Source: Thermoproteus uzoniensis 768-20 (GTDB lineage: Archaea > Thermoproteota > Thermoprotei > Thermoproteales > Thermoproteaceae). Taken from it: a stretch of 64,000 bases of DNA. The translations under genes were made by a program, and so were the position numbers. The stretch spans positions 1,310,622-1,374,621 of the forward strand of contig NC_015315.1 of the NCBI RefSeq assembly GCF_000193375.1, in the 5' to 3' direction. Shown in pieces: positions 1 through 64,000 of this stretch. The notes below the pieces were generated by a model, which saw nothing but the letters and a program-made list of their open reading frames with translations, was not told where the DNA came from and ran no database searches. The number at the start of each line of letters is the position of its first letter. The first letter of the stretch is position 1.

Positions 1-24
1 AAAAAGGCGCACTATCCAGATGGC

Positions 25-444
25 ATGAAGTATAGGCTGATGGACGTTCTGGCGTGCCCCTATGACAAGACATTTCCCCTCCGCCTGATAGTGATCAAGA
101 GGACGGAGCACCCCGAGAGGCAGTACACTTGGCCCAGGAAGCCCTTCTGCGAGGAGTACTGCTCCTACCGCGATCTGAAGATCAAGGAGCACCCCAAGCC
201 GGACACGCTCCCCTGCGAGGAGTGCCACAGATGGGAGATCGAGACCGGCGTGATATACTGCCCGACTTGCGGCAGGTGGTACCCGATAATAGAGGAGATA
301 CCGCGCATGCTCCCCGACGAGTTGCGCAACGAGAAGGACGAGGTGGAGTTCTTGAAGTCCATAAAGGACGACTTGGAGAAGGTCGCCCCCGATCTCGCCA
401 AGAAGATACTCTACGAGGGCAAGCCCTTCAAGCTCAAGCAGTAG
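25..444 (+). CDS. Trm112-like zinc protein
   Basis: A 139-residue protein that begins with the Trm112/UPF0434 signature (Met-x-x-Leu-x-Cys-Pro near residues 7-12). It has further cysteine pairs at CEEC (about residues 64-67) and CPTCG (about 79-83), followed by the typical 'YPIIEEIPRMLP' segment of the family. Trm112 is a small zinc-binding activator of methyltransferases that act on tRNA, rRNA and release factor. The protein is about twice the length of bacterial members because of an insertion between the cysteine pairs and a charged C-terminal extension. Only 24 bases of upstream sequence are present, so its operon cannot be judged. The family call is good; the partner methyltransferase is unknown. 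Confidence 0.75.
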   Translation: MKYRLMDVLACPYDKTFPLRLIVIKRTEHPERQYTWPRKPFCEEYCSYRDLKIKEHPKPDTLPCEECHRWEIETGVIYCPTCGRWYPIIEEIPRMLPDELRNEKDEVEFLKSIKDDLEKVAPDLAKKILYEGKPFKLKQ

Positions 445-490
445 CCGGCAGACCGCAGACGCCCATCTGTTAACCTCTAGGCGCCGAACC

Positions 491-498
491 GTTAAATT
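491..498 (+). promoter_or_regulatory. TATA box of the beta-helix gene
   Basis: The AT-rich octamer gttaaatt lies 21-28 bases before the ATG at 519 in otherwise GC-rich DNA. This spacing fits a leaderless archaeal transcript and supports that start codon. Confidence 0.55.
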
Positions 499-518
499 TA
501 GCAAGGGGACGATCCCCC

Positions 519-2180
519 ATGGCAGGTAGGAGGGAGGTCTTCAAGTTATTGGGCGCGTTGGGCTTAGGACTAGCGGGGGGCCTCATAGCGGGCGGCCTGG
601 CGCGCGGGCCTCCTCAGACCGTTGAGGCGTCGGGCGTTCCGCCCGCCTACTCAGTCGTGGTCCAGCCGCCGGGAGAGGCTAGACCTATGGTGGTCGCGGC
701 CGATGGCGAGGTCGTTGTCGACTCGAGCGGCAGAATCGTCAGCGATTTAGGAGTATACCCGTCGGAAGGCGTCAACGAGTTGGGCGGGTATACCCAGACG
801 GCCGGCATACAGGAGGCCGTGGCCTACCTGCTCAACACGGGAGGCGGCTTGGCTTTCATAAGGAGGGGCGACTACTACCCCAATAGGATAATACACATAG
901 GAGTTATCAAGAGGGAGGTCCAAGTGATACTCGAGGGCGAGGGGCTCGCCACGAGGATACACCTATACGACAACAAGGGCAAGAGCCAGGCCTGGGCCTT
1001 CACTATAGGGACTCCCGGCGACTCGCCGACCGCCGACCAGGCTCCGCCCCCCGTCCTCCGCCGCCTGGCCTTCGTCAACGACATGAATAGGGGACCTCCC
1101 GTGGGTCCCATAGTGACTGGAGGGTACTACTCGGGAGGCGGCGCTGTCGGTAACGGCGTAATCCTCGAGGACATAACGGTGGTCGATCCGCCGACTTTAG
1201 CCGACGGCTCGGGGGCGCCTTCGCCCATAGGCTGGATCTGGTTCAACAACTCCTACGGGGTTAGAGTTAGGGGCTTCACGTACCTTGGAGCCAACCCCAA
1301 CAGCAAGAGCTCGACGGTAATAGTCAGCGACGGCGTCACGTTCACCGAGATCGACGAGTCCTACTTCATAAGCACAGCCAGGGCAGGTGTCGCAATATCC
1401 TCTGGGACGGGCACGATACAGATAGCGAACACCCAGATACTGGGCTTCAACATTGGGATAAACTATGGCAACACAGACGGTAGGAGTAAACTAATGATTA
1501 GTAACACAGTGATAGGCACGGATAGGGGTGGCGTCGAGAGCTACGGCGCCCAGCTATTTGTCAACACGCCAATATATGTCGACTACGGGTTCGTGGACGC
1601 CCTAATATGCTGTAGCCGCCTAGGTGGCGTAATTAGCCTACTGGACTCCGTGGCCAGGATAACCGTAATGGACTCAGAGGTACACTCATTAACCATAAGG
1701 GTGGAGACTAGGAATAGGCCTCAGAGCGACTTACTGCTAACGATTGAGGGGAGCAGGATTTTTGGTTCGGGCAACGGCCCATTAATAAACATACCCAGCA
1801 AATCCGCAGAGGGCTCTGTAGTTAGAGTCAGGCTATTGGATAATGAAATAGATAAGAGGGCCTCATCCGGCGAGTGGGCGTTGATAACCATACCCAATAA
1901 CGTGGTCTTCGAGGCTAGGGGCAATTACATAACCATGAACCAGGGCTTTGACACTATAATAGGCCTAAGCCAAGACCTAACCAACGGCTTCTACGAGCTC
2001 TCAGACAACATGGTCAACCCGTTGACCTCGCCGGCCTATCTAATCAATGGTGGGGTCTCGATAACGGCGCCGTTCTTCATAAGGCGCAACAAGTTCCTAG
2101 CCCAGGTGCAGCTGTACTCAAGGGCCTTAACTAATCAAAGCGGCCTCGTCGTTGAGGACAACTACAACCTAGCGGCCTAA
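519..2180 (+). CDS. Tat-exported right-handed beta-helix protein
   Basis: 553 residues. The N-terminus has twin arginines followed by a hydrophobic stretch (GRREVFKLLG, then an Ala/Gly/Leu-rich segment to about residue 28), which fits a Tat signal peptide. The middle and C-terminal parts are repetitive short strands rich in Gly, Asn and Ile (for example 'IQIANTQILGFNIGINYGN'), typical of right-handed parallel beta-helix proteins related to pectate lyases or phage tailspikes. No catalytic motif is clear, so the substrate (probably polysaccharide) is inferred only from the fold. The phosphoesterase gene starts 4 bases after the stop codon, suggesting one operon. Codon style changes at about 1440: the first half looks like the rest of the window, the second half like the next gene. 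Confidence 0.6.
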   Translation: MAGRREVFKLLGALGLGLAGGLIAGGLARGPPQTVEASGVPPAYSVVVQPPGEARPMVVAADGEVVVDSSGRIVSDLGVYPSEGVNELGGYTQTAGIQEAVAYLLNTGGGLAFIRRGDYYPNRIIHIGVIKREVQVILEGEGLATRIHLYDNKGKSQAWAFTIGTPGDSPTADQAPPPVLRRLAFVNDMNRGPPVGPIVTGGYYSGGGAVGNGVILEDITVVDPPTLADGSGAPSPIGWIWFNNSYGVRVRGFTYLGANPNSKSSTVIVSDGVTFTEIDESYFISTARAGVAISSGTGTIQIANTQILGFNIGINYGNTDGRSKLMISNTVIGTDRGGVESYGAQLFVNTPIYVDYGFVDALICCSRLGGVISLLDSVARITVMDSEVHSLTIRVETRNRPQSDLLLTIEGSRIFGSGNGPLINIPSKSAEGSVVRVRLLDNEIDKRASSGEWALITIPNNVVFEARGNYITMNQGFDTIIGLSQDLTNGFYELSDNMVNPLTSPAYLINGGVSITAPFFIRRNKFLAQVQLYSRALTNQSGLVVEDNYNLAA

Positions 2181-2184
2181 CGTT

Positions 2185-3657
2185 GTGAACAGGGCCTTAG
2201 CCCTGGCCGGGGTCGTAATACTGGTGGTCGCCTTAACCGCAGTGATGTTTATCGCGATGCCTAGGCCCATTAAGCATAGGTACATTAACTCAACCACGTC
2301 TACAGGGTTTAAGGTTAGCGGATTGACGGCAACGCCGATAAAGCACGTAGTCATAATAATTCTCGAGAACCACGCCTTTGACAACATTTACGGCCTTTAC
2401 CCATTCGGCACCCCACCCATAATTAACAGCATTACGCTGTCCCTAATGAGGCCCGTTGGCCTTAACCTAAGCGTCGTTATTAACGGCGTTAAGCCATATT
2501 ACGCAAACTCCGTTATCTTAAAGGACCCCTGGGAGGGATACGTAAACTACCACACTGACTGGGACTTGGGGGCTATGGACGGCTTCGTTAGGGGTTCAGG
2601 CCCACAGTCCATGGCATACCTATCCTACCAGCAGGTTCCCCTACTCTGGGACTACGCCGAGGAGTACGTGCTTGCCGACAACTTCTTCTCCCCGGATCTA
2701 GCAACAACCACACCCAATAGGATATCCTACCTGGTGGGCTTCCCCGTACCGGCCTTTGGCGCCAACAGCGACTGCGTCATAGACTTCCAGGAGACTATAC
2801 TGTACCAATTGACCCAATATAACATATCCTGGGCCTACTTCGACTACGGCTATAGACCTGGGCAAGCTCTACCGCCGTATCCGCTATCCCTAATAAAGGG
2901 GGCCGGCAAGTATAGTAGCTACTACTTCAACACCTCGGTATTCCTACAAGACCTGAGGGATGGCGAACTACCCAGCGTCTCCTTCCTAATGTTCACCGGC
3001 GGCAATGGCCATGACGAACACTCGGCCCTAGACCTACACCCCCCATTCAACCTAACCCAGGGGCAGGTTAACTTGGCATACTTCGTAGACGCCATAGAGG
3101 AGAGCCCATATTGGAACAGCACGGTGATCTTCATCACGTTCGATGAAGGTGGTGGATTCTACGACCAAGTACCGCCCCCGATAATATACAACTATGGTAT
3201 AGACCCAGCCTGTGAGGATGGTTACCTAAGTAGGCTCGGTTTAAGAAACTACAATGTGCTTGGAGAGAGGGTGCCACTACTCATAATATCACCCTACGCC
3301 AAGGAGGGCTGGGTGGATAACTACAGTATTTCAGGATACACGTTGCTGGCCTTTATCGACTATAACTGGCACCTACCCTACCTAACCCCGATAGTGGCCA
3401 ACTCAAACCTAGCAGGCCTACTGGCTGCCTTCGACTTCAACCAACCCCCAAGGCCGCCCATAGTGATAACCCCAACGAATTGGACATACCCAATACCGCT
3501 ACAGTACCCAATACACTACGGCTACACTGCGACCGTCAAGGGCAACTACACCGGCTATGAAATACTATACAGAATGGGTTTGATAAGTAGTAGTATATAT
3601 AAATATATAATAGAATACAACAACACACGAACTAGTATCATTGGATCAAGTAATTAA
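2185..3657 (+). CDS. Secreted phosphoesterase (acid phosphatase / phospholipase C family)
   Basis: 490 residues with a GTG start and an N-terminal hydrophobic helix (residues 2-24) that serves as signal or anchor. The family motif ENHAFDNIYG (about residues 59-68) matches the ENHSFD signature of the phosphoesterase family (PF04185), and later metal-site motifs are present (GHDEHS near 275 and TFDEGGGFYD near 319). Members hydrolyse phosphate monoesters or phospholipids outside the cell. It is co-transcribed with the beta-helix gene. Codons such as cct, gtt, att and agg, and frequent 'ttaac' and 'cctaac' strings, differ from the surrounding GC-ending style, which points to a foreign origin. 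Confidence 0.75.
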   Translation: MNRALALAGVVILVVALTAVMFIAMPRPIKHRYINSTTSTGFKVSGLTATPIKHVVIIILENHAFDNIYGLYPFGTPPIINSITLSLMRPVGLNLSVVINGVKPYYANSVILKDPWEGYVNYHTDWDLGAMDGFVRGSGPQSMAYLSYQQVPLLWDYAEEYVLADNFFSPDLATTTPNRISYLVGFPVPAFGANSDCVIDFQETILYQLTQYNISWAYFDYGYRPGQALPPYPLSLIKGAGKYSSYYFNTSVFLQDLRDGELPSVSFLMFTGGNGHDEHSALDLHPPFNLTQGQVNLAYFVDAIEESPYWNSTVIFITFDEGGGFYDQVPPPIIYNYGIDPACEDGYLSRLGLRNYNVLGERVPLLIISPYAKEGWVDNYSISGYTLLAFIDYNWHLPYLTPIVANSNLAGLLAAFDFNQPPRPPIVITPTNWTYPIPLQYPIHYGYTATVKGNYTGYEILYRMGLISSSIYKYIIEYNNTRTSIIGSSN

Positions 3658-3898
3658 CTATGAGCTTGAGAGGCTACAAATTCTCGGGTATAGGATCAGG
3701 CATCTACTCGAATACGAGGAATTGGCCCGCGAACTAAGAAACTTTACGGCTGACAATAGGGATGTGCTCATAGCCCTCGAGGAGTCCTATATCGAGAGCG
3801 GATACGGCGAGTCGAGCTACGACGCCGGCGACGTCTTCGCCGCGTCGAGAGTCGTTAAGGATTTAATAAAGCTACTTAGCCGTGTCAAGCTGGGTTAG
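3641..3898 (+). CDS. HEPN-domain protein, N-terminally truncated (toxin-like)
   Basis: 85 residues that resemble the C-terminal half of crenarchaeal HEPN proteins: 'NRDVLIALEESYIESGYGESSYDAGD' region followed by a helix ending in Leu-Leu. Archaeal homologues are usually about 120-130 residues and have SRY where this one has SGY. The start overlaps the phosphoesterase by 17 bases, so the N-terminal half appears to have been replaced or lost where the foreign segment ends. HEPN proteins are RNase-type toxins paired with MNT nucleotidyltransferases, and an MNT gene follows with a 17-base overlap. Given the truncation and the damaged partner it is probably not functional. Confidence 0.5.
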   Translation: MDQVINYELERLQILGYRIRHLLEYEELARELRNFTADNRDVLIALEESYIESGYGESSYDAGDVFAASRVVKDLIKLLSRVKLG

Positions 3899-4216
3899 GA
3901 GCCACTTCGAGCATTTAAGGAGGTGGAGGGAGTACGCGAGAGCCGTAATGAGGGCCGCTAGGGATCTAGTGCCGGGCGCTAGGGTTTACGTAATCGGCGG
4001 CGTCGCCGAGGACAGAACCACCGTGCTTAGCGATATAGACATACTTATAATAATTCCAGGGAATACTGCTATTAATAAAAGTAAATTGTATAAGATATTC
4101 TAATGAGGTCCATGGACCGCTACGGGCTACCTTGGGATGCGCCGGTGGAGCTACACATAGCTTACGAAGACGAAGCTAAGGAATACCTAAAATCCAAAGC
4201 CGTTGAGGTTACGTGA
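3882..4216 (+). pseudogene. MNT nucleotidyltransferase (antitoxin), frameshifted
   Basis: The first frame (3882-4103) encodes the MNT domain with GG...SDIDILI, the nucleotidyltransferase core holding the metal-binding aspartates. It then stops at TAA 4101-4103. The shifted frame, with ATG at 4103, continues with 'YGLPWDAPVELHIAYEDEA', the usual C-terminal end of these proteins, and stops at 4216. Restoring one base near 4096 would join the halves, so one base has been lost or there is an assembly error. This is the antitoxin partner of the HEPN gene just upstream. Confidence 0.6.
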
Positions 4217-4377
4217 CTGCTGTAGGCGTGGCGAGGATTAGGCCGTGCTAGGCCGGCTCTATCGATTCAAAGACCCCTCCCCGCCTTTTGGGCTCCAGGA
4301 CAATCGCCGCCGCGGGAGCAATAACCACTAGGGACGTGGGAGCCGCAACGCCAGCCCGTGATCGACAAAAGAGTTGC

Positions 4378-4471
4378 TGGCGGGCCCGGTGGGATTCGAA
4401 CCCACGACCTACGGGTTAAGAGCTACGGCGGCGTTCACCTCCGCCGCTCTACCAGGCTGAGCTACGGGCCC
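4378..4471 (-). tRNA. tRNA-Lys(CUU) with a 17-nt intron, CCA encoded
   Basis: Read on the minus strand, acceptor GGGCCCG pairs with CGGGCCC, the D stem is GCTC/GAGC, and the T arm is GTGGG-TTCGAAT-CCCAC, followed by discriminator G and genomic CCA (4378-4380). The mature anticodon loop is CTCTTAA (anticodon CTT). The anticodon stem GCGGG/CCCGT forms only if 17 bases at 4424-4440 (aggtgaacgccgccgta) are removed, between positions 30 and 31. Non-canonical introns of this kind, cut by the archaeal splicing endonuclease, are common in Thermoproteales. The mature body is 74 nt before CCA. Confidence 0.88.
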
Positions 4472-4788
4472 CTTTACATATATTTCTAAAGGTTTTTAAG
4501 CTTTGCCCCGCCGTAACGCCCGGAGCGCACGGCTCCGCTTTGCGCCGATCGATAGCCCCCGGGCGGCCGTTCTAGGCCTCGCAACGCTAGAATGCTCGCT
4601 TCGACGGCCTTCCGGGGCTAGAGGCTACAATCAACACCTATATACGGCGTATATATTCGGGCAGACGATGGGCTGTGGGTTATCGTTCCGTGGGCGTGTG
4701 TAGCCTCCGTAGTAGACGTATAGTGCGTGCGGACGCGGTATATCTGAAGACGGCTGGGATATACATGACGGCGGGCCGATGCGTTCCG
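4472..4788. other. Intergenic region without recognised genes
   Basis: The first 30 bases carry AT-rich promoter-like sequence for the tRNA (tatatttctaaaggtttttaag). The remainder is GC-rich with no ORF that looks coding on either strand. Confidence 0.4.
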
Positions 4789-4926
4789 CTACCGTAGTCG
4801 CCGCCTATACATCTCCACCACTATCCCGGGCCCCAGCCGGCCAGACGCTACATCTATCGCCAAAGATAAAGCCAACGCGGCGGCCAGATCGGTGGCGGCC
4901 TTGACTAAGCTGGGCGGGCTAGCCAT
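4789..4926 (-). CDS. Small hypothetical protein (45 aa)
   Basis: A 45-codon ATG frame with a strongly amphipathic, Ala/Leu-rich composition (AATDLAAALALSLAIDVASG) ending in basic residues, and with codons like those of neighbouring genes. It lies 79 bases downstream of the aspartic-protease-like gene on the same strand. The open frame continues upstream of the ATG, so it could also be the tail of a decayed gene. I do not recognise the family; it resembles the helical small proteins often found beside toxin-antitoxin loci. Confidence 0.3.
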   Translation of the reverse strand: MASPPSLVKAATDLAAALALSLAIDVASGRLGPGIVVEMYRRRLR

Positions 4927-5005
4927 AGACGGACGTGTCTCAACAAAGCTCTGGGCCCGGCCAGTTGATATGCGTGGACGGCCTCGCCGGGGCTGGCCTG
5001 CGGGG

Positions 5006-5350
5006 CTAGACGTAGAGCATGTAGTATTCCGTCTTCTCGAGCTTGCCCGTGATCGGATCTACGCGGAGCCCCAGCGTCTCGAGGGTGTCCACGCCTATGA
5101 CGGGGGTCGCCCCCTCGAACGCAACTACCCTCACGGGGCCCCGCCTCCCCTCTATCTCGGCTTCAGCCACGTACACCTTCGCGGCCACTCTCCTGCCGTC
5201 TCCTAGCCTCAGCTCGACCGTGAACGGCGTCTCTATGAGCTTCTCGGCCGCGTCGATGGGGAGCGCCGTGAAGGTGGCCCCCGTGTCTGCCAATATCTCG
5301 TCGTACTCCACCTCGCCCCTCCCCCCTAAACCTCGCCCTAGTGAATACAT
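5006..5350 (-). CDS. Retropepsin-like (clan AA) aspartic protease domain protein
   Basis: About 114 residues with the motif ILADTGATFTALP, the Asp-Thr-Gly catalytic loop of single-domain clan AA proteases, and a second hydrophobic psi-loop region (VIGVDTLETLGL) near the C-terminus, as in gag-pol or DDI1-type enzymes that act as dimers. The ATG at 5350 is preferred over the one at 5371 because ataaata at 5377-5383 lies 27-33 bases before it. Such small retropepsin-like genes are frequent in crenarchaea and of unknown substrate. The V-ATPase gene upstream on the same strand ends at 5418, and a separate promoter is implied. Confidence 0.7.
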   Translation of the reverse strand: MYSLGRGLGGRGEVEYDEILADTGATFTALPIDAAEKLIETPFTVELRLGDGRRVAAKVYVAEAEIEGRRGPVRVVAFEGATPVIGVDTLETLGLRVDPITGKLEKTEYYMLYV

Positions 5351-5417
5351 GACCCACGCCGAGACATGCACGCGGGATAAATACCTTGCCGCCTACGCCC
5401 GGAGGCCTTGTATATTG

Positions 5418-7385
5418 TCAAGCCCTCTCGGGCTCCTGCCGGCCTAGCTTGAAGGGCTCGAAGAGCCTTCCAGAGCCTCTGTAGAACTTCGAGAGGGTCT
5501 CGTAGTATATCAGCCTAAGCGACTGTATAGCCGTCAAGAAGCCCTCGAACCCGGCTATCAACAACTGCGCCAGCGCGTACAGCGCGATGCCTGCCGGCAG
5601 ATCCAGCAGACTGAGCGCGGCTGAGGTGAATATGCCGTGGGCTATGTAGACTATGGCGAGCCGCGCGAAGCTGAGGACGTTGGCGGTCGCCGCTATGAAG
5701 GCCTCCATGGTCGAGAAGGCCAGCTCGCCCCCTATCTCGCGCAGGTAGACGGCGCCGTATTTCAAGGCAAGAGCCGCGATGCCCGAGGCGAGCCACGACG
5801 TGCCGGCCAGCATGACGCGGAGATCGGCGAGGGCGCCGCAGGCCTTGGCCGCGATATCTACGAAAGGCCTTCCGTAAAGCAACTGCGGCATGTTTATGTA
5901 CCTCAGCAGAGATGCGCCGATCGATAGATAGATGACTGTCATAGGGGCGTGGAGGGCGGCGGCCGCGGGGGCGTCGCCAGACAGCGCAGACTGGGCCGTC
6001 TTGAGGACGAACGCCAGCGCCATGAGATAGTAGCCGAACATCATGGCAACCGCCATGCCCGTCATGTAGTCCAGCTCCTGCCTCGCGCCCCACAGCTTTA
6101 GGCCGAAGAAGTCGCCGTAGTAGAGCCCGAAGGCCATTGTTGCGGCCGACGTGGTCAGCCAGATAAAGCCCCAGTCCTTCCTGCCGACCCTCAACAAGAC
6201 CAGCGCCAGTACGAGGAGCAGTAGGCCGTAGCCGACGTCGCCGAACATCCAGCCGTAGAAGAAGGGGAAGAGGAAGGCCACCAGCGGGAGCGGCGATATC
6301 TCGCCCGGGGCGGGGGGCCCGTACATGTAGAGTATCCTGGAGAACGCCTTTATCGGGTAGGGCCACCTCTCGCTCGTCGGCGTCCTTATCAGCTTGTAGG
6401 CGGCGCCTGTCCTGTAGGCGACGAGCCGCCGAGGCACGTAGACCCCTCCGAGGGCGCCCGCGAGTATCTCGTCCAGCTTGGCCGCGTCCCTCTCCCTTAT
6501 ATAGAAAGATACGGTGGCGGTCCCGGCGTGGTCCTCCCACCTCGCGTCGCCGAACGCCGAATAGGCCCGGTATACTTCGTACATCTCCGCCAGGGATCTC
6601 TTCAGCCTCCCCAGCGCCTCGTCCACGCTCGCGATGGTCTGCCTCAGCAACTCCCTCGCCGTATGTATATCCAATAGGTACTCCTGCGGCACCTCGACCC
6701 CTCCGTACCTCCCCGCGCCGCCCGCGACTATGGCCACCTTAAAGCCCCCGAGCTCGAACAGTTGGTGGGGCTCCGGTATGGGCTCGCGGGGCTCCAACAC
6801 CACGCGGTAGCCCTTGGGCACTCTGAGGCGCGAGTAGCCGCCGCCCTCCAGCCACTCGAGGAAGGACACGAGGGCGCCGAGCCTCCTCAGCTCTTCCTCC
6901 TTGGCGGCCACCTCGGCGGCCATGGCCGCGAAGGACTTGCCGGTGTCCGGCCCCTCAGAGTACGCGGATTTCCCGTAGATATCCAGGACCTCCTTCGCGG
7001 CTCTGTATATGCCCGCGAGATCCTCGGCGGCAGTCCCCCTCTCGGCGAGACAGCTCAGTATCGCCCGCTTGGCGGCCTCCCTCCCCACGGCGTCGTCCAG
7101 CCTGTAGCCGGCCGTGCACGCCCTCAACGCGTCGAGGGCCTTCCTCAAGGCCTCGGACAACTTGTCGGCGCGGGGCGGCCTTGCCTCCGCCTCTAAGCCG
7201 ACGCGATCTAAGAGCCGCCCGAGCGCCTCTACGTCCGCCGCGAGCGGCGGGACGGGCGGTTGCGAGAAGTAGGGCGGCCTGTCCTCGAATACCGCAATGC
7301 CGGCCAGGCCCAACCTAAATATCACGTCGAGGACTACGTCCGGAGGCGCCGCGAATCTGACGAACAGCAGACGCTCGAAGGGCAC
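5418..7385 (-). CDS. atpI: V/A-type ATP synthase subunit I
   Basis: 655 residues. The N-terminal half is soluble with a long coiled-coil region (about 90-330). The C-terminal half has about seven to eight membrane segments, including the family features 'PLVAFLFPFFYGWMFGDVGYG' and 'FSRILYMYGPP'. Subunit I is the membrane stator (the a-subunit equivalent) carrying half of the proton or sodium channel of the archaeal ATP synthase. The length is normal for the family. It stands alone here, without other atp genes, as is common in Thermoproteales. The upstream HTH gene lies 18 bases away on the same strand, so they may be co-transcribed. Confidence 0.88.
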   Translation of the reverse strand: MPFERLLFVRFAAPPDVVLDVIFRLGLAGIAVFEDRPPYFSQPPVPPLAADVEALGRLLDRVGLEAEARPPRADKLSEALRKALDALRACTAGYRLDDAVGREAAKRAILSCLAERGTAAEDLAGIYRAAKEVLDIYGKSAYSEGPDTGKSFAAMAAEVAAKEEELRRLGALVSFLEWLEGGGYSRLRVPKGYRVVLEPREPIPEPHQLFELGGFKVAIVAGGAGRYGGVEVPQEYLLDIHTARELLRQTIASVDEALGRLKRSLAEMYEVYRAYSAFGDARWEDHAGTATVSFYIRERDAAKLDEILAGALGGVYVPRRLVAYRTGAAYKLIRTPTSERWPYPIKAFSRILYMYGPPAPGEISPLPLVAFLFPFFYGWMFGDVGYGLLLLVLALVLLRVGRKDWGFIWLTTSAATMAFGLYYGDFFGLKLWGARQELDYMTGMAVAMMFGYYLMALAFVLKTAQSALSGDAPAAAALHAPMTVIYLSIGASLLRYINMPQLLYGRPFVDIAAKACGALADLRVMLAGTSWLASGIAALALKYGAVYLREIGGELAFSTMEAFIAATANVLSFARLAIVYIAHGIFTSAALSLLDLPAGIALYALAQLLIAGFEGFLTAIQSLRLIYYETLSKFYRGSGRLFEPFKLGRQEPERA

Positions 7386-7403
7386 GTAGGTTACGGAGCC
7401 TGC

Positions 7404-7865
7404 CTAAATAAGCTCGACGACCTTCTTCAGGGTCTTGCGGAACAGCTTATACACGGCGACCTTCGACCGGGAGCTTGCGCGCGCTATTAACGATATGGAG
7501 CCGCCCGAGGCCATTGCCGAAAGCACCTCCCTCTGTTTCGACGTCAGGACGAGGGAGGCGGGCCTTAGCCGCTCCACCGAGATCACCTGCTGTCTGTGCT
7601 CCGCCAGTATCCTCCTGGCCGGGCGCGTGTCGGCGACGACGACCTTGATAACGCCGTTATGTATCGACGGCGCGCCGTAGACATAACTGCCGGAGATAAG
7701 CTTGTAGAATATACACTCGTCGCATTTCTTGGACACCGTGACGGGGCCTCTCGGGGTGAGGACCACGTGGCGCACGCGGTCGCCCTCTATTTTGAAGCCT
7801 AGGTGGGCCAAGGCGTCGCGCGGTAGCGCGTCGCAAGCCCTTAGGCGGACGCGCAAGAACTTCAC
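7404..7865 (-). CDS. HTH transcriptional regulator (bacterio-opsin activator type)
   Basis: 153 residues. The C-terminal part 'LTSKQREVLSAMASGGSISL' followed by a second helix is the HTH_10 signature found in archaeal Bat-like regulators. The N-terminal domain has a CDEC pair (about residues 49-52) that could bind metal or sense redox state. The gene is divergent from the NO reductase, with 114 bases between, so it is a candidate regulator of that enzyme; this is inference from position. An AT-rich promoter (caatttaaaaattg, 7884-7897) lies about 20-32 bases before the start. Confidence 0.65.
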   Translation of the reverse strand: MKFLRVRLRACDALPRDALAHLGFKIEGDRVRHVVLTPRGPVTVSKKCDECIFYKLISGSYVYGAPSIHNGVIKVVVADTRPARRILAEHRQQVISVERLRPASLVLTSKQREVLSAMASGGSISLIARASSRSKVAVYKLFRKTLKKVVELI

Positions 7866-7928
7866 GCTTATTTGTCGTTATCTTCAATTTAAAAATTGCT
7901 TCTCTAGACTTAAATTAGCTCCTCAACG

Positions 7929-7945
7929 GGTTAACTAGGTTAACC
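7929..7945. promoter_or_regulatory. Tandem GGTTAAC repeat, possible operator
   Basis: The 17 bases ggttaactaggttaacc contain two copies of ggttaac-y-a, each with a gttaac palindrome, between the divergent HTH and NO reductase genes and 35-51 bases before the latter's ATG. It may bind the divergent regulator. Confidence 0.35.
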
Positions 7946-7979
7946 AGAAAGGATAACTTGCGCCGATCGCTTTACGGCC

Positions 7980-10136
7980 ATGCCCAACGGCAAGAGCGTA
8001 TGGCCCACGATAGTGTTGGCCGCGACGGTTCTCGTATATGCGGCCTACGCATTCATGGCCTACTACACGTTCACCCACATACCTCCCATACCCAGCGAGG
8101 TCGTGACGGCCAACGGGACGGTGCTCTTCACCGGCAGAGACGTGGTCCTCGGCAAGTACTACTTCCAGAAATACGGCTTGATGGACTACGGCTCGGTCTT
8201 GGGCATGGGCGGCTACTTCGGCGTGGACTTCACGTCGTATACGTTGAGGATGCTCGAGGACGCCGCCGCCCACAGCCTCGGCTTCGACGCGGTGCCTCAG
8301 AACAACGCCACGGCCATGGCCGCCATTAAGGCCGCGCTCCTCCCCGACCCAGACGGCGGCAAGATCGTGGTGAGCGACGTCTTCGCCAAGGGCTTCTACG
8401 ACGCGGTGAACTACTACTCGCAGATGCTGGGCCCCGACTCCGCCGAGTATAGGCTTAAGCCCTATCTGATAACCAACAAGACGATAGTGAGGTATCTGAC
8501 GGCGTACTTCACGTGGACGGCCCTAATAGCGCTGGAGAACTACACCAACGGCTTCCCCTACACCCCAGGCCTTCTGGCCCCCACCAACAACGTGCTCTAC
8601 GCCTCGTGGGGCATGATAATCGCCATACTGCTCATAGTGATGCCCATGGCAGCCTACGTCTTCATCAAGTTCCTCGACTACTGGCGCGATCCCAGATCGC
8701 CCATACAGCTCCCGCCCCCCAACGAGGCCCAACGCCTCACCCTCTGGGGCTTCGCCCTCTTCGGGCTCGCCCTAGGCGTCCAGGGCCTCCTCGGCGGCTA
8801 CACGATGCACCTCTACACAGACGCGTCCCTATACGGCGTCAACTTGTTGTCTATTCTTCCGTTTAATGTCTCCCGCGCCCTCCACTACAACTTGGCGATA
8901 TTGTGGATAGCCTTGACGTGGCTCACGTTCTCCCTATTCGTGTTCCCGTACTTCGGCGTGAATGTGTCCAAGAGACAAGTCGCGGCCGTGCTCGCCCTAG
9001 GGACGGCGGTGGCCCTCGGCGATTTGTTCGGGATATGGCTCAGCTATCTGGGCTACATACCGGCTCCTTGGTGGTTCATAGTGGGGAGCCAGGGGAGAGA
9101 CGTAATAGACCAGGGGACTCTCTGGCTGTTGCTCCTGACCGCCGTTTTGGGCTACTTCTCCTATCTCTGGTATAAGGCGTCCAAGACGGCGGCGGAGCCT
9201 CTGAGGCCCTTCGCCAAGATACTCTCTATAGCCATAGCGGGCGCGGCCGCCGGCACATTCGTGGGAGCTCTGCCCGTGGTAGCCCCGTGGCCGGACTTCC
9301 AAGTCGACGAGTACTTCAGATGGATGACTATACACGCCTACGTGGAGGGCTTCTGGCCGCCCATAGTGGTCACCGTGGTGGCCGTCCTCTTGTTCATAGC
9401 GGGGCTGGTGCCCCAGAGGCTGGCCCTAGCAGTCGTCGGCCTCGACGCGACGAGTGAAATAATAACCGGTATGATAGGGACAGCCCACCACTACTACTTC
9501 AACGGCCTCCCGACGTTCTGGATGTACGTCGGCGCCATAGTCAGCGTCCTCGAGGCGGTGCCTCTGGGCTTCATGATAATATACGCCATAGTCGTCTGGA
9601 GGAGGGGCGAGATTAGGACCGAGTTCCAGAAGACGCTGGTGACCTACGCGTTGGTGGCCGGGATCGGCGGCGGTATCGGCGTGGTGGTCTTCGGCGCGGC
9701 CTTCATCAACGCCCCCTTCCTCAACTACTTCCTACACGACGCTCAGAGCACGATGGCACACGCCCACGTGGCCTTCCCGCTGGCCTACGGGGTGCCGAGC
9801 ATATTGATGTGGGTCGTCGCGTTTTACTTATCCGGCAAGTTCAGCGATAGGGATCTCAGGCTCATGAGGTGGGCCGCCGTGATTATCGGCGTAGGCTTCT
9901 ACCTCCAGGTCCTGCTCACTTTGGAGCCTCTGGGCGTTCTGCAGATCCAGCAGGAGCTCGCCAAGGGGTACTGGTTCATAAAGACGCTATACACGCCGTC
10001 CGGCGCGCTGGGCTTCTGGCAAGAGCCGGTAGTGGTGAACGTTGTCTGGCTCAGAATGATAGGCGATCTCGTGGCGGCCGTCGGCTTCGCCGTGGTCATA
10101 TTCGGGATGCTCGCGCGGCTTCTTAAGAGGCAGTGA
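7980..10136 (+). CDS. norZ: Quinol-dependent nitric oxide reductase (qNOR)
   Basis: 718 residues with an N-terminal membrane helix, an extracytoplasmic domain (about 35-200) and about 12 further membrane segments. Conserved histidine motifs of the NorB/heme-copper superfamily are present: HYNLAILWIALTW, HAYVEGFWP, TAHHYYFNGLP and HDAQSTMAHAHVAFP, which supply ligands for heme b, heme b3 and FeB. The large N-terminal extension is the mark of single-subunit qNOR, which takes electrons from menaquinol and reduces NO to N2O. This fits with the menaquinone genes at 22.9-26.6 kb. The last 150 bases overlap the convergent VWA gene. Confidence 0.88.
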   Translation: MPNGKSVWPTIVLAATVLVYAAYAFMAYYTFTHIPPIPSEVVTANGTVLFTGRDVVLGKYYFQKYGLMDYGSVLGMGGYFGVDFTSYTLRMLEDAAAHSLGFDAVPQNNATAMAAIKAALLPDPDGGKIVVSDVFAKGFYDAVNYYSQMLGPDSAEYRLKPYLITNKTIVRYLTAYFTWTALIALENYTNGFPYTPGLLAPTNNVLYASWGMIIAILLIVMPMAAYVFIKFLDYWRDPRSPIQLPPPNEAQRLTLWGFALFGLALGVQGLLGGYTMHLYTDASLYGVNLLSILPFNVSRALHYNLAILWIALTWLTFSLFVFPYFGVNVSKRQVAAVLALGTAVALGDLFGIWLSYLGYIPAPWWFIVGSQGRDVIDQGTLWLLLLTAVLGYFSYLWYKASKTAAEPLRPFAKILSIAIAGAAAGTFVGALPVVAPWPDFQVDEYFRWMTIHAYVEGFWPPIVVTVVAVLLFIAGLVPQRLALAVVGLDATSEIITGMIGTAHHYYFNGLPTFWMYVGAIVSVLEAVPLGFMIIYAIVVWRRGEIRTEFQKTLVTYALVAGIGGGIGVVVFGAAFINAPFLNYFLHDAQSTMAHAHVAFPLAYGVPSILMWVVAFYLSGKFSDRDLRLMRWAAVIIGVGFYLQVLLTLEPLGVLQIQQELAKGYWFIKTLYTPSGALGFWQEPVVVNVVWLRMIGDLVAAVGFAVVIFGMLARLLKRQ

Positions 10137-11324
10137 GGCTATATGCTTCACCGAAACCCCGCCGATTTTTAACTCCCGCCGGCCTACCAGATACACCCTC
10201 ACGTCGGCGAAGGCCTCCCTAGCCCTCTCGAAAACGGAGCCGTCGAGGGAGTCGTCCTCGCCGTCTGTCACTAAGGCCAGGACGTACTTCCTCGGGCCGA
10301 GGCGGCGGGCCTCCTCGACGGCCGACAAGACGGCTCTGCCTATGCTGGTCCCCCCGGACGGGACGACCCTCAGGAGGATATCCACGACGCCGCCCTCCGC
10401 CTCGGGCCTATGCACCTCCACGTCGAAGAGGCGCAGTAGGGAGCTGCGCGAGCTGCGCCAGAGTGCTATGGCCAACGCCGCCGCGACGGATATCCGCCTG
10501 ACCCCCAGCCCCGGCGCTAGGTCGTACATGGAGCCCGACTTGTCGAGGAGTATATAGAGCGGCGGACGCCCCGCCGACACGTACTTCTTGGCAGAGAGCG
10601 TCGATGTGGCCAGCTTGAACGCGAAGAGCTCCCGGGACGACGCGTATAGGGCCTTCGTGACGTTGGTCGCCCGCCTCAGCGCCGATATAGACGACTGCTT
10701 GATCCCGTCGGGCACGCCCGGCCCCGGCGAGGCCCCCTCCTCGAGGTCCGCGGGGTCGAGCCTCGAGGCGAGCTCGGCCACGTCGGCCACCACGTCGGCC
10801 AGCTTGGCCCTGGCGGGATCCGCCGCTATTGAGATCGCCAGAGATGCCGGGTCCGCCGACCTCCCCGGGCCCAAAACCTCCCCGAGCCTCCTCAAAGAGG
10901 CGTACAGCTTGTGGACGTCGGCGGGATCGCCCATGAGCCTCCTCAAGCTCCTCAAGGCCTCCGTCCACTTAAGCCAGATCCCCCTTCCCCTCCAGAACCG
11001 GTCCCGCCCCGCCTCCAGCGAGTCGAGGAAGGCTTGGTAGGCTCTGAGGAGGCGGACGGCCGCCTCGCGCGACGCCTTCGGGTTCAGCCTACAGATGGGG
11101 CCCACCTCTCTGTAGTACTCAGAGCGTACGTAGGCCTTGACGAAGTAGGCCCAGGACTCGTTGGAGGGCCTGCCGCCGAATATGGGCCTCCTGTAGTGTA
11201 GATAGAAGGCGTCTATCGCCTCCTCCTCGCCCACGTACCTAGCCGACTGGAGGCGCCTCAGCACGTCTCTGGCCCTTATCCTCGCCAGCTGGTCGCCGTA
11301 GTCGACGTTCAGCAGGAGGCCCAC
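9987..11324 (-). CDS. VWA (von Willebrand factor A) domain protein, CoxE-like
   Basis: 445 residues. The C-terminal third carries the MIDAS metal site: 'YILLDKSGSMYD' (DxSxS), 'GGTSIGRAV' (Thr) and 'LVTDGEDD' (Asp). The N-terminal two thirds are helical and charged. Homologues work with MoxR-type AAA ATPases in metal-centre or complex assembly, but no such ATPase is in this window. The last about 49 codons lie antisense to the end of the NO reductase gene and read as low-complexity charged sequence, so the natural C-terminus may be an extension gained by loss of an earlier stop. The start is divergent from the MFS gene, with 26 bases between. Confidence 0.75.
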   Translation of the reverse strand: MGLLLNVDYGDQLARIRARDVLRRLQSARYVGEEEAIDAFYLHYRRPIFGGRPSNESWAYFVKAYVRSEYYREVGPICRLNPKASREAAVRLLRAYQAFLDSLEAGRDRFWRGRGIWLKWTEALRSLRRLMGDPADVHKLYASLRRLGEVLGPGRSADPASLAISIAADPARAKLADVVADVAELASRLDPADLEEGASPGPGVPDGIKQSSISALRRATNVTKALYASSRELFAFKLATSTLSAKKYVSAGRPPLYILLDKSGSMYDLAPGLGVRRISVAAALAIALWRSSRSSLLRLFDVEVHRPEAEGGVVDILLRVVPSGGTSIGRAVLSAVEEARRLGPRKYVLALVTDGEDDSLDGSVFERAREAFADVRVYLVGRRELKIGGVSVKHIASLPLKKPREHPEYDHGEADGRHEIAYHSEPDNVHHYRLLPEAQRAGRRV

Positions 11325-11350
11325 ATAAAAATACCCCCGTCAAAAATATA

Positions 11351-12466
11351 GTGCGGAGGGCCGTCTACCTGGTGATAGGGTTCGTCGTCATGTGCTTCAA
11401 CTCGCTCTACCAATACACCTGGAACTTGTTGGGCCCCATGTTGGGGCGCCAGTTGGGTATAGGGGCGGTGCTGGTCGCCACGGGCTTCTCGATATACGTA
11501 GTGGCCTCCACGCTGGCTCAACCCGTTGGAGGGGGGTTGGCCGACGCGAGGGGCCCCAAGGCCGTGGGGATGGCCGCGGCCGTGCTGTCGGCGTTCGGCT
11601 TCATAGGAGCCGCGCTCGCGCCCGACTTGCCGACGCTCTACGCGGCGTGGGCTCTGGGCAGCATAGGCGAGGGGGTGCTGTACGGCATCGCCTTCAACCT
11701 AGCCGTCAAGTGGTATAGGGACAAGATGGGCCTAGCCACAGGCCTCGTCTCCCTAGGCTTCGGCCTCGGCTCCGCCGTGGCCAACCCGATGATAGCCCTC
11801 GCCGGGGATTTCAGAGAGGTCGCGTTGACGATCGGGGCCGTCGAGCTGGCGGCGTTGCCGGCCTTGATGTCCCTCGCCGAATATCCGCGCGGCCTGTCGG
11901 GCAAGACGCCGGCGCAGGCGGCCAGAGACGCCAGGTTTTGGCTACTCTACGCCTCATACGCCCTGGGGTCCGTGCCTCTGTTGACGCTCGCCTCGTCCCT
12001 CCACTTGTTGAGCTCCGGCGGACAGCTCGTGCTCCTGGCCTCCATATATCCTTTGATGGTCGGCGTAGCGCGGCCCATACTCGGCAAGGTAGCCGACGAG
12101 TGGGGAGTCCTCAACACCATATACGTAGGGCTCGGCGCGTCCATGCTCGGCGCCGCGCTGTTCGCGTTGGGCCTAGCCGCCGCGGGCACCGTACTGATAG
12201 GCCTCTTCGGCGGCTCGCTCATAGTGCTCTACCTCAACGCGGCGAGCAAGATCTTCGGGGCCAGATACGCCACAGCCAACAACGGAGTGCTGTACACGGG
12301 CAAGGCAGTCGGCGGAGTCCTCGGAAGCCTCGCGTTCAGCTACATCTACACGGCGGTTGGGGAAGGCGGCGCGATCGCCTTTGCGTTCGCCTCTGCGGCG
12401 GCAGCCACCCTGCTCCTAACGGCGCTGAGGCATTATAGCAATGAAGAGTTCAATAATTCATTATAG
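11351..12466 (+). CDS. MFS transporter (oxalate/formate antiporter-like)
   Basis: 371 residues with about 12 membrane segments and the first-half motif 'GGGLADARGPKAVG', the loop 2-3 signature of the major facilitator superfamily. 'YGIAFNLAVKWYRDKMGLATGL' matches the OFA-type carriers of organic anions. It has a GTG start with an AT-rich promoter (gtcaaaaatata) immediately before it. The substrate is unknown; carboxylate exchange is an inference from the subfamily. Confidence 0.8.
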   Translation: MRRAVYLVIGFVVMCFNSLYQYTWNLLGPMLGRQLGIGAVLVATGFSIYVVASTLAQPVGGGLADARGPKAVGMAAAVLSAFGFIGAALAPDLPTLYAAWALGSIGEGVLYGIAFNLAVKWYRDKMGLATGLVSLGFGLGSAVANPMIALAGDFREVALTIGAVELAALPALMSLAEYPRGLSGKTPAQAARDARFWLLYASYALGSVPLLTLASSLHLLSSGGQLVLLASIYPLMVGVARPILGKVADEWGVLNTIYVGLGASMLGAALFALGLAAAGTVLIGLFGGSLIVLYLNAASKIFGARYATANNGVLYTGKAVGGVLGSLAFSYIYTAVGEGGAIAFAFASAAAATLLLTALRHYSNEEFNNSL

Positions 12467-12591
12467 CTAGTGAAAATAAATTACTATTTAAATAAAATTA
12501 TGCTGATGTACTGTACTAGATTTTTTCAATTTATTTATATATTATTCTTGTATAATTCCTGTCTTTTATTAGGATCCATGGCATCTGCTAC

Positions 12592-13218
12592 ATGAGCCAA
12601 GAAGGCCCGCTTCCGGCCTCCGAAGTGGCGAAGAGAACAGGCGCGGCCATAGCCAGAGTAGTCGTCTACATCGTGATCTACGTGGTCATATCGGCAGTCG
12701 TCCACTACCTTATGTCGAGCTTGTTGCCCCAATACAACATACAGGTCCAGAGCTACGAGGGCTACGTCCAGATACTGCTTGCGTTGCTCTTCGGCTACTA
12801 CATAGTGTCGGGGGTGGCCGAGTTCTTCTACTGGAGCATGAGGGCCAAATACGACCACTCGGTCGCGGCGTCTGTGAGGAACGTCGTCAGGATCATAGGC
12901 ATCGGCGCCATGCTCGCCGCTATAGCCGGCGCGGTGGGCGGCGGCGCGGCCGGAGTAGCGTTGGGCGGTTTCTTAGGAATCGTCATAGGCTTCGCGTCGC
13001 AACAGGTGCTAGGCCAGGCGGTGGCAGGCCTTTTCCTGCTCATAGCTAGGCCCTTCAAGATAAAGGACTCGGTGAACCTAGTCGGCGAAGACGGCGTAGT
13101 CGAGGACGTGAGCACCTTGTTCACTACAGTGATCAAGAGCGACGGGACCAAGGTGTTGATACCCAACAACGCGATAATAGGCAATAAGATATACCTAAAA
13201 CCGAAACAACAACAGTAG
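12592..13218 (+). CDS. MscS-type mechanosensitive channel (short form)
   Basis: 208 residues with three membrane segments (about 20-42, 60-82 and 98-140). The third is the Gly/Ala-rich pore helix continuing to 'GFASQQVLGQAVAGLFLLIARPFKIKD', the MscS hallmark, followed by a beta domain with 'VPNNAIIGNKI'-like sequence (here LIPNNAIIGNKI). It lacks the C-terminal alpha-beta vestibule domain of bacterial MscS. It protects against osmotic downshock by opening under membrane tension. ttttatta at 12563-12570 is placed as a TATA box for the ATG. The upstream 125 bases are very AT-rich. Confidence 0.82.
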   Translation: MSQEGPLPASEVAKRTGAAIARVVVYIVIYVVISAVVHYLMSSLLPQYNIQVQSYEGYVQILLALLFGYYIVSGVAEFFYWSMRAKYDHSVAASVRNVVRIIGIGAMLAAIAGAVGGGAAGVALGGFLGIVIGFASQQVLGQAVAGLFLLIARPFKIKDSVNLVGEDGVVEDVSTLFTTVIKSDGTKVLIPNNAIIGNKIYLKPKQQQ

Positions 13219-13890
13219 CAACCGAAGGATCCCCCACACCATCCCTTTCCTTTTTCTAGACGTCGGCCGCCAGAGCGCCGTCAAGTTCCAGTTGCCTATG
13301 TAGAACAGCAACCCTCCCTCTCGGCGAGCGGCTTGACGCAGTACTGGCCGCCGGCGCCTTGGCGTAGCCCAGAGCAAACACAGCCACGCCGTGTTGTCTC
13401 GAAGTTGCCGGCCACGACCCTGGCGGGATCCACGTACCCGATACGGCCCAGCGCCGTTACCTAAATCCTCCAACAAGATCACGTAACTAGACACGTTGGG
13501 AAGCACGGCGAACCCTCTATCCATTCCGATTACGGCGTCGGGGCAGGCCTCCCTAGCCCGGCGGATCGCCTCGACAGTCCCGTGCCGTGTAGGGGGCACT
13601 CCCCGGCCACGTCAACGTCGCCAGGCATCACACTCTGGAAGCCAATCCCAACCACGCGCCCCACCTGGCACTTGATCGATCACTCGGGCGGCGAGGCGTT
13701 CACGACAGATTAACCCCATAACGGGTCTATGGCCACGAAGACGCTGGGGCTGACCGCGCAGTCGCCCAATTCATACCGGCATACCCGCCCGGCCCGATAA
13801 ACGCGCCCGTCGCCGAAGCCCTAAACGCATACGGCCTGGTCATAATCGACCCAACTAACGTCGACCGCGGCACTATGGGGAGGGCGCCGC
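13219..13890 (-). pseudogene. Decayed gene, possibly a secreted TM1410/GH114-like protein
   Basis: Minus-strand reading in different frames gives coherent protein pieces interrupted by stops and shifts: 'SPSVFVAIDPLWG', 'NASPPE', 'AIRRAREACPDAVIGMDRGF', 'VSSYVILLEDLGNG' and 'LLFYIGNWNLTALWRP'. The 'IGMDRGFAVLP...YVILLEDLG' block resembles the family of TM1410-like glycosidases, which share an 'NRGFE...VLFED' pattern; this is a weak identification. At least two in-frame stops and two frameshifts mean no intact product. The best plus-strand frames are shadows of this. Confidence 0.4.
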
Positions 13891-13917
13891 GGGAGGCTCG
13901 CCCTTAGAAGCTCCGCG

Positions 13918-14400
13918 TCAAGGCTGTTGGCCGGACGCCGCTCTTCTGATATAGGACACCACCTCCTCTATATCTCTCCTCACCATCTCCTCGCTGGCGT
14001 ATCGAGACACCTCCGCGTCTCCGTCTAGGCCGTTGTACTGAAACTCGTGCAGGTTTAAGGCCAGCTCGACCATCAGCCGTAGCTCCCTATCGCCGATTAC
14101 GGCCGCCACCTCCCGCATTCTAGACGTGGGCATCACGGCAATTATCCACTCCCCCCTCTCCACGACTTTAGTGGGTCCGAGCCTGCGCCTGCCCGGGAAA
14201 GCGGCGACTACCTTATCCCTCTGCGCCGCAGCTACGGCCGCCAAATAGGCCTTGACGGCTTGAAACGCCTTGCCGGCGGCGTTTCGAACGAGGCCGTTTT
14301 TTAGGAACTCCTCTGCGAGCTCCGCCTCGTACATGGCCTCCTTTAGGCGATCTCGCCGGTACTTCTCTAAATCTACCCAAGGCTTTGTGAGAGAAAGCAC
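13918..14400 (-). CDS. PaREP1 family protein
   Basis: About 160 residues with the PaREP1 core 'AELAEEFLKNGLVRNAAGKAFQAVKAYLAA', a HEPN-like helical family greatly expanded in Pyrobaculum and Thermoproteus. The GTG at 14400 (giving VLSLTKPWVDL) is chosen over longer frames because atttaaac at 14421-14428 lies 21-28 bases upstream, the expected TATA distance. Function is unknown; similarity to HEPN proteins suggests nucleic-acid binding or a toxin-like role. The surrounding genes are decayed mobile or toxin-antitoxin remnants. Confidence 0.72.
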   Translation of the reverse strand: MLSLTKPWVDLEKYRRDRLKEAMYEAELAEEFLKNGLVRNAAGKAFQAVKAYLAAVAAAQRDKVVAAFPGRRRLGPTKVVERGEWIIAVMPTSRMREVAAVIGDRELRLMVELALNLHEFQYNGLDGDAEVSRYASEEMVRRDIEEVVSYIRRAASGQQP

Positions 14401-14481
14401 GTCAACAGCCGCGGGGAAAGATTTAAACCTTTCCCGCTCTCCGCCGCCTTCAATAGGCGTTGCGCCGCATAGTTGCCTCAA

Positions 14482-14812
14482 CCCCCGGCGTTTCTCGACG
14501 CGCTGACCGTCTCAACCTCGTGGATAAACCCGCCCAAACCTGCACCACCCACTCCCCACCATCCTAACGTCCTCTCCGCAATTTTTGTTATGTGGAACCC
14601 CATCTACGCCTCTCGGCTACGCCTATGAGCTCCGCCGGCCTCGCTACGGCCGACTTCGCCGGCCTCTCCTGTCCGCAACCCCACGTAGACTCTGAGAAGC
14701 CGCATCGAGAGACTCCCAGAAACGGCGTAGCCTCTCACTCTCGGCTTCAGCCGCCGCGTCGGCGTTGGACGGCGTGCCGGACTTCTAGGCCCTATCGCTC
14801 CCTCAACGCAGA
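14482..14812. other. Intergenic region without intact genes
   Basis: No frame here has both a plausible start and protein-like composition. A short minus-strand piece around 14640-14760 (AEAESERLRRFWESLD) looks like the remnant of a helical antitoxin-type protein but is bounded by stops. Confidence 0.35.
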
Positions 14813-14841
14813 AATTTTTAAATTATAGGTGGGGTTTGGCC

Positions 14842-15060
14842 GTGGGCAAAACGGCGGCTGTTAGCATCCCGCCTTGGATTGACGAGGAGGAGTTTAGAAG
14901 AGTTGTAGAGGAGGTCGTTAAGAGGCTGGGGGGGGGGGGAGTCCCGGTACAGGAGCTCAGGAAGAGGCTCGGCATAAGGCCTGAGGACTTGGTCGAGGAT
15001 CTGGAGGCAGTTGACGTGGAGGCCCTCGAGGCGCGGGAAAGGGAGAGGCTACCGCCGTGA
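14842..15060 (+). CDS. vapB: VapB-like antitoxin with a G12 tract
   Basis: About 72 residues, highly charged and helical, beginning VGKTAAVSIPPWIDEEEFRR and ending in a basic/acidic tail, as crenarchaeal VapB-type antitoxins do. The stop overlaps the VapC start (TGATATTG), the usual coupled arrangement. atttttaaatt (14813-14823) sits about 19-29 bases before GTG 14842, which I prefer to TTG 14836. Bases 14928-14939 are an uninterrupted run of twelve G coding for four glycines; slippage here would switch the gene off. Confidence 0.6.
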   Translation: MGKTAAVSIPPWIDEEEFRRVVEEVVKRLGGGGVPVQELRKRLGIRPEDLVEDLEAVDVEALEARERERLPP

Positions 15061-15388
15061 TATTGGACACAAGCGCCGTAATTGAGAGAGTGAGGGCCCG
15101 CAGACCGGTTACGGAGGACATAACGGCCGTCACGCTGGTGGAATACCCCAAGATCGTTTATTATAAACACTTCTCGGGGGGCGTGATCTTCCCCATCTAC
15201 GAGGACTACATGGTGGCGCACAGACTACAGCTGGCGCTAATCGGCTTGGGCAGGCGTTTTCCGACCTGCTGGTGGCGGCCGTGTCGATAAACCGCGGCGA
15301 AGAGCTGGCGACGAGAGATAGAGACTTCGACGTGATAGCGGAGGCCGCCGGAGCTCTCGGACTACGGCTGAAGGTAACAACGCCGTGA
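15057..15388 (+). pseudogene. vapC: VapC PIN-domain toxin, frameshifted
   Basis: The first frame gives MILDTSAVIERVRARRP, the PIN N-terminus with its first catalytic Asp, and 'TLVEYPKIVYY' with the conserved Glu. Near 15258 it passes out of frame and stops at about 15290. The other frame continues 'DLLVAAVSINRGEELATRDRDFDVIAEAAG', holding the remaining PIN aspartates, to TGA 15386-15388. PIN toxins are metal-dependent RNases. A shift of one base in ggcaggcgttttccg breaks the gene, so the toxin is inactive unless this is a sequencing error. Confidence 0.7.
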
Positions 15389-15529
15389 CGCCGCCTATAT
15401 CCAAAGACGCCGTGCAAACGGCAACCTGCCGAGGCGTAGGCGTCGCCTAGGCCAGTCGCTGCGGCGTTTCCACGGCTGGGCACCCGGGCTCTGCCCCGCG
15501 ATGCCCCTCCAGACCGTTCGCCGACCTCC

Positions 15530-15877
15530 CTAGGAGGCTTTATAGGCCTCAGCCCCCCGCGCCTCTCCGTAGATCTCGCCGCAGTTGACTTCCCTCAATC
15601 TGGCGGAGTAGCGAAACACCGGAGTTGCTACCAGTCTATACTCCCACTTGTATAAGACCAGAGGCCACTTTAGGAGATGCGCCGGATCTATCGGAGGCAC
15701 GTATAGATGCGGGCAGTCGCCTCTGTGCCTCAGCTCAAACAGCCCAACCCTCTTCGCAAACTCCACAGCCTTCTTGAACCTCTCCCTAACCCACTTGACG
15801 GGGACCACAGGTATGTGCGGGGCATACGGCGGCCCCCTCACGTCGTAGATCAAGCCGTTGTAGGGCTCTCTCACCAC
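15530..15877 (-). CDS. Hypothetical protein, perhaps a fragment
   Basis: About 115 residues from a GTG start (VVREPYNGLIYDVRGPP), rich in aromatic and basic residues. No family is recognised. It lies on the same strand as, and 41 bases after, the damaged secreted-protein gene at 15919-16715. It may be the C-terminal part of that gene, separated by a stop and a shift. Confidence 0.35.
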   Translation of the reverse strand: MVREPYNGLIYDVRGPPYAPHIPVVPVKWVRERFKKAVEFAKRVGLFELRHRGDCPHLYVPPIDPAHLLKWPLVLYKWEYRLVATPVFRYSARLREVNCGEIYGEARGAEAYKAS

Positions 15878-15918
15878 TACCCTACCCCCTCTCTGACGGC
15901 GAGGTATAGGCCGTCTTC

Positions 15919-16715
15919 TCAAATCAAGATCCACTCCCCGGTGTCGAGAGTGCCCAGCACGAGGTCCCAAGCCAGAAACTCGTCGCCGCCCCTACCCACG
16001 AGGCGTAGGTAGTCCGCATCGGGCTCGACGATGTGGAACTCCTCACCAACCAATTTGCCAGAGCCGGGGTATTTCTCTGCGGGGAGTATAGAGACTCTAA
16101 ACCAGTCGCCTCGGGCGTAGAGGGAGGGGTCAACCCGGTAGAAAAAGGCCAGCTTGACTGCGGGCGGGGCCTCGACAAACGACCTGCTTATCCCGGACAC
16201 CGCGGGCCAGACGAGGAAGGGCCGCCCGTCCTCCGCCCACGCCACGAACCTGCCCCAGCCCTCCCCAGTCCTTATAGGCACGGCGGGGGCGTCGGGGACT
16301 AGATAGCCCTCTATGTAGCCTATATGCGTCCTCCCCACGTACAGCGACCAGCTGTCGCGGAGCTTGGGCCGGAAATCCCAAGAGCTGTGCGCGGAGGCCA
16401 GCAACCTGCACCTCCTCGAGCAACCATCCCCGCGGGGGCAACAGACGTCTACATATCTATAGGCGATAAAGGCGATAATCATTTCAAAAAACTGCACCAC
16501 AGGCACATACTTATTAACCAAGTCGTCATATCTGAAATACTCGCGTAGAAATCTGCGATAGGGGACGGATCTCGTTGCGACGGCTGTCTATAGGCCCGCC
16601 ACGTCTCGTCAGCTACCCTCCCTAGATAAGCCGTGTCCAGCAGGCTCCCTGGCTTCGCGTCGTATACAAAAACAGAAACAGCTAGAAGACCCAGAACAAT
16701 CAACCAAACCCGCAT
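15919..16715 (-). pseudogene. Hypothetical secreted/membrane protein, frameshifted
   Basis: The frame starting at ATG 16715 opens with a hydrophobic signal (MRVWLIVLGLLAVSVFVYDA). After about 60 codons it runs into a stop, while the overlapping frame (REYFRYDDLVNKYVPVVQFFEMIIAFIAYRYVDV) continues with coding-like sequence to TGA 15919-15921. The two frames join naturally near 16550-16570. After the TGA the same frame still reads EDGLYLAVREG, suggesting a further nonsense mutation. A TATA-like atttaaa at 16734-16740 precedes the ATG. The family is unknown; a CCPRGDGCSRRC cysteine cluster is notable. Confidence 0.45.
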
Positions 16716-16830
16716 AGTCAAAGAAAATATGCTATTTAAACATTACATATACAACAAACAAAGCCGTAGCGGAAAACACCGCACACAAAACAGGGGGAAG
16801 AGAGAACCCAAGGAGAAACCCCACGCCGCC

Positions 16831-16860
16831 GCTCCGGCTCTTTCGCCCGCCGTCCGCACG
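16831..16860 (-). other. Pre-23S processing stem, 3' side
   Basis: ccgccgtccgcacg at 16847-16860 is the exact reverse complement of 19884-19897 on the other side of the 23S gene, and an adjacent gctccg/cggagc pair (16831-16836 with 19902-19907) extends it with an interruption. This is the helix around pre-23S rRNA that contains the bulge-helix-bulge cut by the archaeal splicing endonuclease. Confidence 0.6.
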
Positions 16861-16864
16861 CTCG

Positions 16865-19880
<3,016 letters not shown>

Positions 19881-19883
19881 GGC

Positions 19884-19945
19884 CGTGCGGACGGCGGATT
19901 GCGGAGCCGTGCGCGCGGAGTCCTCTAGGGTTCCCGCCCCGAGGG
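19884..19945 (-). other. 16S-23S spacer with both processing stems
   Basis: This short spacer contains the 3' side of the pre-16S stem (19911-19945, complementary to 21473-21507) and the 5' side of the pre-23S stem (19884-19897, complementary to 16847-16860), and nothing else. No tRNA is present. The two stems are almost abutting, so the spacer is close to the minimum that still allows both bulge-helix-bulge cuts. Confidence 0.65.
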
Positions 19946-21452
<1,507 letters not shown>

Positions 21453-21472
21453 TCGAGAGCGGCCGCAGGCCG

Positions 21473-21507
21473 CCCTCGGGGGCGGGACCACCCCGGACTC
21501 CGCGCGC
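21473..21507 (-). other. Pre-16S processing stem, 5' side
   Basis: ccctcgggggcgggacc (21473-21489) and ggactccgcgcgc (21495-21507) pair with the downstream copies at 19929-19945 and 19911-19923. The two helices are separated by short unpaired segments (accc... against tctag), the layout of a bulge-helix-bulge endonuclease target. Confidence 0.6.
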
Positions 21508-21649
21508 GTACGGCGGCGTGGGGTTTTCTCCCCCGCGCCCCCGCCCGGGCTAGCCCCAGGAGGGGACATCGGGGGAACATGAAGATGATTCGGCCGAGGC
21601 GCCGCCTCGGCCACATAGGTGAAGGCGCGTTCTTCACTGAACGTAGCTA

Positions 21650-21659
21650 GTTAAAAACT
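21650..21659 (-). promoter_or_regulatory. rRNA operon promoter (TATA box)
   Basis: On the minus strand, aaaagtttttaact is an A/T island preceded by a purine-rich BRE-like aaaag, about 200 bases upstream of the 16S 5' end. It is the only such element between the rRNA genes and dihydroorotase. Transcription would start near 21628. Confidence 0.5.
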
Positions 21660-21745
21660 TTTCGCCGTCTCTCTTGGCCGTCCACTCTCCTTGCCCTCCC
21701 CTGTTTATATTCCTTTCGGATATAAAGACGGGCGTTCTCGCCTCT

Positions 21746-22915
21746 ATGTGCTTCGTCGTGGAGGGGAGGGCGTATGTAGGCGGCGCCGTCCGCTACGTAT
21801 CTCTGCTCGTCGAGGGCGGCGCGATCAAGTCCCTCAAGGGGAGGGGCGAGGGGTGTAGGGTTCTCCAGTTCTCGGCTAAGCACTTAATACTGCCGGGCTT
21901 CGTGGACGTCCACGTCCACTTCCGGGACTGGGGCCTTTCCCACAAGGAGACCCTCCTCGGCGGCTCTGCGGCGGCTTTGGCGGGCGGCGTCACGGCGGTG
22001 CTGGATATGCCCAACACGAGGCCCCATATAAGGACCGCCGAGCTCTACGCCAAGAGACTTGCCGAGGGCTCGGCCCTCCCCATACACTACGGCGTCCATA
22101 TGGGCGTCCCGGAGGACTTGGCGGAGCTGGACGCCGCGCGGCCGCGCTCGGTCAAGATATACCCGGAGGACGTGGAGAGATTCGGCTGGGCCCACGTGGA
22201 GCGTCTGCTGGAGAGGTGCAGATCTCTCGGGTGCGTCGCGGTCTTCCACTGCGAGGATCCGGCCTACCTCGCGGAGGGCTCCCGCCCGCCTGAGGCCGAG
22301 GCCCGCTGCGCCGACCGCGTCGCCCTCTACGCCCGGCGCGGCTACAGGATACACGTGACCCACGTCTCTCTGCCCTACACGGTCGAGGCCTTGAGGGGGC
22401 TCGCCACCGTCGACGCGACCCCCCACCACCTCCTCCTCAGCTCCGACAAGTGCTCGGGCCCTCTCTGTAGGGTCAACCCCCCTCTGCGGGGGGAGGACCA
22501 GAGGAGGCGCCTCCTGGCCCTCTTCCTCGCAGGCGCCGTCGATATGTACGCGACGGACCACGCCCCCCACACCCTGGAGGAGAAGCTGTCGGGGTCGCCC
22601 GGCATCTGTAGCCTCGACGTGGCCTCCTCCCTCCTGCTTAGGTTCTGGCGCGACGGGCTCCTCGGCCTCGACGACGTGGTGCGGCTCTACTCCTTCAGGC
22701 CGGCCCGCTTCGCCGGGCTCGACGTGGGCTTGAGGCCCGGGGCCCCCGCCGCCTTCTCGGTCTTCAAGCTCGAGGAGTTCGCCGTGTCTGAGCGCGACTT
22801 CAAGGGCACCTGCCGCTTCTCGCCTCTTGTCGGCCTGAGGGCGTTCGGGAGGGCGGTCGCGGTCGCCTCCAAGGGCGTCCTCCGCCTGCTGGAGACGGGC
22901 GAGGCCGTGGCCTAG
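21746..22915 (+). CDS. pyrC: Dihydroorotase
   Basis: 389 residues. Metal-binding motif DVHVHFRDWG near residue 55, the carbamylated-lysine region 'SVKIYPED', later histidines (FHCED, THVSLPYT) and 'ATDHAPHTLEEK' near residue 270 place it in the DHOase/amidohydrolase family. It closes carbamoyl aspartate to dihydroorotate in UMP synthesis. ATG 21746 is preferred to upstream starts because gatataaag (21719-21727) lies 19-27 bases before it. It is divergent from the rRNA operon, and its stop overlaps the convergent mqnC-like gene by 4 bases. Confidence 0.85.
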   Translation: MCFVVEGRAYVGGAVRYVSLLVEGGAIKSLKGRGEGCRVLQFSAKHLILPGFVDVHVHFRDWGLSHKETLLGGSAAALAGGVTAVLDMPNTRPHIRTAELYAKRLAEGSALPIHYGVHMGVPEDLAELDAARPRSVKIYPEDVERFGWAHVERLLERCRSLGCVAVFHCEDPAYLAEGSRPPEAEARCADRVALYARRGYRIHVTHVSLPYTVEALRGLATVDATPHHLLLSSDKCSGPLCRVNPPLRGEDQRRRLLALFLAGAVDMYATDHAPHTLEEKLSGSPGICSLDVASSLLLRFWRDGLLGLDDVVRLYSFRPARFAGLDVGLRPGAPAAFSVFKLEEFAVSERDFKGTCRFSPLVGLRAFGRAVAVASKGVLRLLETGEAVA

Positions 22916-23946
22916 GCCACCGGCCTATACCAGTTGTCCCTCTCCACGGGCTGGAGCCCGGCCCTCCTTATCAGCTCCTCCACGTCTTTCCTAGTCGCTA
23001 TGGGGGAGCTCCGCCTCTGCTCCTCCAACACCTTCTCCTCGTATAGAGTTCCGCCGAAGTCGTCGGCGCCGAAGTACATGGCGAGCTCCGCCGTCTCGGG
23101 CCCGTTGGTGAGCCAGGACGACTGTATGTGGGGTATGAAGGCGTCTCCCGTAAACGCCGTCCTCGCGACGGCCACTATCCTCAACAGAGTGGCCGACGTC
23201 CTCGGGTGCCTCACCCTCTCGCCGAGCTTGTTGCCGCCCGGCTCGTAGTTCCACGCTATAAAGGCCAGAAAGCCCTTGGTCCTCTCCTGCAGCTCGGCTA
23301 TCTTCCATATATGCTCGGCCCAGTCCTCGGGCCCCTCCACGTGGCCGTACATCATGGTGGCCGACGTGGGTATGCCGAGCTTGTGGGCCTCCTCCATTAT
23401 CCTCAGCCAGACCTCGGCGCTTATCTTCTTCGGCGATATCTCCTTCCTGACCCTGTCCACGAGGATCTCGCCGCCTCCGCCGGGCATGGAGTCCATGCCG
23501 GCCTCCTTGAGCCTCTCGAGGACCTCGCGCCGCGACATCCTCTCCCTCCTGGATAGGTAGTCCACCTCCAGCGGCGACAGCGCGTGCACGGCTATGTGGG
23601 GCGCCTTGGCCTTTATCCTCCTGAACAGATCCTCGAAGTACTCTATCCCTATCTCGGGGTTTATGCCGCCTTGCACCAAGACCTGCCTCAGCCCGTACTT
23701 CGCGTCGACGGCGAGCACCCTCCCGACGGCCTCGTCCACCGACAGCGCGTAGGCGTCTCTATCCCCCCGCCTCCTCCAGAACGGGCAGAACTCGCACTCC
23801 ACCACGCACACGTTGGTGTAGTTCAGCACCATGCTGGATATGTACGTGGCCCTCCTCCCGTAGAGGCCACTCCTTATCTTCCAGGCCTCCATCCCCAGCT
23901 CCCACAGATCCCTGGAGAGCAACTCCCTCACGTCCTCCAGCCTCAC
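22912..23946 (-). CDS. mqnC: Radical SAM menaquinone enzyme, MqnC-like (cyclic dehypoxanthinyl futalosine synthase)
   Basis: About 344 residues from GTG 23946. The radical SAM cluster motif CVVECEFC (CxxxCxxC) follows the family sequence 'SMVLNYTNVC'. 'QGGINPEIGIEYFEDLFR', 'SMPGGGGEIL' and 'TSATMMYGHVE' are shared by the MqnC/MqnE/CofH group. The C-terminus 'RAGLQPVERDNWYR' resembles MqnC. It would close the ring of dehypoxanthine futalosine. CofH-type FO synthesis is the alternative, but the mqnE-A-D genes beside it favour menaquinone. It shares a 40-base bidirectional promoter region with mqnE. Confidence 0.75.
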   Translation of the reverse strand: MRLEDVRELLSRDLWELGMEAWKIRSGLYGRRATYISSMVLNYTNVCVVECEFCPFWRRRGDRDAYALSVDEAVGRVLAVDAKYGLRQVLVQGGINPEIGIEYFEDLFRRIKAKAPHIAVHALSPLEVDYLSRRERMSRREVLERLKEAGMDSMPGGGGEILVDRVRKEISPKKISAEVWLRIMEEAHKLGIPTSATMMYGHVEGPEDWAEHIWKIAELQERTKGFLAFIAWNYEPGGNKLGERVRHPRTSATLLRIVAVARTAFTGDAFIPHIQSSWLTNGPETAELAMYFGADDFGGTLYEEKVLEEQRRSSPIATRKDVEELIRRAGLQPVERDNWYRPVA

Positions 23947-23986
23947 GGTGGGAGAACGTTTAATACAAAAATCCGTTTCCTCGTCC
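23947..23986. promoter_or_regulatory. Bidirectional promoter between mqnC and mqnE
   Basis: Only 40 bases separate the two divergent GTG starts. The core tttaataca (23960-23968) lies about 19-27 bases from the mqnE start on the plus strand, and its complement tgtattaaa lies 14-22 bases from the mqnC start on the minus strand. Both genes would be leaderless and probably share or compete for one TBP site. Confidence 0.5.
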
Positions 23987-25060
23987 GTGACCCCCCGCGA
24001 GATAGCCGAGGCCGCGCTGTCGGGCTTGTCGGCCGGCGAGGCCGTGAAGCTCTTCGACGAGGACTTCATGGCCCTCGCCAAAGCCGCCGAGGAGCTGACG
24101 CTCAAGCTGTGGGGCGACTCGGTGACGTTCGTCAACAACATAGTGATCAACTACAGCAACGTCTGCGTGGCGAGGTGCCCCATATGCGCCTTCTACAGGC
24201 CCCCGAAGCATCCAGAGGCCTATACCCGCGCCCCGGAGGACGTGGCGAAGGCCGTCGCCGAGGCCTCCTCGTCCCTCGGCGTGACTGAGCTCCACGTAAA
24301 CGGCGGCTTCAACCCAGAGCTGTCCGTGGAGTACTTCGAGGAGCTTTTCAGGGCCGTCAAGAGGGCAGCGCCCGGCGTGGCGATAAAGGGCCCCACGATG
24401 GCCGAGGTCGACTACTACTCGCGTCTGTGGCGCATGTCGTGGCGCGAGGTCCTCGAGAGGTTCAAGGAGGCGGGACTAGACGCCATATCCGGAGGAGGCG
24501 CTGAGATCTTCGCCGAGGAGGTCAGGCGCGTCGTGTCACCCCACAAGCTCGACGGCGAGACTTGGCTGAACATAGCGGAGCTGGCCCACAAGCTCGGCAT
24601 ACCCAGCAACGCCACCATGCTGTACGGCCATGTAGAGAGGCCGGAGCACGTCGTGGACCACATCTTCAAGGTCAAGGAGCTTCAGGAAAGGACCGGCGGC
24701 CTCCTCCTGTTCATACCGGTCAAGTTCTCCCCCTACAACACGGAGCTCGGCCGGAGGGGCCTCGTCGCGGCCCCGGCGCCCGCCGTATACGATATAAAGG
24801 TCGTCGCCATCGCGAGGCTCATCTTGCTGGACAAGTTGAAGGTCGCCGCCTATTGGGTCTCGACGGGCAAACGACTGGCGTCGACTCTCTTAAAGGCCGG
24901 GGCCAACGACTTGGTGGGCACTATGTACAACGAGGCGGTGCTGGCATCGGCCGGCATGCGCGGGGCCGCGTCGCCGGAGGAGCTCGCCGCGATAGCCAGA
25001 GAGGCCGGGAGGCGGCCTGCACTTAGAGATACGTTCCACAGAGTTCTGCGATGGCTGTGA
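23987..25060 (+). CDS. mqnE: Radical SAM menaquinone enzyme, MqnE-like (aminofutalosine synthase)
   Basis: About 357 residues from GTG 23987 (VTPREIAEAALSG), chosen because the TATA element lies 19-27 bases upstream. Cluster motif CVARCPIC follows 'NNIVINYSNVC', then 'NGGFNPELSVEYFEELF' and 'ISGGGAEIF'. MqnE joins the chorismate-derived enol ether to SAM, giving aminofutalosine. It is clearly a paralogue of the divergent mqnC product, with the same block order. The stop overlaps the mqnA start by 10 bases, so they are translationally linked. Confidence 0.75.
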   Translation: MTPREIAEAALSGLSAGEAVKLFDEDFMALAKAAEELTLKLWGDSVTFVNNIVINYSNVCVARCPICAFYRPPKHPEAYTRAPEDVAKAVAEASSSLGVTELHVNGGFNPELSVEYFEELFRAVKRAAPGVAIKGPTMAEVDYYSRLWRMSWREVLERFKEAGLDAISGGGAEIFAEEVRRVVSPHKLDGETWLNIAELAHKLGIPSNATMLYGHVERPEHVVDHIFKVKELQERTGGLLLFIPVKFSPYNTELGRRGLVAAPAPAVYDIKVVAIARLILLDKLKVAAYWVSTGKRLASTLLKAGANDLVGTMYNEAVLASAGMRGAASPEELAAIAREAGRRPALRDTFHRVLRWL

Positions 25061-25773
25061 AGGTAGTCAGGATAAGGTACGCGCACAGCGACCCGCTTTT
25101 CTGGAAGGCGAGGGTCCAGGCTGTGGAGGCCGGCAATCTGGAGTCCGCCCGCCTGTTGCTCGACGGCGTAGCCGACATAGGCTTCGTCCCCATAACCCTC
25201 GCGGCGCAGTACGGCCTACATATAGTCCCGCGGCTGGCTATATACAGCGTGGGGCCCATAATATCCTCCCGCCTGTTCAAGGGACGCGGCTCCGGCGGGG
25301 CTTGCGCAGTCGGCGAGACCACAGTCAGCGCCAGGGCCCTCTCGGCCTTGCTGGGCCTCTCCTTCAAGGGCGTCGACGATCCCTGGACGGCCCTCGACTC
25401 GTGCTCCGAGGTGCTGGCCGTCGGCGACGAGGCGTTGAGGATGGCCGACAGAGGCGTTCCCCACGTGGTGGACGTAGGCGAGCTCTGGCAGGAGCGCGTC
25501 GGCTCCCCCCTCGTCTTCGCGGTGCTCGTCGCAAGGCCGGGCGCTCCCGGCCTAGAGGAGGCGGTGGCCGAGATGGAGAACTCAGTGGCCAGCTTCTACG
25601 AGAACCCCGGCCCCCTAATAGAGTCTGTGGCCAGAAGGCTCTCCATAAGCAGGGGCCTGGTCGAGGAATACTACCAGCGCTCCCGCTATCTCGTCAACGG
25701 CTCCGTCATGGAGGCCATGAAGAGGGAGGCCGAGATCTTGGGCCTCCCCCCTCTGCGCTTCGCGCAAGTTTAA
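25051..25773 (+). CDS. mqnA: Chorismate dehydratase, MqnA-like
   Basis: 240 residues of a periplasmic-binding-like fold: 'VVRIRYAHSDPLFW' at the N-terminus, 'GVADIGFVPITLAA' near residue 40, and 'TTVSARALSALLG' near 90, the family's ligand loop. MqnA converts chorismate to 3-enolpyruvyl benzoate, the first step of the futalosine route. The gene order mqnE-mqnA-mqnD supports the call. A C-terminal stretch with 'GLVEEYYQRSRYLVNG' is also typical. Confidence 0.78.
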   Translation: MAVKVVRIRYAHSDPLFWKARVQAVEAGNLESARLLLDGVADIGFVPITLAAQYGLHIVPRLAIYSVGPIISSRLFKGRGSGGACAVGETTVSARALSALLGLSFKGVDDPWTALDSCSEVLAVGDEALRMADRGVPHVVDVGELWQERVGSPLVFAVLVARPGAPGLEEAVAEMENSVASFYENPGPLIESVARRLSISRGLVEEYYQRSRYLVNGSVMEAMKREAEILGLPPLRFAQV

Positions 25774-25777
25774 AATA
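25768..25777 (+). promoter_or_regulatory. Internal promoter before mqnD
   Basis: gtttaaaata overlaps the mqnA stop and lies 18-27 bases before the mqnD ATG, suggesting that mqnD can be transcribed separately as a leaderless mRNA. Confidence 0.45.
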
Positions 25778-25794
25778 CGCGCGGCGGCAGGGCC

Positions 25795-26601
25795 ATGGAG
25801 CTCGTCCTGGCCCACTCCCCGGACGCAGACGACGCCTACATGTTCTACGGCATAGCGTCTGGGGCCGTCAAGAGCCGCTTCGCCTTCAGGGAGTTCCTGG
25901 CCGATATAGAGACGCTCAACAAGCTGGCGGTGGGCGGGGCGCGGCTCGACCTCACCGCCTTGAGCGCGGCGGCCTTGGGCTTCACCGACAGATACTACGT
26001 GCTTAGGGTCGGCGCGTCCATGGGCTACGGCTACGGGCCCGTTGTTGTCGCGGGCCCCAGATCCGGCGAGGTCAGACTCGTGGCTGTGCCGGGCAGATAC
26101 ACGACGGCGGCGCTCCTCCTCAAGCTGGCTATGCCCGACGTCAAGACAGTCGAGGTCCCCTTCGACAAGATAATCGACGCGGTGGCGGCCGGCGTCGTCG
26201 ACGCCGGGATCCTCATACACGAGGGCCAGATCACCTACGGGCGCCTCGGCTTGAGGAAGGTGATCGACCTAGGCGAGTGGTGGCTCCGCGAGAAGGGGCT
26301 ACCGACGCCTCTCGGCGTAGACGCCGTGAGGAAAGAGCTAGGCCTAGACGCCGCGGAGGAGTTGAAGGGCCTCCTCTCGGAGTCCATTAAATACGCCGAG
26401 GCGCATAGGGAGGAGGCCTTGAGATATGCCTCCAAGTTCTCCAGAGGCCTTCCGCTGGACGACGTCGCGCGTTTCGTGGACATGTACGTCAACGAGTACA
26501 CCAAGGATATGGGGAAGAGAGGCGAGGAGGCGGTGAGGGAGCTCCTCTCCGAGGCCAAGAGACGGGGACTGGTCGAGCTGGGCGAGGCAGAATTCGTTTG
26601 A
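25795..26601 (+). CDS. mqnD: 1,4-dihydroxy-6-naphthoate synthase, MqnD-like
   Basis: 268 residues. It opens with 'ELVLAHSPDADDAYMFYG', the hallmark of MqnD (SPDaDDaFMF), and has 'DIETLNKLA', 'LTALSAAAL', 'VDAGILIHEGQITY' and 'LPTPLGVDAV', all substrate-site segments. It converts cyclic dehypoxanthinyl futalosine to dihydroxy-naphthoate. With MqnA, C and E this leaves only the futalosine hydrolase step to be found elsewhere in the genome. Confidence 0.85.
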   Translation: MELVLAHSPDADDAYMFYGIASGAVKSRFAFREFLADIETLNKLAVGGARLDLTALSAAALGFTDRYYVLRVGASMGYGYGPVVVAGPRSGEVRLVAVPGRYTTAALLLKLAMPDVKTVEVPFDKIIDAVAAGVVDAGILIHEGQITYGRLGLRKVIDLGEWWLREKGLPTPLGVDAVRKELGLDAAEELKGLLSESIKYAEAHREEALRYASKFSRGLPLDDVARFVDMYVNEYTKDMGKRGEEAVRELLSEAKRRGLVELGEAEFV

Positions 26602-26639
26602 CTCAGGAAAATTTTAAAACAACCTGCCTCAAGGGGGCT

Positions 26640-27332
26640 GTGTTGGGCCAGATCGCCCTCCTCCTCGAGGCGCTCGCGGCCTTCGGCCTAACCGCCGTCA
26701 TGTACAGGGCGTTGTTGAGGCTCGCCAAGATAGACCCCACGGTGCTCGCCATAGCCTTCTACATGGTCCTCCTGACGGTTTCCCAGTACGCCGCCTCCAA
26801 GATAACCAACTACCTGGGCTTCCTGGTGCCGGCCGGCACCATGACCTATGTGGCCACAGTGGCCATGCTAGACATAATTGTGTTGAGGGAGGGCTTCCAT
26901 TACGCCAGGAACGTCGTCCTCGCGGGCTTCTTATCCCAGTGGCTGATCACGGCCGTGAACTACGTCGTGGTGTACCTCCCCTCGCCCGTCGCGCCCAACT
27001 CGATATATGAGGCCGTCTTCTCCACGTCGGCGAGGGTCGCCTTCGCGTCGCCCATAGCGTATCTGGCCGCGGAGACTCTCGACGCCTATATGGTGGCCAA
27101 GATAGGGGGCGCCGTGTGGAAGAGGGTGATATACTCCGACCCAATCGCCATGGCCGTCGACACGCTGGTCTTCATGCCCATAGCTTTCTGGGGCGTCCTG
27201 CCTCCGCCAGATTTCTGGAGCTCCGTCGCCGGCTTGTTGTTGACCAAGATATCGCTGGCGCCCGTGGTGGCCGGCGTCGTCTACCTCAACAGGAGATACC
27301 TCCTGAAGGCCGCCTACGAGAAGGCCTCCTAG
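26640..27332 (+). CDS. VUT family transporter (YhhQ/DUF165 type, queuosine-precursor-like)
   Basis: About 230 residues with six or seven membrane segments. 'AASKITNYLGFLVPAGTMTYVATVAMLDIIVLREGF' and the later 'PIAYLAAETLDAYMVAKI' follow the VUT/YhhQ pattern of vitamin and 7-deazaguanine precursor uptake. GTG 26640 is chosen because attttaaaac (26609-26618) lies 22-31 bases upstream. The longer frame would begin inside mqnD. Position after mqnD could suggest a link to menaquinone, but the family points to queuosine or archaeosine precursors, and an archaeosine transglycosylase is encoded at 43.5-45.0 kb. Confidence 0.7.
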   Translation: MLGQIALLLEALAAFGLTAVMYRALLRLAKIDPTVLAIAFYMVLLTVSQYAASKITNYLGFLVPAGTMTYVATVAMLDIIVLREGFHYARNVVLAGFLSQWLITAVNYVVVYLPSPVAPNSIYEAVFSTSARVAFASPIAYLAAETLDAYMVAKIGGAVWKRVIYSDPIAMAVDTLVFMPIAFWGVLPPPDFWSSVAGLLLTKISLAPVVAGVVYLNRRYLLKAAYEKAS

Positions 27333-27568
27333 GGCCGTTGCCGACCGTCCGGCCGCCTCGCCACCATATACTCGACTCTGAGAACTCCGCGGCACCGCCT
27401 GACGAAGCTCAACAGCTCTCTGAGGTCCGACGGACTCTCGACGCGCGCCCTGGCGACTATGTACCCCGACTGCGAGCTATAAACTTCGCTGACGCCCGGC
27501 GCCTTGCTTATATATGACGACACCTCGTCCGGCCAGCCTAGATGGGAGACCAAGATCAGTACTTCCAT
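27329..27568 (-). CDS. Stand-alone Lrp/AsnC effector-binding (RAM) domain protein
   Basis: 79 residues: MEVLILVSHLGWPDEVSSYISKAPGV, then 'YSSQSGYIVARARVES' and 'LRELLSFVRRCRGVLRVEYMVA', the beta-alpha-beta-beta-alpha-beta pattern of the RAM domain without an HTH. Such proteins form decamers that bind amino acids or modulate full-length Lrp regulators. It is convergent with and overlaps the transporter gene by 4 bases. The ligand is unknown. Confidence 0.65.
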   Translation of the reverse strand: MEVLILVSHLGWPDEVSSYISKAPGVSEVYSSQSGYIVARARVESPSDLRELLSFVRRCRGVLRVEYMVARRPDGRQRP

Positions 27569-27650
27569 GGATAATATCCCGTCTTAAAAGTTTTTCTCAA
27601 TAATAGAAAACAGCTATTTAAAAATAATTACTTCGTTTTATATATTGTTT

Positions 27651-29507
27651 TTACTTCATAAGAGAGTAAATTCCGTATACGTTGAGTTGCCCTATACCTG
27701 TCACCGGGCTCCACTGCTGCATGAGCACGTTATAAAGCCCGTTCTGGCCTCCATAGGTCGGGAAGAAGGCGCCTGAGAAGCCGCTGTAGAACGCGGTCAT
27801 CGGTATCACGTCGTTCTGAACGTAGGCGCCATAGCCTTGTCCGGCGTATGTCGTGTACAGAGTCGACGCCAGTAGTCCTATTCTAAACTTGATGCCGCTT
27901 TGCACCGTCGCTGTCATGCCGGTAGTCAGCGGCGATGCGAGGCTCGTCCCGCCGAATATATACGGCGAGATGCTTCCGTTTATCACCACTAACACGCCCG
28001 TGTACGGATCGGCGTCTGCGGCCACGTCGGGCACGCCTCTATGGCCTGCCGGGTAGAAGAAGTAGTTGTAGCCGTACAGCGCACTTAACGCTGGCTCGTA
28101 GACTACGGGGCGTTCGTAGACTATGTCGGCGATCCTCTGGCCGGGAGTCTCCGGGAACACGAAGGAGTAGCCGCCGCCGGAGCCCCACATGTAGTAGGCG
28201 TTCCAGCTCCACGCCTGCTCTATCCTCGTCACCATGCCGTCGGAGACGTAGGCGTGTAGCGACGTGCCGCCCACCGCCGTCACCCAAGGATCGCTGGCCG
28301 GGTAGAGCACGCTTGGCTCTATCGGGAGGCCGTAGTACTGCCAGAATATGTTGAACGCGCCCCAGTCTCCCGAGGAGGCAAATACGCCTATCCCCTCGGC
28401 GGCCGCTTGCATGAACACCTCGTCGTATGCCAGCAACAACTGCGGAGTTGGCGGCGGGGCCAAGTAGAAGTCCTCGGGCGCTCCCCAGCTCAAGCTTATG
28501 AAGTCGGCCAACGATTTATTAACCAAATACTCCACCGCTATGAAGAGATCGTCGCCGGCATCCGGCGCAACTGCCAGCACTATATTGGCGCCGGGCGCCA
28601 TTGTGTGGGCGTACTCTATATCGAGCGCCGTCTCGTAGGACCAGCCCAACGCGTCGTATAGGTTGTACGGGGTTATCACCGGCATGCCCACAGGGTATAT
28701 CACTGAGAGCGGCGCCTGCGGAAGGCCGAATAGCTTGTTGAACAACGCGAAGTCGTAGGGAGCGGCGTCCTTGTACTGATACATATACGCCAATGTGAAA
28801 TTCACATCGCCGAAGGCGTCCACTATGCCGATTGTCACGCCTCTGCCGTTTATGCCCTTCAACAATAGCGGCAGTTCGTCGTATATGAACTGGAGGCCTT
28901 TGGGAAGCCATATCTCGAAGTTCCTATACCTGATCTGTAGAGGCAGGCCGTTCACGTAGGTCACGTTGCCCAACGCCTGGGATAGGTTGCCCACCTCGGC
29001 GGCGACGTATGTCGGCTTGTAGGCGGGCACTCTACTGCTACGGGTGTTCGCGGCGAAGTACCCTATCGGCATACATTCGCCCACTATTATCCACTGGGCG
29101 ACCGAGGAGGGGGCGGACTGGAGCGCCGCTATGGCGTTGTCCACTGCCGAGGCCGTGCCGGAGGCGACCACCGCCATCGGGTACACGCCGAGTATCGTGA
29201 GGCCGCTGGAGGAGGCTACGTCCTTGATGTACGAGAAGACGTAGGCAGGCGGGCTGTACCAAGCGGCGAACTGCTGCGGCGTTATGAACTTGTGGTAGTA
29301 GGGGCTTGAGGACACGTAGTACTGCTGATACAGGAGATAGTTCAGGCCGTTTGGCGTGGTCACGTTGTTGAGCCACAGCCACACTATCAGGTGGGCCGGG
29401 GCGTTCTGGGGGACTCCAGGGACCGCCGAGTTGCAGTTGAAGTAGAGCGGCTGGGCCGCCGCCAGCGCCGCAAACAGCGCCAGTATTATGAGTAGGTTTT
29501 TGGCCAT
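27651..29507 (-). CDS. Secreted S53 family (sedolisin) acid serine protease
   Basis: 618 residues with a clear Sec signal peptide (about residues 1-18, ending ALAAAQP). A pro-domain follows (about 19-200) with 'YHKFITPQQFAAWYSP', typical of S53 propeptides. The catalytic domain has 'YETALDIEYAHTMAPGANI' (Glu and Asp of the Ser-Glu-Asp triad), 'ASSGDWGAF' (oxyanion Asp) and 'GGTSLASPL' (Ser), plus a C-terminal Ca-site region. These proteases degrade extracellular protein at low pH. It is divergent from a thermopsin gene with 173 AT-rich bases between, suggesting joint control. Confidence 0.88.
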   Translation of the reverse strand: MAKNLLIILALFAALAAAQPLYFNCNSAVPGVPQNAPAHLIVWLWLNNVTTPNGLNYLLYQQYYVSSSPYYHKFITPQQFAAWYSPPAYVFSYIKDVASSSGLTILGVYPMAVVASGTASAVDNAIAALQSAPSSVAQWIIVGECMPIGYFAANTRSSRVPAYKPTYVAAEVGNLSQALGNVTYVNGLPLQIRYRNFEIWLPKGLQFIYDELPLLLKGINGRGVTIGIVDAFGDVNFTLAYMYQYKDAAPYDFALFNKLFGLPQAPLSVIYPVGMPVITPYNLYDALGWSYETALDIEYAHTMAPGANIVLAVAPDAGDDLFIAVEYLVNKSLADFISLSWGAPEDFYLAPPPTPQLLLAYDEVFMQAAAEGIGVFASSGDWGAFNIFWQYYGLPIEPSVLYPASDPWVTAVGGTSLHAYVSDGMVTRIEQAWSWNAYYMWGSGGGYSFVFPETPGQRIADIVYERPVVYEPALSALYGYNYFFYPAGHRGVPDVAADADPYTGVLVVINGSISPYIFGGTSLASPLTTGMTATVQSGIKFRIGLLASTLYTTYAGQGYGAYVQNDVIPMTAFYSGFSGAFFPTYGGQNGLYNVLMQQWSPVTGIGQLNVYGIYSLMK

Positions 29508-29680
29508 AGATAGAGCGAGATATTGATTTTTAAGTATTAATATTTAAAGCGTTCAGGAATAACATATATTTTATTCGCCGATTTATTAAAGTTATTTATT
29601 AGAAGTCTTTGATATAATATATATTATTTATATTATTACTTATTATCTTAATATTTAAAAACCCATTAGAGCCGCTGACT
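29508..29680. promoter_or_regulatory. AT-rich divergent promoter region between S53 and thermopsin genes
   Basis: Nearly all of these 173 bases are A or T, with several TATA-like stretches (tttttaagtattaatatttaaa near 29529; atatttaaaaaccc near 29651, about 24 bases before the thermopsin ATG). It serves both secreted proteases. Confidence 0.5.
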
Positions 29681-30655
29681 ATGCACAAACTGGAAACAAT
29701 AATGATAATAGTAACAACGGCATTGATAGTGCTATACTTTGTCCATGTCGCGTCGATGCAGAGCGCGCCTCCCGCCTTCCCTCCAGTAAGGCCGCCCTCC
29801 ACACACATGCAGGTCACGTTGCCGCCCTCTTGGTATTCCGGAAGTCAGGCCCCAGTCGGCGTGACGGACTACGGAGCGTACTACTCGGGCTCGGCTGAAA
29901 TTCCCTACGAATACTCCACCAACGAGTTCATGGGCAATTTCACAATCTATACGGCCAGCTTCACGTCCAACAGCAAGTTTTACCCCCACAGCTTCTCGAT
30001 ACAGCTAAACGTGGTTCTCAACTACACCAAGACTAGTGGGCAGAGCGCCTATCTGTGGGTGCAGGACGTAGCCGTCATAAACACAGCGACGAACCAGATG
30101 AACATAGTGGACAACATATGGAACTTGACGTCGAGCAAATCCGTGCTGAAAGGTCTAAGCGGCAACGGCAAGGTCTATACCTACCAAGGCCAGAACTACT
30201 ACGCATATCAGTACCCGTCGACCATATCCTTCACCTACCCGCTCCAGGTATCTCTCTTCGTCACGGTCTCGATCAACTCCCAGAAATACCCAGTGATAAA
30301 CTTCTACTTCGTATACGGCGGGAAGGTGGTACAGTACGACAGCGTTGTGGTTAAGGTGCCCGTCAGCTCCGCAGCCTTCTACGTCGAGGGGTACACCACA
30401 TTGCCCAGCGGCCTTTACGAAGACGCCGAGCTGGTCACCGGCGGCCCCGGCGGCGGCTCCAACGCCTCGCCGTCGGCCTACAAGGCCTACTACACCTTGC
30501 AGTACCTCAACGGCACTAAGCTGGTCTCGGTCCCACACGCGTTCGACTACGGCGCCGACACGGCGGAGACCGTGACCGGCATGGCCGACACGACGTCGGG
30601 ACCCTACACCGCCTATCTCTATCCAGGCGCCGAGAGCTGGAGCGCCCTCTGGTGA
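29681..30655 (+). CDS. Thermopsin-like protease (peptidase family A5)
   Basis: 324 residues with an N-terminal hydrophobic anchor or signal (about 6-26). The mature part opens with 'PVGVTDYGAYYSGSAEIPYEYSTNEFMGNFTI', then 'AYLWVQDVAVIN', 'DNIWNLTSS' and 'HAFDYGADTAETV', the conserved blocks of archaeal thermopsin. Thermopsins are acid proteases active at high temperature and low pH outside the cell. Many N-x-S/T sites suggest glycosylation. The length is near the usual value; there is no C-terminal anchor. Its stop abuts the stop of the convergent hypothetical gene. Confidence 0.78.
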   Translation: MHKLETIMIIVTTALIVLYFVHVASMQSAPPAFPPVRPPSTHMQVTLPPSWYSGSQAPVGVTDYGAYYSGSAEIPYEYSTNEFMGNFTIYTASFTSNSKFYPHSFSIQLNVVLNYTKTSGQSAYLWVQDVAVINTATNQMNIVDNIWNLTSSKSVLKGLSGNGKVYTYQGQNYYAYQYPSTISFTYPLQVSLFVTVSINSQKYPVINFYFVYGGKVVQYDSVVVKVPVSSAAFYVEGYTTLPSGLYEDAELVTGGPGGGSNASPSAYKAYYTLQYLNGTKLVSVPHAFDYGADTAETVTGMADTTSGPYTAYLYPGAESWSALW

Positions 30656-31063
30656 TTAGAGGAGGGACCCGGCGAACTCAGCTATTTTTTCCCTGGTCTC
30701 CTTGTCCTCTATCTGGAGGGCGGCGGCCAGCAGGATCTGCGCCAGCAACGCCCTCCCCCTATCGGCGCCCAGCCCGTTTACTAATTGGGCCGTCAAACTG
30801 CCCACGAAGGCCACCGCCTCGTCTACCCTCAATTCCAGCCCCTCCAGCATGTCGGAGACCTTGTCCTCAGTCTTGTAGAGGACGTACATCGTCGAGAGGA
30901 CCAGGAAGTCCCTATCCCCGATCTTGTTCCGCTCGGCCCACTCGGCGACCGCCCTCTCGTCGCCTTTGGCCATGGCGTCGGCGAATTTGGCGAGCTCGTC
31001 GGCCGATATCCCGAACAGCCTCCCGGCGTCTGCTATAAATCTAGCCGTCCAGTCCGACGACAT
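30656..31063 (-). CDS. Conserved-looking hypothetical helical protein
   Basis: 135 residues, predicted all-helical and acidic, with no signal peptide or cysteines. It begins MSSDWTARFIADAGRLFGIS. I do not recognise the family. GC-ending codons like its neighbours argue that it is real. It is divergent from the MBL-fold gene with only 29 bases between, so the two probably share a promoter (ttatactacgggtcg). Confidence 0.5.
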   Translation of the reverse strand: MSSDWTARFIADAGRLFGISADELAKFADAMAKGDERAVAEWAERNKIGDRDFLVLSTMYVLYKTEDKVSDMLEGLELRVDEAVAFVGSLTAQLVNGLGADRGRALLAQILLAAALQIEDKETREKIAEFAGSLL

Positions 31064-31092
31064 GTATATATCACGACCCGTAGTATAAAAAA

Positions 31093-31824
31093 GTGAGGCC
31101 TAGCCGCGCCGGCGCCTCGTGGATTCTGGGAGACGTGTCTGTGGATCTCTCGGAGCCGGTTGACGTCAAGTACGTGCTCTTGACGCACCACCACATCGGC
31201 CATATCTCCGGCCTCTCCAGATCGTCCCCGCGGGCCGTGGTGGCCAACCCGTTCGAAGTCGCCATGTTGACCGACGAGGCTAGGTTCAGAGGCTACGTCG
31301 CCGCCGTTTTCAGAAGGGCGGGCGCGCCTCTCAAGGACATGCCTGCGGCGAGGGCGGGCGCCCGCTTCGCGAGGATCGCGGCGGGCTGGGTCGACCTAGA
31401 CGAGTTCTCTGCCCAAGTCCTGCCGTGCGGATCCCATACGTGGGGCCATACTTGCTTCAAGATAGATGAGGGGATCTTCGTCGGCGATGTGGGCGGCTGG
31501 ATAGTCAGCGTGGACTCCTTGAGGCGCGCCATAGCCCTACTGCGCTCCCTCGGCGACGCAACGGTCTACCCGGCCCACGAACCGCCCACCACCGCCGCCC
31601 AATACGCCGAGATCCTCGAGGGCAGGTTGAGGAGATTGTTGAGGGCCTACGAGGAGTGCTCGTCCGAGGGCGTCCCCTACGCCATGGCCCTATGCGCCAG
31701 GGGGGAGGGCGACGCGCTTAGGCTGGCGGAGGAGGGCATAGCCTTCGCTAAATACCTAGCAGAGATCGGCTTGGCTAAGCTGATCGTGAGGGGCGGCAGA
31801 TATCGCGTCAAGAAGGTGGGCTAG
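31093..31824 (+). CDS. MBL-fold hydrolase with an altered metal motif
   Basis: 243 residues. The beta-lactamase-fold motif near residue 32 reads THHHIGH rather than THxHxDH, so the metal-2 aspartate is glycine. The other ligands appear present: CGSHTWGHT (His), FVGDVGGW (Asp) and YPAHEPP (His). The C-terminal about 80 residues are helical. It may bind a single metal or use a different ligand. It has a GTG start. The last 69 bases overlap the convergent GIY-YIG gene. Confidence 0.68.
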   Translation: MRPSRAGASWILGDVSVDLSEPVDVKYVLLTHHHIGHISGLSRSSPRAVVANPFEVAMLTDEARFRGYVAAVFRRAGAPLKDMPAARAGARFARIAAGWVDLDEFSAQVLPCGSHTWGHTCFKIDEGIFVGDVGGWIVSVDSLRRAIALLRSLGDATVYPAHEPPTTAAQYAEILEGRLRRLLRAYEECSSEGVPYAMALCARGEGDALRLAEEGIAFAKYLAEIGLAKLIVRGGRYRVKKVG

Positions 31825-32145
31825 CGACTTGACCCTGAACAGGTGCGACGGCGCGCGCCTGTCGTCCGTGGAGCCGAAGCCCTTGACGTACTCCGCGCAG
31901 GCGGAGAGGCGCAAGGCGAGCTCGGGCTCCCCGAGGCGGGTGACGAGCGACGCCAAGGCCTCGCACGGCAGATAGTCGACGTGCCAGTGCCTCCTGGCGG
32001 GCCTCCTCAGATGCCGGGCGATTCTCCTATGGCAGGAGACGCCGCAGGATCCGACGTACGCGTAGAGCCCCTCCTCCAGTCTGAACCTCCTCGCCTTCGT
32101 CCTCACGACTGACGCGGGGCATCTGAACAAGACTACGTAAGACAT
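31756..32145 (-). CDS. GIY-YIG/DUF123 family protein (Uri-type nuclease)
   Basis: 129 residues from ATG 32145. '[23 protein letters not shown]' matches the DUF123 variant of the GIY-YIG fold, followed by '[12 protein letters not shown]'. Members are small DNA endonucleases of uncertain role found in many archaea. The start overlaps the sirtuin stop by 13 bases, so the two form one transcription unit. The C-terminal about 23 codons overlap the MBL gene. Confidence 0.7.
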
Positions 32146-32864
32146 CTCCTCACCTCCGCGGCAAGCCTCGGCAAGATCTCGGCCGCCCTCCCCCTTATCT
32201 TGAAGTCTGCTATATCGTCGAGGGCCGTCTCGCCGGGGTCCACGACCGCCACGACGGCGCCGTTCCTCTTGGCTATCCGAGGTATGTACGCCGCTGGGTA
32301 CACCACGCCGGACGTCCCCACCACCAACATGAAGTCGGCCGAGGACGCGAGCAATAGGGCCTCCTCCCAGGCGTCGCGGGGCAACGGCTCGCCGAACCAG
32401 ACCACGGCAGGTCTGAGCAGGCCCCCGCAGTGGGGACACCTCGGCGGTATCTCGTCCACAGGCTTCTCTATCGGGAGCTCGCGGCCGCACGACGTACATC
32501 TAGCCCGCCATATGTTGCCGTGGAGCTCCACGACGCGCCTCGACCCGGCCCTCTTGTGTAGGCCGTCGACGTTCTGAGTTATCACGGCCTTCAAGACGCC
32601 GAGGCTCTCCAGCTCGGCCAGAGCCAAGTGGGCGGGGTTGGGAGCCGCGTTGTAGATAAGCTCCTGCCGCCACCTATACCAGCGCCACACCAAGACGGGG
32701 TCCTTCCAGAAGGCCTCCGGAGTCGCGAGGTCCTCAGGCCGGTACCTCTCCCAGAGGCCTCCAGGTCCTCTGAAGGTCGGCACGCCCGACTCGGCCGAGA
32801 TGCCGGCGCCGGTGAAAGCCACGGCGAATCTGCTGTTGGCCAGAGCTCTGGCGACCTCCTCCAT
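32133..32864 (-). CDS. Sir2 family NAD-dependent deacylase (sirtuin)
   Basis: 243 residues. The Rossmann motif [15 protein letters not shown], the catalytic region '[12 protein letters not shown]...ELHGN', the four-cysteine zinc site (CTSCG ... CPHCGG) and '[12 protein letters not shown]' are all present. Crenarchaeal Sir2 deacetylates Alba, modulating its DNA affinity. The complete domain set and normal length make it likely to be active. tataaatt at 32866-32873 lies just before the ATG and may instead serve the plus strand. Confidence 0.9.
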
Positions 32865-32887
32865 ATAAATTAAGGACTGTAAAACCT

Positions 32888-32945
32888 TGATGATGAGCCA
32901 GGCTTAAGTGAAGGAGGATGTGCGCCTGGACCTACGCTGACCTTA
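32888..32945 (+). ncRNA. Possible C/D box sRNA
   Basis: gATGATGA (C box, 32890-32896) and CTGA (D box, 32937-32940) lie 51 bases apart, the usual size of archaeal C/D guide RNAs. tgaagga in the middle could be a C' box, but no clear D' box precedes it. A TATA-like element (catataaatt, 32864-32873) lies about 20 bases upstream. No target was searched, so this is tentative. Confidence 0.25.
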
Positions 32946-32989
32946 CCTGAGGTGAGCAACCTTTTTAATCGAGAGACGTAAGGCCGCGC

Positions 32990-34699
32990 ATGAGGTGGAC
33001 GTACGTCGTTGTGGCCCTACTCGCGGTTGCCCTCGCGGCCACTGCCCTGACTCTGGCGCCTCTGAGGCCCGGCCAGACCATGCGCGTGGTGGGCACCGCC
33101 ACGATCAACGCGCTCGCCGTCAGCTCGGGCGGCGGAGGGGCCGTAGTGCCCATAGAGGTCACCTTGCTGTATCCCGGCAACGGCAGAGCCTACGTGGCCG
33201 GGGTCCCGGAGGCGGGTGAGGGCTTTGGGCCCTCCGCGCAGGTGGCGCTGTACGTGGCCGCCAGACTCGCCGGCGTCTCTGCGGCCAACTACACCGCGTT
33301 GTTGAGGGTCACGGGCCTCGAGGCGAACGTAGGCGGCCCGTCGGCCAGCGGCTACATCACGGCGGCCCTATTCGCCCTCATGAAGGGGCTCCCGCTCAGG
33401 AACGACACGGCGATGACGGGCATAATCCTCCCCGACGGGACCATAGGCTGGGTCGGAGGCGTCGGCGACAAGGTCGCGGCGGCTGCCCAGAACGGCATAA
33501 AGCGGGTTCTTGTGCCGCTCGGCGAGCAGGGGCAGGCCAAGGGCGTACGCGGCGTCCAGGTCATACCCGTCGCCACGATACAACAGGCGATATACTACCT
33601 TACGGGCTACAACGTGACCTCGCCCTACGGCCCCTCGTACCTAAACACGACCGTATTCAACAAGGTGTCGAGATACCTCTACGAGCAGGTCCTCGCCATA
33701 TATAGGAACGCGACCGGGACGTCGGCCAACGCCTACGTCAACATGAGCGCCGTATCGTCGCTGGCGGCCAGAGGCCAGTACTACACCGCGGCCTCTCTGC
33801 TGTTCAACGGCATATACAAGTATTACCTATCGCAGGTGTCGAGCGGTGCGTTAAGCGCCAACGCTCTCTCTAGTAAGGCGCTAGAGCTTACTAAAAATTA
33901 TGAAAAACTCGCAAACAATATAACGATTACCTCTAATAATTTAGGAATTATAATAGGTATATATGAGAGGATTTATCAAATTTATCAACAAGCCAATTCC
34001 TCCAGCCCCGACGTAGCCTTCATGTACGCGCGCGCAGTGACCTTGCCTCCTTGGATTAACGCGGCCGAGATGTTGGCCTACGGCCGCGTGATCAACGAGA
34101 GCTCGTTGAGCGATATGGCCGAGACATACCTGGAGTACGCCTATGTGATGTACTCCTACGTCATAACGACGTACGGATCTCAACTGCCCCCCGATTTAGC
34201 GACTGAGCTACAGCAAAGCCTCCAGCTAGCCGAAAGCCTCTATTCCAGCAAGCACTACCTCGCCTCGCTCGCCGCCTCGCTCGACACGATATCTCTAGCC
34301 GAGAACGCGCTGGCGTCTCCGGGCGCCGACAGTCTGGCGCCAGTGGAGAGGCAGACGGCGTTCGAGAATATCTACAGGGCGGCGGCTTGCGGATCGCCCA
34401 ACATACTCCCCCTTAGCTATATCCAGTTCGGCGACTACTACATGAACAGCGATACTACGACGGCGTTGTACATGTACGAGGAGGCCTCGATGTACGCCGC
34501 AGCTATAGGCGATATATTGTGCTCGTCCAACGCCACCTATATTATCGTGAAGGCGCCCTCCAACATATCCACATTGGCTCCGCCGCCCGCCATTACGGCG
34601 TCTGCGCAGACCGGCTTCAGCGCGGCTAACTACATCATCTCCATTATACTTATAGTGTTCGTGATATCGGTAATAATAGTTTCTGCGAAAAAGAGGTAG
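32990..34699 (+). CDS. Membrane-anchored Lon-like (S16) protease
   Basis: 569 residues: N-terminal signal/anchor (about 5-25), then an S16 domain. 'GGPSASGYITAALFALMKGLPL' carries the catalytic Ser, and 'GTIGWVGGVGDKVAAAAQNGIKR' the catalytic Lys. A helical region (about 215-535) and a C-terminal membrane helix (about 545-565) follow. There is no AAA domain, so it is an ATP-independent extracytoplasmic Lon-like protease as found in other crenarchaea. ctttttaa (32961-32968) precedes the ATG by about 25 bases. An AT-rich patch with I/N/Y-rich sequence lies at 33890-33990. Confidence 0.8.
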   Translation: MRWTYVVVALLAVALAATALTLAPLRPGQTMRVVGTATINALAVSSGGGGAVVPIEVTLLYPGNGRAYVAGVPEAGEGFGPSAQVALYVAARLAGVSAANYTALLRVTGLEANVGGPSASGYITAALFALMKGLPLRNDTAMTGIILPDGTIGWVGGVGDKVAAAAQNGIKRVLVPLGEQGQAKGVRGVQVIPVATIQQAIYYLTGYNVTSPYGPSYLNTTVFNKVSRYLYEQVLAIYRNATGTSANAYVNMSAVSSLAARGQYYTAASLLFNGIYKYYLSQVSSGALSANALSSKALELTKNYEKLANNITITSNNLGIIIGIYERIYQIYQQANSSSPDVAFMYARAVTLPPWINAAEMLAYGRVINESSLSDMAETYLEYAYVMYSYVITTYGSQLPPDLATELQQSLQLAESLYSSKHYLASLAASLDTISLAENALASPGADSLAPVERQTAFENIYRAAACGSPNILPLSYIQFGDYYMNSDTTTALYMYEEASMYAAAIGDILCSSNATYIIVKAPSNISTLAPPPAITASAQTGFSAANYIISIILIVFVISVIIVSAKKR

Positions 34700-34702
34700 G
34701 GG

Positions 34703-35005
34703 TTACCAGTACTCCGTCTTTTCGGCCCTAGCCGCCCCTCTAGGCTTTCTATGTGAGGTCTTGGCCGGCGGCAACAACGGCAAGGCGAAGGCGACTACGG
34801 GCACTATGTATTCCCAATACGGCGCATACGCGAATACGGCCGCCACTATCCTCTCGACCACGTCCCCGCTCACGAAGAGCGCCGGTATGGCGATTAGGAA
34901 GAAGCCGACGACGCCGAGCACCGCCAACGCCCTGTCCCTCACCCTCCTCATGGCCAGCCCCAGCAACGCGGCGACGGCGGTGAGGGCGAGCAGAGGCATA
35001 AGCAT
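34703..35005 (-). CDS. Small membrane protein (hypothetical)
   Basis: About 100 residues with three predicted membrane helices and a basic tail. ATG 35005 is preferred to 35035 because gtttttag (35026-35033 complement) lies about 21-28 bases upstream. No family recognised. It is convergent with the Lon-like protease, 3 bases apart. Confidence 0.5.
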   Translation of the reverse strand: MLMPLLALTAVAALLGLAMRRVRDRALAVLGVVGFFLIAIPALFVSGDVVERIVAAVFAYAPYWEYIVPVVAFALPLLPPAKTSHRKPRGAARAEKTEYW

Positions 35006-35095
35006 GGTCCGTTCTACTCTCCCCTCTAAAAACATAACGGTTAATTTGGGCCATCGCCTTATTAATGTTTATAAGCCCCTCGACGGTGCCGGGCC

Positions 35096-35614
35096 ATGTG
35101 GTTGCTCCCACTGTCGAGGGCGGACGCCGAGAGGATAATACGCAGATCCTACAACATAGCGTCTGAACACGCCAGAAAGGTGGGGGCTAGGGTCGAGCCG
35201 CTCGCGCCGAGGCACATATACGGAGACGATGCGGATAAATACGGCTACAGCCTGGCCCTAGGCAAGATAAGCCCGCCTCTGACCGAGGCCTCGCTGGTGG
35301 TCGTCTGGGGCTTCTACAACTACGATGAGTATTTCGACTACGTGCGGTTCGTCGAGGGCGGCAGAGTCGTCGAGTGGTTCGTGGAGCCCATAGCCTACTA
35401 TCCCGAAAAGACGGCGGTCTGGATAGACGAGCCTCTGGTGTTCAGGGCCGGCTTCTCCATAGAGACCCACACGACCTCCAGCGAGCAGAGGGACAGAGTC
35501 TACGGCTGGCCTCTGGGCTTCGCCGTGGTGCCTAGACAGCCTCCACAACCCGTGAGGCCGGTGGGGAGGAGGCGGGGCGCCAAGGGGGCTAAGACCGGCG
35601 AGTCTCCCTCGTAA
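35096..35614 (+). CDS. Hypothetical protein
   Basis: 172 residues with a mixed alpha/beta core rich in aromatic residues (WGFYNYDEYFDYVRFVEGG) and a Pro/Arg/Lys-rich C-terminal tail (about 145-172). It has no signal peptide. tttataag at 35069-35076 lies 20-27 bases before the ATG. Its end overlaps the convergent glycosylase by 26 bases. Family not recognised. Confidence 0.5.
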   Translation: MWLLPLSRADAERIIRRSYNIASEHARKVGARVEPLAPRHIYGDDADKYGYSLALGKISPPLTEASLVVVWGFYNYDEYFDYVRFVEGGRVVEWFVEPIAYYPEKTAVWIDEPLVFRAGFSIETHTTSSEQRDRVYGWPLGFAVVPRQPPQPVRPVGRRRGAKGAKTGESPS

Positions 35615-36344
35615 TGCCCTTATCAACTATATAGAGCACTGTCTGGACCCACCCCGCCAGCCTGCCCAGCTTGTCGGCGGCGCGCGCCCTTAGGCAGACA
35701 GACTGTAGGGGACAGACAGCGCAGTCGTATCTAGCGCAGTAGCTCTTGTCGGGCGGCCTCCCCGTCAGTCCCAGACGCGGCGCCTGCCTCATGAAATGCT
35801 TGTCGACTGGAACCGCCGAGGCGTCCCCCGTGAAGAGGAGGTAGAGGTCGGCGACTTTAGGCCCCACGCCCGGGATCTTCAAGAGATCGGCTCTGTCCTT
35901 AGGCCTAGCCGATAGGTAGGCCCTCAGAGCGGCCGGCAGACGCCTCAGCTGGTAGCTGTTGCCGACAGACGGGGCGAGCTCCGCTATCTCGTCGAGGCGC
36001 TCGCTACGGGAAAACAACGCGTGCGTCCACCTGAGCACGTTTGTGTGGTACGCGGTGTTCTGTGTGAGGAACGCGGCGACGAAGATCAAGCCCTCGTCCC
36101 CCGGCGATATGGAGATGCCTACGCAGTCCCCGTACCGATCTAACAGCTCCCGCACGGCCCTCTCCACGTCGCTGTCCACCTCGCCCACGTAGCGCCATGG
36201 ATCGTACCATCTACCCGAAAGGTACGGATCGGCCGATGCGTCCAAGCCCTTCCTCACGCCGAACGCCTTGACGTAGGAGTCCCCCCTCCTCTCCAAGAGG
36301 GTCAACGTCAGGCTGGGGTATAGGGTCAGCTCCAGGCAGTTCAT
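35589..36344 (-). CDS. HhH-GPD DNA glycosylase with a Fe-S cluster motif
   Basis: About 251 residues from ATG 36344. The helix-hairpin-helix 'LLKIPGVGPKVADLYLLF' is followed by 'AVPVDKHFMRQ', where the Asp is the catalytic one of the superfamily. The C-terminal 'CARYDCAVCPLQSVC' provides four cysteines spaced as in endonuclease III/MutY clusters. The N-terminal half is similar in layout to OGG-type glycosylases. It removes damaged or mismatched bases; the exact substrate is unclear. It overlaps the upstream radical SAM gene by 4 bases (ATGA), so the two form one operon. Confidence 0.72.
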   Translation of the reverse strand: MNCLELTLYPSLTLTLLERRGDSYVKAFGVRKGLDASADPYLSGRWYDPWRYVGEVDSDVERAVRELLDRYGDCVGISISPGDEGLIFVAAFLTQNTAYHTNVLRWTHALFSRSERLDEIAELAPSVGNSYQLRRLPAALRAYLSARPKDRADLLKIPGVGPKVADLYLLFTGDASAVPVDKHFMRQAPRLGLTGRPPDKSYCARYDCAVCPLQSVCLRARAADKLGRLAGWVQTVLYIVDKGITRETRRS

Positions 36345-37108
36345 ATCATTGACTGCGGCACGCCGCTCGGCGCCACGGCCCGTAGAGGCCGCAGGCCTCT
36401 GGCCCTCATCAGCTTGACAACGTGCGGGTAGAGGATGACGAGCTCCTCGTCTAGGCATTCGGCCAACGCCTCGTGTATGCCGCTTAGAGCCTCCTTGAGC
36501 CTCCTCACCCCGTCGTCGGTGGAGAAGCCTATCATGGCCGCCGCGTAGACGTCCCTACAGGGGGCCATGCCCGCCTCGACTAAATTCCTCAAGGCGTCCA
36601 GCTGTCTGTAGAAGTAGTGAGGAGGCGACATCGTGATTGCGCCGAACTCCTCGGGAGTAGCCCCCTTTATGGACACCCTCACCACGACGTTGGGAAATCC
36701 GGCCAGCTCCCGCGCCAGCCCTCTATCTATCAATATGCCGTTGGTCTCGACGATAAAGGTATAGCTCTCCGGCACCGATTTCAACACGGCGAGGAGGTGG
36801 CGGGGAGCTATAGTCGGCTCGCCTCCCGAGATCCTCAACTGCGCGATGCCTCTAGACCTGGCCATCTCCGCCAGGCGGCGGGCCACCACGTCGGGCCTCA
36901 TGAAGTCGCCCACGTCCAGCCTAAACGAGCTGTTCCGCCAAGCCCAACACATGCCGCAACGGAGGTTGCAACCGACGACGTCGGCCGTGGCGATGCCGCC
37001 ATACCATCTATCCGCTCTGAATCTAAAATAGCGGCGCAACACGGCGCCTCCCTCCTCCCTCACGGAATATTTGAGCACCAGCCGCGTAAGCACCTCTGGG
37101 TCTATCAC
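36341..37108 (-). CDS. Radical SAM protein
   Basis: 255 residues. Cluster motif CNLRCGMC (about 46-53) and SAM-binding 'RISGGEPTI' (about 91-99) are intact, as is 'FIVETNGILID'. It resembles the archaeal pyruvate-formate-lyase-activating-like or unclassified radical SAM group; the substrate is unknown. The translational coupling with the HhH glycosylase may suggest a role in nucleic acid modification or repair, as inference only. Confidence 0.7.
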   Translation of the reverse strand: MIDPEVLTRLVLKYSVREEGGAVLRRYFRFRADRWYGGIATADVVGCNLRCGMCWAWRNSSFRLDVGDFMRPDVVARRLAEMARSRGIAQLRISGGEPTIAPRHLLAVLKSVPESYTFIVETNGILIDRGLARELAGFPNVVVRVSIKGATPEEFGAITMSPPHYFYRQLDALRNLVEAGMAPCRDVYAAAMIGFSTDDGVRRLKEALSGIHEALAECLDEELVILYPHVVKLMRARGLRPLRAVAPSGVPQSMI

Positions 37109-37288
37109 AGAGCTAGCTTAGGCACTGCGAGATAACCTTTTTCCCGGAGTTGAAGATCTTCCTACCCGAGCGCCGTCAAAAACCGGCCTACGCCGCTCCT
37201 AGCCGAGTGGCGACGCAAACGTCAGCGGGCGAGCCGACGATGGCACTAGTGGAAAACTTAAAAATGTGAAATATATGTAAAGAGTAGG

Positions 37289-37414
37289 GCCCCGGTGGCT
37301 TAGCCCGGTAGAGCGCCCTGGGGCTTAGCCCCGCGTAGGCCTTGTAAGCGGGAGGTCCCGTCAGGCCCCCGCCAGGGGGTCTGGGATAAGGTTCAAATCC
37401 CGGCCGGGGCTCCA
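37289..37414 (+). tRNA. tRNA-Thr(UGU) with two introns, CCA encoded
   Basis: Acceptor GCCCCGG pairs with CCGGGGC, discriminator T, and CCA is encoded at 37412-37414. The anticodon loop is CTTGTAA (TGT). Removing 20 bases at 37319-37338 (between positions 29 and 30) restores the anticodon stem CCCGC/GCGGG. Removing 29 bases at 37361-37389 (between positions 51 and 52) restores the T arm CCGGG-TTCAAAT-CCCGG. The mature length is then 74 nt before CCA. A TATA-like cttaaaaatg lies about 26-35 bases upstream. The downstream mobile element begins right after the CCA. Confidence 0.9.
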
Positions 37415-38767
37415 TCCGATCTTCATGAGGATAACGCTATTAGTGTCAAAAAGGGGGATTTGGGATAACAACTTCTTTGTTGCTGGCTTGTTTCTACCGG
37501 CTAGATATCTCGCAACGGCTTCTCTCAACGTCGGATCCCTCTTAACTAGCTCTTTCAACTCTCTCCACGGTATATACGCCACATACCAACGCCTATCAAC
37601 GTACATCTTGGCGTGAGGCTTTAGGGCGTTTAGGGCCTTCTCCGCCTCTTCTCTCTCAGCGAAATACCTCACGGCGTGTAGTGTCTTAGCCGATAGATGG
37701 AGGCGCATCACCACCCCCTTGATAACTACATACGCGGGATCGAAAGACGGCCTATAATCGGCCAGAGCCTTTAGATACACCCACTTGTGGCTATACAATA
37801 CCTCTAGGAGGACGCCATAACGTCCAACAGACGTAGTTATCTTTTTGGCTAATTCTTTAGCCCTCCTTCGGCTAAGTTCAATTTTGCGATAATTATAACT
37901 CCCGCCTAATAAACCGTTAATCATCTCTATATTAACAGCTGTAGAAAGCGCTATTTTCTCCCTCCTGCCGTCCACCACTCCATCGCCGAGATACCACGTC
38001 AATAAAGGCCTGTAGTCGCCCCCGCGTAAAGCCTCCAACGCCATCCTCTGGGCCTCCTCCTTACTCCATTTCTGCGTCCAATCCTTAGCCACGGCATAAA
38101 TCTCTAGAGAGAGGCCGCCGGCATTTATGCCTACTTCAACTACATGTACTCTCATCCAACCAGGCCTAGTAGCAGACCACGCGAAGAGTTGCCACGGCTG
38201 TGTCGTGGCCATCATGGGCCGCCTCTTGTCGGCTGTCTCGTCGCTCGCCCTCCAGCCTAGTTGGAAGGCTTCTACTTCCTCTGGGCTTAGTCCAATACTG
38301 GGGAAGTACAGCTTGGCAGATACGTCGTGTAGAGGTAGTTTAAACACCGGGGCTCTGGTTAACTGTGTATGGATGCAGACCCCGTCGGCGCATATGTGGC
38401 TTACGACTTTGCTCCTCTCTATCACCTCGACGCGGCCCTCCTCCACGGCTCTGCATATCTTTGTCAGCTTTTCTCTCGCCTGCCCCTCAGCCCTATCCAG
38501 TAGCTGGATGAGGCCGTCTACAAACTGTCTAAACCGCGTCGCCGCATCATCTGGCAAAGATAAGGCTCTAGGCACTGCCTCGCCTACGTACCGCATGTAC
38601 AGCCTCCACTTCTCGAACAGCGTATCCACAGTGCCGTACAGCACGCCACGCCTCGCAGACTTCTCTAGCACCGCCTCTAACGTCGGCCTTGGCTCCTCTC
38701 CCGACACCGCCCTACATCTCTCCCTCAGCTTCGTCAGCACCTCGTCGACGTCCACATACCTGCCCAT
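37361..38767 (-). CDS. PaRep2b-type protein with a LAGLIDADG-like segment
   Basis: 468 residues resembling Pyrobaculum PaRep2b: 'HDVSAKLYFPSIGLSPEEVEAFQLGWRASDE', 'TTQPWQLFAWSATR' and, centrally, 'LTWYLGDGVVDGRREKIALSTA', which looks like one LAGLIDADG helix of a homing nuclease and its following strand. The last 18 codons run antisense into the 3' part of tRNA-Thr, and the stop TGA is made from the first three bases of tRNA intron 2, so the original C-terminus was probably altered at insertion. It follows PaRep2a with a 12-base gap. The DNA-cleavage role is inferred. Confidence 0.65.
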   Translation of the reverse strand: MGRYVDVDEVLTKLRERCRAVSGEEPRPTLEAVLEKSARRGVLYGTVDTLFEKWRLYMRYVGEAVPRALSLPDDAATRFRQFVDGLIQLLDRAEGQAREKLTKICRAVEEGRVEVIERSKVVSHICADGVCIHTQLTRAPVFKLPLHDVSAKLYFPSIGLSPEEVEAFQLGWRASDETADKRRPMMATTQPWQLFAWSATRPGWMRVHVVEVGINAGGLSLEIYAVAKDWTQKWSKEEAQRMALEALRGGDYRPLLTWYLGDGVVDGRREKIALSTAVNIEMINGLLGGSYNYRKIELSRRRAKELAKKITTSVGRYGVLLEVLYSHKWVYLKALADYRPSFDPAYVVIKGVVMRLHLSAKTLHAVRYFAEREEAEKALNALKPHAKMYVDRRWYVAYIPWRELKELVKRDPTLREAVARYLAGRNKPATKKLLSQIPLFDTNSVILMKIGWSPGRDLNLIPDPLAGA

Positions 38768-38779
38768 ACCCCACCCGGC

Positions 38780-39307
38780 TCACCTCTTTACGTGGAATTG
38801 ATAATCCACCCGCCGCGCCTTCTGGTCAGGTGGAGGTCTGTCTACATACGCCTCCGGGTTTGAGCCGTTTTCTAAACAGCCGCTGATTGTCTCTGCTAGG
38901 CGAGTAGAGGCGTCAGCTAGCGGGGAGTACACGTGGGCGTACTTCGCCGCAACCGCTGGCTCCTCCACTGGCTTTTTCGCACACCTCGCCCTCGGGAATA
39001 CGGGAGGTTTTCTCGGCCTTGCCGAAGGCCTCCTTCTGTTGTACGGCGGTTTATATACCGCATATAGCCAAGCCTCCCACATCTCCGCCAGCCGTCTGTT
39101 GTGCGTATAGGCCAGGATAATGAACATATCGGCCTTCAGCCCCCTCTTCGCCGCAGAGGAGTGGCCGCGGAGGTGCATGTATACGCGGTCGTAGTAGCCG
39201 CTACGCTTCCCCACGCCTACATACGCCGCACGTCCACCCGCCATAGCCAGGTAGACGTAGTGGATAACAGCCACATCTACGACAAGGCTTAAAGCCAACT
39301 GCGGCAT
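38780..39307 (-). CDS. PaRep2a-type protein with a GIY-YIG-like N-terminal domain
   Basis: 175 residues. 'HYVYLAMAGGRAAYVGVGK' then 'RVYMHLRGH' and 'AEMWEAWLYAVYKPPYNRR' follow the order of GIY-YIG nucleases (two Tyr/Gly strands, catalytic Arg, Glu, and the Pro/Asn end). The C-terminal half is basic, then Pro/Ala-rich. It corresponds to the PaRep2a family that accompanies PaRep2b in Pyrobaculum. Its ATG lies within one arm of the long inverted repeat (39300-39420), and the 24-bp iterons cover its promoter region, which suggests autoregulation. Confidence 0.62.
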   Translation of the reverse strand: MPQLALSLVVDVAVIHYVYLAMAGGRAAYVGVGKRSGYYDRVYMHLRGHSSAAKRGLKADMFIILAYTHNRRLAEMWEAWLYAVYKPPYNRRRPSARPRKPPVFPRARCAKKPVEEPAVAAKYAHVYSPLADASTRLAETISGCLENGSNPEAYVDRPPPDQKARRVDYQFHVKR

Positions 39308-39420
39308 TCAACTACTCCTTCTACATTTTACCTGACTTAACACCGTACGTTTTTCCCGAATCAGGAAAAATGTCCGATTTTAACTCAGGTAAAATGTAGA
39401 AGGAGTAGTTGAATGCCGCA
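39300..39420. repeat. Perfect 36-bp inverted repeat (hairpin) at the PaRep2a start
   Basis: Bases 39300-39335 are the exact reverse complement of 39385-39420, with a 49-base spacer. The left arm contains the PaRep2a start codon; the right arm mirrors it and opens a short dead frame. The arms include iteron units u2 and u4 and extend beyond them, so a whole block seems to have been copied in inverted orientation. Confidence 0.9.
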
Positions 39421-39605
39421 TTGTTAACAATCGGCGAGGTAGTTGAAACGTATGTTAACGTTGTGTGTTATTCAAGCGGCGTTACATTTCGTCTGACGTA
39501 TTTCCTGAGTTAAAATCGGATATTTTTCCTGATTCAGGAAGTACATCCGACGCAGGGTCAGGAAATGTGTCCGACATTGAGTCAGGAAGAGTGTCCGACA
39601 TGCCT
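39312..39605. repeat. Nine 24-bp iterons in two outward-facing dyads
   Basis: Units starting TCAGG(A/T)AA..TGTCCGA repeat with an exact 24-base period. Minus-strand units start at 39335 and 39359, plus-strand units at 39361 and 39385, minus-strand units at 39508 and 39532, and plus-strand units at 39534, 39558 and 39582. Each group diverges from a single central base (39360 and 39533), making short palindromes there. Two unit types alternate; the units at 39361 and 39532 differ at one base, and those at 39335 and 39385 are identical. No spacers separate the units, so this is not a CRISPR array. The layout suggests protein-binding iterons of an origin or transposition site. Confidence 0.85.
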
Positions 39606-39621
39606 ACACAGTATCACTGAC

Positions 39622-39708
39622 AGATTTAGGACTGGCAACGCGTCGTGGTAGTTGAAAGAGGGATGCACCGAGATCGGTTCTAAATCTTTAGATTTAGAAC
39701 TGGCAAAG
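39622..39708. repeat. Direct repeat pair with an embedded inverted repeat
   Basis: agatttaggactggcaacg (39622-39640) recurs as agatttagaactggcaaag (39690-39708). The second copy is preceded by its inverse, gttctaaatct (39677-39687), giving 11-bp arms with a 2-base centre. These follow directly after the iterons, inside the tRNA-bounded insertion. Confidence 0.7.
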
Positions 39709-39765
39709 ACGAGATCGGCGAAGCTTGACATACGCCGATCGTTGATTCATAAATAGGAGGTGTGT

Positions 39766-40113
39766 TTATGCACCCATGGGCCAGTTGGTGCCCGCCCCGC
39801 CTCCCGCGAGGGCTCCGGGAGGCGACGCTGTGTTCAAATACGCGTCTGCAGAAGGGGCGGCGCCAATCCTCAGGGCGGCCCCGCCCCGGGAGCCGCCGGC
39901 GACTCGGGGCCCCGTGCCCCCGGGACGCCCGGAGAGCAGAAAGGGGGTACAGACCTGTGCCGGTGCGGCTCTGAGATAGTACGCCATGGCCGCCAGGAAG
40001 CCGCCTATGCCAGAAAACAAGTCCAGAACCACAGCCGATTTGAACATGCGCGCCGCATCCAACAGAAGAATAAAGACGTTGGCCATGGCCAGCGGCAACG
40101 CCGCATCGGCCAC
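39766..40113 (-). CDS. Hypothetical small protein of the element with hydrophobic segments
   Basis: An open frame of 115 codons from GTG with two hydrophobic stretches (residues about 5-20 and 27-46: 'AVVLDLFSGIGGFLAAMAYYL') and a Gly/Ala/Pro-rich tail. The tail is low-complexity and may not be coding. If real it is a membrane protein of the inserted element. The 'DLFSGIGGF' string is a chance match to cytosine methyltransferase motif I. Confidence 0.25.
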   Translation of the reverse strand: MADAALPLAMANVFILLLDAARMFKSAVVLDLFSGIGGFLAAMAYYLRAAPAQVCTPFLLSGRPGGTGPRVAGGSRGGAALRIGAAPSADAYLNTASPPGALAGGGAGTNWPMGA

Positions 40114-40128
40114 GGCTTCAGTAAAGAA

Positions 40129-40188
40129 GGTGAGCGGGAGGTCCCGGGTTCGAAAGGGTCGTCCCCGAATGTCCCGGCCGGGGCTCCA
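40129..40188 (+). other. tRNA-Thr(GGU) 3' fragment with an intron (insertion right boundary)
   Basis: From ggtga (positions 34-38 of a Thr GGU tRNA) the sequence continues with anticodon-stem 3' strand GCGGG, AGGTC, T stem CCGGG, T loop TTCGAA, then 17 extra bases (40155-40171, agggtcgtccccgaatg), then T, CCCGG, CCGGGGC, T and CCA (40186-40188). Splicing between positions 59 and 60 restores a normal T arm. No matching 5' half is found upstream. The 3' end is shared with the intact tRNA-Thr at 37289, but the T loop and intron differ, so it comes from another isoacceptor. Confidence 0.75.
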
Positions 40189-40623
40189 TCAGATTTCTAC
40201 TCTGGCTCTGGGCTTTACGGCGTAGCCTCTCCTCAGCGTCAGCTCCCTTACACTATACAGAAGTCTGCCGACCGCGATGGGCTTCCCGCCTTCGTCGACC
40301 ACGAAGACCTCGGCGTTGGGCCTCAACCCGCGCGAATACGACTTGACGAACTTAGCAGGGACGCTACGTCCCTGCAAGACGAACTTGGCAGTCTCCCCGT
40401 CGACGACGACGTATGGGCCCTTCATGTAGGGGGCCGCGTCCGCGAGGGGGAGCAAATAGCCGTCGTTGTTCCTGAAGGCGAATATCGGCTTGCCTTCGTA
40501 ATATATATATTTTATTCTTTTAGATTTATTGTATTTTATTTCTAGTTTATTTTTATCAATATCAATATTTTTATATCCATATATATATGTCAAGAGGCCG
40601 TAGGCCTGTTCTTCCGGCGTCAT
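40189..40623 (-). CDS. PUA-domain RNA-binding protein
   Basis: About 144 residues from ATG 40623, chosen because gcattaat (40649-40656 complement) lies about 26-33 bases upstream. The C-terminal 75 residues form a PUA domain: 'GPYVVVDGETAKFVLQGRSVPAKFVKSYSRGLRPNAEVFVVDEGGKPIAVGRL'. PUA domains bind tRNA or rRNA modification substrates. The transglycosylase at 43.5 kb lacks its own PUA, so this may be its partner in trans (inference). An AT-rich patch lies at 40500-40590. The stop codon abuts the tRNA fragment's CCA. Confidence 0.78.
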   Translation of the reverse strand: MTPEEQAYGLLTYIYGYKNIDIDKNKLEIKYNKSKRIKYIYYEGKPIFAFRNNDGYLLPLADAAPYMKGPYVVVDGETAKFVLQGRSVPAKFVKSYSRGLRPNAEVFVVDEGGKPIAVGRLLYSVRELTLRRGYAVKPRARVEI

Positions 40624-40652
40624 GCTTTTAACCATGTATCGGATCTGTATTA

Positions 40653-41138
40653 ATGCTGTATTGCGATATCTGCGGCGCCCCGATAGAGGGACAACCCTAT
40701 ATAATAAAGCTGGACAACGCGGTCCTCCACGTCTGTAGGCGCTGTGCGGCGTCGTACGGCGCCGTCTCGGCCTCGGCGGCCGCGGAGCCGCAGAGACGCG
40801 TGGCCCCGCCTCCTCCGCCCAGGAGAGCGCCGGCTCCTAAGAGAGCGGCCGATAGGTACGAGGTCGTCGAGGAGTACGCCGAGGTTATAAAGAGGGCGCG
40901 GGAGTCCATGGGGCTCAGCAGAGAGGCGCTGGCGTCCTATATAGGCGTCAAGGAGAGCGTGTTGAGGCGCGTCGAGAGCGGCCAGCTGGTGCCCGACGTC
41001 CAGTTGGCCAGGAAGCTGGAGAAGGCTCTCGGGGTCAAGCTATTGGTGCCGGCCCAGCAGGGCGAGGCCGCGACGGGCGCGCCTGCCAAGAGGGAGCTCA
41101 CTCTAGGCGATGTGGCGGAGGTGAGGGATGAGGAATAG
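40653..41138 (+). CDS. mbf1: MBF1-type transcription factor
   Basis: 161 residues: N-terminal zinc ribbon (CDICG ... CRRC), Pro/Ala-rich linker, then a Cro-type HTH (about 88-140) with 'ARESMGLSREALASYIGVKESVLRRVESGQLVPD'. Multiprotein bridging factor 1 is conserved in archaea and binds the small ribosomal subunit. ttttaacc (40626-40633) precedes the ATG by 20-27 bases. The 3' end overlaps hflX by 11 bases, starting a run of four coupled genes. Confidence 0.85.
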   Translation: MLYCDICGAPIEGQPYIIKLDNAVLHVCRRCAASYGAVSASAAAEPQRRVAPPPPPRRAPAPKRAADRYEVVEEYAEVIKRARESMGLSREALASYIGVKESVLRRVESGQLVPDVQLARKLEKALGVKLLVPAQQGEAATGAPAKRELTLGDVAEVRDEE

Positions 41139-42330
41139 GGCCCTTCTGGCGTATGTAGGCCCCAAGGATAGGAGGCTCGGCAGGAGGCTTGCGGAGTTCG
41201 AGGCACTGGCCGAGGTGGCCGGCTACGAGGTGGCCGGCGTCGTGACGCAGTTCGGCGAGAGGGACTCCCGTTTCTATCTAGGCAGGGGGAAGCTCGACGA
41301 GGTGGCCGGCATGGACTTCGACGTGTTCGTGGCGTACCACGAGCTCACCCCTCTCCAGACGTATAATCTGAGGAGGAGGCTGGGCGTCGAGGTTATGGAT
41401 AGAGTGCTCTTGATCCTCAAGATATTCGAGCGGAGGGCCGGCAGCATCGAGTCCAAGTTGCAGATAGAGCTGGCGGCGCTGAGGTATCGGCTTCCTCTAG
41501 TTAAGGAGTATCTCAGGAGGGCCAAGATGGGCGAGCAGATAGGCTATATGGGCGCCGGCGAGTATGCTGTTGACGCCTACTATAGGCATATGGTGAGCAG
41601 GATCTCCTACATAAAGAGGAGGCTCGACAAGATGAGGGAGGATAGGGCTAGGCTGATGAGGAGGCGTAGGGACTTCGGCGTGCCCGAAGTCGTGTTGACG
41701 GGGTACACCAGCGTGGGGAAGACCACGCTCTTCAATCGATTAACCGCGGAGCACAAGTACGTTGACGGCAGGCCCTTCGCCACGCTCGACACGTACTCGC
41801 GCCGTATAAGCCTGTGGGGGAAAGAAATCGTGTTGACGGACACCATCGGCTTCATAGAGGATCTGCCGCCCGTCTTGATAGAGTCGTTCTACTCCACTCT
41901 CCAGGAGGTCGCCGACGCGGACCTGGTCCTTCTGCTGGCCGATGCGTCGGACGACGAGGAGGAGTTCGCGAGGGAGCTCCAGACGTCTATCGACGTGTTG
42001 TCGACAATCGGCGTGCACAAGGAGCGGGTTCTCCCCGTCTTGAGCAAGGTAGACGCCGTAGGCCTCCCGGAGCTCGTCAGGAAGGCCGCGATTCTCAGGA
42101 AGCACTTCGCCTTCTTCGCGCCCGTCTCGGCCTTGACGGGCTTCGGCGTCGACACGCTTAAGCTCTTGCTCTTCTGGAAGACGCCGGGCTACGCGATATA
42201 CGAGGCGAGGCCTCCCGTCGGGGGGCTCGTGCTGGACGGCAAGTCGTATCTGCCGGTCAAGATAAGCGAGGTCAAGCGTTTCGAGAGCTCGTCTCTTAAT
42301 TTATATACCGAACTGAGGAGAGTTCTGTGA
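41128..42330 (+). CDS. hflX: GTPase HflX
   Basis: 400 residues: N-terminal HflX domain with 'RDSRFYLGRGKLDEVA' and a coiled coil 'ESKLQIELAALRYRLP', then the G domain with G1 'GYTSVGKTTLFN', G2 'FATLDTYSR', G3 'DTIGFIEDLPP' and G4 'LSKVDAVG'. HflX binds ribosomes and helps split or rescue them under stress, especially heat. It overlaps both neighbours by a few bases. Confidence 0.9.
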   Translation: MRNRALLAYVGPKDRRLGRRLAEFEALAEVAGYEVAGVVTQFGERDSRFYLGRGKLDEVAGMDFDVFVAYHELTPLQTYNLRRRLGVEVMDRVLLILKIFERRAGSIESKLQIELAALRYRLPLVKEYLRRAKMGEQIGYMGAGEYAVDAYYRHMVSRISYIKRRLDKMREDRARLMRRRRDFGVPEVVLTGYTSVGKTTLFNRLTAEHKYVDGRPFATLDTYSRRISLWGKEIVLTDTIGFIEDLPPVLIESFYSTLQEVADADLVLLLADASDDEEEFARELQTSIDVLSTIGVHKERVLPVLSKVDAVGLPELVRKAAILRKHFAFFAPVSALTGFGVDTLKLLLFWKTPGYAIYEARPPVGGLVLDGKSYLPVKISEVKRFESSSLNLYTELRRVL

Positions 42331-42863
42331 GCGAGGAGAGGCTAAACGCCTACCTCATCATGGTGGAGCGTAGCGTCTCCTTCGAGTTCAACAGCCCCGA
42401 ATACGGCAAGCTCGCCCGAAAGATGGTGGAGATGCTTTATTCCAGGAAGGAGCAACTCTCGGACGACCGGATAGCTATCTTGATGAACATATCGACCGCC
42501 GAGGCCAGGAGGATACTCCAGTTCCTCTCGAAGACGAATATGATAGGGGTCGTCAAGACGACGACTCCGGACTACCGAGTCGAGTACACGTGGTATGTTG
42601 ACGATGTGGTGATAACGAACGCCATAAAGAAGAGGATAGAGCTCGTCTCCGGGAAGCTGGCCCTCCTCGTGCGGGCCCTGGCCGAGGGGACCTACTACGT
42701 CTGCCCGAACTGCCACAGGCGCTACTCGCTCGACGAGGAGCTAGCCTACAACGGCATATGCCCTATATGTAAGGTCCAGCTAATTTATATAAATAATATT
42801 GATGAAATAAATAGAGTAACTAAAATCCTCGAAAAACTAGAGAGATATGCGAGTAGTATTTAA
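42327..42863 (+). CDS. tfe: Transcription factor E alpha subunit
   Basis: 178 residues: N-terminal winged helix (about 5-100) with 'YSRKEQLSDDRIAILMNISTAEARRILQFL', then a zinc ribbon 'CPNCHRRYSLDEE...CPICK'. TFE stabilises the open complex of archaeal RNA polymerase. The last about 25 codons are AT-rich and encode I/N/E-rich sequence. It overlaps the PAC2 gene by 17 bases. Confidence 0.88.
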   Translation: MSEERLNAYLIMVERSVSFEFNSPEYGKLARKMVEMLYSRKEQLSDDRIAILMNISTAEARRILQFLSKTNMIGVVKTTTPDYRVEYTWYVDDVVITNAIKKRIELVSGKLALLVRALAEGTYYVCPNCHRRYSLDEELAYNGICPICKVQLIYINNIDEINRVTKILEKLERYASSI

Positions 42864-43548
42864 TATAACCAAGCCGTTTACAAGAGAGATCTTCGTCACG
42901 GGCTTCCACGGCGTAGGGATAGTCGGCCACATAGCGGTCAAGCACCTATCGAGGAACTGCGACGTCGTGGGCTACGTGCGCTACAAGAAGATGCCGCCTG
43001 TAATCGCCTACGAGGGCGACCGGCTGGCGCTCCAGTCGGAGATATTCTCCTGCGGCAGAGTGGCCGGCGTCGTCAACAACTACGGCCTCGTCGACGAGGC
43101 GATGTACGACTTCGTCGAGGCGCTCTCCGACTGGGTCGTCAGAAGCGGGTTCAAACTCGCAGTGCTCTTCGGCGGGCTGGACGGCAGATTTAGGCGGGAG
43201 CCCGGCGATCTGTTGAGGATCGCCTACACGTCGTCCTACATAAAGGCCGGCTATCCCCTCGAGGGCAGGCGGCTGGAGCAGGGGTTACAGATAGTTGGCC
43301 CTCTAGGGCTTCTCCTGTCCTATTTCGAGATGAGGGGCTTCCCTGCCTTGGTCATCCTGCCCTATGCGGACAAGCCCGCGGATCCCCAGGCGGCCAGCGT
43401 CGCCCTCGACCACTTCGGCAAGCTCTTCGACATAAGGATTGACACAGCAGATCTGAGGCAACTGGCCGAGGAGCTGGAGAGGGAATATGCCGAGGTTAAA
43501 CGCCAGCTTGAGGAGACTAGGAGGGAGGAGTCGCGGTACTATATATAG
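42847..43548 (+). CDS. PAC2 family protein (proteasome-assembly-chaperone-like)
   Basis: 233 residues. 'TGFHGVGIVGHIAVKHLSR' and 'VLFGGLDGRF', with 'GPLGLLLSYFEMRGFPALVILPYA' later, match the archaeal PAC2/DUF75 family related to eukaryotic proteasome assembly chaperone 2. The C-terminal coiled coil is typical. A proteasome beta subunit is encoded 7 kb downstream. It is the last gene of the mbf1-hflX-tfe run and convergent with tgtA (32-base overlap). Confidence 0.75.
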   Translation: MRVVFNITKPFTREIFVTGFHGVGIVGHIAVKHLSRNCDVVGYVRYKKMPPVIAYEGDRLALQSEIFSCGRVAGVVNNYGLVDEAMYDFVEALSDWVVRSGFKLAVLFGGLDGRFRREPGDLLRIAYTSSYIKAGYPLEGRRLEQGLQIVGPLGLLLSYFEMRGFPALVILPYADKPADPQAASVALDHFGKLFDIRIDTADLRQLAEELEREYAEVKRQLEETRREESRYYI

Positions 43549-45043
43549 CGTTTAAAATATTAATTATTTCGTCAATATTATTAACATTAACTATATTTCT
43601 TCCATTTATATAATAATTATAAATAATTATTAATTTATATTTTTTCGAGATAAACGCAACGTCGTCGTACAAGGCCTCCGAGGCACCCCAGGATTCGTGC
43701 TGGGAGAGGGGATAGACCTCGGCGACCTCCTCCGGGACTATCCCGAATATATCATCTATGAAATAAACATGGATGTATTCCCTAAACTTGCCTAATATTT
43801 TATTTAAATATATATACTCCCACGATTTGTTGTACGGCCTGAAATCCACCTTCAACAACACGGCGACAGGCTTGTCGGGATGTCTGTAGTAATGCCTAAT
43901 CCTCAACCTGTGCCTATACGGCTCAGGCCTTGAGGCGGACGTATCGCCAAAGAAGAGCAGGCCGCTCGGCTCCGGGTGCGTCACCGGGTCGTACTCTTCC
44001 ACGAGCTTCAGGTACTTCCTCATAATCCTCAACGTATTGTACAACGATCTGTGGGCGCGCGCCTTCTCCTCGAGATATTCCCAAAGCGTCCCCTCATAGA
44101 TCCTCTGCTTAATCTCAAGGATCTCCTCCCTGAGCATGGCCAGGTTGTGCTCGGCTATGAGCTCCGTCCTCTCCATCTTGGGCATCTCCCTAATCTCCTT
44201 GACCGGCTTGTCGCAGAGCTTGGTGCTACAGGGCAGATAGTCCGCCCGCACCTCGTCGAGCCTCACAGTCCTGTCCCTCAACATTATCCTGTCGTCTCTG
44301 GCGTACAGCACGTAGGACGCGCTGTCGAATAGGTCCACGCCCGCGGCGACTGCGAAGGGGAGTATCAGCGGGTGGCCCGCGCCGAAGAGGTGCAGAGGCG
44401 CCTCCCTCCTTATATTCAGCTTGACCCTCAAGATCATGTCTAAGATCTCGTCGAACCGGTACTCCTCCAGAAGCGTGGTGGGGCTACCCACGGCGTATAT
44501 GTCGAAGGGTAATGCCGACATGCGCCTGGCGGATCTCGCGAGCAGATCTCCGTAGATCCCGCCTTGTATGGGCCCCACGAGCAACATCCCGCCCAACTCG
44601 CCGCGCATCTCCGCGGCTCTCAGAGCTCTTCTCAAGGTCTCCTCTACCTTTATCGAGGCCGAGAAGTACGATTCTTCCGAGTCCATCGGAAGGTCCAACA
44701 TCACGCCGATATCGCTCCCTATCTCCGACTGGTACCTAAGTATCTCGTCGGGCTCTATATCTACGACGCCGTACCTCATCAACTGGTAGGCGCCCGAGTC
44801 GGTCATCACTATGCCGCTCCACCCGAGGAACTTCTTCACATCGATAGGTTCTTTAAAAATACTATATATAAAATATGAATTTGTTATAATATTTTTAAAA
44901 TATTTATTAATTATACTTAGTTTAAGCTCTTGTTTCTTAGGATCAACTACTGGAAATATAGTTGGAGTCTCCAGCGCGCCGGATTTGGTGTAGAGCCTTC
45001 CGATCCTTCCCAGGAGATCCTTCGCCTCTATCTCGAAACTCAT
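43517..45043 (-). CDS. tgtA: Archaeosine tRNA-guanine transglycosylase (no PUA, altered zinc site)
   Basis: 508 residues. The catalytic domain has 'MTDSGAYQLMRYG', 'DIGVMLDLPMDSEESY' (nucleophile/base aspartates) and 'GGIYGDLL'. The enzyme swaps guanine 15 of tRNA for preQ0 on the way to archaeosine. The usual zinc motif CxCxxC reads CSTKLC, so the middle Cys is Thr, although His of 'AEHNLAML' is kept. The C-terminal extension ends without a PUA domain; a separate PUA protein is encoded at 40189. AT-rich patches occur near both ends. It is coupled to the Lsm gene by a 4-base overlap. Confidence 0.83.
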   Translation of the reverse strand: MSFEIEAKDLLGRIGRLYTKSGALETPTIFPVVDPKKQELKLSIINKYFKNIITNSYFIYSIFKEPIDVKKFLGWSGIVMTDSGAYQLMRYGVVDIEPDEILRYQSEIGSDIGVMLDLPMDSEESYFSASIKVEETLRRALRAAEMRGELGGMLLVGPIQGGIYGDLLARSARRMSALPFDIYAVGSPTTLLEEYRFDEILDMILRVKLNIRREAPLHLFGAGHPLILPFAVAAGVDLFDSASYVLYARDDRIMLRDRTVRLDEVRADYLPCSTKLCDKPVKEIREMPKMERTELIAEHNLAMLREEILEIKQRIYEGTLWEYLEEKARAHRSLYNTLRIMRKYLKLVEEYDPVTHPEPSGLLFFGDTSASRPEPYRHRLRIRHYYRHPDKPVAVLLKVDFRPYNKSWEYIYLNKILGKFREYIHVYFIDDIFGIVPEEVAEVYPLSQHESWGASEALYDDVAFISKKYKLIIIYNYYINGRNIVNVNNIDEIINILNAIYSTATPPS

Positions 45044-45468
45044 TCGCCGCGCTGTCTCTTGACAAACTCCTCATATATCTGCCTAACCCTCTCGGCAAGC
45101 GGCCCCGACCCCTCTATACCTATCTCGCTCACTCTGACCTTATCACTGATCAACACTATGTTGGACTCCTCGACGTATTTCACCATCCCTGGGAAGAACT
45201 TTTCTGCATATTTGGCAAATGCCCGTAAGTCTATTTCCCTCTCAATAGAATTTATATATATTATATATCTAGACATCAATAATGATTTTGCATATTTATT
45301 TCCAGATTTTGTTACAGCATTTATGAGAATTATATTTAGCTGGCTATCAACTGCGTGGAGAACGCCCCTATACTCCTCACCGTTGTGAAGACCTACCACC
45401 ACCTCCTTCCCCAACAGATTGTTTATCTCTGCAACGAACCTCTTGTTAGCCTCGGCGAGCACCGACAT
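45040..45468 (-). CDS. Lsm/Sm-like archaeal protein with C-terminal domain (SmAP3 type)
   Basis: 142 residues: the Sm1-Sm2 fold (about 10-80) with 'LLGKEVVVGLHNGEEYRGVLHAVDSQLNIILINA', then a C-terminal alpha/beta domain of about 60 residues, as in the crenarchaeal SmAP3 subfamily. Sm-like proteins form rings that bind U-rich RNA. The middle of the gene (45235-45330) is AT-rich. It lies directly upstream of tgtA in an operon. Confidence 0.78.
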   Translation of the reverse strand: MSVLAEANKRFVAEINNLLGKEVVVGLHNGEEYRGVLHAVDSQLNIILINAVTKSGNKYAKSLLMSRYIIYINSIEREIDLRAFAKYAEKFFPGMVKYVEESNIVLISDKVRVSEIGIEGSGPLAERVRQIYEEFVKRQRGE

Positions 45469-45630
45469 ATAGAGGCCAATATATTTAGTTTTAAAGCTTT
45501 TATTCTTATTGATACTTTATATTTTATTGAAATATATTATATAAATAAATTAGATTAACTATATTTTTAATAAATAGTTACCAGAGAAGAAGAGGTTAAA
45601 ACTTTATATTTTCAGCGATTTCGAGACGCC
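45469..45630. promoter_or_regulatory. AT-rich divergent promoter region (Lsm / rpoG)
   Basis: Nearly all A/T from 45480 to 45580. ttaaaactttata at 45597-45609 is 22-34 bases before the rpoG-like ATG, and ttaaaact complement near 45489-45496 serves the Lsm gene. Confidence 0.45.
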
Positions 45631-45963
45631 ATGTTGCTGAAAGAAACGGTTAGGGATATAGGAAGGCTGGAAGGCCCGTTGAGCAAGATCTGGCTCGTGG
45701 GCGATGCGGAGGCCGAATTGGAAATTCCTCTAGATATTTTAAATATAAATCTAAATAAAAATAATACTTTAATAATAAATATAGATAAAAATAAAGATCA
45801 AGATTATAAAACTAAATATGATATCTATATGTGGGGAATTCTATATAATAAAAACAATGATATTACCTATATATCTATTGGCGGTCTAATATTTAAAATA
45901 AAGCTAAATTTGCCATATAATATAGGTGATAAACTATATATTGGTATCAAGATTAGTTCATAA
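45631..45963 (+). CDS. rpoG: Probable RNA polymerase subunit G (Rpo8/Rpb8-like)
   Basis: 110 residues of OB-fold-like beta sequence. 'YDIYMWGILYNKN' followed by 'TYISIGGLIFKIKLNLP' and 'DKLYIGIKI' matches the pattern of crenarchaeal Rpo8 (GHGYIV ... ISLYGLLVKI ... DHIYFCVK in Sulfolobus, from memory). From 45735 the gene is extremely AT-rich (codons aat, aaa, ata, tta), whereas its first 35 codons are GC-balanced. The subunit is specific to crenarchaea and eukaryotes. Moderately sure. Confidence 0.6.
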   Translation: MLLKETVRDIGRLEGPLSKIWLVGDAEAELEIPLDILNINLNKNNTLIINIDKNKDQDYKTKYDIYMWGILYNKNNDITYISIGGLIFKIKLNLPYNIGDKLYIGIKISS

Positions 45964-46028
45964 CAACTCTCACGGTCTACTCCTCTCCGATCTATACTAG
46001 GCTTATCACTCCCCCCGATCATAACTTC

Positions 46029-46514
46029 GTGATCTGTCCCTACTGCAGATCGCCCAGAATCGTCATATCGAACGGGGAATATGTGTGCGCTGAGTGCGGT
46101 AGCGTTGTGGGGCCCGTCCTCTACGTGCCGCGCCAGAACGTCCAGACCCCCTACGTCATAAGGAAGATCTCTCTCAAGTTCTTGTTGTATAGATTAAATA
46201 AAGAAACAATAATATATTCTAATAAAATAAAATATAAAGAAAAAATAAAACAATATATAGAATTATTAGTTAAAGATCTAGAGGCGCCTATCTATGTCTT
46301 AGACAACTCTATCAAGATCTTGGAATCTATAGATAAGAGGAAGATCCAAGGCAAGAACCCGAGAGTCGTCGCGGCAACAATATTTTACCTGGTCAGCAAT
46401 AGATACGGTCTTAGTTACGATAAGGAAAATATAGCTAAAAGATTAAATATAAGTAAATTGAGTATTAGAGATACTGCAGTTTATCTAAGAAAGATATGCA
46501 AGGAGCTGCGCTGA
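46029..46514 (+). CDS. TFB-like protein: zinc ribbon plus one cyclin-like repeat
   Basis: 161 residues from GTG. The zinc ribbon 'CPYCRSPRIVISNGEYVCAECGSVVGPVL' is that of TFIIB. After a variable lysine/isoleucine-rich linker comes a single cyclin-fold repeat: 'NPRVVAATIFYLVSNRYGLSYDKENIAKRLNISKLSIRDTAVYLRKICKEL'. Normal TFB has two repeats and about 300 residues, so this is a half-length paralogue, perhaps a regulator. The gene overlaps the ATPase gene by 19 bases. AT-rich patches lie at 46195-46270 and 46430-46480. Confidence 0.68.
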   Translation: MICPYCRSPRIVISNGEYVCAECGSVVGPVLYVPRQNVQTPYVIRKISLKFLLYRLNKETIIYSNKIKYKEKIKQYIELLVKDLEAPIYVLDNSIKILESIDKRKIQGKNPRVVAATIFYLVSNRYGLSYDKENIAKRLNISKLSIRDTAVYLRKICKELR

Positions 46515-47527
46515 TCGGGTTGGTTAGACTGATAGAGCTGGGCTACATAGATGAGAACGACAAAATAGCTAGATATAAAGATGATATAATTAATATAATA
46601 TCAAGAATATATTCGAGAAATATAGATAAAACTATTTATTTAAGATATAAACTTTTTTATAAATTGACTAAAGATCGTTCCGCAGCGCTTTACTACCTCA
46701 TGAAGTCGCTCAATATAGATAATCTACATAATTTATTAATTAATAAAAATATTGAAGATATTCTATTAATTCCTGGGAAATATATATATATAACTACTAA
46801 ATTTGGTAAACGAAGGATCAATATATACGCTACCGGCGATTTAGTCGCCCGGTTCCTCTCGCTGGCTAAGGCGAAGGGCTATAGGCTTCTTCAGTCCAAC
46901 CCGTCTTTTAGATACGGCCTAGCGCTTGGCCCGTTGCGGCTCAGGATCTCCGTGGACCTTCCTCCAATAGTCTCAGCGCCGCATATATATATTAGGGTAC
47001 ATAGGGGCGTTAAAACTCTTAACGATTTGGCTCTAGACGGATTTTTAAATAGGGATCATATTGCAACAATAAGGAGAGAGGTTTTTGTGAATCGCAGAGA
47101 TCTCGTAGTCGCGGGGCCTCCGGGTAGTGGAAAGACGACGTTGTTGCAGGCAATAGATCTAGAACTGCCTCATTGGCTACAGAGGGTATACATAGACGAG
47201 GCCGATGAGTTTGTCGATCTGCCTATTCTTAATCAAATAAAAATAAATTCTTTAAATAAATTAAAGGAAATATTTACTTCTATGAATAGGAATATAGATT
47301 TATTTATAATAGGAGAGCTTCAATACCCAGAACACTTCGAGGCCTACAGATCTGCGCGTAGTATAGGCCTACAGAGCTTCGGCACAATGCACGCAACCGA
47401 TTTGGAGAAGGCGAAGAAGAGATTGGTTGAAGCGAATATAGATCTAGAAAATATAGTTATAATACAACTTAAAAAGAAATATAAAAATAAAATTATTAGA
47501 TATATAGATGAAATATATGTTGGATGA
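46496..47527 (+). CDS. Type II/IV secretion system ATPase-like protein
   Basis: 343 residues. The N-terminal half is variable. The C-terminal half has Walker A 'GPPGSGKTTLLQA', an acidic 'YIDEADEFVD' strand, 'DLFIIGELQYPEHFEAYRSA' (Walker B type) and 'GTMHATDLEKAKKRL' (His box). This is the GspE/PilT/VirB11 family that powers archaellum, pilus and secretion machines. It is smaller than usual. Coupled genes on both sides (a TFB-like regulator and a membrane protein) form one operon. Confidence 0.75.
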   Translation: MQGAALIGLVRLIELGYIDENDKIARYKDDIINIISRIYSRNIDKTIYLRYKLFYKLTKDRSAALYYLMKSLNIDNLHNLLINKNIEDILLIPGKYIYITTKFGKRRINIYATGDLVARFLSLAKAKGYRLLQSNPSFRYGLALGPLRLRISVDLPPIVSAPHIYIRVHRGVKTLNDLALDGFLNRDHIATIRREVFVNRRDLVVAGPPGSGKTTLLQAIDLELPHWLQRVYIDEADEFVDLPILNQIKINSLNKLKEIFTSMNRNIDLFIIGELQYPEHFEAYRSARSIGLQSFGTMHATDLEKAKKRLVEANIDLENIVIIQLKKKYKNKIIRYIDEIYVG

Positions 47528-48080
47528 GCTAATAAATATAAAAATAAAGAAAGTTCTCGAGAAGGAGTATAACAAGTTTGTCATTGTTAACGGCGCCATA
47601 CTTTTACTAGGAATTCTATCGATTGGATTATCTTTCTTTTTATATAATTTAATTTACATATCTTTATTTCTTTTTTTAATTTATCTATTTATACTATATT
47701 TAAGCTTAATTAGGTTAAGGAATAGAATAAGAGCTCTCGTGAATAGGGCCTTGTCGGTCAAGGAATTTAAGGAGTATCTGAAGGATGTGCTCGGCGAATA
47801 TACGTATGGCCTAGACTACATAAAGTTGCTAGAGGCTGAGGAGATCCGCGTGTTGTCCGATATCGAGGACTTCGAGGAGAGGAGGATGCGGGCGTCCAGC
47901 GGCCTGTATAGGGCTATGCTGTCCGGGATGAAGTCGAGGATCTTGGCATCCTCGCTCGCCGGAGTATCGGCTGGCGTCGTGATGTCGGTAGTAGTCCCTA
48001 TCGGTCTGGCGATCAAAATAGTGATATTGGCTATGCTTATGGCGTCGATGTACTACGTATATAGAATTGTTTCTTTATAA
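47517..48080 (+). CDS. Membrane protein, TadC/GspF-like candidate
   Basis: About 187 residues with two membrane helices near the N-terminus (about 22-40 and 45-65), a soluble helical middle region (about 70-130) and two helices at the C-terminus (about 140-185). This is the layout of half a TadC/GspF platform protein. It overlaps the secretion ATPase gene, which supports a platform role, but sequence similarity is weak. The first 70 codons are AT-rich, the rest GC-balanced. Confidence 0.5.
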   Translation: MLDELINIKIKKVLEKEYNKFVIVNGAILLLGILSIGLSFFLYNLIYISLFLFLIYLFILYLSLIRLRNRIRALVNRALSVKEFKEYLKDVLGEYTYGLDYIKLLEAEEIRVLSDIEDFEERRMRASSGLYRAMLSGMKSRILASSLAGVSAGVVMSVVVPIGLAIKIVILAMLMASMYYVYRIVSL

Positions 48081-48100
48081 AAGGGGGTTATTGTTGGAGC

Positions 48101-49774
48101 TTAGTCGAACTTAGTCTCGCTCTTGCTCTCCTCCTCTTCCTTCTTCTCGCCCTTCTTCTCCTCCTTCTCGAGCTTCGAGGCCGCTATTATTTCGTCTATT
48201 CTGAGTATCATCGAGGCGGCCTCCACGGCGACCTTGAAGGCGTTTACCTTAACCGACAGCGGCTCTATCAAGCCCAGCGACACCATGTCGACTACCTTGC
48301 CCTGATAAACGTCTAGGCCGTACTTCCAGCCGTCGGCCTGCTCGTGTTTGTGCCTCAGCTCGGTGAGTATATCCACGGCGTCGAGGCCGGCGTTCTCCGC
48401 AAGCGCCTTGGGTATGGACTCCAGCGCGTTGGCGAAGGCCTCTATCGCGTACTGCTCTCTGCCTCCTATCTTGGTGGCGAACGCCCTGACCGCCTTCGCC
48501 GCCTCGACCTCGGGAGCGCCTCCGGCTGGCAGTATGAAGGGCTCCTCCACCACGTCCGCGACCACGGACAACGCGTCGTCTAGGTTGCGCTCGGCTTCGT
48601 CCACAAGCCTCTCGAAGCCGCCTCTGATCAATATCGACACGGCCTTGGGGTTCTTGCACTGCTCCACGAATACCATCTTCTCGTCGCCGACGCGCCTCTC
48701 CTCGACCAGCCCGGCGAAGCCCAGATCCGCCTCGGACAGATCCTCTATGCTGGTGACCAGCCTAGCGCCCGTGGCTCTGACCAGCTTCTCTATGTCGGAG
48801 CGCTTCACGCGCCTCACGGCCAGTATCCCGGCCTTCGCCAGGTAGTACTGAGCGATGTCGTCTATGCCCTTGGTGGTGAACAGCACGTTGACGCCAGCGG
48901 CCTTCAGCTTGTCCACATAGCCCTTGAGTATCGTCTCCTCCTCCTCTAGGAACGCCCTCATCTGGGTGGGGTCGTTGATCCTGATCTCGGCGTCTATCTC
49001 AGGCTTCTCGACCTCCAGAGGGGCGTCGAGGAGGGCTATCTTGGCGTTCACCACGCGCTTCGGCATAGCCGGGTGCACCACCTCCTTGTCCACAACTATG
49101 CCGTAGACCAGCTGGGTGTCGAGGAGGGAGCCGCCGTGCTTCTTGACGAGCTGGACGTTGTCCAGGTCGGCGACCCAACGGTCGCCCCTCTGCTCCGCTA
49201 TCTGTAGAATGGCCTTCACGGCCAGATCGGCGAAGTAATCCTTCACGGTCTCGGAGATCTTGCCGCCCATAGCCGTGGTGGCTATTTTCTTCAACATCTC
49301 GGCATCTGTGCGGTTGACCGGAACGGCGACCTTGCGCAGATGCTCCACGGCCACGTCGAGGGCCTTCTTAAAGCCCGACACGACGACTGTCGGGTGTATG
49401 TTCTTCTCCAACAGCTTCTCGGCCTCGTCTAGCAGAGCCCCTGCCAACACCACAGCTGTGGTAGTGCCGTCGCCGGCCTCCTCCTCCTGCGACTTGGATA
49501 TCTCGACCAAGAGCTTCGCTATGGGGTGCTGGACGTCCATTTCGTCGAGTATGGTTGCGCCGTCGTTCGTTATGGTTATATCCCCTAGCGAGTCTATGAG
49601 CATCTTGTCCATGCCTTTAGGCCCTAACGTGGTCCTCAACACCTCGGCGACAGCCCTCGCTATCATTATGTTTAGCCTCATCGCCTCCTTGCCGAACGCC
49701 CTCTGGGTACCCTCCTTGAATATCAGAACGGGCACTCCGCCTATCTGCGTCAAATATGCGGTTTGGGAGCTCAT
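48101..49774 (-). CDS. Thermosome subunit (group II chaperonin)
   Basis: 557 residues with all chaperonin blocks: 'TTLGPKGMDKMLIDSLGDITITNDGATILDEM', 'QEEEAGDGTTTAVVLAGALLDEAE' (ATP site) and 'PAGGAPEVEAAKAVRAFA'. The tail is Lys/Glu-rich. The thermosome folds proteins in a double ring driven by ATP. No AT-rich patches occur inside this gene, in contrast to several neighbours. It is convergent with the membrane protein, and divergent from S17e with a 125-base promoter region. Confidence 0.95.
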   Translation of the reverse strand: MSSQTAYLTQIGGVPVLIFKEGTQRAFGKEAMRLNIMIARAVAEVLRTTLGPKGMDKMLIDSLGDITITNDGATILDEMDVQHPIAKLLVEISKSQEEEAGDGTTTAVVLAGALLDEAEKLLEKNIHPTVVVSGFKKALDVAVEHLRKVAVPVNRTDAEMLKKIATTAMGGKISETVKDYFADLAVKAILQIAEQRGDRWVADLDNVQLVKKHGGSLLDTQLVYGIVVDKEVVHPAMPKRVVNAKIALLDAPLEVEKPEIDAEIRINDPTQMRAFLEEEETILKGYVDKLKAAGVNVLFTTKGIDDIAQYYLAKAGILAVRRVKRSDIEKLVRATGARLVTSIEDLSEADLGFAGLVEERRVGDEKMVFVEQCKNPKAVSILIRGGFERLVDEAERNLDDALSVVADVVEEPFILPAGGAPEVEAAKAVRAFATKIGGREQYAIEAFANALESIPKALAENAGLDAVDILTELRHKHEQADGWKYGLDVYQGKVVDMVSLGLIEPLSVKVNAFKVAVEAASMILRIDEIIAASKLEKEEKKGEKKEEEESKSETKFD

Positions 49775-49899
49775 GGGTTTTACGAATTTCGCGTATATAA
49801 AAACTTTTCCTAATTACGGCAGTATAGGCCTCGACCAGAACGGCGGAGGTCCGCGCACTCGGCGTAAAGTATTTTTAAGGCCTTGTTCGTGGCCCTTCA

Positions 49900-50127
49900 A
49901 TGGGCAGGGTGAAACCGCGTTACATAAAATCTTTGGCGGCGAAGCTCTTGGAGATGTACCCGGATAAATTCACTGACAGCTTTGAGGAGAACAAAAAGGC
50001 GGTGGCAGAGCTGGCCGATCTGCAGAGCAAGAGGGTCAGGAACAGAGTAGCTGGCTACATAACGAGGATCGTCAAGGCTAGGAAGATGTCCCAGAAACGG
50101 GAAGAGGTGCCGGCTACATCGCCATGA
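49900..50127 (+). CDS. rps17e: Ribosomal protein S17e
   Basis: 75 residues: [35 protein letters not shown], the full archaeal eS17 sequence pattern, then a basic tail. It is part of the small ribosomal subunit. atttttaa (49871-49878) is about 22-29 bases before the ATG, so the mRNA is leaderless. It overlaps the FKBP gene by 4 bases. Confidence 0.92.
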
Positions 50128-50819
50128 CGCTTAATAAGGGCGACTATATACTGTTCGACTACACCGTTGTGGTCAAGGACGACAACAAGGTGATAGAGAC
50201 GACTAACGAGGCGACGGCCAAGGAGGCGGGCATCTACAGACCTGAGGAAGTCTACGAGCCCCGACTTGTGATACTCGGCGAGACCAAGCTCTGGGAGCCT
50301 CTCGAGAACGCTCTCTTGAACGCAGACGAGGGCAAAGACGTTGAGGTCGAGATCCCGCCGGAAAAGGCCTATGGACAGCGGGATCTCAGCAAGATAAAGA
50401 TACTATCCATAAGGGAATTCCACAGACACGGCATAGTGCCTCGCGTGGACGACGTGGTGGAGATAGAGGGGAATAGGGCTAGAGTTATCTCCATCTCTGG
50501 CGGCAGGGTCACGCTCGACTTCAATCATCCCCTTGCCGGCAAGACGTTGGTGGTTAGAGGCAAGGTGGTGAGGAAGCTGACGTCCAACGAAGAGAAGATC
50601 GTCTATCTGATAAGGCAGTATATGCCCAGGATACCTCCCGACAAGATCTCGGTATCCTTCTCGCAAGATGGCTCCGAGGCCCAAGTGAGGTTGCCCGCCG
50701 AGGTTCTACTCTACGAGAAAATTGGGAATATACTGCTTCAAGCGGCGTCGGAGATAGGTAGCAGATTCGCCGAATTGAAGAAAGTAAATTTCGTGGAGGA
50801 GGTAGAGCTCAAGAGATAA
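50124..50819 (+). CDS. FKBP-type peptidyl-prolyl isomerase (long archaeal form)
   Basis: 231 residues: an N-terminal FKBP/SlyD domain with inserted flap (about 1-150; '[15 protein letters not shown]', '[11 protein letters not shown]', '[15 protein letters not shown]'), then a C-terminal alpha/beta domain of about 80 residues typical of the long archaeal type. It speeds proline isomerisation and acts as a folding helper. It is co-transcribed with rps17e, with psmB 22 bases downstream. Confidence 0.88.
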
Positions 50820-50841
50820 AAGAGGATCTCCAATCCTGTTT

Positions 50842-51441
50842 ATGACTACCACCGTGGGTATAAAGGCTCGCGACGGAGTCGTCTTGGCGACCGATAAAAG
50901 AGTGACCGCCGGATACTACATAGCTCATAAACGCGGCGAGAAGATCTGGAAAATCGACGAGCATGTAGCCGCCACCATGAGCGGGGGAGTGGCGGATCTC
51001 CAGGGGCTGTTGAGCACGCTCACAATATTGGCTAGAGACTACAAGACGGAGCACAGGAGGCCTATACCTGTAAAGACCTTGGTCAACTACGCCTCTCTAC
51101 TCCTCTTCTACTCGCGGCCGGTGATATACATCGTCCATTCGATCTTCGGCGGCTTTGATGACGAGGGACCCCAGCTGTATATGCTCGACTGGCTGGGCAG
51201 CTACAGCGAGGAGCGCTATATCTCCACGGGGAGCGGCTCGCCCTACGCCATGGGCGTACTGGAGGTGGGCTATAGGGAGGACATGACCGTCGACGAGGCC
51301 GTGAAGCTGGCCGAAAACGCGGTGAAGGCGGCCATGAGGAACGACCCAGGCTCCGGCGAGGGAATTGATATAGTGACCATAACTAAGGACGGCTTTAGAC
51401 GGGTGTTCTCGGCCAGGCAGAGGGTGACAGTCGCCGAATAG
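50842..51441 (+). CDS. psmB: Proteasome beta subunit
   Basis: 199 residues. MTTTVGIKARDGVVLATDKRVT shows the catalytic N-terminal threonine after a minimal propeptide, with Asp and Lys of the active site (TDKR). 'GSGSPYAMGVLE' and 'DPGSGEGIDIVTI' complete the Ntn-hydrolase site. It forms the proteolytic rings of the 20S core. The very short leader suggests the mature N-terminus is made with little processing. Confidence 0.93.
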   Translation: MTTTVGIKARDGVVLATDKRVTAGYYIAHKRGEKIWKIDEHVAATMSGGVADLQGLLSTLTILARDYKTEHRRPIPVKTLVNYASLLLFYSRPVIYIVHSIFGGFDDEGPQLYMLDWLGSYSEERYISTGSGSPYAMGVLEVGYREDMTVDEAVKLAENAVKAAMRNDPGSGEGIDIVTITKDGFRRVFSARQRVTVAE

Positions 51442-51474
51442 AAAAATATATAAGACCATAGTGGGGGCTAGGCC

Positions 51475-53382
51475 GTGGCGCATTCTTTAGATATCGAATC
51501 TAAAATCAAAGAGATTCTGTCGAGCGTCGAGGTATCTAAGGTAGAGGTTGAGGGACCATCTATCTGTGTTTACGTCAAGAATCCTGCTAATTTAAGCAAT
51601 GAAGAAGTCGCCGAGTTGGCAAAGACCCTTAAAAAAAGGATAGTAGTTAGGAGCGACTCGGCGGCGCGGCTGTCGAAGAAAGATGCTGAGAAGGTAATCC
51701 TCTCCCTCGCCCCTGATCTGGTAGAGCACGTGTATTTCGAGGACGTGGGGGACGTCTACATATACCTCTCCAAGGCGGTGCCCGAGAGGGACTTCAAGAA
51801 GCTCGCCAGAGAGATCTTCTCGTCGACTGGCTGGCGCGCCATAATAGAGATGGGGGTGCCCAGCATGATGAAACTGCCCTCCAAGGACATAGTGGACGTC
51901 AGGACGATCTACCACAGCGCCTACGACAAGAGGGCCGCGATGATGAGGGAGTTGGGGGCCAGGATACACCACGAGCCCGTTGTGAAGGAGGGACCCATAA
52001 CCGTCTCGTTCCTCGGGGCGTCTATGGAGGTTGGCCGGAGCGCTATACTGGTCGATACCACCGAGAGCAAGGTGCTCCTGGACTGCGGCCTCAAGCCGTC
52101 GCAGTACGAGGAGGAGTTCCCGCTACTGGAGCAGGTAGACCTAGACTCCCTCGACGCCGTCGTGCTGTCGCACGCGCACATGGACCACGTAGGTTGCCTC
52201 CCCTACCTCTACAAGTACGGATATAGAGGCCCTGTATACATGACCGACCCCACTAAATATCTGACTTACATACTTTTGACAGACTATGTCGAGTTGAAGG
52301 AGCGCGAGGGGCAAATCCCGCCGTATACCAAAAGCGATATAGAGACTCTTATGTACCACATAATCACGTTAGACTACGAGGAGGTGACGGACATAGCGCC
52401 GGACATAAAGCTGACCCTATACGATGCCGGCCACGAGATAGGATCGGCCTTAGTACATCTACATATAGGCAACGGGCGCTATAATATATTGTATACAGGC
52501 GATTTCAAGTTCGGGAGGACGAATCTTCTGAATAAGGCCGTGAATAAGTTCAAGCGCGTGGAGATGTTGATAATGGAGTCCACATACGGCGGCCGCGACG
52601 ACGTCCAGCCGCCTAGAGTCGAGGCGGAGAACACCTTAGTTAAGGCAATTACCGAGACCATAGAGAACAGAGGCAAGGTCCTCATACCGGCCTTCAGCAC
52701 AGGCAGAGCGCAAGAGATCCTCTACATACTAAATAGAGAGATTAACAGAGGGAACTTGAAGAGAGTGCCTATATACGTCGACGGCATGATAGTAGAAACC
52801 CTAAATGCGTATCTGATGTACCCGCACTTCTTGAACCGAGAGGTGGCGGAGGAGATCTACGGAGGCGTGAACCCCTTCACGTCGTCCGGTAGCATAGAGG
52901 TGGTGGAGAGGGCCAAAAGGATAGAGGACAGGATAAACCAAATAGCGCGCATAACGCAAGACGAGAGGCCCGGCGTAATAATAGCCCCCCACGGCATGCT
53001 TAACGGCGGACCTATACTCGACTATTTCGTGCACCTAGCCCCCGATCCAGCCAATAAGCTGATCTTCGTCTCCTACCAGGCCGAGAACACATTGGGGCGG
53101 CGCATCCTCAACGGCGAGAAGGACTTCATAGTCAGGAGCATATCCATGGGGGAGACCAAGGTATCCATGAGGATGGGCGTCGTGTCGATACCCGGCTTCT
53201 CGGGCCACAGCGACCGGAGAGAGCTTATGAAATACGTGGAGACAGTAGAGCCCAGACCGCGTAAGGTCGTCTTAATACACGGCGAGCCTTCCAAGATAGT
53301 CAGCCTGGCCACCTCCATAGAACTGCGTTATAAGATAACCACAGTAATACCTAGGGTAGGCGAGAGGATAAGGGCTCTCTGA
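51475..53382 (+). CDS. aCPSF1 beta-CASP ribonuclease (transcription termination factor)
   Basis: 635 residues: N-terminal KH domains (about 1-150), MBL domain with 'LSHAHMDHVGCLPYL' (HxHxDH) and 'DAGHEIGSALVHL', beta-CASP domain with 'IPAFSTGRAQEIL', and C-terminal 'IPGFSGHSDRRELMKYV' with the final His motif 'LIHGEPSK'. aCPSF1 (FttA) is the archaeal homologue of CPSF73 and cuts 3' ends to terminate transcription. aaaatatataag (51444-51455) precedes the GTG by about 20-31 bases. Confidence 0.93.
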   Translation: MAHSLDIESKIKEILSSVEVSKVEVEGPSICVYVKNPANLSNEEVAELAKTLKKRIVVRSDSAARLSKKDAEKVILSLAPDLVEHVYFEDVGDVYIYLSKAVPERDFKKLAREIFSSTGWRAIIEMGVPSMMKLPSKDIVDVRTIYHSAYDKRAAMMRELGARIHHEPVVKEGPITVSFLGASMEVGRSAILVDTTESKVLLDCGLKPSQYEEEFPLLEQVDLDSLDAVVLSHAHMDHVGCLPYLYKYGYRGPVYMTDPTKYLTYILLTDYVELKEREGQIPPYTKSDIETLMYHIITLDYEEVTDIAPDIKLTLYDAGHEIGSALVHLHIGNGRYNILYTGDFKFGRTNLLNKAVNKFKRVEMLIMESTYGGRDDVQPPRVEAENTLVKAITETIENRGKVLIPAFSTGRAQEILYILNREINRGNLKRVPIYVDGMIVETLNAYLMYPHFLNREVAEEIYGGVNPFTSSGSIEVVERAKRIEDRINQIARITQDERPGVIIAPHGMLNGGPILDYFVHLAPDPANKLIFVSYQAENTLGRRILNGEKDFIVRSISMGETKVSMRMGVVSIPGFSGHSDRRELMKYVETVEPRPRKVVLIHGEPSKIVSLATSIELRYKITTVIPRVGERIRAL

Positions 53383-53463
53383 TAGCCCGACCGCTTCGTG
53401 CGGCCCTAGAATAGGGTCGATCCGCCCCCGCTGAGCCCCGGAGCGGCGATCGCCCTGGAGAAA

Positions 53464-53471
53464 TCCTTAAA
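53464..53471 (+). promoter_or_regulatory. TATA box of the Lsm-L37e operon
   Basis: cttaaata about 23-30 bases before ATG 53494, in GC-rich surroundings; a leaderless transcript is expected. Confidence 0.5.
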
Positions 53472-53493
53472 TATCCGGTGTGGGGCCGACGCC

Positions 53494-53733
53494 ATGTCAA
53501 GTGACATGTCGAAATGCCTAGCCACACTAGGCGCGACGCTCCAAGACTCCATAGGGAAGAGGGTGTTGGTGAAGTTGAGGGATGGGTACGAGATAAGGGG
53601 CATTCTAAAGTCCTTCGATCAACACGTTAATCTACTGCTTGAGGATGCCGAGGAGGTCATCGATAATGTGATATTGAAAAGAGGCACCATGGTCGTGAGA
53701 GGGGAAAACGTCCTCTTCGTCTCGCCGACATGA
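53494..53733 (+). CDS. Lsm/Sm-like archaeal protein (SmAP1 type)
   Basis: 79 residues forming one Sm fold: '[44 protein letters not shown]' (Sm1) and '[18 protein letters not shown]' (Sm2, with the RG-[DE]-N RNA-binding loop). It assembles into heptameric rings binding oligo-U. The stop overlaps the L37e start, the common archaeal Lsm-L37e gene pair. Confidence 0.93.
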
Positions 53734-53888
53734 AGGGCACGCCCTCGATGGGGAAGCACAGCAGGGGCAAGACGCACATACGCTGTCCTAGGTGCGGACG
53801 CCACTCCTACAACGTGTCCAAGGGATATTGCGCAAGTTGCGGCTGGGGCCGCTCGCGGAGGCTTCGTAGATACAACTGGGCTAAGTAG
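53730..53888 (+). CDS. rpl37e: Ribosomal protein L37e
   Basis: 52 residues. It starts [19 protein letters not shown] and contains a four-cysteine zinc finger (CPRCG ... CASCG), then [10 protein letters not shown]. This is the complete eL37 of the large ribosomal subunit. It overlaps the Lsm gene by 4 bases (ATGA). Confidence 0.93.
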
Positions 53889-53890
53889 CT

Positions 53891-54040
53891 CTACCGATCC
53901 GGCCGCGATCTCGGAGATCGCTCCGCCGCCGACGTCAGTTTTCTGATCTCGGCCAGTTGCCACTCGAGGATTTCCCGAGGCAACGAGCCTTGTCTGAACA
54001 GCTCTGCGAACTCCTCCAGACATCTCAGAAGCGGCTGCAT
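53891..54040 (-). CDS. Small hypothetical protein (49 aa)
   Basis: An ATG frame of 49 codons, MQPLLRCLEEFAELFRQGS then PREILEWQLAEIRKLTSAAE, amphipathic helical, filling the whole gap between L37e and polB on the opposite strand, with codon use like the neighbours. It starts 23 bases from the polB start, so the two would share the promoter ataaata (54042-54048). Family unknown. Confidence 0.4.
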   Translation of the reverse strand: MQPLLRCLEEFAELFRQGSLPREILEWQLAEIRKLTSAAERSPRSRPDR

Positions 54041-54063
54041 AGATAAATACGGACTATAATAAT

Positions 54064-56421
54064 GTGGAGCTTGAGTTCTGGCTCCTCGACATAACGTACT
54101 CGATCGCTGGAGGGGTGCCGGAGATTAGGATGTTCGGAATTACCAAGGACGGCGAGCGCGTCGTGGTGGCGGACAGAGGGTTTAGGCCTTATTTTTACGT
54201 AAAGGGCAATCCGTCCAATCTGAGACAAGCTTTAGCCAAAGTAGCTCCTGTAGAGGCGGTGGAGGCGGTCGAGAGGAAGTATTTCGGCAAGCCTGTCAAG
54301 CTGTTTAAGGTAACGGCGCGGGTGCCCGAGGACGTGAGGCGGCTGAGAGAGGCCGCCCTAGCCCTAGACGGCGTCGAGGAGGTTCTAGAGGCCGACATCA
54401 GGTTCTACATGAGGTATATGGTCGACGTGGGCGTCACGCCGTCCACGTGGCATCTGGTCGACGTCTCCGAGGAAGGCACGCTGGGCGGCTTAAGGAGGTA
54501 TTTGGCGCGGAGACCTCCCGTCCCGATCTTGGAAAAGACAGGCGTGTTGCCGGACCTCAGAATAGCGGCGTTCGACATAGAGGTATACAACGCGCGGGGC
54601 ACCGCAGATCCCGCCAGAGATCCCGTGGTGACCATCTCTATTAAGGACTCCTCGGGCAAAGCCTTCGCGATAACTGCGGACGGACGTGACGATAGGAAGG
54701 CACTGCGGGAGTTCGTCGAATATGTGAGAGAATACGATCCCGACGTCATACTCGGCTACAACTCTAACGGCTTCGACTGGCCCTACCTGGCCGAGAGGGC
54801 CAAAAGACTCGGCGTAGCCCTATCAGTGGATAGGCTGGGCGGGGCGCCCCAGCAGAGCGTGTACGGCCATTGGTCGGTCGTGGGGAGAGCCAACGTGGAT
54901 CTCTACAACGTCATAGACGAGATACAGGAGATCAAGGTCAAGACGTTGGATAGAGCCGCCGAGTACTTCGGCGTCATGAAACGCGACGAAAGGACTTTGA
55001 TACCCGGCCACAGGATCTACGAGTACTGGGACGACCCCTCGCGGAGGCCTATCTTTATCAAATACGCGATAGAGGACGCGGTCTCCACATACGGGCTGGG
55101 CGAGAAGCTGTTGCCCTACCTGATCCAGCTCTCCTCTGTGTCCGGCGTGCCGTTAGACCAAGTGGCCGCGGCCTCCGTGGGGGCGAGGGTCGAGTGGCTG
55201 TTGATGCGGTACGCGTACCGCATGGGCGAAGTCGCGCCTAACAGAGAAGAGAGGCCCTATGAGACCTACAAAGGCGCTATAGTGCTGGAGCCGCGGCCAG
55301 GCATCTACCAAGACGTCGCCGTGTTGGACTTCACGAGCATGTACCCCAGCATAATGATGAAGTACAACCTATCGCCTGACACCTATCTGGAGCCCGGCGA
55401 GCCGGATCCGCCCGAGGGCGTCTACAGAGCGCCTGAGGTCGGGCATAGGTTCAGGAAGTCCCCGACTGGCTTCATACCGCAAGTCCTAGCCTCTCTAGTA
55501 AAGCTGAGGAAAGAGGTGAGGAGCGCCATGTCCGGCCTCGATCCTAACAGCGTAGAGTATAAACTGCTGGACGAGAGGCAAAGAGCCTTAAAGATTATGG
55601 CCAACGCCATGTACGGCTATATGGGCTGGCTCGGGGCTAGATGGTATAAAAGGGAAGTCGCGGAGTCCGTCACCGCCTTCGCGAGAAATATATTACTAGA
55701 TGTTATAAATTTCGCTAAAAATACAGGAATAAATGTAATATATGGAGATACTGATAGTTTATTTGTTAAATATTCCAAGGATATAGATAGAATAATAAAT
55801 TATGTAAATGATAAATTTAATATAGAGATTAAATTAGAGAAAATATATAAGAAACTTCTATTTACGGAATCTAAGAAACGTTACGCCGGTCTCCTGGACG
55901 ACGGCAGAATCGATATAGTGGGGTTCGAAGTTGTGAGAGGCGACTGGTGTGAGCTGGCGAAGGAGGTCCAGTTGAAGGTCATAGAGTATACGCTTAAGTC
56001 TCAGAACTTAACTGAAGCTAAGGATAAGATTGTTAGTTATGTTAAATCTATTATCAATAATATTAAAACATATAATATAGATCTTGATGATTTAATTATA
56101 TGGAAAACTTTAGATAAAGAATTAGATGAATATAAAGTAACTCCTCCGCATGTATATGCAGCTAAATTATTGGAGAAGCACGGATATAAAATACATAAAG
56201 GTATGAGTATAGGATATGTAATAGTTAAAGGTAGTGATAAATTGAGTTCTAGAGCCAAGCCCTATATCTTGGTAGAAGATATAAAGGAGGTAGACGTAGA
56301 CTACTACATAGAGAAGCAGATAGTCCCCGCGGCGTTGAGGATAGGCGAAGTGATAGGCGTAAGGGAAGGCGACTTGGTAGGGAAAGGCGGCTCTAGAAGT
56401 CTGCTCGACTTCCTCGGCTGA
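54064..56421 (+). CDS. polB: Family B DNA polymerase
   Basis: 785 residues from GTG. Exonuclease motifs: AAFDIEVYN (Exo I), GYNSNGFDWPYL (Exo II) and YAIEDAVSTYGL (Exo III). Polymerase motifs: DFTSMYPSIMMKYN (A), KIMANAMYGYMG (B) and IYGDTDSLFVKY (C). All catalytic aspartates are present and there is no intein. It is a replicative or repair polymerase with 3'-5' proofreading. Two sharply bounded AT-rich patches (about 55690-55870 and 56015-56260) lie in the palm/thumb coding region; even motif C is spelled with AT codons. Confidence 0.95.
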   Translation: MELEFWLLDITYSIAGGVPEIRMFGITKDGERVVVADRGFRPYFYVKGNPSNLRQALAKVAPVEAVEAVERKYFGKPVKLFKVTARVPEDVRRLREAALALDGVEEVLEADIRFYMRYMVDVGVTPSTWHLVDVSEEGTLGGLRRYLARRPPVPILEKTGVLPDLRIAAFDIEVYNARGTADPARDPVVTISIKDSSGKAFAITADGRDDRKALREFVEYVREYDPDVILGYNSNGFDWPYLAERAKRLGVALSVDRLGGAPQQSVYGHWSVVGRANVDLYNVIDEIQEIKVKTLDRAAEYFGVMKRDERTLIPGHRIYEYWDDPSRRPIFIKYAIEDAVSTYGLGEKLLPYLIQLSSVSGVPLDQVAAASVGARVEWLLMRYAYRMGEVAPNREERPYETYKGAIVLEPRPGIYQDVAVLDFTSMYPSIMMKYNLSPDTYLEPGEPDPPEGVYRAPEVGHRFRKSPTGFIPQVLASLVKLRKEVRSAMSGLDPNSVEYKLLDERQRALKIMANAMYGYMGWLGARWYKREVAESVTAFARNILLDVINFAKNTGINVIYGDTDSLFVKYSKDIDRIINYVNDKFNIEIKLEKIYKKLLFTESKKRYAGLLDDGRIDIVGFEVVRGDWCELAKEVQLKVIEYTLKSQNLTEAKDKIVSYVKSIINNIKTYNIDLDDLIIWKTLDKELDEYKVTPPHVYAAKLLEKHGYKIHKGMSIGYVIVKGSDKLSSRAKPYILVEDIKEVDVDYYIEKQIVPAALRIGEVIGVREGDLVGKGGSRSLLDFLG

Positions 56422-56459
56422 CGTTAGGCCTTGCTGTTCGGCGAGCGTTATGAGATGAG

Positions 56460-56471
56460 TAAATACTTAAA
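56460..56471 (+). promoter_or_regulatory. TATA box of dnaG
   Basis: aaatacttaaag lies 22-33 bases before ATG 56493 and supports that start over GTG 56484. Confidence 0.5.
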
Positions 56472-56492
56472 GGTGTTACTAAGGTGTGGGCC

Positions 56493-57698
56493 ATGGGAGC
56501 CTTAACCATAGTCTCAAAGTACATGATTGTCGCCCAGATAGAAGTGAACGGAGTAGTTGATAAATCCGACATAATAGGCGCGTTGTTCTCGCAGACGGAG
56601 GGCTTGCTCGGCAAGGATATGGATCTTAGAGAGCTACAGATGATGGGGCGTATCGGCAGGATCGAGATAGACATATTGGAGAAGGACGGGCGCACGAAGG
56701 CCCGGGTCAACATACCGTCGAACTTAGACCGCTACGAGACCGCCTTGATAGCCGCGCTCATCGAGAGCGTGGAGAGAGTCGGGCCTTATCCGGCCAGCGT
56801 CAAGATTCTGGAGATAAGGGATTTGAGGGAGGAGAAGAGGAACAGGATAGTCGAGAGGGCCAAGGAGCTTATCAAGATGATGGAGGAGGAGGTGCTTCCC
56901 GACACCAAGGAGATACTCGAGAAGCTGAAGGAGGATGTAGCAAAGGCCGAGGTGATAGAGTACGGCCCGGAGAGACTACCGGCAGGGCCCGACATCGATA
57001 AGTCTGACAGCATAATCATAGTTGAGGGCCGCGCCGACGTCGTGAATCTGGTCAAACACGGCTACCGCAACGTAATAGCCATAGAGGGTATAAGCCAGGG
57101 CATACCTCAGACCATAATAGATATAAGCAAGCGCAAGAACGTGACGGCGTTCGTCGACGGGGATAAGGGCGGCGAGCTCGTGTTGAGGGATCTATTGAAG
57201 GTCGCACACGTCGACTACATAGCCAGAGCGCCTCCAGGCAAGGAGGTTGAGCAACTGACGGCTAAGGAGATAGCGAGGGCTCTGAGGAATAAAATGACGG
57301 TCGAGGAGTATCTGGCCCAACAACAGATAAAGTCACAAGAGCAGGCCCAGGCGCAACAAATCCAGCAACAACCGCCGCAACCAGCCGGGCGCCAGTTAGA
57401 GGTACCGGACTTCGTAAAGACAAAGATAGATGAGATGCTCGGCACGCTTGAGGCGGAGATCTACGACGAGAAGTGGAGCACTGTGAAGAGGTTAACTGTT
57501 AGGGAACTCCCCGACTTCTTGTCGTCGTCCGAGGGCAACGTATACGCCATACTGATGGACGGGATAGCCACCCAGCGTATAGTGGATCTAGCTGCCAAGA
57601 GGGGCGTCAAGTACATAATAGCGGCGAGAGTCGGGCCCGTGACCAAGGCGCCTGAGGATATGTCCATAATATCGTTCGACGATTTAAAGACATCCTAG
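56493..57698 (+). CDS. dnaG: Archaeal DnaG (TOPRIM) protein
   Basis: 401 residues from ATG 56493 (MGALTIVSKYMIVAQIEVNG). The TOPRIM domain (about 165-260) has 'IIVEGRADVVNL' (Glu) and 'TAFVDGDKGGE' (DxDxD-like). The N- and C-terminal parts match archaeal DnaG, which in archaea associates with the exosome and poly(A)-rich RNA and can also make primers. A Gln-rich linker (about 290-315) precedes the C-terminal domain. Confidence 0.92.
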   Translation: MGALTIVSKYMIVAQIEVNGVVDKSDIIGALFSQTEGLLGKDMDLRELQMMGRIGRIEIDILEKDGRTKARVNIPSNLDRYETALIAALIESVERVGPYPASVKILEIRDLREEKRNRIVERAKELIKMMEEEVLPDTKEILEKLKEDVAKAEVIEYGPERLPAGPDIDKSDSIIIVEGRADVVNLVKHGYRNVIAIEGISQGIPQTIIDISKRKNVTAFVDGDKGGELVLRDLLKVAHVDYIARAPPGKEVEQLTAKEIARALRNKMTVEEYLAQQQIKSQEQAQAQQIQQQPPQPAGRQLEVPDFVKTKIDEMLGTLEAEIYDEKWSTVKRLTVRELPDFLSSSEGNVYAILMDGIATQRIVDLAAKRGVKYIIAARVGPVTKAPEDMSIISFDDLKTS

Positions 57699-57849
57699 TT
57701 ATATCACCCCGCGCTTCCTCCAACAAATAACAAATGCCGCTTTTTCGCGCCCACGCCTATCGCTGAATTATATCTAACATATCCGGCCCGAAGCGGTGGG
57801 GCGTAGCTAGGTGGCCTTGATTTATTAATGGAACCCGAAAGAAGATCTC

Positions 57850-58728
57850 GTGAACGAGCTAGTCGGGGCAGGCGACGTTGTCCACAGAGCTTTGAAATAC
57901 GCCGTGGACATAATCCATCCCGACATGCCTGTCTTGGAGCTCTGCGAGAAGATAGAGCAGTTCATAATTGCGCAGGGGGCCAAACCTGCGTTTCCGGTCA
58001 ACATAAGCATTAACGAGGTAGCGGCGCATTACACTGCGACGAAGAACGATGGAAGTAAAATCCCCAAGAACTCTGTGGTTAAGATAGACGTAGGCGCCCA
58101 TAAGGACGGCTACATTGTCGACGCCGCAGTCACAGTCGCGTTGGGTACTAACGCATACGACGGCTTGATAAGGGCCTCCTACAACGCGCTCAAGAAGGCC
58201 TCAGAGGCGTTGAGGCCCGGCGTCAAGGCTTGGCAGATCGGCGAAGCCATCGAGGCGGCCATAAAATCGTTCGGCTACAAGCCTATCTATAACTTGACCG
58301 GCCATCGAATAGAGCGCTACGTCCTCCACGCAGGGGACGTGATACCTAACTACGGCGATAGGTCCGCGTCGCAGAACATCAAGACGGGCGACGTATATGC
58401 CGTGGAGCCCTTCGCCACCAACGGCAAGGGATATGTCGTGGATAGAAAAAATATTACTATATTTAGACTTATAAGAAATAAATCTAAAAAATATCAGAAA
58501 TATATAGATATAATATATCAATTTTCTAATAATTTGCCGTTTACACCTAGATGGTTTCCTCAGATCCCGGACGCCTTCTATAAAGACGCCTTGTCTGAGG
58601 GGGTTCTCTACGGCTACGAGGTATTAGTCGAGGAGGCCAACGGCTTCGTGGCCCAGTTCGAGGACACGTTCTTGATCGAGGACGGTGGGGCGCGGCCTCT
58701 GGCGAGGACCCTTGAGCTAGTCACTTAA
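57850..58728 (+). CDS. map: Methionine aminopeptidase (type II)
   Basis: 292 residues from GTG. The pita-bread fold has metal ligands in 'VVKIDVGAHKDGYIVDAAVTV' (two Asp), 'TGHRIERYVLHAG' (His), 'YAVEPFATNG' (Glu) and 'QFEDTFLIEDGG' (Glu). The type II insertion is present around 190-240. It removes the initiator Met. Codons in the insertion (58440-58540) are abruptly AT-rich. Confidence 0.92.
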   Translation: MNELVGAGDVVHRALKYAVDIIHPDMPVLELCEKIEQFIIAQGAKPAFPVNISINEVAAHYTATKNDGSKIPKNSVVKIDVGAHKDGYIVDAAVTVALGTNAYDGLIRASYNALKKASEALRPGVKAWQIGEAIEAAIKSFGYKPIYNLTGHRIERYVLHAGDVIPNYGDRSASQNIKTGDVYAVEPFATNGKGYVVDRKNITIFRLIRNKSKKYQKYIDIIYQFSNNLPFTPRWFPQIPDAFYKDALSEGVLYGYEVLVEEANGFVAQFEDTFLIEDGGARPLARTLELVT

Positions 58729-59176
58729 CCAAGCGCAACCTAACCACCGAGTTGCCTATCTTAACGACGGCCTCCTCCCCCGCCTTGGCCACGTTGACCC
58801 TTTTCCCCTCCGGCATTAGATACGTCCCGTTGGTGCTGCCGAGATCCTCGAGGATTAGCCCTTCGGAAGATACCACGATCCTTAGATGTCTCCGGGAGAC
58901 CGAGGGATCCGGCAACACGAAATTGTTGTCCAACGCCCTACCTACCGTCACTATATTTCCCAGGGCCTCCAAGTCGAATGCCTTAGCCGCGCCTGCCAAG
59001 CCCTTGACAGGCGTCTCGAGGATCTCAACGACAAGTTGCCTATAGTAGGCGACCACCTTGGGGCCCCTCTCGGCGACGCTCACAGTGCTCGCCGTCGGCC
59101 TCGCCGCGCCGCATATCCTGCACGTGTCCACATCGTCGGGGTTCTCAGTGCCGCAAATTGGGCATTTCCAAGGCAT
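58721..59176 (-). CDS. Zinc-ribbon FHA domain protein
   Basis: 151 residues: N-terminal four-cysteine ribbon (CPICG ... CRICG), then an FHA domain (about 72-150) with 'TVGRALDNNFVLPDPSVSRRHLRIV' and 'LEDLGSTNGTYL', the phosphothreonine-binding loops. Its ATG directly abuts the stop of the kinase gene (taaatg), so it is very likely the kinase's phospho-target or adaptor. The 3' end overlaps map by 8 bases, convergent. Confidence 0.85.
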   Translation of the reverse strand: MPWKCPICGTENPDDVDTCRICGAARPTASTVSVAERGPKVVAYYRQLVVEILETPVKGLAGAAKAFDLEALGNIVTVGRALDNNFVLPDPSVSRRHLRIVVSSEGLILEDLGSTNGTYLMPEGKRVNVAKAGEEAVVKIGNSVVRLRLVK

Positions 59177-60676
59177 TTATTGAGGCACGCCGGCTCCGCT
59201 TATATAGTTTTCGAATATCCTCAAGATCTGCTCGGCCGTAGGCCTGGCCTCAGGCCTTGGGGACAACATGGACATTATTAAGCCCGAGAGCCAAGACGGG
59301 ATCTCCGGCCTGTATCTGTCGGGAGGGGGTATCTCGTATCCGTTAACCACGAACGACTGCGGGTTTATCCCGGTCAAGCTCTCGTACATAACGCAGCCGA
59401 GTGAATATATGTCGGAGGCTTTAGATGCCGTCTGACTGTAGAGGGTCTCAGGCGCCGCGTAAGCTGGTGAGAGATACGACGCGGCCACCGCCTTGCCCAC
59501 GGCTAGTTTGGCAATGCCTAGATCCCCTATCTTGACCACAGCCTTTTCCCTATCCTTAAACATTATATTCTCAGGTTTTATGTCTAGATGAACTAAATTA
59601 TTCTTATGAATATCATTTAATCCCTTCAATATCTGTATAAATATTCTAAAGAATTCATCGAGAGATAGGGCCCTCTTCTCGATCAGATACTCCCGTAGGG
59701 ATCCGCCCTCCATGTACTCGAGTATCATGTATGGGGGATTCCTCATGTAGTCGCTCAAAGATCTATACTCGGTAGATGGTATTGACACCTCGTACGCCTT
59801 CACCACGTAGTCGGACAACACCTCCAAGTACCTGTTCATCTCCTGCCCGAATATCTTTATAACGTCCCAGCTCGACGCGAGGGGGGCGCCTCTATCGTCG
59901 ACATACCTAAGCACCTTAGCGGCGAACTTCTGCCTACCCGCCGAGACCTTTAAGACGTAGCTAAAGCCGCCTACTCCCACCACGTCCTCGACGTAGTATT
60001 TTCCGCCGAGCCAGGAATTGAGCCACCCCACCGGCGGCGATAGAGACCTATAAGCGATCCTCTTGCTAAATACAAAATATGCCACTAAAAATAGAAAAAT
60101 ATTAATAAAAACAAAAAGGAAAATATAATTTATCTTAAATATATAAATTAAGATGAAATAATTCAATAGATATACAAAAGAGGCAAGAGGACCGTATATC
60201 TGTATCGGTAGGTTAAATATGGCGAAAATAAACCCCTGAAGGATGGGCAATACAAACATATAGGGGCTCTGGAAAGCCAAGGACAATATAGCAGGTATAG
60301 CAATATCCTTAGTTTTATTAATTCTATAATATGAATATTCATATATTTCAAATAGTAAGATTGTAAGAAATATTATAATAGAATCCAATACAATATTAAT
60401 TATATTATATTGTTCAATCAAAAATAAATTTGAATTGAAGAACATTAAACTCGCTATCACGGTGTAAAGAGCCACGCGCATCGCCATTACGTACCTACCT
60501 ATAATAGCTCTTACCAACAATATCGATACAATTAATATATAAAATTCATCTTCAATAATATTGTTTATAAGGTATGTTTGAATAAATATTAATATGATTA
60601 ATATGGTGAATAGAGTAAAGAATCTGGCGAAAATTTTCCGCGCCTGATATGCGATCGCTATCGCCGAGAGGAGCAT
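59177..60676 (-). CDS. Membrane-bound eukaryotic-type Ser/Thr protein kinase
   Basis: 499 residues. The N-terminal about 210 residues hold six to eight hydrophobic helices, an unusual membrane domain. The kinase domain (about 225-490) has the Gly loop 'GVGGFSYVLKV', Lys 'FAAKVLRY', catalytic 'VHLDIKPENIMF', 'IGDLGIAK' (DLG for DFG) and 'AAPETLY'. It signals through phosphorylation, probably read by the FHA protein in the same operon. The membrane part is coded by AT-rich DNA (60065-60440), and the kinase part mostly by GC-balanced DNA. Confidence 0.85.
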   Translation of the reverse strand: MLLSAIAIAYQARKIFARFFTLFTILIILIFIQTYLINNIIEDEFYILIVSILLVRAIIGRYVMAMRVALYTVIASLMFFNSNLFLIEQYNIINIVLDSIIIFLTILLFEIYEYSYYRINKTKDIAIPAILSLAFQSPYMFVLPILQGFIFAIFNLPIQIYGPLASFVYLLNYFILIYIFKINYIFLFVFINIFLFLVAYFVFSKRIAYRSLSPPVGWLNSWLGGKYYVEDVVGVGGFSYVLKVSAGRQKFAAKVLRYVDDRGAPLASSWDVIKIFGQEMNRYLEVLSDYVVKAYEVSIPSTEYRSLSDYMRNPPYMILEYMEGGSLREYLIEKRALSLDEFFRIFIQILKGLNDIHKNNLVHLDIKPENIMFKDREKAVVKIGDLGIAKLAVGKAVAASYLSPAYAAPETLYSQTASKASDIYSLGCVMYESLTGINPQSFVVNGYEIPPPDRYRPEIPSWLSGLIMSMLSPRPEARPTAEQILRIFENYISGAGVPQ

Positions 60677-60728
60677 TTGAAGACCTCGAAGATCAAGCCT
60701 TTAAAGTATACGTATACTACACGTCTAC

Positions 60729-60738
60729 ATAAAAATAC
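60729..60738 (+). promoter_or_regulatory. TATA box of moaA
   Basis: ataaaaatac lies 20-29 bases before GTG 60758 and favours that codon as the leaderless start over the ATG/TTG at 60677. Confidence 0.5.
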
Positions 60739-60757
60739 ATGTCGCAAAGAGGTATTG

Positions 60758-61702
60758 GTGTTGGTCGACAGATATGGCAGGCCGTTCCTGAAGCTCAGAG
60801 TGGCCGTCAACGACGTCTGCAACTTCTCCTGCATATTCTGCCACTTCGAAGGGCAGTTGAGAGGTGTTGGCCGCCTTCTTAACGCAGACGACTATGGGTT
60901 TCTGGTCGACGTGCTTTCTAAGGTAGGCGTAAGAGATTATAAACTAACGGGCGGCGAGCCTCTCTTGAGGAGCGACATAGTGGATATAGTGCGGAAGATG
61001 AACAGAGACGGCGTCGAGATTTCGATGACTACTAACGGTTTCAGGTTGGCGGAGTTGGCAGAGGATCTCGCCGCGGCGGGTCTCCGGCGCGTCAACGTCT
61101 CGGTCCACACCACAGATCCTGAGAAGTTCTCCAAAGTGGCTGGAGTGCCCAAGGAGTGGTTCCGCAGAGTGCTAGACGGCGTGCACGCGGCCGTCAAGGC
61201 CGGCATGAAGGTGAAGCTCAACGCGGTGCTCCTGAAAGGGATAAACGACGACAGGGAGTCTCTGAGGTCGTTGGTTAAACTCGCCGCATCCATCGGCGCA
61301 TCTATTCAACTGATAGAGCTCATGCCCGTGGGTCTAGGCAGCAGAGTGTTCGGCGATCTCCGCGCCTCGGCGGACGAGGTGGCCGAATTGCTCGAGGGCA
61401 TGGGCGCGAGGCCTGCCTACACCAGAAAGGATCTGCACAACAGACCTATTCTGAGGCTGGCCGGCGTCGATGTAGAGATTGTCAAGAACTGGAACAACCC
61501 CTACTTCTGTGCTGGTTGCACCACCATGAGGCTTACGAGCGACGGCAAGCTGAAGCCTTGTCTCTACAGAGAGCCCGTTGTGGATCTCTACGGCCCCATA
61601 AAGGAGAGAGACGCTAAGAGGGTATACGAGGCGGTATCCCGTGCCGTGTACGTCCGCGAGCCTACCTTCAAGTTGAAGATAGACTACTCGTCCTCGCTGT
61701 AG
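60758..61702 (+). CDS. moaA: GTP 3',8-cyclase MoaA
   Basis: About 314 residues from GTG 60758. The N-terminal radical SAM cluster is CNFSCIFC, with 'LTGGEPLLR'. The C-terminal second 4Fe-4S site is 'FCAGCTTMRLTSDGKLKPCL'. It starts molybdopterin (tungstopterin) synthesis from GTP. The usual C-terminal Gly-Gly is replaced by a Ser-rich end (DYSSSL). The stop overlaps the convergent ModE-like gene by 19 bases. Confidence 0.88.
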   Translation: MLVDRYGRPFLKLRVAVNDVCNFSCIFCHFEGQLRGVGRLLNADDYGFLVDVLSKVGVRDYKLTGGEPLLRSDIVDIVRKMNRDGVEISMTTNGFRLAELAEDLAAAGLRRVNVSVHTTDPEKFSKVAGVPKEWFRRVLDGVHAAVKAGMKVKLNAVLLKGINDDRESLRSLVKLAASIGASIQLIELMPVGLGSRVFGDLRASADEVAELLEGMGARPAYTRKDLHNRPILRLAGVDVEIVKNWNNPYFCAGCTTMRLTSDGKLKPCLYREPVVDLYGPIKERDAKRVYEAVSRAVYVREPTFKLKIDYSSSL

Positions 61703-62109
61703 AGCGGCAACTCCTCCTCGCCCTCTTGTTCCGAAGATGTCTCTCTATATTTGTCCAGAGAATCTATGATTGCTTGGAATTTGCTCTCCCAAGTAGGTAC
61801 AAGCCTATTGATTTCCGAGTTTATCTCCTCGTAGTGTCTCAACAGAAGCTGGCCCACCTCGGTCAACTCGGTCTTGCCTCTCTCCCGCCCGCCCCGCTTA
61901 GACTGTACCAGAGGGACTTGCAAGATATCCTCGAGCTTTTTCAAGTAAGTCCATATAAACTTATAGGAAAATCCCAATTTACGCGCTGCGGAGGCTATGG
62001 AGCCCGTCTCGTCTATGGCCTTCAGAATATCATATATGCCAGGCCCTATTATCTGGTTGCCGTTCCACTCCACCCAGACTCTGTACTTAACCTTGACGTC
62101 GTTAGGCAC
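61684..62109 (-). CDS. ModE-like HTH regulator
   Basis: 141 residues from GTG. The winged HTH 'ILKAIDETGSIASAARKLGFSYKFIWTYLKKLE' plus 'LVQSKRGGRERGKTELTEVGQLLL' matches the N-terminal domain of ModE, the molybdate-responsive repressor. The C-terminal molybdate-binding (TOBE) domain is absent, replaced by an acidic tail. Placed between moaA and moaC, it probably regulates cofactor genes or Mo/W uptake. Confidence 0.75.
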   Translation of the reverse strand: MPNDVKVKYRVWVEWNGNQIIGPGIYDILKAIDETGSIASAARKLGFSYKFIWTYLKKLEDILQVPLVQSKRGGRERGKTELTEVGQLLLRHYEEINSEINRLVPTWESKFQAIIDSLDKYRETSSEQEGEEELPLYSEDE

Positions 62110-62180
62110 GGATTAAGGATAGCCGTTATTATTTACTTTTACAGTATGATTTTTCTACTGGAGAGGCAGCTGTAGATGTG

Positions 62181-62915
62181 ATGGTCGACATCTCGGCGAA
62201 GGGCGATGTGGGCAGATACGCCGTAGCTTCCGCCGAGGCCTCTACAAGCGACGCTGTAAGTTGCGTCGTAGCGGCCTCTCTCGCGACGAAACAGGCATAT
62301 AGGTATGTGCCGCTTCTACACCCGGTACCTCTATCAGCCTCGGCGGAGTGTAGCGGAGGCGCCGTCAAGGCGAGGGCCTGGACTGTGTGGAAGACGGGCG
62401 TGGAGATGGATGCGTTGTTCGGCGCCCTCGTGGGCGCCATAGCGGGCGGCGCTACCTACATCAAGAGATTACGCGTAGATACGAAGGTCAAGGGTGTAGA
62501 ATACAGTCTGGAGGAGCCGAGAGGGGCCATAAAGGCCAACCGCCCGGATCTCGGCTATGTAGTTAAGGCACACGGTTATATACATCTAACCTCCACAAGA
62601 CCTATAAAGGCCGGCTCTGTCGAGAAGGGCGACCCCATCTGCGCGGCGAGGACGATAGCCCCGCTCAACGCAAAGAGGCTATGCGAGCTTCTGCCTGTGG
62701 AGTGCGTGAAGCTCGAATACGCCAACAGCAGTATAGAGATAGGAGACGACTCGGTGGCCGTCGAGGTGGTCTTAAAAGGCAGAGACGTCTCGCCGAGCTT
62801 GGAGGCCCTGTTCGCCGCGGGCTCCGCGCTCTTGACAATCTGGGACATGTTGAAGAAATACGAAAAGGACGAAAACGGACAGTACCCCAACACCTACGTG
62901 GAGCTAGGACTTTAG
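62181..62915 (+). CDS. moaC: MoaC-like protein with an internal duplication
   Basis: 244 residues, about 1.5 times a normal MoaC. The first half has MVDISAKGD, 'LLHPVPLSASAEC' (active-site His) and 'KTGVEMDALFGALVGAIA'. The second half repeats the same order: 'VEKGDPICAARTIAPLNAKRLCELLPVECVKLEY' and 'SPSLEALFAAGSALLTIWDMLKKYEK', but its HP-PL motif is VECVKL, so it lacks the active-site His. MoaC makes cyclic pyranopterin monophosphate. The fused repeat may replace part of the usual hexamer interface. Confidence 0.72.
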   Translation: MVDISAKGDVGRYAVASAEASTSDAVSCVVAASLATKQAYRYVPLLHPVPLSASAECSGGAVKARAWTVWKTGVEMDALFGALVGAIAGGATYIKRLRVDTKVKGVEYSLEEPRGAIKANRPDLGYVVKAHGYIHLTSTRPIKAGSVEKGDPICAARTIAPLNAKRLCELLPVECVKLEYANSSIEIGDDSVAVEVVLKGRDVSPSLEALFAAGSALLTIWDMLKKYEKDENGQYPNTYVELGL

Positions 62916-63296
62916 CTTGTCGCCTCTAAACGGCGACGGGAAGAGATCCCTAAGATTCGCCGTAATCACCTTTCTCTTGTCGGCCGTCGCCATGATCACA
63001 AGAGCGTCGGGGTTGAACTCGGCTATGACTTGTCTACACGCCCCGCAGGGGGCCGCCGGCTCGTCCGAGTCGACAACCACCGCCACGGCCACTATATCCC
63101 TATCCCCCTCCGATACGGCCTTAAACACGGCCACCCTCTCAGCGCATACGGTCAGCCCGTAGCTGGCGTTCTCCACGTTGACGCCAGTGTAGATCTTGCC
63201 GCTTTTGGTCAACACGGCGGCGCCTACGCGGAACTTCGAATACGGCGCATACGCGTTTTTTAGGGCTTCCCGGGCCTTTTCCACGAGCTCCTCCAT
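62904..63296 (-). CDS. cdd: Cytidine deaminase
   Basis: 130 residues with 'VNVENASYGLTVCAERVAVFKAV' (zinc Cys and catalytic Glu of the CAE motif) and 'PCGACRQVIAEF' (PCxxC zinc ligands). It converts cytidine to uridine for pyrimidine salvage. The length is that of tetrameric enzymes. The 3' end overlaps moaC by 12 bases, convergent. Confidence 0.9.
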   Translation of the reverse strand: MEELVEKAREALKNAYAPYSKFRVGAAVLTKSGKIYTGVNVENASYGLTVCAERVAVFKAVSEGDRDIVAVAVVVDSDEPAAPCGACRQVIAEFNPDALVIMATADKRKVITANLRDLFPSPFRGDKLKS

Positions 63297-63323
63297 AAAA
63301 ATATAAGGGGTAAAAGAGAGTTA

Positions 63324-64000
63324 GTGGCCGCAGAGGTAAGAGAGGCGATTGTAAAGACGGGGGCAGAGGTGGAGGACGGAGTATTGGCCACTATGCCTAG
63401 GAGTTTAAAATACACAGCGGCTCAGATAAGATCTATAATAGAATCATATAAAAGCTCAGATATATCTACTATTATTAATAATTTATCAAATATAAGAAAT
63501 ATTGAAGATGTGATACTATATATTACAATATTATCATATCTAGTAGGTAATAACATCAAGGGCAATGGGATGTTGGAAGCGTACTCCCGAGAGTTCGAGA
63601 AAATGGACAGCATATCAGCATCCAAGCTGAGACACCTTCTTACCAATGTATTGGGCGAGGAGGCTCCGATAAATATACATGTAAATAAAATTTTAAAGAT
63701 TATAGAATTTCTAAAACATAAAAAGGGGACATATCTCTGGATATTAAAAGAAAAACGATTAGATAGATTTGAGAAAGATGTGAGAGAATTTGTCTTCGAA
63801 AACAACGGTGGTTATTCTATCGATAGAGGAATTAAGTTATTTATAAGAATTTTTATAGATAAAAATACTATTCCTCTTGCATATAAAATAGCTTATAATA
63901 AAAATGAAGTTAGAAAATATAAAATACATGGGGATTTCTACACCACCCTTGTTGCCATGCGTAGCGGCTCCTTCGAGGACGTCGATTCGCCGACCGCCTC
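63324..64000 (+). CDS. Hypothetical protein, runs off the window end
   Basis: An open frame from GTG 63324 (VAAEVREAIVKTGAEVEDGVL) continues to the last base, at least 225 codons. It is helical, rich in Ile, Lys, Asn and Ser, with segments such as 'LYITILSYLVGNN' and 'LEAYSREFEKMDSISASKLRHLL'. Most of it (63425-63540 and 63670-63930) is AT-rich with short GC-balanced islands between. The layout faintly resembles helical DNA-glycosylase-like proteins, but I cannot assign it. Confidence 0.55.
   Translation, partial: MAAEVREAIVKTGAEVEDGVLATMPRSLKYTAAQIRSIIESYKSSDISTIINNLSNIRNIEDVILYITILSYLVGNNIKGNGMLEAYSREFEKMDSISASKLRHLLTNVLGEEAPINIHVNKILKIIEFLKHKKGTYLWILKEKRLDRFEKDVREFVFENNGGYSIDRGIKLFIRIFIDKNTIPLAYKIAYNKNEVRKYKIHGDFYTTLVAMRSGSFEDVDSPTA

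Follow-up and report, generated by a model that had tools for sequence, protein, structure and literature searches.

Insertion sequences of the IS200/IS605 type carry a Y1 HUH transposase (TnpA), have ends that are recognised as hairpins and produce no target-site duplication. Elements with the RNA-guided nuclease TnpB are presumed to be ancestral to Cas12, and the usual residue at the RuvC-II position of TnpB is Glu; to our knowledge, the mobility enzyme of TnpB elements, where one is known, is a Y1 or a serine TnpA. GIY-YIG nucleases are marked by the GIY...YIG motif together with conserved R, E and N residues. A TnpB homologue and a GIY-YIG protein from one element, the combination met in the family described here, are also known from PGv-1, a eukaryotic viral Fanzor1 element discussed with Tc/mariner, and the accessible part of its description contains no mirrored iteron arrays (PMC3627910). 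PaREP2b of Pyrobaculum, which corresponds to the PaRep2b gene of the present locus, has been called a putative transposon and is thus seen as mobile; arrays, a link to TnpB and a tail are absent from the accessible part of that account (PMC3558965). The open literature, as searched here, yielded no account in which PaRep2a occurs together with TnpB, and none of the arrays reported below.

The locus lies in a 64,000-nucleotide stretch of a Thermoproteus chromosome (the window). Two arrays stand between PaRep2a and a conserved tail, and the whole copy has a tRNA-Thr gene on one side and, on the other, a fragment from the 3' end of that tRNA. The features are summarized in Table 1. Comparison of related loci places the arrays at terminal or subterminal positions in TnpB-type mobile elements. 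The explanation that is favoured here, with moderate confidence, is that they are double-strand protein sites at the element ends, with PaRep2a as the proposed binder and a role in mobility.

Table 1. Coordinates and strands of the features at the locus (window positions unless a locus is named)
Feature	Position	Strand	Remarks
tRNA-Thr(UGU) gene	37289..37414	+	With introns, one in the T arm; abuts PaRep2b
PaRep2b	37361..38767	-	LAGLIDADG-like, in the usual place of TnpB; 3' end enters the tRNA
PaRep2a	38780..39274	-	GIY-YIG-nuclease-like protein; first in-frame ATG 39307, GTG 39274 more likely
TATA-like box of PaRep2a	39289..39293	-	TTTAA, kept among copies; putative function
Arm of array A	39300..39322	-	On the PaRep2a side; mirror copy at 39398-39420
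Array A	39323..39397	.	Four 13-bp units (TCAGGWARAAYGT), order << >>, centre 39360, 24-bp period
Inter-array spacer	39398..39495	.	98 bp, two GTTAAC motifs
Array B	39496..39594	.	Five units, order << >>>, centre 39533
First part of conserved tail	39621..39775	+	TATA-like CATAAATAG at 39748-39756
Omega-RNA-like GC-rich tail	39776..39949	+	Ends GGAGAGCAGAAAGGGG at 39946; copy-specific just after
3'-end fragment of the same tRNA-Thr	40130..40188	+	att-like direct repeat
Inverted-repeat flanks, TnpB-only elements of G001	L129:609-789 and 2164-2340; L130:856-973 and 2304-2421		

Array A has its units at 39323 and 39347 (leftward) and at 39361 and 39385 (rightward), and array B at 39496 and 39520 (leftward) and at 39534, 39558 and 39582 (rightward). 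The nine units with an exact 24-bp period described in the initial annotation are thus borne out, each in its place, as are their mirror order about the single-base centres 39360 (two plus two units) and 39533 (two plus three units) and the one-base difference between the 17-mers at 39361-39377 and 39516-39532. In the repeat unit TCAGGAARAAYGTMCGACGTYRAG the 13-bp core holds about 1.5 bits per position, against 0.9 in the spacer, which takes up 11 of the 24 bases of each array unit and is conserved less than the core. The inverted repeat at centre 39360 extends past the units, positions 39300-39359 and 39361-39420 being 90% complementary. A score for four units at fixed geometry reached 77.0 at centre 39360 and 70.3 at centre 39533, whereas the best unrelated place in the 64 kb scored -13.0 and a reversed-sequence control -17.0. 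The motif model behind this score was built from units of the same array family, and a motif-free pairing test is therefore the independent one: the 60-nt arms at 39360 form 54 of 60 complementary pairs, whereas none of 20 dinucleotide-style shuffles of positions 36001-43000 exceeded 32. Both results lie far above the controls and agree with the earlier view of a maintained structure that did not arise by chance.

In the genomes G003 and G010, which belong to a different genus and are taken to be Pyrobaculum, the 75-bp four-unit block (<< >>) recurs at over 20 sites. The alignment of 24 arrays over 75 columns has zero gaps, and the 24-bp period is kept without indels in homologous loci. An element-specific site had been envisaged from the start and is favoured by the search in relatives: with up to three mismatches, the 27-bp array core occurs twice in G000, six times in G003 and 13 times in G010, with no match in the 42 other Thermoproteales genomes (45 searched), and the backwards control of the core gave zero matches in the same search. 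The three genomes with the array core are exactly those with close PaRep2a copies, the gene being single-copy in the 1.936-Mb Thermoproteus chromosome and multicopy in G003 and G010; G001, presumably P. aerophilum, has a distant PaRep2a only. The double-array module is old, given that the arm-array-spacer-array module of the window is identical at 205 of 270 positions to L110:3090-3363 of G010. Related TCAGGA palindromes of different geometry stand beside TnpB genes of G001 without a neighbouring PaRep2a. The TnpB-only elements of G001 have long flanking inverted repeats of a different (TTGAAC) type, and one end also has a TCAGGA palindrome of other spacing. Array-tail DNA had no match in the plasmid and phage collections, PaRep2b had none in the plasmid collection, and no PaRep2a was found in GTDB contigs or IMG/VR. 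The many unconnected matches of a 15-bp array core in IMG/VR are regarded as chance, and Rfam matches of the array to miRNA/sRNA families, below cut-off, as a palindrome artefact.

In six related loci (L071, L073, L076, L077, L078 and L079) a PaRep2a-TnpB pair lies between two mirror arrays, and the typical element has the order array, PaRep2a, TnpB, array, omega-RNA-like tail. The window copy itself is without TnpB. Cas12f1-like_TNB (PF07282) was matched by all eight aligned TnpB-type proteins (best 5.6e-10). Residues D191, D283 and D363 are invariant in these proteins; D283 occupies the RuvC-II position, which is therefore Asp in all eight, unlike the usual TnpB. The conserved tail extends for about 325 nt outside one array; its last 175 nt are GC-rich, and it terminates in GGAGAGYAGAAAGGGG (given also as GAAAGGGG), with unique sequence beyond. 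In about 20 copies the terminus GGGACGCCCGGAGAGYAGAAAGGGG is followed by copy-specific DNA; the window and its sister locus L070 share the flank. The same terminus was also found after TnpB genes without PaRep2a in G001 and in G006, the latter taken as P. oguniense. The tail is read as a putative omega RNA. Comparison of copies identified compensatory changes in one stem, and the folding energy of the window tail is only modestly better than that of shuffles (z -1.6). CRISPR-like repeats (FQLSFDFR in translation) occur between array and tail in G003 (L104:4365-5080). With the IS200/IS605 and IS1341-like TnpB (OMEGA) elements the family shares the TnpB-type protein with its Cas12f1-like TNB domain and a structured, RNA-like end with fixed terminus and variable flank; it differs from them in that no Y1 TnpA was found and a GIY-YIG-like gene stands in its place, and in having mirrored 24-bp double-strand arrays instead of hairpin ends. 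The TnpB context, the omega-RNA-like tail at 39776-39949 and the arrays flanking whole elements elsewhere had been missed in the initial annotation. Two further pairs of ends were set aside: neither PaRep2a nor a relevant transposase lies between the ends of L110 or between those of L109, which are 8 kb apart and enclose another TnpB-like ORF.

The flanks of L076 (L076:2300-3017 and from 5251) are contiguous in G003:1635150-1636041, which represents a clean empty site. It follows that one boundary of the element lies about 25 bp beyond the array next to TnpB and the other at the tail terminus, so that arrays are terminal at one end and, at the opposite end, subterminal (inside the tail). PaRep2a and TnpB are the only genes of the element so bounded, and no second transposase gene was found within it. 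Target duplication is inconsistent: the 6-bp ACCCCT is present on both sides of the L076 element, 13 bp are unaccounted for or lost at L078, where there is a second, near-clean empty site, and about 1.08 kb are missing at the insertion locus of L077, in a host gene read as an aldehyde ferredoxin oxidoreductase gene. Arrays flank such roughly 2-kb transposon-like units at many chromosomal sites. Three roles had been suggested for the arrays at the outset, and a transposase or integrase binding array comes nearest; we infer protein binding, PaRep2a as the likeliest binder and the role in mobility.

PaRep2a is proposed as the binder because it is the protein most closely linked to the arrays. Its GIY-YIG Pfam match is below Pfam's cut-off for the window protein (E 0.031) and reaches 1.6e-5 in the best relative; the motif residues YVYLA...YVGVGK, the R and E78 are present, and the Asn is absent in some copies. 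The structure model is poor (pLDDT 48) and unusable. In many copies (L006, L011, L014, L016) a TAG occupies the third codon of the frame opened by the usual ATG, so translation probably does not begin at the ATG at 39307; starts at the first ATG are too early, and the start would be the downstream GTG. This GTG at 39274 and the TTTAA box at 39289-39293 are conserved among PaRep2a copies, and in nearly every copy with intact upstream sequence an array lies about 30 bp upstream of the box. The arrays had been thought to cover the PaRep2a promoter; they are indeed upstream of the gene, but not over the core promoter. Such a location would also suit an operator, i.e. arrays that serve primarily as a cooperative repressor site controlling how strongly PaRep2a and the omega-RNA-like transcript are expressed. 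In the window the array region lies between two divergent promoters, the TATA-like box of the tail being found beyond array B, and in L075 a PaRep2b gene is preceded by an array that has the same type of arm. The outer array of L076, however, is located at the 3' end of TnpB, at the element boundary, with no element gene start beside it; the autoregulatory operator suggested at first is the chief rival, but rather unlikely as the primary function. Iteron arrays of repressors and transposase ends in general likewise have an exact period and several equivalent sites; here the order is mirrored about a single base, and arrays are present at both ends of the gene core.

The TnpB-type gene, the long palindromes close to the ends and a right end resembling an omega RNA would also agree with hairpin ends of the IS200/IS605 type, which a Y1 transposase supplied in trans would recognise in single-stranded form. 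The mirror positions of the arrays do not covary: 79.2% are paired compared with a shuffle mean of 81.1% (500 of 500 shuffles at least as high), and the covariation score was equalled or exceeded by 494 of 500 shuffles. The palindrome is for this reason regarded as a set of repeated double-strand protein sites and not as a folded hairpin; the conservation of the half-sites as such points to a protein bound to double-stranded DNA. A hairpin or cruciform for the arrays was accordingly dropped, and with PaRep2a and TnpB alone inside L076, hairpin ends are very improbable.

The tail is located on the TnpB side in L071, L073, L077, L078 and L079, and on the PaRep2a side in L076, L070 and the window; the gene core can therefore lie either way round, and the ends are not uniform. 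This would be explained if the arrays were recombination or inversion sites, at which the core flips relative to the tail and arrays are gained or lost. A single array is present in L070, compared with two in the window. The left half of the L070 array resembles array A (52/60), and the right half matches B at 36/60 and A at 30/60, which looks like a loss or gain of the segment between the centres. The evidence from the right half is weak, however, and passive homologous recombination between repeats may account for the pattern, which leaves dedicated inversion sites a slim chance. The iteron replication origin of an integrated plasmid, also suggested at first, would fit the exact-period repeats and a locus flanked by a tRNA gene and a piece of tRNA 3' end, but is dismissed as extremely improbable: it is largely refuted by the L076 empty site, neither a Rep gene nor a plasmid or phage match was found, and the arrays show mirror order instead of the tandem same-strand iterons with adjacent Rep of plasmid origins and recur at the ends of small transposon-like units.

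According to the favoured explanation of double-strand protein sites at the ends of a family of TnpB-type insertion elements in Thermoproteaceae, each array would present four or five equivalent sites of 24 bp, arranged as mirror images. An element-specific protein, most likely PaRep2a, would bind the arrays and join the ends for excision or insertion, and the protein bound to these same sites would probably also influence the neighbouring promoters of PaRep2a and the omega RNA. Guided by the tail RNA, the 3' end of which would extend into flanking DNA, TnpB might cut empty sites and so favour retention of the element. It is a tentative and rather doubtful further proposal that PaRep2a is a GIY-YIG mobility enzyme which recognises the double-strand arrays and moves TnpB elements without a known transposase, PaRep2b replacing TnpB in some of them.

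The window copy is chimeric: PaRep2b occupies the position that TnpB has in other copies. The LGDG motif of PaRep2b is invariant, the structure model is good (pLDDT 84), and the Foldseek list is rich in LAGLIDADG nucleases, with a best E of only 0.03. L070 of G003 has the same arrangement as the window and a 90% identical PaRep2b, which suggests transfer of the unit between genera. The DNA from the tail terminus to the tRNA fragment (39950-40129) is conserved in L070, i.e. in another genus, and had no Pfam match. In the window, the T loop of the tRNA 3' fragment is split by about 17 nt (AGGGTCGTCCCCGAATG) at 40155-40171, which L070 lacks. A DNA-methyltransferase fragment suggested next to the tail was dropped, as it had no Pfam match. 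PaRep2b genes are found tail-to-tail with tRNA 3' ends at many loci (window 37289-37430; L024, L025, L033, L040, L028, L046, L042 and L126), and the T arms of several of the adjacent tRNAs contain introns of almost the same sequence (GTCAGGCCCCCGCCAGGGGGTCTGGGATAA). One possibility is that PaRep2b acts as a homing-type nuclease directed at the T arm of tRNAs and that the intron represents the resistant form.

The elements described here form a family in which TnpB, or a LAGLIDADG-like protein in its stead, is combined with a GIY-YIG-like protein and with double-strand site arrays of strict spacing. The long-unexplained PaRep2a and PaRep2b families thereby gain a concrete context and a directly testable candidate binding site.
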